From: Rodentibacter mrazii
GTDB taxonomy: Bacteria; Pseudomonadota; Gammaproteobacteria; Enterobacterales; Pasteurellaceae
Assembly (NCBI RefSeq): GCF_001998825.1
Contig: NZ_MLHG01000014.1
Location: forward strand, 1 to 34,542
Reading direction: 5' to 3'
Length of the DNA stretch: 34,542 nucleotides
In this document: positions 1-34,542 of the stretch, one piece after another
Position numbering within the stretch: position 1 is the first letter of the stretch
How the letters are laid out: each line of letters opens with the position of its first letter
Notes under the pieces: generated by a model
What the model was told of the DNA's origin: nothing
The model's input: the letters and a program-made list of their open reading frames with translations, nothing else
The model's database searches: none
Position numbers and translations under genes: made by a program

Positions 1-35
1 AATTTTGACCGCACTTTTTGTTTAAGGAGACATTT

Positions 36-707
36 ATGAAAAAATTATTTCAGGTTTTATTTACTGTGTTTTTCTTTATGGGGAGCAATACTGTTGCCGC
101 CTCACAAAATAAAAATGCAACAACGAAGCAAGCAGTTAAGCAAACTAAACAGACTCAAGCGAAAAAAACTATAGAGAAAAAAACAACCAAAAAGGTGGTA
201 GAAAAGAAAAAAGCGGCACAGAAAAAATCGGTAACCAAAGTGAGTAAAACAACTGCCAAAAATCAGGCTTCAACCGGTAAAAAAGTAGTGAAATCACAGT
301 TGGTTAAGAACCAGAAAAAAGAAAAGAAAAAAGCTGAAAAAATGAAAAAAACAGTACAAACAGTTTCAGCAAAGAAAATTGAAAAGGTGGAAAACCAAGC
401 TCACACATCAAAAAATACACAGACTAAACAAACGCCAAAAGCCGTTATCGTGCCAAAATGCCAAGATAACCATGTCGCTAAAGTGCTTTCTGACGCATTT
501 AAGCAACAGGGTCAGGTAACGGCAACGCAAATGACCGTGAAACAAATTAGACAAGTATATGAAACACAATATTATCCGCAGCAAAGTATTCGGAGCTGTC
601 ATGCGTTGGTGGAAACCCAAGGTAAACAGTATCAAACGGATTATAGTGTTATTTTGAATGGAAACGGTTTTTTTGTTCAGGTAGAAAATGCTCAAGCGAT
701 GCGTTAA
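36..707 (+). CDS. Lys-rich exported protein of unknown function
   Basis: I do not recognise the family. The 223-residue protein starts at an ATG preceded by AAGGAGA six bases upstream. Residues 1-22 look like a Sec signal peptide: a KK start, a hydrophobic run rich in Phe, and a TVAAS end. Residues 24-138 are a low-complexity Lys/Thr/Gln linker with many KK and KKK runs. Residues 139-223 form a more ordinary domain with two cysteines (C142, C188) that could form a disulfide. This looks like a periplasmic or surface protein with a long basic linker that may contact an anionic polymer such as peptidoglycan or DNA; that is inference. An uptake signal lies just upstream at 8-16 and a terminator-like hairpin follows, so it is probably its own transcription unit. 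Confidence 0.75.
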   Translation: MKKLFQVLFTVFFFMGSNTVAASQNKNATTKQAVKQTKQTQAKKTIEKKTTKKVVEKKKAAQKKSVTKVSKTTAKNQASTGKKVVKSQLVKNQKKEKKKAEKMKKTVQTVSAKKIEKVENQAHTSKNTQTKQTPKAVIVPKCQDNHVAKVLSDAFKQQGQVTATQMTVKQIRQVYETQYYPQQSIRSCHALVETQGKQYQTDYSVILNGNGFFVQVENAQAMR

Positions 708-717
708 ATGGGGATAG

Positions 718-746
718 AAATAAGGTGCACATCGTACCTTATTTTA
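718..746 (+). terminator. Hairpin terminator after the Lys-rich protein gene
   Basis: Arms AAATAAGGT (718-726) and ACCTTATTT (736-744) pair perfectly over 9 bp with a 9-base loop, and a T-rich stretch follows. It sits 11 bases after the stop codon at 707. Confidence 0.65.
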
Positions 747-1039
747 GTTTTGTTATACGTAATATCTTCATTTCCTTTCTAATAATTCCTCTATTCAATC
801 TTTCGCGCAATTGTAATGAATAATTCCACTTCATTTTTCAATGTTATGTTGCACTTGCGCAATACTGACATTCAATATGGGCGTAGGGGAAGATTGTGTA
901 TCCAATATCAATAAGTTATCGGGTAGGGCGTACTTGGTATGTTTCTACATTTTGTCTAAATTTTTCATTTTTGAGTTTGCTACGCCGGCATTGTTGTAAA
1001 GTGTGGGGAGGGCGGTTGCTTTTAGCATAATCTTACAAG
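747..1039. other. Intergenic stretch without a convincing gene
   Basis: The 399 bases between the first gene and phoU hold the terminator at the left and the phoU promoter at the right. In between I see only AT-rich sequence and one 40-codon ORF (877-999) without a ribosome binding site. I find no tRNA-like fold, no uptake signal and no recognisable pseudogene. Confidence 0.5.
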
Positions 1040-1073
1040 TTGTCATATTCCTGAAATATTTCTCTTCTATACT
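1040..1073 (+). promoter_or_regulatory. PhoB box and -10 of the phoU promoter
   Basis: TTGTCAT (1040-1046) and CTGAAAT (1051-1057) form an 11-base direct repeat like a PhoB box, followed by a -10 TATACT (1068-1073). The same elements at the same spacing lie before pstS. This predicts induction by phosphate starvation through PhoB, which is encoded in this window. Confidence 0.7.
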
Positions 1074-1106
1074 TCGAACGCATTTAATTTATTTTTAAGG
1101 ATCAAA

Positions 1107-1808
1107 ATGAAAAATCAGCATATTTCTTCACATTTTAATCAAGAATTGGAAGGCGTTCGCACAGAAGTTATGCAAATGGGCGGGATAGTCGAGCAGCAAA
1201 TTCAAATTATTCTGCAAAGCCTGAGCCAAGCTAATCCGCAAGGGTTACAGGAAGTTATTGAGAGTGAAAAGAAAATTAATGAAATGGAAGAGTTAATTGA
1301 TGATCACTGCCAAACAATTATTGCTCGACGCCAACCTGCAGCCGGTGATTTACGTTTTGTTTTAACGACTTCCAGAATTATTGTTGATCTGGAACGTATT
1401 GGCGACGAGCTAAAAAAAATTGCTTTCTATACAAATAATTTATTAATTAATAACAAAATTTCTGCTTCCGGTTTATACGATACCCACCGTATTTTAGAAA
1501 TGTCATCTGTAATGATTCGTCGTGCTTTGGACGCTTTCGCCCGACTTGATGAAAATGCGGCGGTCGAATTACGTTTATCCGATGAAAAATTAGATATGGA
1601 TTATCGTAATCAATTACGCTTACTCACCACCAATATTTTTGAACAGCCTCAAAATATCAGCACTTGGATTGATGTCATGATGATGAATAAAGCTGTAGAG
1701 CGGATTGGCGATCATGCTAAAAATATCGCGGAACATGTTGTGTATTTAGTTCGTGGTATTGATATTCGCCATAAAGAGTTGGCGGAAATTGAGTCTAATT
1801 TAAAATAA
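1107..1808 (+). CDS. phoU: PhoU phosphate signalling regulator
   Basis: The 233-residue protein matches PhoU in length and pattern: two repeated three-helix units, each carrying the conserved metal-binding and 'ERIGD' type motifs (LERIGDELKKIAF near residue 95, VERIGDHAKNIAEHVVYLVRG near residue 200). PhoU links the PstSCAB transporter to the sensor PhoR and keeps the Pho response off when phosphate is plentiful. The start follows TAAGGATC. In E. coli phoU is the last gene of the pst operon; here it is first, has its own PhoB box, and is separated from pstS by 156 bases with a second PhoB promoter. Confidence 0.95.
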   Translation: MKNQHISSHFNQELEGVRTEVMQMGGIVEQQIQIILQSLSQANPQGLQEVIESEKKINEMEELIDDHCQTIIARRQPAAGDLRFVLTTSRIIVDLERIGDELKKIAFYTNNLLINNKISASGLYDTHRILEMSSVMIRRALDAFARLDENAAVELRLSDEKLDMDYRNQLRLLTTNIFEQPQNISTWIDVMMMNKAVERIGDHAKNIAEHVVYLVRGIDIRHKELAEIESNLK

Positions 1809-1888
1809 GTGTGAAAAGTGCGGTTGATTTTTTCCTTGTTTTAAAATGCGGACAAAGCGAATTCCACTTGATGGAAATAAATGTTTGT

Positions 1889-1922
1889 TTGTCATACTTA
1901 TGAAATATTTCTTTACTATATT
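1889..1922 (+). promoter_or_regulatory. PhoB box and -10 of the pstS promoter
   Basis: TTGTCAT (1889-1895) is repeated 11 bases later as ATGAAAT (1900-1906), and a -10 TATATT lies at 1917-1922. The distance from box to -10 (28 bases) is identical to that at the phoU promoter, which makes both calls mutually supportive. Confidence 0.72.
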
Positions 1923-1964
1923 AACGGCGTGACTACTTAATCATCCAAACTTAAGGAGAATACA

Positions 1965-2984
1965 ATGAAAATACGTACTGTCACTCTTGCTTTATTGTCT
2001 ATTTTTGCTTTCAGCCAAGCGGCAAAAGCAACAACGGTAACCGGAGCAGGGGCTTCTTTTCCTCAACCGGTTTATGTGCAATGGGCAATGAATTATAAGG
2101 CTGAAACCGGTAATCAAATAAATTATCAGTCTATCGGCTCTTCCGGTGGTGTAAAACAAATTATCTCCGGTACTGTTGATTTTGGTGCATCAGACTCACC
2201 AATGAAAGAAGATGATCTTGAAAAAAATAATCTTGTCCAATTCCCAACCGTTATTGGCGGTGTTGTACCGGTAATCAATGTAGAGGGAATAAAACCCGGA
2301 GAATTAAAATTAACCGGTGAATTGTTAGCCGATATTTATTTAGGAAAAATTACTCATTGGAATGATGAAAAAATTAAGCAATTAAATCCTTCGTTAAATT
2401 TACCGGATAAAGCGATCACAACTGTGTTTCGTGCAGATGGATCCGGTACGAGTTTTATCTTTACCCACTATTTAAGCCAAGTTTCATCAGATTGGAAAGA
2501 TAAAGTCGGTGCGGCGAATACGGTGAAATGGCCAACTTCTGCAAGTGGTGCGGCAGGAAAAGGTAATGAGGGCGTATCAATCTATGTAGGACGTGTTAAG
2601 AATTCCATCGGCTATGTTGAGTATGCTTATGCGAAACAAAATAAAATGACTCACGTTCAGTTAAAGAATGCTGCGGGTAACTTTGTTTTGCCTTCCCAAG
2701 AAAGTTTTGCTGCGGCCGCAAACGTTGATTGGAATAAAGCAAAAGGATTCAGTTTAGTATTGACTAACCAGCCTTCTGAGAAAGCGTGGCCACTCGCTGC
2801 CGCAACCTTTATCTTAGTACCGAAAAACGTAGCGGATAAGCAAAGAGCGGAAACAGTCTTGGATTTCTTTGACTGGGCATACAAAAAAGGCAATGAGCAA
2901 GCACAAAAACTGGATTATGTACCTTTACCGGATAATGTAAAACAGCTTGTGCGTGATGAATGGAAAAAAGTTAATTTGAAATAA
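1965..2984 (+). CDS. pstS: PstS periplasmic phosphate-binding protein
   Basis: This 339-residue protein is the substrate-binding component of the high-affinity phosphate ABC transporter. Residues 1-22 form a signal peptide ending AKA. The mature protein begins with the family motif TVTGAGASFPQPVY and has the other phosphate-contacting segments: SIGSSGG, DFGASDSPM and RADGSGTSFIF. The start follows AAGGAG. It opens a pstS-pstC-pstA-pstB-phoB-phoR gene line. A strong hairpin without a T-run directly follows it and probably raises pstS transcript abundance over the membrane genes. Confidence 0.96.
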   Translation: MKIRTVTLALLSIFAFSQAAKATTVTGAGASFPQPVYVQWAMNYKAETGNQINYQSIGSSGGVKQIISGTVDFGASDSPMKEDDLEKNNLVQFPTVIGGVVPVINVEGIKPGELKLTGELLADIYLGKITHWNDEKIKQLNPSLNLPDKAITTVFRADGSGTSFIFTHYLSQVSSDWKDKVGAANTVKWPTSASGAAGKGNEGVSIYVGRVKNSIGYVEYAYAKQNKMTHVQLKNAAGNFVLPSQESFAAAANVDWNKAKGFSLVLTNQPSEKAWPLAAATFILVPKNVADKQRAETVLDFFDWAYKKGNEQAQKLDYVPLPDNVKQLVRDEWKKVNLK

Positions 2985-2990
2985 AAAATG

Positions 2991-3018
2991 TATTCCCTCC
3001 CTTTAACGGGAGGGAATA
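2991..3018 (+). other. Intercistronic hairpin between pstS and pstC
   Basis: TATTCCCTCCC (2991-3001) and GGGAGGGAATA (3008-3018) pair perfectly over 11 bp with a six-base loop. No T-run follows, so it is unlikely to be an intrinsic terminator. Its place after the first gene of an ABC-transporter operon suggests an RNA-stability or processing element that protects the pstS message. Its right arm abuts the pstC ribosome binding site. Confidence 0.65.
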
Positions 3019-3025
3019 AGGAAAA

Positions 3026-3976
3026 ATGATGACACTTTCCCAAAAACTAAAACAACAAGCACTTATTGATGCTTTATTTGTTAATACTACCCGTTTTTTT
3101 GCTTTGTTTGTGCTAGCGATACTCAGTGGCATTTTACTCTCATTGATTATTGGCGCTTATCCCGCAATGCAACAATTTGGTTTTGAATTTTTTAGTTCAA
3201 ACGAATGGGATACCGTACAAGGCAAATATGGTGCACTAGCGCCTATATACGGTACATTAGTGACTTCTATTATTGCGCTGATTATTGCTGTGCCGGTGAG
3301 CTTCGGGATTGCGGTTTTTCTTACCGAACTTTGTCCTGTGGTACTACGTCGTCCATTAAGTATCGCAATAGAATTATTAGCCGGTATTCCTTCAATCATT
3401 TACGGGATGTGGGGGTTGTTTGTGTTTGCCCCTATATTTTCCGAAACGGTTCAACCGTTTATGATTGAACATTTTAGCGATATTCCGTTAATCGGCGTGT
3501 TATTTGATGGTATTCCAATGGGAATAGGATTATTTGCGGCAGGTTTAATCCTTGCGATTATGATAATTCCTTATATCGCCTCGGTGATGCGCGATGTATT
3601 TGAAGTAACGCCGACAATGTTAAAAGAGTCTGCCTATGGTTTAGGTTGTACCCGCTGGGAAGTTATTCGTCGCATTGTACTACCTTATACTAAGGTGGGG
3701 GTAATAGGCGGCGTGATTCTCGGCTTAGGTCGTGCTTTAGGTGAAACAATGGCGGTTACCTTTGTTATTGGTAATACCTTTAATATCAGTGCGAGTTTAA
3801 ATAACTCCGGTGTATCGATCACGTCTGCACTTGCAAATGAATTTGCGGAAGCCGTTGATCCAATGCATTTGTCCTCCTTACTTTATCTCGGATTAATTCT
3901 TTTTGTTATAACATTTACCGTACTGTGCTTGTCAAAATTACTATTATTAAAAGCGGTAAAATCAGAGGGACGCTAG
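3026..3976 (+). CDS. pstC: PstC phosphate ABC transporter permease
   Basis: This is an integral inner-membrane permease of 316 residues with six predicted membrane helices, beginning at about residue 24. The cytoplasmic coupling motif for PstB is visible as [21 protein letters not shown] around residue 200, followed by [12 protein letters not shown]. Two ATGs lie in tandem at 3026 and 3029; the second is better spaced from AAGGA (3018-3022). It pairs with PstA to form the phosphate channel. The pstA start follows its TAG stop with no spacer, so the two are probably translationally coupled. Confidence 0.95.
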
Positions 3977-4828
3977 ATGAAAAACACAATAAATCATTCG
4001 TTATATGTACGCCGCCAGTGGCTTAACCGTTTCTATTTAATGCTAGCTTGGGTAATGATGGGATTCGGTTTATTTTGGCTTGGCTGGATTTTCTATACAC
4101 TTTTGGCAAATGGTATAAACGGATTAGGGCTTCATCTTTTTCGGGTTGATACCTTGCCTCCTGATGCAGGTGGTGGCTTACGCAATGCTATTTGGGGGAG
4201 TTTGCTCATCACCTTATTCGGGCTTTTTATCGGTACGCCAATTGGCATTTTAACTGGTGTTTATTTAGCGGAATTTGGCAGACATAGCAAAATAGCCGGT
4301 ATGACTCGATTTATGAACGATATCTTATTATCAGCACCTTCCATTGTTATCGGTTTATTTATCTATGGCATTATTATTGTAAAGCAAGGGCATTTTTCCG
4401 GTTGGGCGGGTTCTCTTGCATTGTCCTTACTAGTCATTCCTGTTGTCGTACGCACTACTGAGAATATGTTGAAATTAGTACCAAACGGTTTGCGGGAAGC
4501 AGCCTATGCTTTAGGAACACCAAAATGGAAAATGGTTTCAATGGTAACACTGAAAGCCGCGAAAACAGGTGTTTTAACAGGTGTTCTACTTGCATTCGCG
4601 CGAATTTCTGGTGAAACCGCACCTTTGTTATTTACCGCATTAAACAATCAATTTTTCAGTTCGGATATGAATCAACCTATTGCTAATTTGCCAAATGTTA
4701 TCTATCAGTTTGCGATGAGCCCTTACAAAGATTGGCAATCACTTGCTTGGGCGGGGGCACTACTTATCGCATTTACAGTATTAATTACTAATGTAATGGC
4801 GAGAATTTTAGGTCGTAAGAAACACTAA
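3977..4828 (+). CDS. pstA: PstA phosphate ABC transporter permease
   Basis: This is the second permease of the Pst complex, 283 residues with about six membrane helices. The coupling segment [19 protein letters not shown] near residue 175 and the [14 protein letters not shown] motif near residue 210 are typical of PstA. The start codon abuts the pstC stop, with AGAGGGA upstream inside pstC. PstB follows after six bases. Confidence 0.95.
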
Positions 4829-4834
4829 GGAATA

Positions 4835-5593
4835 ATGATGAAAACAAAACTCTCAACCCAAAATTTAAATTTTTACTATGGTCATTTCCACGCACTAAAA
4901 AATATTAATGTTGATATTTTAGAAAAAAAAGTTACTGCCTTTATCGGTCCTTCCGGTTGTGGTAAATCCACTTTGTTGCGCATATTTAATCGGATGTATG
5001 ATCTTTATCCTAATATGCGAGCGGAAGGTCAATTATTATTGGATAACAAAAATATTCTTGATGCAGATGTTGATGTTAACTTATTACGAGCTAAAGTCGG
5101 GATGGTTTTCCAAAAACCAACCCCCTTCCCAATGTCCATTTATGACAATGTGACTTTTGGTGTAAAACTATACGAGAAACTCAGCAAAAGTGATTTGGAT
5201 GATCGTGTGGAATGGGCATTAAAAAAATCTGCATTGTGGGCAGAGGTGAAAGATAAATTGAAACAATCCGGTAATTCTCTTTCCGGTGGACAACAACAAC
5301 GTTTATGTATTGCTCGAGCCATAGCTTGTCAGCCCGAAGTGTTATTACTTGATGAACCGACATCCGCTCTTGATCCTATATCAACGGCTTATATTGAAGA
5401 GTTGATTACAGAACTTAAGAATGACTATACTATTGCAATTGTAACCCACAATATGCAGCAAGCAGCACGGGTCTCCGATATGACGGCTTATATGTATCTT
5501 GGCGAGCTTATCGAGATCGGTGATACCAAACAGATCTTTACGAAACCGAAACGTAAAGAAACCGAGGATTATATTACAGGTAAATTCGGTTAA
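4835..5593 (+). CDS. pstB: PstB phosphate ABC transporter ATPase
   Basis: This 252-residue ATPase powers phosphate import. It has Walker A GPSGCGKS (residues 38-45), Q-loop [12 protein letters not shown], signature [15 protein letters not shown], Walker [13 protein letters not shown] and the switch His in IVTHNMQQA. Length and motifs are normal for PstB. Tandem ATGs occur at 4835 and 4838 after AAGGAAT. It is also part of the signalling complex with PhoU and PhoR. Confidence 0.96.
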
Positions 5594-5643
5594 AACGGCT
5601 CTAAATTTAACCGCACTTTTCAGAAAAATCCAGGGAGTAGACT

Positions 5644-6339
5644 ATGCCAAAAGCAAATATTTTAGTGGTTGAAGACGAAGAGTCTATTATGACATTAATT
5701 AAATTTATCTTAGAACAAGCCGGTTTTGAGGTACGTACAGCGGAAAATGTACCACAAGCAAGGCAACACATTAATGATCAGCTCCCTCATCTTATTTTAT
5801 TGGACTGGATGCTGCCTGGTGTTTCTGGTGTTGAATTTACCAAAGAATTGCGTTCAATGAAGCGCACGGAAAGTTTACCTATTATTTTATTAACCGCGCG
5901 TAGTGATGAATTAGATAAGGAGAAAGGTTTAAATATCGGTGCTGATGATTATGTTACCAAGCCTTTTTCTCCAAGAGAATTGGTGGCGCGGGTCAATGCA
6001 TTTTTACGTCGTCACCATCCTCATAAAACGGAGCAACCGATCAATATTAAAGGATTAAGTTTAGATCCGGTTAATAAAATTGTGATTGGTAATAATATTA
6101 GGTTAAACTTAGGGGCAACCGAATTTAAATTACTTCACTTCTTTATGACTCACCCAAATCGTCTATACAGCCGTACACAGCTCCTTGATTTTGTTTGGGG
6201 GGATCACGTTTTTATGGAAGAGAGAACTATTGATGTGCATATCCGTCGTTTACGCCAAGCCCTTGAACCAAGTCGATTAGATTGTTTATTACAAACCGTA
6301 CGGGGTTCCGGTTATCGTTTCAATGCGGAAGAAGAATAA
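5644..6339 (+). CDS. phoB: PhoB response regulator
   Basis: This 231-residue OmpR-family transcription factor has a receiver domain with acidic residues near 10-12, the phosphoacceptor D54 (LLLDWMLPG) and the conserved Lys in YVTKPFSPREL. A winged-helix DNA-binding domain covers about residues 130-229 (GATEFKLLHFFMTHP, TIDVHIRRLRQAL). It should bind the two PhoB boxes in this window. The 50-base gap after pstB holds one uptake signal (5610-5618) and GGGAG before the ATG; no PhoB box is obvious here, so it probably shares the pst transcript. PhoR starts within its stop codon (TAATG). Confidence 0.96.
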   Translation: MPKANILVVEDEESIMTLIKFILEQAGFEVRTAENVPQARQHINDQLPHLILLDWMLPGVSGVEFTKELRSMKRTESLPIILLTARSDELDKEKGLNIGADDYVTKPFSPRELVARVNAFLRRHHPHKTEQPINIKGLSLDPVNKIVIGNNIRLNLGATEFKLLHFFMTHPNRLYSRTQLLDFVWGDHVFMEERTIDVHIRRLRQALEPSRLDCLLQTVRGSGYRFNAEEE

Positions 6340-7634
6340 TGAAATTATTTTTTCCGACCTTATTCAGATTAATCCTCACTCTATTTTGTTCTGCCGGAGT
6401 GGGCTATTTAATTGCCGGTACGGAAATGATGTGGATTTCGCTGAATATCGTATTGCTAGGGTGGATAAGTATTCAGCTATTTTATTTAGTTCGCTTAATT
6501 CGTTGGTTAAACGATCAGGAAAATCCGATACAGGGTTTTGGACTTTGGGGACATATTTTTGAGAAAATTTTATCTTTACGGAAAGCCAGTATAAAACGTA
6601 AAAAGGAACTTTCCGCTTCTCTGGATCGTTTTAATCAAGTGATAGAAGCTATTCCCAGTGGAATTGTTATTTTAACCGAAGGTCGTATTGAATGGTTTAA
6701 CCCTCTTGCTTGCAAACATCTTAATCTGAACTATGAAAATGATCTTAAAGGTATCCTGCAAAATCTCATCCGTTTACCTGAGTTCCAACAATTTCTACAA
6801 AAGAAACTGGAAAATGAGCCTCTTACATTAAAAGTTAGTTTACCTAACGGAAATTATTTCAAGCGAATTTTACGAATCAGCCGCCAACCTTTCTATCAAA
6901 ATAGCGAATTATTAATCACACAAGATATTACTCAAGAAGAACAATTAGATGATGCTCAAATTGCCTTTGTTGCCAATGTTTCGCACGAGTTACGAACACC
7001 ACTTACGGTGATTAACGGTTTTATAGAAACATTATCGGATATGCCCGATTTAGCGATTGAACAACGCCAACAATTCTTAGGTTTAATGCAAAAAGAAGGG
7101 CAGCGAATGTTAAACCTTTTATCGGATTTACTGACGCTGTCTCGTTTAGAACGCGGGCAGTCCACTGCCGGAGAATTTCAACATTTTGATTTATCCAAAA
7201 TGGTTCATCAGGTTGTTGAGGCTACACAAAATTTTTCACGAGAAAAGCATAAGTTTATTGTGAAAATTGAACCGAATATTCATTTTTATGGATTGGAACC
7301 TGAGTTATACAGCGCATTAAGTAATATGACTTTCAATGCGGTTCGATATACGCCGGAAAAAGGCATGATTACAATTCAGCTTACTAAACTGGCAGATAAA
7401 GCATTTTTTTCTGTAACTGATACCGGTGTTGGTATTGCGGCGGAACATATCCCTCGATTAACAGAACGTTTTTATCGTGTTGATAATGCCCGCTCACGTC
7501 AAACCGGTGGAACGGGGCTTGGTCTCTCTATTACCAAATTTGCGTTGGCAAAATACAATGCGGAATTGGAAATAAAAAGTGAGTTAGGGAAGGGGAGTTG
7601 CTTTAAAGTCGCACTCCCTATAAGCAAATTATAG
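6339..7634 (+). CDS. phoR: PhoR phosphate sensor histidine kinase
   Basis: This is the 431-residue sensor kinase partner of PhoB. Two N-terminal membrane helices (about residues 7-28 and 32-54) anchor it. A PAS domain follows (about 95-200), then HisKA with the phosphorylated H216 in NVSHELRTPLT, then an ATPase domain with N-box NAVRYTPEKG, DTGVGI and GGTGLGLSI. The large periplasmic loop of many sensors is absent, as is normal for PhoR, which senses through PstSCAB-PhoU. The ATG at 6339 overlaps the phoB stop by one base. A longer in-frame ORF from 6282 runs inside phoB and lacks support. Confidence 0.95.
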   Translation: MKLFFPTLFRLILTLFCSAGVGYLIAGTEMMWISLNIVLLGWISIQLFYLVRLIRWLNDQENPIQGFGLWGHIFEKILSLRKASIKRKKELSASLDRFNQVIEAIPSGIVILTEGRIEWFNPLACKHLNLNYENDLKGILQNLIRLPEFQQFLQKKLENEPLTLKVSLPNGNYFKRILRISRQPFYQNSELLITQDITQEEQLDDAQIAFVANVSHELRTPLTVINGFIETLSDMPDLAIEQRQQFLGLMQKEGQRMLNLLSDLLTLSRLERGQSTAGEFQHFDLSKMVHQVVEATQNFSREKHKFIVKIEPNIHFYGLEPELYSALSNMTFNAVRYTPEKGMITIQLTKLADKAFFSVTDTGVGIAAEHIPRLTERFYRVDNARSRQTGGTGLGLSITKFALAKYNAELEIKSELGKGSCFKVALPISKL

Positions 7635-7667
7635 AAATGGCTAATTCAGATCAAGATGAACATACAC

Positions 7668-8126
7668 TTATTCAAAAAATACTGATTCATTCCCAATAAA
7701 GTGTGAAAATTGTTCAGAAGAAAAACCGTGGGAAAGCATATAGTTCCAAATTTTCTGTTTTATTTTTGGAGCGTGTTTTTCTGTGTAATTAGGAAATTTT
7801 TTACGTAAAACTATAAAAGCAAGCTCGGACCAATTTATATCACATTCCGCGAATACTTCAGTAATAATAGCTGACGGCACTCCTTTTAAATGTTTTAGTT
7901 CTTGTCTGATTCTATTCTCGCCATAGCCTCGTTGGCTACGATAATACAAATAGTTTTCTGCAAAGCGTTTATCATTCTGCCAATTTTTTTGTTGGCAATG
8001 TATAATCACTTCATCAATTTCTAGTTCGGAAAAGGCTTTTTCTTGCATTTTATTGCGGAGTTCAAACTCACTGTATTCACGGCGGGCAAGTAAATTAATA
8101 ACATAACTCAGTGCAATAGAAGACAT
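7668..8126 (-). CDS. recX: RecX recombination regulator
   Basis: This is a small all-helical regulator of about 152 residues that binds RecA filaments and modulates their activity. Typical RecX segments are present: LLARREYSEFELRNKM, the NWQNDKRFAENYLYYRSQRGYGENRIRQELKHLKG block, and a C-terminal third repeat. The start is ambiguous among GTG 8132, ATG 8129 and ATG 8126; I chose 8126 because it is best spaced (five bases) from AGGAG. It lies 68 bases downstream of recA, behind an uptake-signal hairpin that probably limits read-through, so RecX should be made at a small fraction of RecA. Confidence 0.9.
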   Translation of the reverse strand: MSSIALSYVINLLARREYSEFELRNKMQEKAFSELEIDEVIIHCQQKNWQNDKRFAENYLYYRSQRGYGENRIRQELKHLKGVPSAIITEVFAECDINWSELAFIVLRKKFPNYTEKHAPKIKQKIWNYMLSHGFSSEQFSHFIGNESVFFE

Positions 8127-8141
8127 CATCACTCCTTAGAG

Positions 8142-8171
8142 AAAAAGTGCGGGCAAAATTGACCGCACTTT
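8142..8171 (-). terminator. Uptake-signal hairpin between recA and recX
   Basis: On the minus strand AAAGTGCGG (8171-8163) pairs with CCGCACTTT (8152-8144) over 9 bp, followed by a short T-run. One arm is a perfect uptake signal and the other is one base off the 9-mer. It probably terminates most recA transcripts, with some reading through into recX. Confidence 0.6.
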
Positions 8172-8194
8172 AAAGGGCTAAAATAACGGGTAAA

Positions 8195-9301
8195 TTAAAA
8201 TTCATCCTCTGAATTTAATTTGTCATCGGCTTGTTCAATATCTTCAGTGAATCCTTGATCAGGATTTGCGATTAACTCGGCTCGTAATTTGTTTTCTAAT
8301 ATCAGGGCTTTTTCAGGGTTGTCTAGTAACCACTTCATTGCATTTGCTTTACCTTGACCTATTTTTTCGTCCTCATAAGAATACCAAGCTCCGGATTTAT
8401 TCACCAATTTGTGCTGAACGCCCAGTTCAATCAATTCGCCTGTTTTAGAAATACCTTCACCATAAAGAATTTGGAACTCTACCTGACGGAATGGCGGCGC
8501 CAATTTATTTTTAACTACTTTTACTTTGGTTTCATTACCAATAATATTTTCACCATCTTTGACCGATCCGGTACGGCGAATATCCAAGCGAACCGAAGCA
8601 TAAAACTTTAGTGCATTCCCACCGGTTGTGGTTTCAGGGTTGCCATAAGAACCGATTTTCATTCGAATTTGGTTAATAAATATAACCAAACAGTTCGCAT
8701 TTTTAATTTGACCGGTTAATTTGCGTAATGCTTGAGACATTAAACGAGCCTGTAATCCCACATGAGAATCCCCCATATCCCCTTCAATTTCGGCTTTGGG
8801 GGTCAGTGCGGCAACGGAATCAACGATAATAAGCTCAACCGCACCTGAACGGACTAAGGCATCACAAATCTCAAGAGCCTGTTCTCCATTATCGGGCTGA
8901 GAGACCAATAGATCTTTAACATTAACTCCTAATTTAGCGGCATAAATCGGATCTAAAGCATGCTCCGCATCAATAAACGCACAGGTTTTACCTGCTTTTT
9001 GAGCCTGAGCGATGACTGAAAGTGTTAATGTTGTTTTACCGGAAGACTCAGGACCAAAGATCTCAACGATACGCCCCATAGGTAAACCACCGATACCTAA
9101 AGCAACATCGAGCCCGGTAGAACCGGTAGAAATAGATTCCACATCAAGTTTTTGATTATCCCCTAACTTCATAATGGAGCCTTTACCGAATTGTTTTTCA
9201 ATTTGCCCCAATGCTGCGGCAAGGGCTTTTTGTTTTTCTTCCGGTGTTGCAGGTGTTGTTGCCGTTGTTTTTCCTTTCTTTTTTTCGTCTTGTGATGCCA
9301 T
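8195..9301 (-). CDS. recA: RecA recombinase
   Basis: RecA forms filaments on single-stranded DNA, drives strand exchange, and triggers LexA cleavage. This 368-residue protein has Walker A GPESSGKT (83-90), the Walker B region [10 protein letters not shown] (157-165) and the strongly conserved block [19 protein letters not shown]. The N-terminus is longer than in E. coli and begins [11 protein letters not shown]. The L2 loop reads [14 protein letters not shown], where most proteobacterial RecA proteins I remember read [15 protein letters not shown], so it is one residue shorter. The start has a good GAGGA ribosome binding site and a LexA box lies 37-56 bases upstream. Confidence 0.97.
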
Positions 9302-9337
9302 TTATTTTTCCTCGTTAAACAAAATTTAGTGCATTAT

Positions 9338-9357
9338 AGCTGTATTAATATACAGTA
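9338..9357 (-). promoter_or_regulatory. LexA (SOS) box upstream of recA
   Basis: CTGT (9340-9343), eight AT bases, then ACAG (9352-9355) form the palindromic SOS box within a 20-base window. It lies 37-56 bases upstream of the recA start, the normal place for LexA control. Confidence 0.9.
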
Positions 9358-9387
9358 TCAAGATTATTTTGGATAATTTTATATAAA

Positions 9388-9418
9388 CTAAAAAAACGCC
9401 AATTTTTGGTTGGCGTTT
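9388..9418 (-). terminator. Terminator after the yqhA-like gene
   Basis: Arms AAACGCCAA (9394-9402) and TTGGCGTTT (9410-9418) pair over 9 bp with a seven-base loop. On the minus strand a T-run follows, so it ends the membrane-protein transcript before the recA promoter. Confidence 0.8.
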
Positions 9419-9442
9419 CTGCAGGAGAAATACGGTTTATTG

Positions 9443-9994
9443 CTAGTGGTTTTTGTGACTGGTGCTGTATAAAATTTTATCGGTGTAAGCTAAGGCAATG
9501 GCTGAAACTAAGAAGCCGAGATGTAAGAAAAGTTGCCACATCATGGTTTTTTCCGGCAAATTGCTGACATTAACGAAAGTTTGCAGCATATGAATGGAAG
9601 AAATCGTGATGATGGACATCGAAAGTTTGACTTTCAATACCGTCGCATTCACATGACTCATCCATTCCGGTTGATCAGGGTGATTACGTGTTCTTAATTT
9701 TGAGACAAAAATTTCATAACCCCCGATGGTAACCATAACCAATAAGTTGGCGATCATCACTACATCAATTAAATTCAACACGGCAAGCATAATAGTGTTG
9801 GAATCCATTTCATTGATGTGAGTGAGTAAATGCCAAAGTGATTTCATAAATTTGTAGGCATAAATCCCTTGTACGGCGACCAAACCAAGATAAATCGGTA
9901 GTTGCAACCAACGGCTGGCAAAAATAATTTTGCTGATAGTACTGGATTGGGCATTGTATTTGGCGTAAGGATCTTGAGGTTTTTGCTGTTCCAT
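9443..9994 (-). CDS. yqhA: YqhA/UPF0114 family inner-membrane protein
   Basis: This 183-residue protein has three or four hydrophobic helices (about residues 25-50, 65-90, 115-140 and 150-172). The segment [31 protein letters not shown] resembles the UPF0114/YqhA family, whose function is unknown to me. The start follows AGGAAAG. It lies between rmuC and recA on the same strand, 78 bases after rmuC, and ends in its own terminator. Confidence 0.8.
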
Positions 9995-10072
9995 TTAACT
10001 TTCCTAAAATATCAGAATAAAAAACCGCAGAAAATAGCAGTTTTTTAGAAAATATCAATAACAAATAGACGT

Positions 10073-11680
10073 TTATTCTTTGTTTTCTTGCGGTATTAAC
10101 GCCAAGCGCGACAAATCCACGCCATTATTTAATAATTCTACGTTTGGCATAGTTTTGTTAGCTTTAGCGGAAAGATCTTTAAAGCGTTCTACTTTGCCAA
10201 CCAAGCCTTGCTGTCCTACCAACGCCGTTACCGTGCTGTTATATTGATTACTCACGGTAGAAAGCGTATTCCCTAGTTTATTGAGGCGCTCAGCCACCAA
10301 ACAAATTTGGTTATAAATCTCACCGGCTTTTTCGGCGATTTCTTTCGCTTCGGCATTACCACGTTCAATTCGCCACAGGTTTGCCACGGTACGCAAAATA
10401 GGCATAAGGGTTGTGTGCGATACCATAATGACATTTTTCTCATAACCGTAATTGAACAAGTTCGGATCTAATTTTAACGCTTCAATATAAGCCGGCTCTA
10501 CCGCAATAAACATCAACACAAAATTCGGGCTACGCATACCAATTAAGTTGCTGTAATCTTTTTTGTGCAAATCATCAATATGATTTTTCAATGCCTTAAT
10601 ATGCTCACGAAGCAGGCGTTCACGCTCAAAATCATCCTCAGAATTGACCGCACTTTCATAGGCGATGAGGGACATTTTGCTGTCGATAATAATGTTTTTG
10701 TCATCAGGGAGGTTTAGGACAAAATCCGGATAATTACGCCCGCCTTGTTCATCTTTAAAATGGGCTTGCGCATGATAATGGACGTTTTCAACTAAGCCGG
10801 CTAGCTGTAAAGCCCGTTCCAACTGCACTTCGCCCCAATTACCAAGGGTTTTCTTTTCACCTTTCAGGGCAGAAGTCAGATTGTTCGCCTCTTGCGACAT
10901 ACTTAGCCCGATTTCCAACACTTTCTTGATTTCCGCCTCTAAACCGGCATTGCCTTTTAGTGATTCCGAGTGAATTTCATTGACACGTTTTTGAAAACCT
11001 TCAATTTGTTCACGAAAAGGTTTAAGCAGCGTTTCCAATGCGGTTTGGTTGGTTTGATTAAAAGATCTGCTTTTTTCATCTAAAATACGGTTGGCGAGAT
11101 TTTGAAATTCAATCCCAAGTTGTTGTTTAGATTGTTCAATATTTTGTTGTTGCTCGGCAAAATGCTTTTCTTTTTCCGCCAAGGTGGTTTTCAAACCGGT
11201 CAGTTCTTGTGAAAGTGCGGTCAATTTTTCCGTTAAATTTTGTTGCTCTTGTTCTTTACGCAAGAGATGGCTCTGGCTTTGCTGTAGTTGGTTTTGTAAG
11301 CTCTCAGCCTGTGCGGAGGCTATGCCAAAACGTTCTTTTAATGCCGTGATTTGTGTGGCGATTTGCTCATAACGAAGTTGTGACTCATCCAATTCTTTAG
11401 AAAGATAGGCGATTTTTTCATCACGTTCGGTCAAGCGAATTTGTAGCCCCTCACTTTCTGTTTGGGCTTTAACGGTTTGCTGTTGCAAAAGATTTTTTTG
11501 TTGATTGAGCAAATCAAAGCGTTCGGCAAGTTGATTAAAATCAAGGTTGGTTTTATTTAAATCTTGTTGTAATTCTTGGGCATCACGCGTACGGCGAGCC
11601 AGTAGAAAACCGAGAACAATTAAAAGAAAAAGCGATATGCCAAGGAGTGTAAGAAAAGAGGGAGTAATCCAAGTTATCAT
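10073..11680 (-). CDS. rmuC: RmuC family DNA recombination protein
   Basis: RmuC is a membrane-anchored protein linked to limiting recombination at inverted repeats. This copy of about 535 residues has one N-terminal membrane helix (about 7-30), a long coiled coil rich in Glu and Gln (about 35-220), and the RmuC nuclease-like domain after about residue 260 (ALKGEKKTLGNWGEVQLERAL, PDFVLNLPDDKNIIIDSKMSL, ANLWRIERGNAEAKEIA). I chose the ATG at 11680, with GAGG upstream; the longer ORF to 11713 adds a poor leader. Two uptake signals lie inside the gene. It borders the restriction island, whose inverted repeats are the kind of DNA RmuC is thought to act on. Confidence 0.9.
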   Translation of the reverse strand: MITWITPSFLTLLGISLFLLIVLGFLLARRTRDAQELQQDLNKTNLDFNQLAERFDLLNQQKNLLQQQTVKAQTESEGLQIRLTERDEKIAYLSKELDESQLRYEQIATQITALKERFGIASAQAESLQNQLQQSQSHLLRKEQEQQNLTEKLTALSQELTGLKTTLAEKEKHFAEQQQNIEQSKQQLGIEFQNLANRILDEKSRSFNQTNQTALETLLKPFREQIEGFQKRVNEIHSESLKGNAGLEAEIKKVLEIGLSMSQEANNLTSALKGEKKTLGNWGEVQLERALQLAGLVENVHYHAQAHFKDEQGGRNYPDFVLNLPDDKNIIIDSKMSLIAYESAVNSEDDFERERLLREHIKALKNHIDDLHKKDYSNLIGMRSPNFVLMFIAVEPAYIEALKLDPNLFNYGYEKNVIMVSHTTLMPILRTVANLWRIERGNAEAKEIAEKAGEIYNQICLVAERLNKLGNTLSTVSNQYNSTVTALVGQQGLVGKVERFKDLSAKANKTMPNVELLNNGVDLSRLALIPQENKE

Positions 11681-11899
11681 AATGAGCCTCAAAATTTTTG
11701 CCAATTTTACCACATTGGATGAGGTCTCTCGAATGGAAAACGATTTAAGTATTGACCTAGCCTTTATTTTGGTAAGTTATGTCTCATATATCCAGTTTGC
11801 TTGTCTATGGTGTAATAAAATTTCATTATTTTTATTTACAATAGCTCCATAATTTAGGGGAAATGCGAATGAATGTTCACGATTGTTTGTAAAAAACTA

Positions 11900-11925
11900 A
11901 CGCTTGGGAACAGAGGAAGTTGGGG
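11900..11925 (+). repeat. R1 repeat, copy 1 (left cassette)
   Basis: This 26-base R1 sequence, from ACGCTTGGG to AGTTGGGG, codes for AWEQRKLG. It is identical in inverted orientation at 13884-13909 and at 16736-16761. Confidence 0.9.
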
Positions 11926-12349
11926 GATTTGGCAAATTTTTCTAAAGGTAGTGGTTATTCAAAATCTGATTTAACTGATTCAGGACACCCAATCATTTTA
12001 TATGGTCAGCTATACACAAATTATCAAACCGAAATTAGTCAGGTTAATACTTTTGTATCAAATGATAATAAAGCGGTAAAAAGCCAAGGTAATGAAGTAA
12101 TTGTTCCTGCCTCAGGTGAGGCGGCTGAAGATATCGCTAGAGCGTCAGCTGTTACAATACAAGGAATTATTATTGGTGGTGATCTAAATATCATTAAAAC
12201 GAATCCAAATATTAATTCCGTATTTTTAGCATTAAGTATTTCAAATGGAAGTCAACAGAAATTATTAGCGTCTAAGGCTCAAGGTAAATCTGTGGTTCAT
12301 CTTCGTAATAATGACTTGAAAGAAGTTCTTCTAACTTATCCCAAAATCC

Positions 12350-12420
12350 AAGAACAACAAAAAATCGGCACATTTTTCACCGCACTTGATCGCTACATCA
12401 CCATTCATCAGCATAAGTGA
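12350..12420 (+). repeat. R2 repeat, copy 1 (left cassette)
   Basis: This 71-base sequence is perfectly identical, in inverted orientation, to 13386-13456. It codes for EQQKIGTFFTALDRYITIHQHK plus the stop, and contains a perfect uptake signal at 12379-12387. Confidence 0.92.
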
Positions 12421-12433
12421 TATTAGCGTAAAG

Positions 12434-13360
12434 TTAGCTTAAGTTTGACAATGAACGCATCACAAGATCAATGTCTCTATTTTCCAATTCTTGAATAATA
12501 TGCAAATAGGTTTTTTGTGTTGTTGTCATATTTGAATGCCCTAATCGTCTGGCAACACTTGCGATAGAAACGCCTGCAAATAATAGCAGTGAGGCATGGG
12601 TATGACGCAAACCATGTAATGAAATAATCGGAACGTTCGCTTTTTTACATCGGCGAGTCAGAATGTCATTCACGGTAGAGTTGAAAATCTTTTGTTTAAC
12701 AAAAATTGGCTGATCTTCAGGTTTACCTTTAATTAAATCAGAAAATTGAATAATAGTTTTCCAGTCAAGCGGAATTTTACGCACAGAGGAACGGTTCTTT
12801 GTGGGTAAAAAGCCGCCTCCCTCTTTATAATTCCAAGTTTTATTAATTGACAATGTTTGATGTGAAAAATCAAAATCTTTCGGAGTAATCGCTAATGCTT
12901 CGGAAAAGCGCATTCCCGTTTTAGCAATCAATAAAATAAACCAATCCCAATTAAGTTCTTTTGTTAAATTTAACTTTGTAATCAGGGTATGTAATTCAAA
13001 TTGGTTTAAATATTTGGGCTTTTTTACCCGTGGTGGGCGACCTTTAATAATAGCCTTTCGAGTGGGATCTCTGCTTAATAACCCCTCATCAACAGCATCT
13101 AAAATTGCTCCTTTTAATTGATGATGAAAATCCATCGTTGTTTGTCGTTCGTGGTAACGGGCATAATCATTGAGTAACTTTTGATAAGTAATGCGATTAA
13201 GATCGCATAATGATAATTTAGGAATCAATCGTTTAAGCCATTCCAGTGTAAGTAAATACTTCGACATCGTCACTTTTCTAATTGCACCCTCTTTATAAAT
13301 ATGAATCCAATGCGAATAGTATTGATGAAATAGCGCTTGCTTTGAAGTTACCTCATTCAT
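12434..13360 (-). CDS. Tyrosine recombinase of the hsdS cassette element
   Basis: This 308-residue protein has a SAM-like N-terminal core-binding domain (about 5-105) and a catalytic domain with a complete active site: R151 (TGMRFSEAL), K188, H249-x-x-R252 (LHGLRHTHAS), H275 (RLGHSN) and nucleophile Y285 (TTTQKTYLHI). It looks like phage- or transposon-type integrases rather than XerC/D. I chose the ATG at 13360 because of an ideal AGGAG; an in-frame extension to 13459 would run through the right cassette. Both R2 copies lie within 30 bases of its ends, so it probably acts on R2, R1 or both. I see no strong promoter of its own, so expression may depend on read-through. Confidence 0.92.
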   Translation of the reverse strand: MNEVTSKQALFHQYYSHWIHIYKEGAIRKVTMSKYLLTLEWLKRLIPKLSLCDLNRITYQKLLNDYARYHERQTTMDFHHQLKGAILDAVDEGLLSRDPTRKAIIKGRPPRVKKPKYLNQFELHTLITKLNLTKELNWDWFILLIAKTGMRFSEALAITPKDFDFSHQTLSINKTWNYKEGGGFLPTKNRSSVRKIPLDWKTIIQFSDLIKGKPEDQPIFVKQKIFNSTVNDILTRRCKKANVPIISLHGLRHTHASLLLFAGVSIASVARRLGHSNMTTTQKTYLHIIQELENRDIDLVMRSLSNLS

Positions 13361-13385
13361 AATGAATCTCCTATAAGAATATATT

Positions 13386-13456
13386 TCACTTATGCTGATG
13401 AATGGTGATGTAGCGATCAAGTGCGGTGAAAAATGTGCCGATTTTTTGTTGTTCTT
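13386..13456 (-). repeat. R2 repeat, copy 2 (right cassette)
   Basis: This is a perfect 71-base inverted partner of 12350-12420, with an uptake signal at 13419-13427. It lies 25 bases upstream of the recombinase start codon. Confidence 0.92.
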
Positions 13457-13955
13457 CATCTAATTTAGGGATAGTCAATTTTGTTTTAAAAAAATCTTCT
13501 GTAGCAATATTTAACAATCCGTGGTTTCTTGCTCCTTCAGCAGCGTGCTTAGAAATTTCTCTGTACCAGTGTGTTGTTTCATAATATTTAGTTAAAAAGT
13601 CACTATTCACATTTATCGGTTTAAATAGAATATAAAGTGTTGATAATACTCCCTTTGGATACGAATCTAATCGCTTAATTGCACCCCATGGAAATCCATT
13701 AGAATAGGATTTGTTATATGCAAATTCACCTTTCTCTATTAAGTAATAGCCTGACACATCCTTACTAGCAACAACCTTATTAAAAAATTCGTTTTGATCC
13801 ACTAAACCATATTGAGCTGAAATAGTTAATGGTAATGTTGATTCTAGGTTTTTATTTTTTCTTGTAATTCGTTGTACCAAATTCCCCAACTTCCTCTGTT
13901 CCCAAGCGTAAGTTCTTTTATCAAAGTGCGGTGAAAATTTACCGATTTTTTCCAC
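13386..13955 (-). CDS. hsdS: Half-length hsdS TRD cassette, right (probably silent)
   Basis: The ORF encodes 189 residues: a 16-residue leader, R1 (AWEQRKLG), a TRD of about 130 residues, and R2 ending in HK and a stop. A full HsdS has two such units plus a helical spacer, so this is a half subunit. The only upstream start is GTG at 13955, which touches the T-run of the hsdM terminator and has no ribosome binding site, so I doubt it is expressed. The leader (EKIGKFSPHFD) is itself a diverged copy of R2, a scar of earlier recombination. If made, half HsdS proteins can sometimes work as dimers. The recombinase gene follows 25 bases downstream. Confidence 0.7.
   Translation of the reverse strand: MEKIGKFSPHFDKRTYAWEQRKLGNLVQRITRKNKNLESTLPLTISAQYGLVDQNEFFNKVVASKDVSGYYLIEKGEFAYNKSYSNGFPWGAIKRLDSYPKGVLSTLYILFKPINVNSDFLTKYYETTHWYREISKHAAEGARNHGLLNIATEDFFKTKLTIPKLDEEQQKIGTFFTALDRYITIHQHK
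13884..13909 (-). repeat. R1 repeat, copy 2 (right cassette)
   Basis: This is an exact 26-base inverted copy of 11900-11925. It marks the outer edge of the predicted invertible unit. Confidence 0.9.
13921..13951 (-). repeat. Diverged R2 remnant at the 5' end of the right cassette
   Basis: The bases encoding EKIGKFSPHFD closely follow the core of R2 (AAAAATCGG, then TTTTCACCGCACTT), including an uptake signal at 13924-13932. It suggests another cassette once lay between hsdM and the present right cassette. Confidence 0.6.
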
Positions 13956-13983
13956 AAAAAAAGAGGCTTTTGGCCTCTTTTTT
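13956..13983 (-). terminator. Strong bidirectional terminator after hsdM
   Basis: AAAAAAGAGGC (13957-13967) and GCCTCTTTTTT (13973-13983) pair over 11 bp with a five-base loop, with A- and T-runs on the two sides. It starts just after the hsdM stop codon and ends at the GTG of the right cassette, so the expressed hsd operon appears to stop here. Confidence 0.85.
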
Positions 13984-13984
13984 G

Positions 13985-15598
13985 TTATGGAAGTTCAATT
14001 CCTAGCAATTTTAGCTGTTCATTGATTTCTTTTTCCAATTGTTTTATTTCTTGCTCATCTTGATTGAGTTGTTTTAGCACCTCGTTAATATCTATTTCTT
14101 CCTCCTCCTCGAACGTATCGACATAACGAGGGATATTGAGGTTGTAGTCATTTTCAATAATCTCTTCAATGGAGGCAACATAGGCATATTTTTCAACGTT
14201 TTGACGTGATTGGTAGGTATCAATAATTTTCTGAACTTGTTCATCGGTCAAACGGTTTTGATTTTTGCCTTTTTCAAAATCTTGGCTTGCGTCAATAAAC
14301 AAAATATCCTTATTTTTACGGTTCTTTTTAAACACCAAAATCGTAGTGGGAATACTTGTTCCATAGAATAAATTCGCCGGTAGACCAATCACTGCATCTA
14401 AATAGTTTCCTTGTGCATTGGTGGTGTTATCGCCAATCAATGCCTTACGGATTTTCCCCTCAGCGGCTCCTCGGAAAAGCACGCCGTGCGGTAGGACAAT
14501 TGCCATGGTGCCTTGCTCGCCTAAGTGGTATAAGCTATGCAAAATAAAGGCAAAGTCTGCTTTTGAGGCTGGTGCTAATACGCCAAAAGGTTGGAAACGG
14601 GCATCTTTTAATTTGCGTTCGTGATTATCCCAGTTGGCAGAATAAGGCGGATTTGCCACCACTGCATCAAAACGGCATAACGGCTGATCAATCCCTTGAG
14701 CATCAATTCCATCCGGCCAATCGCTTTCCAAGGTGTCGGCATTGGAGAGCGTCATATTTTTATAAGAGACACCGTGCATCATCAAATTCATACGCGCAAG
14801 GTTATAAGTGGTAGTGTTCAATTCTTGCCCGTAATATTTAATTGGTTTTGATTTTGGCAATTCGTTCCCTACGGTCAATAGTAACGAACCTGAACCCATT
14901 GTTGGGTCGTAAACCAAGAAATTATCTTGGTTATCTGCCACATCAAGGGTGACTAATTTAGCCAAAATTTTTGAAACTTGGTGAGGCGTATAAAATTCAC
15001 CGCCTTTTTTACCGGCATTGGCGGCAAATTGTCCGATCAAATATTCATAAATTTCACCGAGAATATCACGACCATTGTCGTCTTTATATTCAATCTCATC
15101 CACTAATTTCACAATATTGCCTAAAGATTTTGCGCGTTCATTAGTAGAATTTCCTAAGCGGGAATCTCCTAAATTCAGATCATTAAAGACACCACGAAAA
15201 TCAAGCACCGCCTCTTCATTTAAATTAGCGTTTTGGTTGAAGTTATCGAATAAGGTTTGGTAATCACTTGGCATCACCTCGGCATTATGGATTTTCTGCA
15301 TTAATGAATCCCAAGTATCTTCAGGATTTATGGCATAGCCGAGGCTGGCTGAAATATCTTCTAGATAATCTTGTAATTCTTCACCCGTGGCTTGAGTTAC
15401 ATAAGCCTCATTGACACTTTGCCCCGGTGAAATCTCTAAAATATGATTATCGACCAAATATTGTTCTTGATGTTTTGATAAATAACGATAAAACATAAAG
15501 GCAAGAATATAATTTTTATATTCTGAAGCATCCATTGTGCCACGTAGCTCATTTGCCATTGCCCAAAGTTTACTGGTGATAGTTTGTACATTGCTCAT
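13985..15598 (-). CDS. hsdM: HsdM type I DNA methyltransferase subunit
   Basis: HsdM transfers a methyl group from S-adenosylmethionine to adenine N6 at sites selected by HsdS. This 537-residue protein has the N-terminal HsdM helical domain (about 5-140), SAM-binding motif DPTMGSGSLL (231-240), and catalytic motif IV NPPYS (316-320). The GKKGGEFYTPHQVSKILAKLV segment is typical of the family. The C-terminus is an acidic coiled coil (DEQEIKQLEKEINEQLKLLG) that would pack against the HsdS helices. GAGGAATC precedes the start. It is the last gene before the hsdM terminator and lies 42 bases after fic. I see no simple-sequence repeat tract in the gene. Confidence 0.96.
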   Translation of the reverse strand: MSNVQTITSKLWAMANELRGTMDASEYKNYILAFMFYRYLSKHQEQYLVDNHILEISPGQSVNEAYVTQATGEELQDYLEDISASLGYAINPEDTWDSLMQKIHNAEVMPSDYQTLFDNFNQNANLNEEAVLDFRGVFNDLNLGDSRLGNSTNERAKSLGNIVKLVDEIEYKDDNGRDILGEIYEYLIGQFAANAGKKGGEFYTPHQVSKILAKLVTLDVADNQDNFLVYDPTMGSGSLLLTVGNELPKSKPIKYYGQELNTTTYNLARMNLMMHGVSYKNMTLSNADTLESDWPDGIDAQGIDQPLCRFDAVVANPPYSANWDNHERKLKDARFQPFGVLAPASKADFAFILHSLYHLGEQGTMAIVLPHGVLFRGAAEGKIRKALIGDNTTNAQGNYLDAVIGLPANLFYGTSIPTTILVFKKNRKNKDILFIDASQDFEKGKNQNRLTDEQVQKIIDTYQSRQNVEKYAYVASIEEIIENDYNLNIPRYVDTFEEEEEIDINEVLKQLNQDEQEIKQLEKEINEQLKLLGIELP

Positions 15599-15640
15599 TT
15601 TTGATTCCTCTATTAAAAATTCTGTTTATTTTAACCGCAC

Positions 15641-16204
15641 TTATTCGGCTTGTTCGTAATAATAAGATTGTTCAATCCCTTTCAAGAAAATTTCACGATC
15701 ATCAATGCGATCCGTTAAAGCGTTTTGTAATAAAAAACGGATTTCCAAATCATTAATTGGACTTCGTTCCATGGCTTGTAAATACAATTTTTTATCCACT
15801 TTCTGCCAATCTACGACTTTTTTTAAATTTTTCTTAAAAATTAAATCCAACCAAATACGGGTAGAACGCCCGTTCCCTTCTAAAAACGGATGGATAATAT
15901 TCATTTCAATATATTTTTCAATAATTTGCTCGAAGGTTGATTCAGGCATTTTTTCTACCGCACTTAATGCCGGTTTTAAATAGAGTGCATTGGCAAAGCG
16001 AAAATGCCCTTTGGAAATATTTAATTCACGAATTTCGCCGGCAAAATCATAAAGCCCTTGAAATAAATAGCGGTGAATGTCTTGCAAGCCTTTCGTTGTC
16101 CCAACTTCGACGTGATGAATATCGCCGGAATCATAAAGTCGATAGGCATTTTCTTTGCTTAAACGGTCAATTTCTTTGGTATATTCAATGGAATAGGTCA
16201 TCAT
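15641..16204 (-). CDS. fic: Fic domain AMP-transferase (class III-like)
   Basis: Fic enzymes usually transfer AMP from ATP to a hydroxyl on a target protein. This 187-residue protein carries the complete motif [12 protein letters not shown]: catalytic H105, phosphate-binding G110-N111-G112-R113, and R116. Overall it strongly resembles the small class III Fic protein of Neisseria meningitidis as I remember it ([32 protein letters not shown]). The C-terminal inhibitory helix SYYYE is present (S180, E184), but the next residue is Gln where the motif S/TxxxE(G/N) expects Gly or Asn. It lies between hsdS and hsdM, ten bases after the hsdS stop, with AAGGGAAA before tandem ATGs at 16204 and 16201. 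No separate antitoxin gene is visible, which fits class III. Confidence 0.93.
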
Positions 16205-16213
16205 TTTCCCTTA

Positions 16214-17410
16214 TTAAACAAACATTTGTTGTAACAGTGATTTTTTCAATTTTTTCACATTTTCTAGCTTACGCTGATGAATGGTGATGTAGCGATCAAG
16301 TTCGGTGAAAAATGTGCCGATTTTTTGTTGTTCTTTGGGATTATCTGACACTCTAATAGATATTTCTGATAAATCGTTTCCATTTATTGCGGGATAACTT
16401 GTTCCTGTACACTTATCTAAAACTCGGCGAACAAAATTATCTTCTTGTAATCGGCTAAATAAAAAATAACCATTTATTTGGGGTCTTAACTGAGCATAGC
16501 CAGTGGAAAATACAAAATCTTTATCTTCAAAATCAAATAGATAATTATTTTTTTGATATGGTCTAACTGTTTGATAAAAAATATCTCCTTTTTGTGCTAG
16601 CCGTTGTGCTCTTGAGGGGGCAGAATATTTATTTTCAGTTTTATAGCCAAGCAATTCCGTTCCACTAACAGATTCTAGATCAACATATTTAAATGTATCT
16701 GGCAAAATTGATTTAGGATTGAATTTAGCTAACTCCCCCAACTTCCTCTGTTCCCAAGCGTCAGTAAATTCGGGAAAACGAATTTCCGGAAATTTTTGAT
16801 CATTTTTCGGAAACATTTTTTGTAGGAGCGATTTTTTCAATTTTTTCACGTTTTCTAACTTACGCTGATGAATGGTGATGTAGCAGTCAAGTGCGGTGAA
16901 AAATGTGCCGATTTTTTGTTGTTCTTTATTTTGAGGAATGAAAATAACTAAATTTTTAACAATTTCTGCTGATAAATTTCCCTGTCCACCCTGTAAATAA
17001 CTTGAAACGATATGTGATTTTTTACCTTTTAGCCATTGAGTAATAAATTCTGAAGAAAAATTCTCATGTGGTTTAATGGCAAGAATTGCTTGATTAATTG
17101 CTCCATTTATCAATGACCTAGATACTTCTCCACTTGTCGCTCCATAAAGAGCATAGAGAATATCGCCCTTTGAAACTAACTTGGCTGATGAATTATTTAA
17201 TCCATCTTCTGTAATAAATAGTTCCGTGTTTTCTGAACCAATTTCACCTGAACGGATGAATGGAATATTGCCACCATAATAATTTGGGATGGATACACTT
17301 GGCGTACCACCAGAATAAGAATTTGTTATCTTCCCCAGTTTCCTCTGTTCCCAAGCGTCAGTAAATTCGGGAAAACGTAATTTTGGTACAAGTCTTTTTT
17401 CGTTATTCAT
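16214..17410 (-). CDS. hsdS: HsdS type I specificity subunit (expressed, two TRDs)
   Basis: HsdS selects the bipartite DNA target for both HsdM and HsdR. This 398-residue protein is a tandem of two units. Each starts with RFPEFTDAWEQRKLG (residues 12-26 and 211-225), continues through a variable TRD (about 27-162 and 226-358) and ends with KEQQKIGTFFT(A/E)LD.YITIHQRKLENVKKLKKSLLQ (from 162 and 359), which forms the spacer helices. AAGGAAA precedes the ATG and the gene lies within the hsdR-hsdS-fic-hsdM line. At DNA level each TRD is bounded by R1 and R2, the same repeats that frame the two outlying cassettes, so this gene is the presumed recipient of shuffled TRDs. Confidence 0.95.
   Translation of the reverse strand: MNNEKRLVPKLRFPEFTDAWEQRKLGKITNSYSGGTPSVSIPNYYGGNIPFIRSGEIGSENTELFITEDGLNNSSAKLVSKGDILYALYGATSGEVSRSLINGAINQAILAIKPHENFSSEFITQWLKGKKSHIVSSYLQGGQGNLSAEIVKNLVIFIPQNKEQQKIGTFFTALDCYITIHQRKLENVKKLKKSLLQKMFPKNDQKFPEIRFPEFTDAWEQRKLGELAKFNPKSILPDTFKYVDLESVSGTELLGYKTENKYSAPSRAQRLAQKGDIFYQTVRPYQKNNYLFDFEDKDFVFSTGYAQLRPQINGYFLFSRLQEDNFVRRVLDKCTGTSYPAINGNDLSEISIRVSDNPKEQQKIGTFFTELDRYITIHQRKLENVKKLKKSLLQQMFV
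16268..16335 (-). repeat. R2 repeat, copy in hsdS unit 2
   Basis: It matches 66 of 68 bases of R2. One change destroys the uptake signal (AAGTTCGGT instead of AAGTGCGGT) and turns Ala into Glu in the TALD motif. Confidence 0.85.
16736..16761 (-). repeat. R1 repeat, copy in hsdS unit 2
   Basis: This is an exact 26-base copy of R1 in the same orientation as the right cassette and inverted to the left cassette. Confidence 0.88.
16859..16926 (-). repeat. R2 repeat, copy in hsdS unit 1
   Basis: It matches 65 of 68 bases of R2 and keeps the uptake signal (16889-16897). With the other hsdS copy it forms a direct repeat that could delete one TRD. Confidence 0.85.
17333..17358 (-). repeat. R1 repeat, copy in hsdS unit 1
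   Basis: It matches R1 at 24 of 26 bases. The two differences (AC for GT) still encode AWEQRKLG. Confidence 0.8.
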
Positions 17411-17493
17411 TTTGTTTTTCCTTAAATCAGGTTAAAAGTGCGGTTGGTTTTTAGAGAATTCTCTTTTCCGGTTTTAACAATTAAAAATTCATG

Positions 17494-17583
17494 TTACATC
17501 TTATCGCCTAAATGGATTGGGGGAATGGTTGGTCTTACATCCCTAGTGAGTTTCATCAGGCTTTTCATTTCTGGGAGCAGCAT
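17494..17583 (-). CDS. Possible 29-residue ORF between hsdR and hsdS
   Basis: The ATG lies one base after the hsdR stop codon (TAATATG) and the frame runs 29 codons (MLLPEMKSLMKLTRDVRPTI...GDKM). I do not recognise it. No clear ribosome binding site of its own is present, but coupling to hsdR is possible. The DNA between it and hsdS holds an uptake signal (17436-17444) and a 12-base palindrome at 17453-17464. It may be a coding remnant rather than a gene. Confidence 0.25.
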   Translation of the reverse strand: MLLPEMKSLMKLTRDVRPTIPPIHLGDKM

Positions 17584-17584
17584 A

Positions 17585-20500
17585 TTATTCCCTCACAAAT
17601 TCATCCGCCAGTTCATAGATTGCATTACGCAACTGATTGCGATATTTCATTTTGGTCAGTTTTTTTACCTCATCATTTTGGGCAAGTTCCGGATAGGTGA
17701 TGCCCGCTTGTTTGATGAGTATCGTGAGCTGATCATTGTCATCTAAATCTTTTTGTTGAAATTGGTGTTTCGCAAAAAGTTGACGAAGTTGCGCGTTTGT
17801 TAGAATTTCTGTTAGCCCCCATTGCAGGCGGAAATCCAAAAATTGTTGGTCTTGGCTTGCGTAATTTGCCTGTTCGACAATGGAAACCCCGTCTTGTTTA
17901 AATGCATCTTTTAATTTGAAAAAACCTTTGGTGATCGCTTTCGCCGCACGGCTAATTCGACTTGCAAAACTACGATCTTCCAATCCATTGGCAAATTTTT
18001 CCAATTCTTTCTGAGTCTCTTTCGCTTTTTCGGTTTCACCTGCTTCAATTTGTTGGAGTAAGGTGGTGATTAACTCTGTTAAATAATCATAGTTAATTTC
18101 AACATCTTTCACGTGGGTCATTTTTAGCTCTATTTGCATCACCGGCACGTTTCGACTTTTTGCTAAATGGAGCTTGAGTTCGTTGGTCAAGGTGTTGGTG
18201 AGCATACTTTCTTCTTCACTATTCATGCCGAGTTCGTGAATCAGTTTATCAGGGTTTTCATAATCAAAGCCGGTGATTTCACCGTTTTCATTTTCTACAG
18301 AATATTGTTTTATTTTGGCGATATTTGCAGTATAGGTGCGTAATTGCTCAAACATTTCCCATTTTTTCGTTTCAGATGGTGGTAACTGAGTAAAGTTATC
18401 CGTTATTTCTCGGAGTGTTTTTACGATATTTTTTGTCTCATTGAGCAATTCTTCGTATTTTGGTGCGGTAATATTGTCTTTAATATTATTCGCTTTTCGC
18501 TCTTTATCAGATAATTTGGCAGAATCTTTATTGGCATAGATGGACAATGCTTCATTCATTAAATTTTCATTATGTGCAGGCCAGCGATAATTGATAATAC
18601 GTCCCCAAGGTTTTTCCCGCATATCTGAAACTCGGTTTGTTCTTGAATAGGCTTGAATGAGTCCGGCACCTTTTAAAGTGCGGTCAACATAGAGCGTATT
18701 TAACTCAGGAGCATCAAACCCTGTGAGCAGTTGATCGACTACAATGACAAGATCGAGATACTGTTTGTCTGCCGCGGTGCGATTTAATCGACTGGTGACA
18801 TCTTGGGTGTATGCCGATACCTCAGACATCGTGAAATTGGTGTTAAATTCTTTGTTGTAGTGCTGAATCGCTTCAAATAGTCCTTGATTGGTTTCCAGCA
18901 TCGTGTCGTTATTGCTTGTATTTTGGCTAAAAGTAACGGCGACTTTAAGCAAAAACTCGCCATTTTCCGACCGCGCTTTATTAACACGTTGGAACTCACG
19001 AAAATACATCATTGCCATTGGCGTGCTGGCTTTGCCACCACCGACGTGGGTGGTCAGAAGGGCATTATATCGTCCTTGATTGCGTTTGTTGTCCCAATTT
19101 GAACGGTTTTTCCAATGTTTGAAAATATCGGCGACGACCAATTTTACGTGTTCTTCATTTTCATCGTAGAAACTCGGTTCAATATTGTCATCCATATCTT
19201 GTTGGGTTAAGTTGGCAATTTTCGAGGCAATTTGTTCTTCGCTCCAATCCGGATATTTATGGCGATAGAATTTCGGAAGATGATCTTCTTTCATACTTTT
19301 TTCGCTAATTGTGGTTTCAAAATCCACTTTAAACCCCAAGACATTACGATCTGCAATCGCTTCTCTAATGGTATAGGCGTGCAAGAGTTCTCCAAAAATA
19401 TCTTCAGTTCGTAAGCCCTTTGTGGTTTCATCAAACATTGGCGTGCCGGTATAACCAATCCATGCGGAATGTTTAAATGCTTTTTGAATGGCACTGAAAT
19501 TTTCGCTTCCGGTGGAACGGTGGGCTTCGTCTACAATAAAGACAATATTTTTTTCAGGTGCTTTGAAAGAGGCACGTTTAACCAAGGTATCCAGTTTCTG
19601 TACAGAGGTAATAATGATTTGACTACCTTTGCTGTGTAATTTGCGATTTAAATCCGTGGTGTTGTTGGTATCAAGTACCGTGCCTAAACTGTCTTCGGTC
19701 GCATCAGGATCATAAGCACGATAATTCTCATTGGTTTGAGTGGTTAATGCAATACGATCGACTAGAAACACGACTTTATCTACTTTTGGCGAACGGCTTG
19801 CGAGCCAAGCGGTTTTAAAACTTGTGATGGTTTTGCCTGAGCCAGTGGTGTGCCAAATGTAGCCGAGTTTATTTAACGCTTGATCAAAATCTGCCCGTTT
19901 TAATTTATCCATTACACGGCGTGTGGCATAAACTTGATAAGGGCGCATCACTTTTAGAGCTTGCTTGTTTGGTGTACCGTCTAAAATCATATAGTTAGTT
20001 GCCATTTGATGCGCCATAGGAATACTCAGCATAGAATCGGCAAATTCTTTCCATTTATAAACAGGTTTATTGTCCGATTGGCGTTGCCAGTTGAAGGCAA
20101 AATCTTTATTAAAACGTTCTGCGGTAGTATTCGCCATATATTTCACGTTATTAGGTGTGATAGCCACTAAGATTTGGAGTGTAGAAAAAATATCACTATA
20201 TTGATTTTCTGCGATGTATTGATGCATTTGATTTAAGGCTTCATTAATATCCCGCGTTTCTTTTTTTTCTTCAATTTGAATAATTGGTAAGCCATTAATT
20301 AATAATGTCGTGTCAAAACAACGATTCTTTTTACCGGCAATGACCGCCGGACGTTCAATTTGATTCACAATTTGATATACCGTATCACCTGCGCCGATCT
20401 GTTTTTGGTCAAATACGGTTAAAAAAACATGTCGATCATCATCTAAATCAATCTCAATTTGTGATACCCCATTTGTGCCATAAAGAAATTGCCCTGCGGC

Positions 20501-20785
20501 ATAAGGGGTGGATAAATTGGAGATCTTGCGTTTAACTTGCGCAAATTCCACCGCACTGAGAGGACGATCTAGGGTTTTTTGGTTAAGTTTTTCTAAAATT
20601 TGTTTGAAATTTCCCCATAAGTCTTCGGTTGTTTTTATATTAGGTTCATAATGCCAAAGTTTAGTGCGCACGATATAGTCTGCACTTGGTTCAGAAATCA
20701 CATTTTCGGTAGCAGTGATCGTACCGGTACAAAGATATTCAATTAAGGCTTTTTCAAATTTTAATTCAGGCATTTTATTTGTCAT
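17585..20785 (-). CDS. hsdR: HsdR type I restriction endonuclease subunit
   Basis: HsdR is the motor and nuclease of the restriction complex: it translocates DNA using ATP and cuts unmodified DNA far from the site. This 1066-residue protein has an N-terminal PD-(D/E)xK nuclease (D158, then E172-E-K174 in IIQIEEKKE), helicase motif I TTGSGKT (313-319), DEAH box (419-422), motif III YTGTPMF, and motif VI-like QAYSRTNRV. Length and order suggest the EcoR124 (type IC) branch. Its ATG overlaps the stop of the upstream HsdS-like gene by four bases (ATGA), indicating translational coupling. One uptake signal lies within (18676-18684). It appears intact. Confidence 0.96.
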   Translation of the reverse strand: MTNKMPELKFEKALIEYLCTGTITATENVISEPSADYIVRTKLWHYEPNIKTTEDLWGNFKQILEKLNQKTLDRPLSAVEFAQVKRKISNLSTPYAAGQFLYGTNGVSQIEIDLDDDRHVFLTVFDQKQIGAGDTVYQIVNQIERPAVIAGKKNRCFDTTLLINGLPIIQIEEKKETRDINEALNQMHQYIAENQYSDIFSTLQILVAITPNNVKYMANTTAERFNKDFAFNWQRQSDNKPVYKWKEFADSMLSIPMAHQMATNYMILDGTPNKQALKVMRPYQVYATRRVMDKLKRADFDQALNKLGYIWHTTGSGKTITSFKTAWLASRSPKVDKVVFLVDRIALTTQTNENYRAYDPDATEDSLGTVLDTNNTTDLNRKLHSKGSQIIITSVQKLDTLVKRASFKAPEKNIVFIVDEAHRSTGSENFSAIQKAFKHSAWIGYTGTPMFDETTKGLRTEDIFGELLHAYTIREAIADRNVLGFKVDFETTISEKSMKEDHLPKFYRHKYPDWSEEQIASKIANLTQQDMDDNIEPSFYDENEEHVKLVVADIFKHWKNRSNWDNKRNQGRYNALLTTHVGGGKASTPMAMMYFREFQRVNKARSENGEFLLKVAVTFSQNTSNNDTMLETNQGLFEAIQHYNKEFNTNFTMSEVSAYTQDVTSRLNRTAADKQYLDLVIVVDQLLTGFDAPELNTLYVDRTLKGAGLIQAYSRTNRVSDMREKPWGRIINYRWPAHNENLMNEALSIYANKDSAKLSDKERKANNIKDNITAPKYEELLNETKNIVKTLREITDNFTQLPPSETKKWEMFEQLRTYTANIAKIKQYSVENENGEITGFDYENPDKLIHELGMNSEEESMLTNTLTNELKLHLAKSRNVPVMQIELKMTHVKDVEINYDYLTELITTLLQQIEAGETEKAKETQKELEKFANGLEDRSFASRISRAAKAITKGFFKLKDAFKQDGVSIVEQANYASQDQQFLDFRLQWGLTEILTNAQLRQLFAKHQFQQKDLDDNDQLTILIKQAGITYPELAQNDEVKKLTKMKYRNQLRNAIYELADEFVRE

Positions 20786-21354
20786 TTTGCGCTCGCTTTT
20801 TGTAATTGTGCCAATACAAGTTGTCTTTCAAGATGGGCAACTCGTTGTTTCAGATAGGTCAATTTTTGTTGTTTAAGGTAGATATTTCCTATAAGACGCT
20901 GTTTTGATAATGCTGGTAACTTGGGTAATTTGAGAGATTTAAGCTGTTTTGTCGTATATTTCAGCACTTGAGAGCCTTGTAAACCACAGGATAATTGTTT
21001 GTGAATACTCTGATTTTCGTTTAATAAATATACCAAATAACCCTGGTCAATCTGTGATTGTGGTATTAACTTGAGGTAATTTTGTGTATATAACAACTGA
21101 TGATGCCACTCTCTGACTTGAGCGGTTTTTCCTGAAATTAAACTAAATACAACATCACCGGCAGAAAGGAGGCTAGTAATCCGATCAAAAGTTCTTATTT
21201 CTTTAGGTGAAATAGGATTATTTGATAGATATAGATCTTGTTCAAGATGGGCTTGGGAGTAAAAAGTATAAATGGGAGCATTTGTATCCATCGTTTCAGT
21301 TATGCGGAATTGGGCTTGACCGCCACAAATTTCCACTATATCGTTCAATTTCAT
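20782..21354 (-). CDS. Single-domain HsdS-like protein preceding hsdR
   Basis: The 190-residue protein looks like one half of a type I specificity subunit: a TRD-like N-terminal part (residues 1-150, with AGDVVFSLISGKTAQVREW and QVLKYTTKQLKSLKLPKLPALSKQRLIGNIYL) followed by a helical Lys/Gln-rich tail (about 155-190). It lacks the R1 and R2 sequences of the hsdS cassettes, so it is not part of the shuffle. It is the first gene of the hsd operon, has a strong promoter, and its stop overlaps the hsdR start (ATGA). It could be an accessory S subunit, a regulator that occupies HsdM/HsdR, or a TRD of a different system. The function is not established here. Confidence 0.7.
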   Translation of the reverse strand: MKLNDIVEICGGQAQFRITETMDTNAPIYTFYSQAHLEQDLYLSNNPISPKEIRTFDRITSLLSAGDVVFSLISGKTAQVREWHHQLLYTQNYLKLIPQSQIDQGYLVYLLNENQSIHKQLSCGLQGSQVLKYTTKQLKSLKLPKLPALSKQRLIGNIYLKQQKLTYLKQRVAHLERQLVLAQLQKASAK

Positions 21355-21389
21355 TTGTAAATGTACCTTGTTTAAATTACATGATGATA

Positions 21390-21417
21390 ATTATAGGCGG
21401 AATTTGTATTATTGCAA
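21390..21417 (-). promoter_or_regulatory. Sigma-70 promoter of the hsd operon
   Basis: On the minus strand TTGCAA (21417-21412) and TATAAT (21395-21390) are separated by 16 bases, about 36 bases upstream of the first hsd-operon start codon. Confidence 0.75.
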
Positions 21418-21425
21418 CATTATTT

Positions 21426-21445
21426 TGTAATTTTATTAAATTACA
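21426..21445. promoter_or_regulatory. Palindrome upstream of the hsd promoter
   Basis: TGTAATTT and AAATTACA form perfect 8-base arms around TATT. It lies just upstream of the hsd -35 and between the divergent hsd and hslV promoters, so it may be an operator. The binding protein is unknown. Confidence 0.35.
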
Positions 21446-21485
21446 GTTTTTGTTATTTGTGAGAAGTAAATAATCAATTCATAGA

Positions 21486-21514
21486 CTTGAATTTTCCAGA
21501 GTTCGTCGCCATAT
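21486..21514 (+). promoter_or_regulatory. Sigma-32 type promoter of hslVU
   Basis: CTTGAAT (21486-21492) and CGCCATAT (21507-21514), 14 bases apart, closely match the heat-shock consensus CTTGAAA and CCCCATNT. The placement upstream of hslVU fits known heat-shock control of these genes. Confidence 0.8.
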
Positions 21515-21547
21515 AGCGTGCAAGTTTTTTTAAAGAAGGACAAAAGA

Positions 21548-22075
21548 ATGACAACAATCGTCAGTGTGCGCCGTAATGGGCAAGTAGTGGTAGGGGGAGA
21601 CGGACAAGTTTCTTTAGGCAATACCGTGATGAAAGGCAATGCACGCAAGGTACGCCGTTTATACAATGGCAAGGTGTTAGCGGGTTTTGCGGGCGGAACG
21701 GCGGATGCTTTCACGCTGTTTGAATTATTTGAACGTAAGTTAGAAATGCACCAAGGGCATTTGTTGAAAAGTGCGGTGGAATTGGCGAAAGATTGGCGAA
21801 CGGATCGTGCATTGCGTAAATTAGAAGCGATGTTGATTGTGGCGGATGAAAAAGAAAGCCTGATTATCACCGGAATCGGCGATGTGGTACAACCGGAAGA
21901 GGATCAAATTTTAGCCATTGGTTCCGGTGGCAATTACGCACTATCCGCTGCACGTGCATTAGTCGAAAACACGAATCTTTCTGCCCGTGAAATTGTCGAA
22001 AAATCATTAAAAATTGCAGGTGATATTTGTGTGTTCACCAACACCAATTTCACTATTGAAGAATTACCGAATTAA
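21548..22075 (+). CDS. hslV: HslV (ClpQ) protease subunit
   Basis: HslV is the proteasome-like peptidase that degrades proteins unfolded by HslU. The 175-residue protein starts [20 protein letters not shown], so the catalytic Thr is exposed after Met removal. The segments [21 protein letters not shown] and [14 protein letters not shown] are family signatures. AAGAAGGA precedes the ATG at 21548; an extension to 21518 lacks support. An uptake signal lies inside the gene (21769-21777). HslU follows after ten bases. Confidence 0.96.
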
Positions 22076-22085
22076 GGAAAATATT

Positions 22086-23420
22086 ATGTCTGAAATGACT
22101 CCTCGAGAAATTGTTTCTGAATTAGATCAACACATTATTGGGCAGGCAGATGCTAAAAGAGCAGTCGCTATTGCACTTCGTAATCGTTGGCGCCGTATGC
22201 AACTTCAAGAACCGCTACGCCATGAAGTTACCCCTAAAAATATTCTGATGATTGGACCAACAGGGGTGGGGAAAACCGAAATTGCCCGCCGTTTGGCAAA
22301 ATTAGCCAATGCCCCTTTCATTAAAGTGGAAGCCACCAAATTTACCGAAGTGGGTTATGTGGGAAAAGAAGTGGATTCCATTATTCGTGATTTAACGGAT
22401 AGTGCAATGAAATTGGTTCGCCAGCAAGAAATTGCGAAAAATCGAGCGAAGGCAGAAGATGCAGCGGAAGAACGTATTCTTGATGCGTTATTACCACCGG
22501 CAAAAAATCAATGGGGCGAAGTCGAGAACCAAGATAGCAATAGTGGTACGCGTCAGGCATTCCGTAAAAAATTACGTGAAGGTCAGTTAGACGATAAAGA
22601 AATTGAGATTGATGTTTCAGCCGGTGTTTCTATGGGCGTGGAAATTATGGCACCGCCGGGCATGGAAGAAATGACAAACCAATTACAATCTATGTTTCAA
22701 AATCTCGGTAGTGAAAAAACCAAAAAGCGCAAAATGAAAATTAAAGATGCGTTGAAAACCTTGATTGATGATGAAGCGGCAAAATTGATTAATCCGGAAG
22801 AATTGAAACAAAAAGCTATTGAGGCAGTGGAGCAAAACGGTATCGTATTTATTGATGAGATTGATAAAATCTGCAAAAAAGGTGAATACAGCGGCGCGGA
22901 TGTTTCCCGTGAAGGGGTACAACGTGATTTACTGCCTTTGGTGGAAGGTTCAACGGTAAGTACTAAACACGGTATGGTAAAAACCGATCATATTTTATTT
23001 ATCGCTTCCGGTGCTTTCCAAGTGGCGCGTCCTTCCGATTTAATCCCTGAATTACAAGGACGTTTGCCGATTCGTGTTGAACTTTCAGCATTAAGTTCGG
23101 CTGATTTTGAGCGTATTTTAACGGAACCTAATGCATCGCTTACCGAGCAATATAAAGCCTTAATGGCAACGGAAGGGGTGGATATTGAATTTACCCAAGA
23201 GGCGGTGAAAAAAATCGCTGAAGCAGCATTCCGTGTCAATGAGAAAACGGAAAATATCGGTGCCCGTCGTTTACATACGGTGATGGAGCGTTTGATGGAT
23301 AAAATATCCTTTAATGCGAGTGATATGAATGGTCAAACCGTGAATATTGATGAAGCCTACGTGGCGGATGCCTTGGGTGAAGTTGTCGAAAACGAAGATT
23401 TGAGCCGTTTTATTCTCTAA
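22086..23420 (+). CDS. hslU: HslU (ClpY) unfoldase ATPase
   Basis: HslU is the AAA+ ring that recognises and unfolds substrates for HslV. The 444-residue protein begins [20 protein letters not shown] and has Walker A GPTGVGKT (57-64), Walker [12 protein letters not shown], the intermediate I-domain (about 110-240, with [18 protein letters not shown]) and the C-terminal tail [10 protein letters not shown] that activates HslV. The pore motif GYVGKEVDS is present. AAGGAAA precedes the ATG. Confidence 0.96.
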
Positions 23421-23436
23421 TTAATTTTTAAGAGAA

Positions 23437-23468
23437 AAAGGTCTAGCAAACGCTAGACCTTTCTTTTT
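23437..23468. terminator. Bidirectional terminator between hslU and ypfJ
   Basis: AAAGGTCTAGC (23437-23447) and GCTAGACCTTT (23452-23462) pair perfectly over 11 bp around the loop AAAC. T-runs follow on both strands, so it can end both convergent genes. Confidence 0.9.
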
Positions 23469-24298
23469 TAATTGAACGTATCACACTGGCTCGGATTGCC
23501 CGTTTGTAGCCCTTTTCTAAACCAAGTTAGGCGTTGGGCGGAGGTGCCATGGGTAAAGCTATCCGGAACCACATAGCCTTGTCCGCGTTTTTGTAGGCGA
23601 TCATCCCCCACCGCTTCCGCCGCATTAAAGGCTTTTTCTTCGTCCCCTCGTTCAAACAAACCACTTTTCACTGCTTGATTTGCCCAAACGCCGGCAAAAC
23701 AATCCGCTTGTAGTTCCAATTTTACTGAAAGTTGATTAGCCGTTTTGCGATCGGTACTTTGTTGTGCGCGGTGAACTTGTCCTAAGACGCCGAGTAAGTT
23801 TTGCACATGATGTCCCACTTCGTGAGCAATAACATAGGCAAATGCTGAATCACCGGCCGCGCCCAATTTATTTTTCATATCATTATAAAAGGATAAATCC
23901 AAGTAAACCTTGTGATCATTCGGGCAGTAGAAGGGCCCCATCGCCGATTGCCCCGTACCACAAGCGGTAGAGGTTGCGCCGCTGTATAATACCATTACGG
24001 GTTCTTGATATTGATAACCCATTTGTTTGAAGTAATTTCCCCACACGGTTTCCGTATCGGCTAACACGACTTTTGATAAACCGGCAAGTTGTTGTTCTTC
24101 GTGGGTTTCTAATCGTTGGGAGGATTGACCTGAAAAATCAGGCGTACCGACCAAACCGGATAAATCAACGCCATAATAAGCGCCCACTAATAAAATAATG
24201 AAACCCAATATACCGGTGCCTTTTCCTCCGCCAAAATTCCCACCGGAACCCCGTCTGTCTTCAATGTTTGAACTTTCTCTTCTACCTTGCCAGCGCAT
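23468..24298 (-). CDS. ypfJ: YpfJ-type neutral zinc metallopeptidase
   Basis: This 276-residue protein belongs to the YpfJ zinc peptidase family. It has a basic, Gly-rich N-terminus, one membrane helix (about 27-43), and an exported catalytic domain with HEVGHH (H159, E160, H163) and a later acidic segment, LELQADCFAGVWA, likely to hold the third zinc ligand. Four cysteines in the exported domain may form disulfides. GAGGC precedes the ATG. Substrates are unknown. Confidence 0.9.
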   Translation of the reverse strand: MRWQGRRESSNIEDRRGSGGNFGGGKGTGILGFIILLVGAYYGVDLSGLVGTPDFSGQSSQRLETHEEQQLAGLSKVVLADTETVWGNYFKQMGYQYQEPVMVLYSGATSTACGTGQSAMGPFYCPNDHKVYLDLSFYNDMKNKLGAAGDSAFAYVIAHEVGHHVQNLLGVLGQVHRAQQSTDRKTANQLSVKLELQADCFAGVWANQAVKSGLFERGDEEKAFNAAEAVGDDRLQKRGQGYVVPDSFTHGTSAQRLTWFRKGLQTGNPSQCDTFN

Positions 24299-24465
24299 AA
24301 TAGCCTCTGTTTTGTGATTAAAAATGCCCGCATTCTATCAAAGTGCGGTCATCTTTAAAGCTTTTTATAAAAAGATTTACCGGAATTTACATGATATTTT
24401 CTAGACATTCCTATCACTTTTCAGTATGGTATGTATAAATTTCATAACTAAAAAAGGAATAGAAA

Positions 24466-24906
24466 ATGGGCTTATTTGATTTTGTTGGCGATATTGGCAA
24501 AAAACTTTTCTCTAAAGAAGAAGATGCCTCGAAAGCGGTGGCACAACACATCGCAGAAGATAATCCGGGTGTAGAAAATCTTTCTGTCACTGTTGAAAAT
24601 GGGGTAGCAAATATCCAAGGTGTTGCTTCTACTGCTGCAGCGTTAGAAAAAGCAGTTTTAATGGCAGGAAACATTCAAGGTATTACTTCCGTTACCAGCG
24701 ATGCTACCATCAGTAGTGGTGAAACTTTAGCCTCTGACGATACATTCTATGTGATTCAAAAAGGCGATACGCTTTGGAAAATTGCAGAAAAAACTTACGG
24801 TAACGGGGCAAAATACACAGCGATTGTCGAAGCCAATAAAGAAGTGATTAAAGACGCGGATAAAATTTTCCCGGGGCAGAAAATTCGCTTACCGAAAGGT
24901 TTATAA
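24466..24906 (+). CDS. kbp: BON-LysM protein, Kbp/YgaU-like
   Basis: This 146-residue protein has an N-terminal MGLFDFVGDIGKKL segment, a BON domain (about 20-85) and a C-terminal LysM domain (about 96-144, YVIQKGDTLWKIAEKTYG to IFPGQKIRLPKGL). The order, length and start match E. coli Kbp (YgaU), which binds potassium. No signal peptide is evident, so a cytoplasmic place is likely. AAAGGAAT precedes the start, and an uptake-signal terminator follows. Confidence 0.9.
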   Translation: MGLFDFVGDIGKKLFSKEEDASKAVAQHIAEDNPGVENLSVTVENGVANIQGVASTAAALEKAVLMAGNIQGITSVTSDATISSGETLASDDTFYVIQKGDTLWKIAEKTYGNGAKYTAIVEANKEVIKDADKIFPGQKIRLPKGL

Positions 24907-24912
24907 GACGTT

Positions 24913-24944
24913 AAAAGTGCGGTCATTTTCAACCGCACTTTTTT
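24913..24944 (+). terminator. Paired uptake-signal terminator after kbp
   Basis: AAAAGTGCGGT (24913-24923) and ACCGCACTTTT (24932-24942) are inverted uptake signals forming an 11-bp stem with an eight-base loop and a T-run. Confidence 0.88.
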
Positions 24945-25114
24945 ATTTAGAGTTTGCTGATTAATTCATCAAATCAGGCAACTTTTTGTTTGATTTATCG
25001 ACTTTCTATCGACTGGTTGATTTTATTTCGTTATAATTCCGCAGTTTTTTATCATTATTTTTAACAACGTGTTCGGTGTGAGTTTTACCGAGTGCAAATT
25101 AATTGAGGTTACAA

Positions 25115-26413
25115 ATGTCATTAAATATTGAAACAACCCAAGGTTTAGAGCGTCGTGTGGCTATCACCGTTCCTGCGGAAACTGTTGAAAAAGCAACCCG
25201 TGAAGAATTTAAACGTGCAGCAAAAAATGTTCGTGTGGATGGATTCCGTAAAGGTAAAGTGCCGGCACATATTATTGAGCAACGTTTTGGCGCATCAATT
25301 CGTCAAGATGTATTAAATGATTTATTGCCACGTCATTTCTTTGATGCCGTGATTGCAGAGAAAATCAATATTGCAGGTCGCCCTACTTTTGCTATTGAAA
25401 CTTTTGAGCAAGGTAAAGATTTAGTTTTCACCGCAACTTTTGAAGTGTATCCGGAAGTAGAATTACAAGGTTTAGAGAATATCAAAGTTGAAAAACCAAC
25501 CGTTGAAATCACGGAAGCGGATATTGATAAAATGATCGATGTGCTACGCAAACAACAGGCGACTTGGGCAGAAAGCCAAGATGCAGCGAAAGCAGACGAT
25601 CGTGTCACCATTGATTTTGTCGGCTCTGTTGATGGTGAAGAATTTGAGGGCGGGAAAGCCTCCGATTTCGTATTATTCATGGGACAAGGTCGAATGATTC
25701 CGGGCTTTGAAGATGGTATTGTAGGTCATAAAGCCGGTGAACAATTTGATATTGATGTGACTTTCCCGGCTGAATATCATGCGGAAAACTTAAAAGGTAA
25801 ACCGGCTAAATTTGCGATTACCTTGAAAAGAGTTGAAAACATGGTATTGCCTGAGTTGACCGATGAATTTGTGGCTAAATTTGGTCCTAATACCAAAACA
25901 GTTGAAGATTTACGCGCAGAAATCCGTAAAAATATGGAACGTGAGTTGAAAAATGCACTGGTTTCTCGTGTGAAACAACAAGTTATCAACGGTTTAATTG
26001 AACAAAATCCGATTGAAGTGCCGTCTTCTGCTGTTGAAGAAGAAATTAATGTGTTACGTAACCAAGCGGCGCAACGTTTTGGTGGTAATACTCAACAGGC
26101 TGCACAATTACCACGTGAATTATTTGAAGCGGATGCGAAGCGCCGTGTTCAAGTCGGTTTATTATTCTCTGAAGTAATCAAATCAAACGAATTGAAAGCT
26201 GATGAGGAACGTGTTAAAACCATGATCTCAGATATCGCTTCTGCCTACGAACAACCGGCTGAAGTGGTTGAATATTACAGTAAAAATGAAGAGTTAATGA
26301 ATAATATTCGCAATGTTGTGTTAGAAGAACAAGCGGTTGATGCGGTTCTTGCAAAAGCACAAGTGACCGAAAAAGCATCTTCATTTGATGAAATTATGAA
26401 TCCACAAGCATAA
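25115..26413 (+). CDS. tig: Trigger factor chaperone
   Basis: Trigger factor binds the ribosome exit tunnel and shields nascent chains. The 432-residue protein has the ribosome-binding loop GFRKGKVP, the FKBP-type peptidyl-prolyl isomerase domain (about 160-245, [34 protein letters not shown]) and the helical C-terminal domain. TTGAGG precedes the ATG at 25115. The 170 bases upstream hold a TATAAT-like -10 near 25032 and a doubled ATCGACT. It heads the usual tig-clpP-clpX order. Confidence 0.96.
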
Positions 26414-26425
26414 TTATTTTTGACT

Positions 26426-26470
26426 AAAAAGTGCGGTCGTTATTTATAGTGAATTTCGACCGCATTTTTG
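26426..26470 (+). terminator. Paired uptake-signal terminator after tig
   Basis: AAAAAGTGCGGTCG (26426-26439) pairs with CGACCGCATTTTT (26457-26469), with one mismatch, and a short T-run. One arm is a perfect uptake signal and the other one base off. Confidence 0.75.
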
Positions 26471-26475
26471 TTTTA

Positions 26476-26505
26476 ACTGAAAATCGAGTAAGATATTGCC
26501 CGATT
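26476..26505 (+). promoter_or_regulatory. Possible sigma-32 promoter of clpP
   Basis: ACTGAAA (26476-26482) and GCCCGATT (26498-26505) are 15 bases apart and resemble the heat-shock consensus less closely than the hslV promoter. Heat-shock control of clpP is known in E. coli. Confidence 0.5.
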
Positions 26506-26527
26506 TTTTATATGATTAGGGGCAAAA

Positions 26528-27109
26528 ATGAGCGTAATTCCTATGGTCGTAGAACAAACCTCAAGAGGCGAACGTTCTTACGATATTTATTCCCGTCTAT
26601 TAAAAGAACGTGTGATTTTCCTAAGTGGTGAAGTCGAAGATCGCATGGCAAATTTGATTGTTGCACAATTGCTTTTCTTAGAATCAGAAGATCCGACTAA
26701 AGATATTAATATTTATATTAATTCGCCGGGAGGGTCGGTGACTGCCGGTATGGCGATTTATGATACCATGCAATTTATCAAACCGGATATACGAACCCTC
26801 TGTATTGGACAGGCATGCTCTATGGGGGCGTTTCTACTGGCTGGCGGTACACCAGGTAAACGTGCCGCATTACCGAATGCGAGAGTGATGATTCACCAAC
26901 CGTTGGGCGGATTCCGTGGTCAAGCATCGGATATTCAAATTCATGCGCAAGAAATTTTGAAAATTAAACATACCTTAAATGAACGTTTAGCTTTCCACAC
27001 GGGGCAAAGCATTGAACGTATCGAGCAAGATACCGATCGTGATAACTTTATGTCTGCCGAAGAGGCGAAAGCCTATGGTTTAGTGGATGAGGTGTTGATT
27101 AAACGTTAA
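26528..27109 (+). CDS. clpP: ClpP serine protease subunit
   Basis: ClpP is the peptidase barrel that degrades proteins fed by ClpX or ClpA. The 193-residue protein has the complete triad: S98 ([11 protein letters not shown]), H123 (MIHQPLGG) and D172. The short N-terminal propeptide [21 protein letters not shown] is typical. AGGGG precedes the ATG. ClpX follows after nine bases. Confidence 0.97.
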
Positions 27110-27118
27110 GGATTAAAG

Positions 27119-28369
27119 ATGACAACGGAAAATAAAGATTTACATTGCTCTTTTTGTGGTAAAGAAAAAAGTGAAGTCGATAAATTGATTGCCGGAACAG
27201 AGGGCTATATTTGTAACGAGTGTATCGAACTTTGTCATTCAATGTTGGAAGAAAACCACGAAGATAATAGCGAAAAAACCTCTGAAAGTGCGGTTGAAAA
27301 TGACGCTAAATTGCCGACACCTCATGAAATTCGAGCGCATTTAGACGACTATGTAATCGGTCAGGATTATGCGAAAAAAGTGCTCTCTGTGGCGGTATAT
27401 AATCACTATAAACGCTTACGTACCAACCATGAAAGTAATGAGGTTGAACTAGGTAAAAGTAATATTTTGCTGATTGGTCCAACGGGAAGCGGTAAAACAT
27501 TACTTGCACAAACTTTGGCTCGTCGTTTAAATGTACCTTTTGCGATGGCGGATGCAACGACATTGACTGAGGCAGGCTATGTAGGCGAAGACGTTGAAAA
27601 CGTACTGCAAAAACTTCTGCAAAATTGTGACTACGATACTGAAAAAGCGGAGCAGGGTATCATTTATATTGATGAGATTGATAAAATCAGTCGCAAGTCG
27701 GAAAGTGCATCTATTACTCGTGATGTATCAGGCGAAGGCGTACAACAGGCGTTGTTGAAATTAATTGAGGGGACAATTGCTTCAGTACCGCCGCAAGGGG
27801 GGCGTAAACATCCTCAACAAGAAATGCTGAAAGTAGATACGTCAAAAATCTTATTTATTTGCGGTGGCGCATTTGCCGGATTGGATAAAATTATTGGTAA
27901 GCGTACTCAAACTGCGACAAGCATTGGTTTTGATGCAAAAGTGGAAAAAGAGACAGAAGATCAATCTCTGTCCGAATTATTCCGTCAGGTGGAACCGGAT
28001 GATTTGATGAAATTTGGCTTAATTCCGGAATTTATCGGTCGTTTACCGATGATTGCTCCGCTAAGTGAGTTAGATGAAGATGCATTGGTGCAAATTCTTA
28101 CCCAACCTAAAAATGCACTAACAAAACAGTATCAAGCATTGTTTGGTTTAGAAAACGTGGAATTAGAATTTACCTCGGAAGCATTGAATGCGATGGCTAA
28201 GAAAGCCCTTGAGCGTAAAACCGGTGCGCGTGGTTTACGTTCAATTGTTGAGGCTGTGCTACTTGATACCATGTATGATTTGCCATCCATTGAAAATCTG
28301 GAAAGAGTGATCGTTGATGAATCAACGATTGTTGGCAACGAAGCACCTAAGTTGGTTTATCGCGCTTAG
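27119..28369 (+). CDS. clpX: ClpX unfoldase ATPase
   Basis: ClpX recognises tagged substrates and threads them into ClpP. The 416-residue protein has an N-terminal C4 zinc finger (C10, C13, C32, C35), Walker A GPTGSGKT (120-127), Walker [11 protein letters not shown] (D185, E186), pore loop GYVGEDVE and the ClpP-docking IGF loop ([10 protein letters not shown]). An uptake signal (AAGTGCGGT near 27288) is embedded in the linker after the zinc finger and encodes SAV. It shares the clpP transcript. Confidence 0.97.
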
Positions 28370-28452
28370 CGTTTGTTTATATAAAAAGTGCGGTTGATTT
28401 TTTGGTTGTTTTCTGGCTTACTCATTTTTCAATAGGAAATGGGCGAGGAAAA

Positions 28453-28461
28453 TGCTACAAT
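28453..28461 (+). promoter_or_regulatory. Extended -10 of the secE-nusG promoter
   Basis: TGCTACAAT is an extended -10 element, about 50 bases before secE. The -35 region is weak. An uptake signal (near 28385) lies further upstream. Confidence 0.45.
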
Positions 28462-28511
28462 CGCATGTTCTTAAATTTATTCTTATTTCCCCTTTTTAAA
28501 CGGATTCAATT

Positions 28512-28925
28512 ATGGCAACTGAAATTGTTGATAAAAAGAAAAAAACAGAAGAGCCGGTAGAAGGTAAATCAAAAGGCTTAAATACGTTACTTTGGATATT
28601 GGTTGTGGCTTTCTTCTCCGTTGCTGCCATTGGCAATGCTTATTTCCAAAAAGATTATTCGACGCCTGTTCGTGTAATTGGCGTGGCGATTACTCTTGTA
28701 GTAGCCTTTGTTTTCGCAGCAATTACCAATCAAGGTACAAAGGCTCGTAATTTCTTTAAAGAATCAAGAAATGAAGCACGTAAAGTTGTATGGTCAACTC
28801 GTTCAGAAGCACGTCAAACCACGTTGATTGTAATGGGCGTGACGGTTGTTGCTTCATTATTTTTCTGGGCGACAGATTCTATTATCGTATCAATTATTAA
28901 CTTTTTAACCGATTTGAGATTCTAA
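28512..28925 (+). CDS. secE: SecE preprotein translocase subunit
   Basis: SecE is the essential clamp of the SecYEG protein channel. The 137-residue protein has three hydrophobic helices (about 24-42, 50-68 and 108-130), as in the longer gamma-proteobacterial SecE, with the conserved cytoplasmic segment [27 protein letters not shown] between helices two and three. NusG starts one base after the stop, the universal secE-nusG pairing. Confidence 0.95.
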
Positions 28926-28926
28926 A

Positions 28927-29484
28927 ATGACAGAAGAAACAACAGTATCAAAAAAACGTTGGTATGTGCTACAAGCGTTTTCCGGTTTTGAAAGCCGAGT
29001 AGCATTGACTTTGCGTGAATATATTAAACAGCACCAAATGGAAGATCAATTTGGTGAAGTTTTAGTGCCTACGGAAGAAGTCGTTGAAAACGTAGCAGGT
29101 AAGCGTCGTAAAAGTGAACGTAAATTTTTTCCCGGTTATGTGCTTGTAGAGATGGAAATGAACGATGACACTTGGCATTTAGTGAAAAGTGTACCACGAG
29201 TAATGGGCTTTATTGGTGGAACACCGGATAAACCGGCTCCGATTTCTAAACGTGAAGCAGATACAATTTTAAATCGTTTAGAACAAAGTGCAGAGAAACC
29301 ACGCCACCGTAACGAATATCACCCGGGTGAAGAAGTGCGTGTTACCGAAGGGCCGTTTGCTGATTTCAATGGTACGGTAGAAGAAGTCGATTACGAAAAA
29401 GGTCGCTTAAAAGTATCAGTTTCTATCTTTGGTCGGGCAACTCCGGTCGAATTAGAATTTGGTCAAGTAGAAAAGACACTCTAA
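28927..29484 (+). CDS. nusG: NusG transcription factor
   Basis: NusG binds RNA polymerase and couples it to Rho and to the ribosome. The 185-residue protein has the N-terminal NGN domain ([40 protein letters not shown]) and the C-terminal KOW domain ([30 protein letters not shown]). Length is normal. A paired uptake-signal terminator follows. Confidence 0.97.
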
Positions 29485-29513
29485 CCCAGATATTTACAAT
29501 GATGTTGAATCAT

Positions 29514-29549
29514 AGCCGTACTTTGTTTTTAAAGTGCGGTTATTTTTTT
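29514..29549 (+). terminator. Terminator after nusG made from uptake signals
   Basis: AGCCGTACTTT (29514-29524) pairs with AAAGTGCGGTT (29531-29541), with wobble pairs, then a run of Ts. The right arm is a perfect uptake signal and the left a decayed one. Confidence 0.75.
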
Positions 29550-29581
29550 AGTGATTTTCTTGGTGTTTTAATTTGAATTGC

Positions 29582-29610
29582 TTGAAAAGCAATCGTCCTT
29601 TTTATATAAT
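29582..29610 (+). promoter_or_regulatory. Sigma-70 promoter of rplK-rplA
   Basis: TTGAAA (29582-29587) and TATAAT (29605-29610) are exactly 17 bases apart, about 125 bases before rplK, leaving a structured leader. Confidence 0.85.
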
Positions 29611-29622
29611 CCGCAACCTATT

Positions 29623-29651
29623 TATAAGCCGTTTATCGGCTTATATTTTTG
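29623..29651 (+). other. Terminator-like hairpin at the start of the rplK leader
   Basis: TATAAGCCG (29623-29631) and CGGCTTATA (29637-29645) form a perfect 9-bp stem with a five-base loop and a T-run. It lies only a few bases after the predicted transcription start, too early for a usual attenuator, so it may instead cap and stabilise the 5' end. Confidence 0.55.
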
Positions 29652-29690
29652 TATGGCACAGTATCTTTTATGAACAGTGTCGAAATCATC

Positions 29691-29717
29691 GGGGAGCTAT
29701 TTATAGCGCTATGACCC
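29691..29717 (+). promoter_or_regulatory. Probable L1-binding autoregulatory site in the rplK leader
   Basis: The sequence can fold as GGG paired with CCC enclosing GCTA-TTTA-TAGC and an asymmetric loop with CTATGA. This resembles the L1 site on L11-operon leaders, which mimics L1's site on 23S rRNA. It ends 18 bases before the rplK start, so L1 binding would block translation of both genes. Confidence 0.65.
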
Positions 29718-29735
29718 AATTAGAGGAAAATTAAA

Positions 29736-30164
29736 ATGGCAAAAAAAGTCCAAGCCTACGTTAAGTTGCAAGTTGCAGCAGGTATGGCAAACCCATCACC
29801 ACCAGTTGGTCCGGCATTAGGTCAACAAGGTGTGAACATTATGGAATTCTGTAAAGCGTTCAATGCTCGTACCGAGAGCTTAGAAAAAGGTTTACCAATT
29901 CCAGTTGTAATCACTGTATATGCTGACCGTTCATTTACGTTTATTACTAAAACTCCACCGGCTGCCGTATTATTGAAAAAAGCAGCGGGTATCAAATCTG
30001 GTTCAGGTAAGCCGAACAAAGATAAAGTGGGTAAAGTAACCTTAGATCAAATCCGTCAAATTGCTGAAACAAAAGCGGCAGATATGACTGGTGCGACTAT
30101 TGAGACCAAAATGAAATCAATCGCTGGTACTGCTCGTTCTATGGGCTTAGTGGTGGAGGAATAA
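29736..30164 (+). CDS. rplK: Ribosomal protein L11
   Basis: L11 forms part of the GTPase-associated centre of the 50S subunit. The 142-residue protein has all the usual blocks: [39 protein letters not shown], the Pro-rich N-terminal domain, and the rRNA-binding C-terminal domain ([28 protein letters not shown]). AGAGGAAA precedes the ATG. RplA follows after four bases. Confidence 0.98.
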
Positions 30165-30168
30165 TACG

Positions 30169-30858
30169 ATGGCTAAATTGACTAAAAAAATGAAAGCAAT
30201 CAAAGCTGGCGTAGATTCTACTAAAGCATATGAAATCAACGAAGCAATTGCGTTATTAAAACAATTCGCAACCGCTAAATTCGTTGAAAGTGTTGATGTT
30301 GCAGTAAACTTAGGTATTGATCCTCGCAAATCTGACCAAAACGTTCGTGGTGCAACCGTGTTACCACACGGTACAGGTCGTGAAGTTCGCGTAGCTGTAT
30401 TCACTCAAGGCGCAAACGCAGATGCTGCAAAAGCAGCGGGCGCTGACTTAGTGGGTATGGAAGATTTAGCGGAGCAAATCAAGAAAGGCGAGATGAACTT
30501 TGATGTAGTTATCGCTTCTCCTGACGCAATGCGTGTTGTTGGTCAATTAGGTCAAGTATTAGGTCCACGTGGTTTAATGCCAAACCCTAAAGTCGGTACT
30601 GTAACACCAAACGTTGCTGAAGCTGTAAAAAATGCGAAATCTGGTCAGATCCGTTATCGTAACGATAAAAACGGTATTATCCACACCACAATTGGTAAAG
30701 CAAACTTCTCTGAAGAGCAATTAAAAGAAAACCTCCAAGCATTATTGGCTGCTTTAACAAAAGCAAAACCAACCACCGCAAAAGGTATCTTCATTAAGAA
30801 AGTTAGCATTTCTACCACAATGGGTGCTGGCGTTGCAGTAGATCAAGCATCGCTATAA
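30169..30858 (+). CDS. rplA: Ribosomal protein L1
   Basis: L1 forms the stalk next to the E site and also represses its own operon. The 229-residue protein has the standard blocks: [64 protein letters not shown] and [23 protein letters not shown] at the end of rplK precedes the start. A strong uptake-signal terminator follows. Confidence 0.98.
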
Positions 30859-30883
30859 TCGCGACGAAAACTTTGAAAAATTT

Positions 30884-30917
30884 AACCGCACTTTGTTATG
30901 CAAAGTGCGGTTTTTTT
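30884..30917 (+). terminator. Paired uptake-signal terminator after rplA
   Basis: AACCGCACTTTG (30884-30895) and CAAAGTGCGGTT (30901-30912) form a perfect 12-bp stem with a five-base loop and a T-run. Both arms contain perfect uptake signals. Confidence 0.93.
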
Positions 30918-30983
30918 ATATAAAGATTTAAGGGATTTGAGAGAGTATAACCTTTTGAATTTATGTTTTGAAAATGGCTATTT

Positions 30984-31027
30984 CTAATCCTAAAAAATAG
31001 GATTAGTTTTTTGATGACTAATCCTAT
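30984..31027. terminator. Three-arm bidirectional terminator before metQ
   Basis: CTAATCCTA (about 30984-30992), ATAGGATTAGT (30997-31007) and ACTAATCCTAT (31017-31027) share one middle arm. Pairing left with middle gives a plus-strand terminator (TTTTTT after 31006). Pairing middle with right gives a minus-strand terminator for metQ. Confidence 0.75.
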
Positions 31028-31064
31028 CTTTATTAATGAAAGAACCGCTTCTTTAATTAAAAAA

Positions 31065-31889
31065 TTACCAGCCTTTCACAACACCATCTTTAAAGTGTTT
31101 TTTAGCTTCTTCATACACTTCCTCGGTTTGATAAGATTTCACGAAATCTTGTACGGCCTTACTGTCTTTGTTATCGGTACGTGCGACAATAATGTTTACG
31201 TAAGGCGAATCTTTATCTTCCACAAAAACACCATTATCTTGTGCATTCAAGCCAACCTGACCGGCGTAGGTGTTATTTACGACGGCTAAATCAACATCAT
31301 CTAATGCGCGAGCAGCAATAGAGGTATCCACTTCGGTGATATTTAGATTTTTTGGATTTTCAACAATATCTAATACTGTAGATAATAGATTATTAGCATC
31401 TTTAAGTTTGATTAAGCCTTGTTTCTCAAGCAGAATCAATGCACGTCCACGATTACTTGGATCGTTTGGCACGACTACTTTTGCGCCTTCTTGCAGCTCA
31501 TTCAGATTCTTAATTTTTTTAGAATAACCCGCTAACGGATAAACAAAGGTATTGCCCATGATCACCAAATTATTTAGGTTTTTGGCTTTTGTGTCTTGAT
31601 CTAAATAAGGTTTATGCTGCATTGCATTTACATCTAAATCACCGGTAGAAACTGCAGTATTTGGCAATGCATAGTCATTAAATTCTACAAATTGTACATC
31701 TAGCCCATATTTCTCTTTTGCTACTTTTGCTGCAATTTCTGCCACTTGATGTTCTGGACCTGACATCACCCCGACTTTGATTTTAAGTGGTGTAGTTGCT
31801 GCGGTTTCGGTTTTTTTATCATCTTTACATTCTGTTAGAACAAGGGCGGATGCGATGGTTGTAATAGCAAATAAATTTTTTAGTTTCAT
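31065..31889 (-). CDS. metQ: MetQ methionine-binding lipoprotein (atypical lipobox)
   Basis: MetQ captures methionine for the MetNI ABC transporter. The 274-residue protein matches the Haemophilus MetQ (28-kDa lipoprotein HlpA) closely: IKVGVMSGPEHQVAEIAAKVAKEKYGLDVQFVEFNDY, AMQHKPYLDQDTKAKNLNNL and NNTYAGQVGL. The signal peptide ends ALVLTEC, where C21 should be lipidated. The residue before Cys is Glu (codon GAA), whereas lipoboxes need Gly, Ala or Ser. A single GGA to GAA change explains it. It follows metI after 35 bases with AAGAGGAAA before the ATG. Confidence 0.93.
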   Translation of the reverse strand: MKLKNLFAITTIASALVLTECKDDKKTETAATTPLKIKVGVMSGPEHQVAEIAAKVAKEKYGLDVQFVEFNDYALPNTAVSTGDLDVNAMQHKPYLDQDTKAKNLNNLVIMGNTFVYPLAGYSKKIKNLNELQEGAKVVVPNDPSNRGRALILLEKQGLIKLKDANNLLSTVLDIVENPKNLNITEVDTSIAARALDDVDLAVVNNTYAGQVGLNAQDNGVFVEDKDSPYVNIIVARTDNKDSKAVQDFVKSYQTEEVYEEAKKHFKDGVVKGW

Positions 31890-31924
31890 AAGGTTTCCTC
31901 TTTTAGTTAGCAGTAAGTTGTGTT

Positions 31925-32614
31925 CTAACGATGATCCACTTTCTTCGCCAGTGTATCACCGAGTTTTTGGCTAATCATTACGAAAAGAACAATGATAATG
32001 GTAGCAACCCAAGTGATGTAAGGCATATTGCGATATACACCGTAATTGATAGCAAGGCTTCCAAGTCCGCCACCGCCTTGTGTTCCCGCCATGGCAGAAT
32101 AGCCCACCAAAGTCACGAGAGTAAGCGTGATCCCATTAATCAGGGTTGGCAGTGCTTCAGGTAAGTAAAATTTACGGACGATTTGCCATTTAGTCGCGCC
32201 CATTGCTTGTGCCGCTTCGGTTAACCCATTAGGAATTTCCATTAGGGCATTAGCGGTTAGACGTGCCACGAAAGGCATTGCACAGATACTTAATGGAATA
32301 ATGGCTGCAGTTGTGCCAAGTACAGTGCCGACAATAAAGCGTGTTACAGGTAACAAAATCAAAAGTAAAATGATAAATGGAATCGAGCGACCAATGTTAA
32401 TGATGGTATTCAAAATAAAGTGTGTACGTTTATTTTGTAAAATTTCGTTTTTACCGGTTAAGAATGTCCATACGCCTACAGGCAAACCTATAATAACAGC
32501 CAATAAAGTAGAGACAAAGCTGATATAGACGGTTTCATACGTTGCCGCTGCAACAACGCCCCACATTTGTGGCGTGAGCTGTTGGCTAAATGTTGTCCAG
32601 AAATCATTGAACAT
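31925..32614 (-). CDS. metI: MetI methionine ABC transporter permease
   Basis: The 229-residue permease has five or six membrane helices and the coupling segment [25 protein letters not shown] near residue 140, with the [25 protein letters not shown] motif of MetI. The ATG at 32614 overlaps the metN stop by 11 bases and has GGAGG upstream in metN; a longer ORF to 32638 is not needed. It forms the membrane channel for MetN and MetQ. Confidence 0.95.
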
Positions 32615-33641
32615 AACCGAGTACCTCCACGCGTACATTATTTTCCATTAAATAAATTTTAGTTTGTGTAATGGCATCTTCATCACCTTCCACTTCCGCG
32701 ATGGTATAGCCAAATTTCACACCGCCTGCATAATCAATTTGTGACGTTAAAATGCTGAGTTCCACACCAAATTTTTTTGATGTCTGTGACAGTAATGGCG
32801 CATCGACAGAACGACCGGTAAACTCAAATTTAATAATTGGATACGCCTTACTGTGTTTAGGAGTATCGGTCAGGTTTTCCAAATATTCATCCGGTAAATT
32901 AATATGGAATGTGGAACGAATAAAATCTTGTGCCAACTCGGTTTTTGGATTTGAAAAAATTTCTCCGACAGTACCTTGCTCCACTAATTGTCCTTTATCA
33001 ATTACCGCTACTTGATCACAAATCTGTTTCACTACTTCCATCTCATGGGTGATGAGTAAAATAGTAATGCCCAAAGTGCGGTTGATTTCTTTTAGTAATT
33101 TTAGAATAGATTGTGTGGTTGCCGGATCTAATGCGCTCGTGGCTTCATCGCATAATAATACTTTTGGATCGCTTGCTAAAGCACGAGCAATGGCTACACG
33201 TTGTTTTTGTCCGCCGGAAAGATTACTTGGATAGGCGTCACGTTTCTCATTTAAACCGACCAGTGTTAAAAGTGCGGTTATTTTTTCTTGGATTTTTGAT
33301 TTTGATGCGCCTTCCAATTCTAATGGGAGGGCAACATTTTCAAATACAGTGCGTGAGCTGAGAAGATTAAAGTGTTGGAAAATCATACCAATGTGGCGAC
33401 GGGCATGAACTAATTCTCGATCAGAAAGTTGGGTAAGTTCCACCCCATCCACAATTACTGAACCACTACTCGGTTTTTCTAATAAATTTACGCAACGAAT
33501 AAGTGTACTTTTCCCCGCGCCAGATGCACCGATGACACCACAAATCTGCCCTTTCTCAACATTGAGCGAAACATTATCAAGTGCGGTCAGCTTTTTTCCC
33601 GCTAACTCAAAAATCTTCGTAATATTATTTAGCTTAATCAT
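32604..33641 (-). CDS. metN: MetN methionine ABC transporter ATPase
   Basis: The 345-residue ATPase powers methionine import. It has Walker A GASGAGKS (38-45), signature [15 protein letters not shown], Walker [14 protein letters not shown], switch His ITHEMEVV, and the C-terminal NIL domain (from about 265) that binds methionine and inhibits transport when the cell is replete. The ATG at 33641 has AAGGGC upstream; an extension to 33710 would run through the operator. Three uptake signals lie inside the gene (near 33073, 33270 and 33580). Confidence 0.96.
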
Positions 33642-33679
33642 ATAAGCCCTTGTTCTCTTACTATTTTCAAATTTATTTC

Positions 33680-33710
33680 GGTATTCTAGACGTCTAGATT
33701 GCCGTGTCAA
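33680..33710 (-). promoter_or_regulatory. MetJ operator overlapping the metN promoter
   Basis: On the minus strand TTGACA (33710-33705) and TAGAAT (33688-33683) are 16 bases apart. Between and over them lie met boxes: a perfect AGACGTCT (33688-33695) flanked by weaker copies at 33680-33687 and 33696-33703. MetJ with S-adenosylmethionine should repress metNIQ here. Confidence 0.85.
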
Positions 33711-33813
33711 TATATCGTGGGATCTTTTTTAGATGGATTGGTTATAGCTTATATTTGCTAATTGATAGAATTAAAGGGATAATTTTGAAAATTGGGGCAA
33801 TCACAGAGTGAAA

Positions 33814-34368
33814 ATGAATAAAGCAATTTTTTTAGATCGCGACGGTACGTTGAATGTAGATTATGGCTATGTGCACGAGATCGATAAGTTTAAATTTATT
33901 GATGGGGCAATCGATGCGTTACGTGAGTTAAAAGCGATGGGGTATCTATTGGTCTTAGTGACAAACCAATCCGGTATTGCGCACGGTTATTTTTCTGAAG
34001 ATCAATTTCTACAATTAACAGAATGGATGGATTGGTCCTTGGCAGAGCAAGGTGTAGATTTGGATGGGATTTACTATTGCCCACACCTCCCGGATGGTAA
34101 AGGGGAATATAAAGAAGAATGCGATTGTCGCAAGCCGAAATCAGGTATGTTGTTGCAAGCAATAGACGAATTGAAGATTGACCCTGAAAAATCAGTGATG
34201 ATTGGCGATAAAGTGGATGATCTGAAAGCCGGCATCGGTGCGAAAGTGAAAACAAATGTATTGGTTCGTACAGGAAAAGCGATAACGGAAGAAGGAGAAT
34301 CCATGGCTGATTATCTTTTGGATTCTATTGTGGAGTTACCTCGCGTTCTGAAATGTTTAATTAAGTAG
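33814..34368 (+). CDS. gmhB: GmhB heptose bisphosphate phosphatase
   Basis: GmhB removes the C7 phosphate from D-glycero-D-manno-heptose 1,7-bisphosphate on the way to ADP-heptose for the lipooligosaccharide core. The 184-residue HAD enzyme has DRDGT (D8, D10), [10 protein letters not shown], zinc ligands C89, H91, C103 and C105, and the Lys/Asp motifs KPKSGM and MIGDKVDD. I prefer ATG 33814 (AGAG six bases upstream) to GTG 33808. It lies between the divergent metN and the rRNA promoter, the same neighbour relation as in E. coli. Confidence 0.95.
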
Positions 34369-34448
34369 CAGAATCCAGCCAAATTTTATTCGATCCGTTT
34401 TTCTTTTAATCAAAAGATCATTTTTTTAAATTTTTTTGAAAAAAGCAC

Positions 34449-34476
34449 TTGCATGGCGTAAAAAAATCCCTATAAT
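34449..34476 (+). promoter_or_regulatory. rRNA operon P1-type promoter
   Basis: TTGCAT (34449-34454) and TATAAT (34471-34476) are 16 bases apart. An A/T-rich UP-like stretch lies just upstream and a GC-rich discriminator (GCACCGCAC) just downstream, as in rRNA P1 promoters. Confidence 0.85.
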
Positions 34477-34487
34477 GCACCGCACAC

Positions 34488-34542
34488 AACGACGCACTGT
34501 TGTGAACGTTTGAGATTTGCAATGCGTCGTTCTTTTTTGCTC
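34488..34542 (+). ncRNA. rRNA leader with antitermination hairpin and start of boxA
   Basis: AACGACGCA (34488-34496) and TGCGTCGTT (34523-34531) form a 9-bp stem like boxB, and the window ends in TTTTTTGCTC, which fits the start of boxA (TGCTCTTTA). A 16S rRNA gene should follow beyond the window. Confidence 0.75.

Follow-up and report, generated by a model that had tools for sequence, protein, structure and literature searches.

A candidate phase-variable Type I restriction-modification locus of Rodentibacter mrazii with a tyrosine recombinase between two single-TRD donor cassettes

A single switching step of a phase-variable Type I restriction-modification (R-M) system alters both the entire methylome and the specificity of phage restriction. 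The hsd locus of Listeria monocytogenes CC8/ST8 (LMR479A_0528-0532), described in 2016, has an integrase between two oppositely oriented hsdS genes and recombination sequences closely similar to those described below, and four configurations were observed between strains; the description of the locus names no fic gene (PMC4783014). The tvr/SpnIV locus (TvrR) of Streptococcus pneumoniae, as published, has a tyrosine recombinase, excision and reintegration via circles, shortened forms, two kinds of repeat (~18 and ~70 bp long) with a common core of ~11 bp and a Doc orthologue that restrains the recombinase; its repeats all have one orientation, and its TRDs hold the N or the C position (PMC6265443). 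According to its description, the pneumococcal cod locus (PsrA) also relies on a tyrosine recombinase; its specific site is short, the 15-bp IR1, and IR1-like sequences are required inside longer repeats; hsdS parts are inverted and excised, and three repeat pairs lie within three hsdS genes (PMC7096588, PMC4948785). In the DoMo of Helicobacter pylori, which follows an x-TRD1-y-x-TRD2-y plan and in which a TRD fits either slot, movement is ascribed to recombination of the flanking repeats, and a dedicated recombinase with surrounding donors does not figure in the account given there (PMC3077401).

Two Pasteurellaceae have been reported to carry recombinase-associated Type I loci that invert, the criterion being an extra hsdS sequence that forms an inverted repeat of 20 or more perfectly matched bp with the expressed gene (PMC7394358). 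For Histophilus somni 2336 and 129Pt, a figure legend in a 2011 paper gives, as a gene list, the order specificity subunit, HsdR, Abi, specificity subunit, Fic, M subunit, integrase, specificity subunit; 129Pt is described as without hsdM, its hsdR being full-length and hsdS present as two truncated genes, and the gene lists make no mention of shuffling (PMC3339403). A literature search on Rodentibacter and restriction-modification gave a single paper, which judging by its title deals with Vibrio. The arrangement described below had been considered unfamiliar in the initial annotation, but the H. somni gene order, the Listeria locus and the two Pasteurellaceae loci were already in print (PMC3339403, PMC4783014, PMC7394358).

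We analyzed a 34,542-nucleotide stretch of Rodentibacter mrazii DNA (contig NZ_MLHG01000014.1), hereafter the window; its closest relatives likewise place the genome in Rodentibacter. Positions 11896-17410 hold four R1-TRD-R2 modules, two in an intact hsdS gene and two in single-TRD donors that converge on a tyrosine recombinase gene. The gene order hsdR-hsdS-fic-hsdM-[donor-int-donor] is also present in R. ratti, H. somni, Actinobacillus and Pelistega, and the arrangement is therefore not unique. The genes hsdR (17585..20785, domain search), hsdS (16214..17410, two TRDs, ORF and domain search, taken as the expressed gene), fic (15641..16204) and hsdM (13985..15598, TIGR00497, 413 bits) are all on the minus strand with intact open reading frames; hsdR, hsdM and a complete hsdS with two TRDs are features shared with the recombinase-linked phase-variable Type I R-M systems of the Listeria CC8 and PsrA kind. 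A conserved neighbor, a single-TRD HsdS-like gene (20782..21354, minus strand, ORF and domain search), overlaps hsdR by 4 bp. The fic product is an NmFic-type protein adenylyltransferase (NF046029; PDC-S04), its score against NCBIfam NF046029 being 305.4 bits with a cutoff of 230. Class III Fic proteins have an autoinhibitory motif.

Relative to hsdS, donor 1 (11896..12420, plus strand, Methylase_S 1.3e-13), which ends in HQHK-stop, is inverted and donor 2 (13386..13955, minus strand, Methylase_S 7.4e-07) is direct. The recombinase between them (12434..13360, minus strand, Phage_integrase 2.5e-22) has 308 residues from its ATG; this ATG at 13358-13360, behind GGAG and outside R2, is most likely the coding start. 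Donor 1 is probably silent, as its first listed start codon, TTG at 11920, lies behind the R1 core. Donor 2 lies behind the hsdM terminator and is presumably silent as well, though GTG at 13955 opens its frame. The terminator-like hairpin 3' of hsdM (13945..13990, minus strand) has a folding energy of -18.2 kcal/mol (z -5.45) and was not among the results of a consensus terminator scan.

In donor 1, R1 spans 11896..11934 (core TTGGGAACAGAGGAAG at 11904) and R2 spans 12350..12423, both on the plus strand. The remaining sites are on the minus strand: R2 and R1 of donor 2 at 13383..13456 and 13877..13915, of hsdS slot 2 at 16268..16335 and 16728..16766, and of hsdS slot 1 at 16858..16926 and 17325..17363, R2 copies being located by repeat comparison and these R1 copies by repeat and pattern. 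R1, present in four copies, comprises 25-26 bp, ACGCTTGGGAACAGAGGAAGTTGGGG, and its slot-1 copy ends in AAACTGGGG. The two donor R2 copies form an inverted repeat that is identical at 73/74 positions, 71 bp of it without interruption, and the hsdS copies match donor R2 over 68 bp at 97% and 69 bp at 96%. Donor 1 R2 in particular matches hsdS R2 over 68-80 nt at 90-97%, and its first 40 bp are exactly those of slot-1 R2; donor 1 is thus an extra hsdS sequence whose inverted repeat with the expressed gene reaches the published threshold of 20 perfectly matched bp. By contrast with the repeats, none of the four TRD bodies matches another at E <= 1e-6 with 60% or more of the shorter body covered. 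Sequence, repeats and open reading frames hence agree with the initial annotation on the four TRDs framed by R1 and R2, on differing TRD bodies within near identical repeats and on the donor inverted repeat. That annotation did not note the opposite orientations of the two donors relative to hsdS, the position of hsdM and fic within the segment predicted to rearrange or the DNA-level constraint on R1 and R2.

Both repeats encode conserved HsdS segments, the R1 core TTGGGAACAGnGnAAG preceding and the R2 core (A/C)TTCATCAGCnTAAG following each TRD. The R1 core of the window is CAGAGGAAG, and overall 58 of 91 copies have CGT in the middle; the R2 core is CAGCATAAG in the donors versus CAGCGTAAG in hsdS. 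Because the R1 core in the window is without CGT and the donor R2 has CAGCATAAG, the arm that R1 and R2 have in common is not perfectly matched in this locus. The Listeria sites in the published text, agcttgggaacagcgt and ctatcgctcttcatcagcgtaagttagat, match the window R1 at 13/16 bases and slot-1 R2 at 23/29 (PMC4783014). The stretch TTCATCAGCGTAAG is identical in the Listeria site and slot-1 R2, donor R2 differing by one base in that core, and cores of the Listeria sequences are found at the module borders. On the antisense strand R2 offers terminator-like hairpins, but their folding was no better than that of shuffles in two stretches tested, and we claim no role for them.

Comparative sequence analysis makes it likely (probability of roughly 0.8) that this is a phase-variable Type I R-M locus whose dedicated tyrosine recombinase shuffles TRDs between hsdS and two silent donors. 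R1 would recombine with R1 and R2 with R2; exchange at both would replace one TRD in frame. If the inverted donor 1 takes part, fic-hsdM would be inverted by the first exchange; if the direct donor 2 does, fic-hsdM would be excised as a circle. A second exchange would rebuild the operon with a new TRD. Recombination between the donor R2 copies would flip the recombinase alone, and that between the donor R1 copies would flip the whole donor-int-donor cassette, so that direct and inverted donor trade roles. We infer the step order, the circle intermediate, activity in the source strain and a changed methylome; R1/R2-bounded swapping at fixed sites is seen in relatives.

The Enterococcus raffinosus plasmids L165 and L166 differ by a swap of TRD1 between hsdS and a donor in inverted orientation; the breakpoints lie within ACGATTGGGAAC and CCTTCATCAGCGTAAACTTGACTTATTAAA, and the intervening recombinase, 65% identical to that of the window, is unflipped. 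In Rodentibacter, int is flipped in two of five loci: it is on the same strand as rmuC in the window, L006 and L010 and on the opposite strand in L005 and L007. In L007 (genome G126) the hsdS N-terminus, one TRD and R2 are joined to int, and fic, hsdM and one TRD are missing from the locus, which is the product predicted by direct-repeat excision; that genome has no hsdM match at E <= 1e-50. All of this rearrangement evidence comes from comparisons between strains or species. The idea of TRD shuffling by the linked recombinase, put forward in the initial annotation, is well supported by relatives, and in the source strain itself switching is a prediction. Ligilactobacillus salivarius plasmids speak neither for nor against it: by annotation, six of 213 kb and two of 169 kb (one arrangement per group) have a reduced locus in which a single short hsdS accompanies an integrase and a gene for an N-6 methylase, and in two records of 124-126 kb the stretch examined has an integrase but lacks hsd genes.

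Alternatively, TRDs could be moved by gene conversion or RecA-dependent homologous recombination, either inside the chromosome or with DNA acquired by natural transformation, and the recombinase would have a minor role. R1-to-R2 TRD copies in three relatives (466 bp at 100% in L009, 517 bp at 99.8% in L028 and 500 bp at 100% in L138) lend some weight to this explanation; they are copies, not swaps, and hence need unequal sister-chromosome exchange or gene conversion beyond simple reciprocal recombination. TRDs that are 87-97% identical are found across species, and ACCGCACTT, the Haemophilus-type DNA uptake sequence, is present in 18/20 R2 copies from Rodentibacter, Histophilus and Actinobacillus loci and in 0/19 from seven other loci tested. 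At R1 of the E. raffinosus swap, however, the identity is only ~12 bp, and RecA recombination needs longer homology. Exchange between hsdS repeats independent of the recombinase has been reported in pneumococcus (PMC6620402, PMC6265443). Homology alone would leave unexplained the codon freezing of the R1 core across phyla. The association of the R1 pattern with the recombinase gene and the location of 43 of 44 well-covered recombinase loci in hsd loci, both described below, also speak against this explanation, and we regard a mainly RecA-driven origin as quite improbable.

Judging from their codons, R1 and R2 are constrained as DNA and not just as protein, which is newly described here, as are the co-occurrence of the R1 site with the recombinase in Pasteurellaceae, the TRD swap in E. 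raffinosus and the TRD copies, int flips and deletion form in relatives. The R1 protein motif was found in 91 copies in 49 of the 85 sequences scanned and R2 in 78 copies in 42 of the 85, all of these copies being related rather than independent. Across phyla the R1 codons are nearly uniform: glutamate is GAA in 91/91, glutamine CAG in 90/90 and lysine AAG in 89/91 copies, and the third base of the codon before tryptophan is T in 87/91, although the residue varies between A, D, S, T and V. In R2, TTCAT is invariant. For comparison, in conserved columns of the recombinase with the same amino acids (80 sequences) the modal codon fraction averages 0.56-0.68, with a maximum of 0.78. Given that conserved parts of HsdS are encoded by both R1 and R2, one might take the repeats for protein conservation only and the recombinase for an unrelated prophage remnant. 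Yet the donors, which are unable to yield a full HsdS, still keep both repeats, synonymous sites are frozen and recombinase relatives are located in hsd loci, which leaves this explanation with next to no credibility.

Across 140 Pasteurellaceae genomes the R1 pattern TTGGGAACAGNGNAAG occurs at 45 sites, versus one site for the reversed-pattern control, and 40 of the 45 lie within 10 kb of a recombinase gene. The pattern is present in 15 of these genomes, 13 of which carry the recombinase (Fisher p 2.6e-11, uncorrected for kinship). The recombinase itself, at E <= 1e-50, is found in 21/140, eight of them without the exact R1 pattern. In a Mycoplasmopsis cynos locus, whose recombinase is 65% identical, the pattern search gave R2 cores at two places and none for R1. 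Only 2/140 Pasteurellaceae genomes have the Listeria-type R2 pattern CTTCATCAGCGTAAG; since the window group has A for its first C, this pattern did not serve to test the association.

The recombinase has the complete R-K-H-R-H-Y active site named in the initial annotation: R151, K195, H249, R252, H275 and Y285, counted from the ATG at 13360, are conserved in all 80 aligned sequences, save for K in 79/80. These 80 are the window and 79 relatives, and statements on the family rest on the best 80 of 495 relatives. Among these best 80, hsdM or hsdR is present in 43 of the 44 loci with at least 2.5 kb on each side; the TRD motif search used on relatives misses divergent TRDs. E. coli genomes gave no recombinase match in a distant DNA search mode. 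The recombinase of a Listeria innocua plasmid, whose locus has the published Listeria sites, is 63.6% identical to that of the window, and this identity together with the intact catalytic residues places the linked enzyme in the same family.

Conceivably, the shuffler was once active and is now frozen in the source strain, donors and recombinase being kept without exchange. The divergence of the donor R2 core CAGCATAAG from the hsdS core CAGCGTAAG would fit such a loss, as would the six Rodentibacter genomes with this hsdR, three of which are without an hsdM match (in two of these the locus is cut by contig ends). We nevertheless consider it unlikely, given that the recombinase retains every catalytic residue, that the donor R2 arms and the R1 copies have stayed near identical and that hsdR, hsdS, hsdM and fic are all open.

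As a separate observation, the recombinase lies less than 200 bp from a contig end in 21/80 loci (best 80 of 495), and the draft contigs G125 and G130 end inside R2. Such ends may reflect mixed configurations; 70-bp repeats alone can also break assemblies.

Taken as a whole, the locus might be read as a natural cassette-exchange machine with Fic possibly as guard or brake of switching, which we put forward tentatively and consider rather doubtful. Two heterospecific sites within HsdS codons, common to Proteobacteria and Gram-positives, would let one recombinase put any of four TRDs in either slot, giving 12 ordered different pairs, or 16 with repeats. As hsdM and fic sit within the segment predicted to rearrange, each hsdS swap would pass through a state in which both are carried on a circle or uncoupled from the operon. 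In that state Fic might guard or brake switching, much like the Doc orthologue of pneumococcal tvr, Doc and Fic being members of the same superfamily. The locus raises the question of how self-restriction is avoided during switching with the methyltransferase gene in the rearranging segment. It also predicts junctions, a deletion product and a recombinase flip, and the R1 and R2 site code allows sequence-based finding of such systems.

As in DoMo, R1 and R2 flank both slots and a TRD appears to fit either, the slot-1 TRD of the window being 87% identical to the slot-2 TRD of H. somni. The gene content given for H. somni 129Pt resembles the deletion form in L007. The Listeria recombinase is placed between a pair of hsdS genes, which in the L. 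innocua plasmid are an hsdM-adjacent hsdS and a complete second hsdS, whereas in the window two single-TRD donors surround the recombinase, beyond hsdM and fic. Unlike in tvr, donor 1 is inverted, hsdM is inside the rearranging segment and no phd-doc lies upstream of the recombinase, the only fic being the NmFic-type gene between hsdS and hsdM; a form such as direct-repeat excision would leave was seen only in a relative, L007. In summary, the phase-variable Type I kind is known already, Listeria CC8 has closely similar sites and pneumococcal tvr a like repeat pair. New with respect to these systems are the single-module donors that flank the recombinase on both sides and the relatives that show rearrangements.

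The initial annotation had placed each of four target recognition domains (TRDs) of hsdS between the repeats R1 and R2, and a comparison of the repeats in the window bears this out: R1 and R2 frame every one of them. Two TRDs occupy slots 1 and 2 of the intact hsdS (17410-16214, minus strand), and the other two form single-TRD donor cassettes around a tyrosine recombinase (13360-12434, minus), donor 2 (13955-13386, minus) being direct and donor 1 (11896-12420, plus, followed by rmuC) inverted. hsdR (20785-17585) precedes hsdS, and fic (16204-15641), hsdM (15598-13985) and a terminator-like hairpin (13990-13945) lie between hsdS and donor 2, all on the minus strand. The TRD bodies do differ, as had been claimed: compared pairwise, the four gave no match at E <= 1e-6 over 60% of the shorter sequence. 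The claim of a complete R-K-H-R-H-Y active site also held in an alignment of the window recombinase with 79 relatives, where the set is complete in 80/80 sequences, except for K (79/80).

A further single-TRD HsdS-like gene (21354-20782, minus) shares 4 bp with the start of hsdR and has a homologue beside hsdR in the compared loci L008, L009, L011, L028/L136, L137, L140 and L147. The Fic protein is matched by the phage-defence candidate model PDC-S04. Among its features are a stretch of 12 residues (not spelled out here) and a C-terminal SYYYEQ similar to the autoinhibitory motif found in class III Fic proteins.

Besides encoding conserved HsdS protein, R1 and R2 are, to judge from their codons, evidently DNA sites. 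The R1 protein motif was used as the query in a scan of 85 sequences (the window, the best 80 of 495 recombinase loci and four more), and as this search ran on amino acids, the codons were left free. The motif is present in 91 copies in 49 of the 85 sequences, and its codons are nearly uniform, with GAA for E in 91/91, CAG for Q in 90/90 and AAG for K in 89/91. The residue before W varies (A, D, S, T or V), and the third base of its codon is T in 87/91. In the control, the conserved E, Q and K columns of the recombinase (5, 8 and 15 columns; 80 sequences, one of 81 being omitted for a stop) have mean modal fractions of 0.68, 0.56 and 0.68, respectively, with a maximum of 0.78. The R1 copies are related rather than independent, and span Pasteurellaceae, Alcaligenaceae, Bacillota and Bifidobacterium. 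The end of R2 is likewise constrained (78 copies in 42/85 sequences): TTCAT never varies, and each column of CAGCGTAAG reaches 70-98%. In its commonest form, CAGCGTAAG is a right arm common to R1 and R2, which differ in the preceding bases; the window arm is imperfect, being CAGAGGAAG in R1 and CAGCATAAG in the donor R2. A common arm with different centres would restrict pairing to R1 x R1 and R2 x R2.

In the window, R2 also contains a Haemophilus-type DNA uptake sequence (at 12379, 13419 and 16889). It occurs in 18/20 R2 copies of Rodentibacter, Histophilus and Actinobacillus loci and in 0/19 copies of the seven other loci tested, and could favour TRD cassettes for transformation.

The R1 pattern accompanies the recombinase. 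Among 140 Pasteurellaceae genomes, the recombinase is found in 21 (E <= 1e-50) and the R1 pattern in 15, 13 of which have the recombinase (Fisher p 2.6e-11, kinship uncorrected); the exact pattern is absent from 8 of the 21. Forty of the 45 R1-pattern sites are less than 10 kb from a recombinase; of the remaining five, three fall in genomes that have the recombinase on a different contig, and two in genomes G042 and G127, which have no recombinase at E <= 1e-50. Within the best 80 of 495 recombinase loci, hsdM or hsdR is present in 43 of the 44 with at least 2.5 kb of sequence on both sides, and in 56 when all 80 are counted. In a locus of Mycoplasmopsis cynos (L168; recombinase 65% identical), hsdS contains two R2-type cores (10110 and 10740); the R1 core was not found in this locus by the pattern used.

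The relatives contain, in addition to the sites, a swap, copies, a flip and a deletion, of which the recombinase was presumably the maker. In the collinear plasmids of E. raffinosus Er676 and F162_2 (flanks and recombinase 98.4-99.98% identical; recombinase 65% identical to that of the window), what is the slot-1 TRD of hsdS in one plasmid is the first inverted-donor TRD in the other, and vice versa, with breakpoints within ACGATTGGGAAC and CCTTCATCAGCGTAAACTTGACTTATTAAA. In L009 (466 bp, 100%), L028 (517 bp, one mismatch) and L138 (500 bp, 100%), the slot-1 TRD is repeated in the direct donor, and the repeats end at R1 and R2; six other loci tested have no such copy. As these are copies and not swaps, unequal exchange or gene conversion is required. 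The window slot-1 TRD is 86.7% identical to the slot-2 TRD of Histophilus somni, i.e. it is in a different slot. The recombinase shares its strand with rmuC in the window, L006 and L010, and is on the opposite strand in L005 and L007, as after a flip of the recombinase. In nine loci compared, the recombinase is parallel to hsdM in the window, L010, L028, L137 and L138, and antiparallel in L008, L009, L011 and L139.

The Rodentibacter locus L007 (genome G126) is a deletion form, in which the hsdS N-terminus with one TRD leads through R2 directly to the recombinase and donor 1, between rmuC and hsdR. It lacks fic and hsdM, and G126 as a whole gave no hsdM match at E <= 1e-50. For H. somni 129Pt, the published description gives a full-length hsdR, two truncated hsdS and no hsdM (PMC3339403). 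Genomes G127 and G130 also gave no hsdM match at E <= 1e-50, their loci being cut by contig ends. In G127 (contig C37, 1-682), which matched neither hsdM nor recombinase at this threshold, hsdS ends at the contig edge about 110 bp behind R2, and hsdR is nearly identical to that of the window; this is either a further deletion form or a gap in the assembly. L007 has an additional ORF (11756-12736, minus) between hsdR and hsdS, absent from the window, which by its look may belong to the Abi family; an Abi gene stands at the same place in the gene list of H. somni (PMC3339403).

A TRD would most likely be replaced through one exchange at R1 and another at R2. Via the inverted donor 1, the intermediate would have fic and hsdM inverted; via the direct donor 2, it would be a circle holding fic, hsdM and at least one TRD, the loss of which would give the L007 form. 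A lone exchange at the donor R2 pair would flip the recombinase only, and one at the donor R1 pair the whole cassette, turning the direct donor into the inverted one. We infer the order of these steps, the activity in the R. mrazii strain and the effect on methylation.

The arrangement had been thought unfamiliar, but H. somni genes in the Fic-M-integrase order had already been listed in print (PMC3339403). R. ratti (L010) has the window gene order at the same chromosomal place; hsdR-hsdS-fic-hsdM followed by donor-recombinase-donor is found in H. somni (L008), Pelistega suis (L009) and Actinobacillus sp. GY-402 (L011), and, without fic, in two genomes of another genus (L138 and L139). By motif, convergent TRDs flank the recombinase in 6 of the best 80 of 495 loci, so that this appears to be a minority layout, within the reach of the TRD motif; a fic match is present in 10 of these 80, including Paenibacillus and Sporolactobacillus. 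The closest named recombinase loci among them are R. trehalosifermentans, R. genomosp. 1 and R. sp. Ppn85 (96-98% protein identity). In the tree, the window recombinase groups with Rodentibacter, Histophilus, Actinobacillus and Pelistega (100/100), apart from Volucribacter and amid mostly Bacillota rows, the deeper order being poorly supported. The R. ratti recombinase (L010, 10001-10906) groups with Actinobacillus and not with other Rodentibacter despite its chromosomal place, which suggests that the locus was replaced by transfer.

In the literature searched (listings and passages of accessible papers), we found no shuffling system with a single-TRD donor pair around the recombinase and hsdM and fic in the rearranging segment, and no description of cross-phylum codon freezing of R1 and R2. 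The kind of system is already known. A. pleuropneumoniae and M. haemolytica are both reported to carry Type I loci that invert and have a recombinase (PMC7394358). Pneumococcal tvr is described as having repeats of ~18 and ~70 bp with a common core of ~11 bp, excision-reintegration, and a recombinase restrained by a Doc orthologue (PMC6265443); the PsrA site is given as 15 bp, action at longer repeats depending on like sequences within them (PMC7096588). Listeria CC8 has an integrase flanked by two hsdS genes, within which agcttgggaacagcgt and ctatcgctcttcatcagcgtaagttagat are the sites of inversion (PMC4783014), and we found both sequences in a Listeria innocua plasmid, beside a recombinase 63.6% identical to that of the window.
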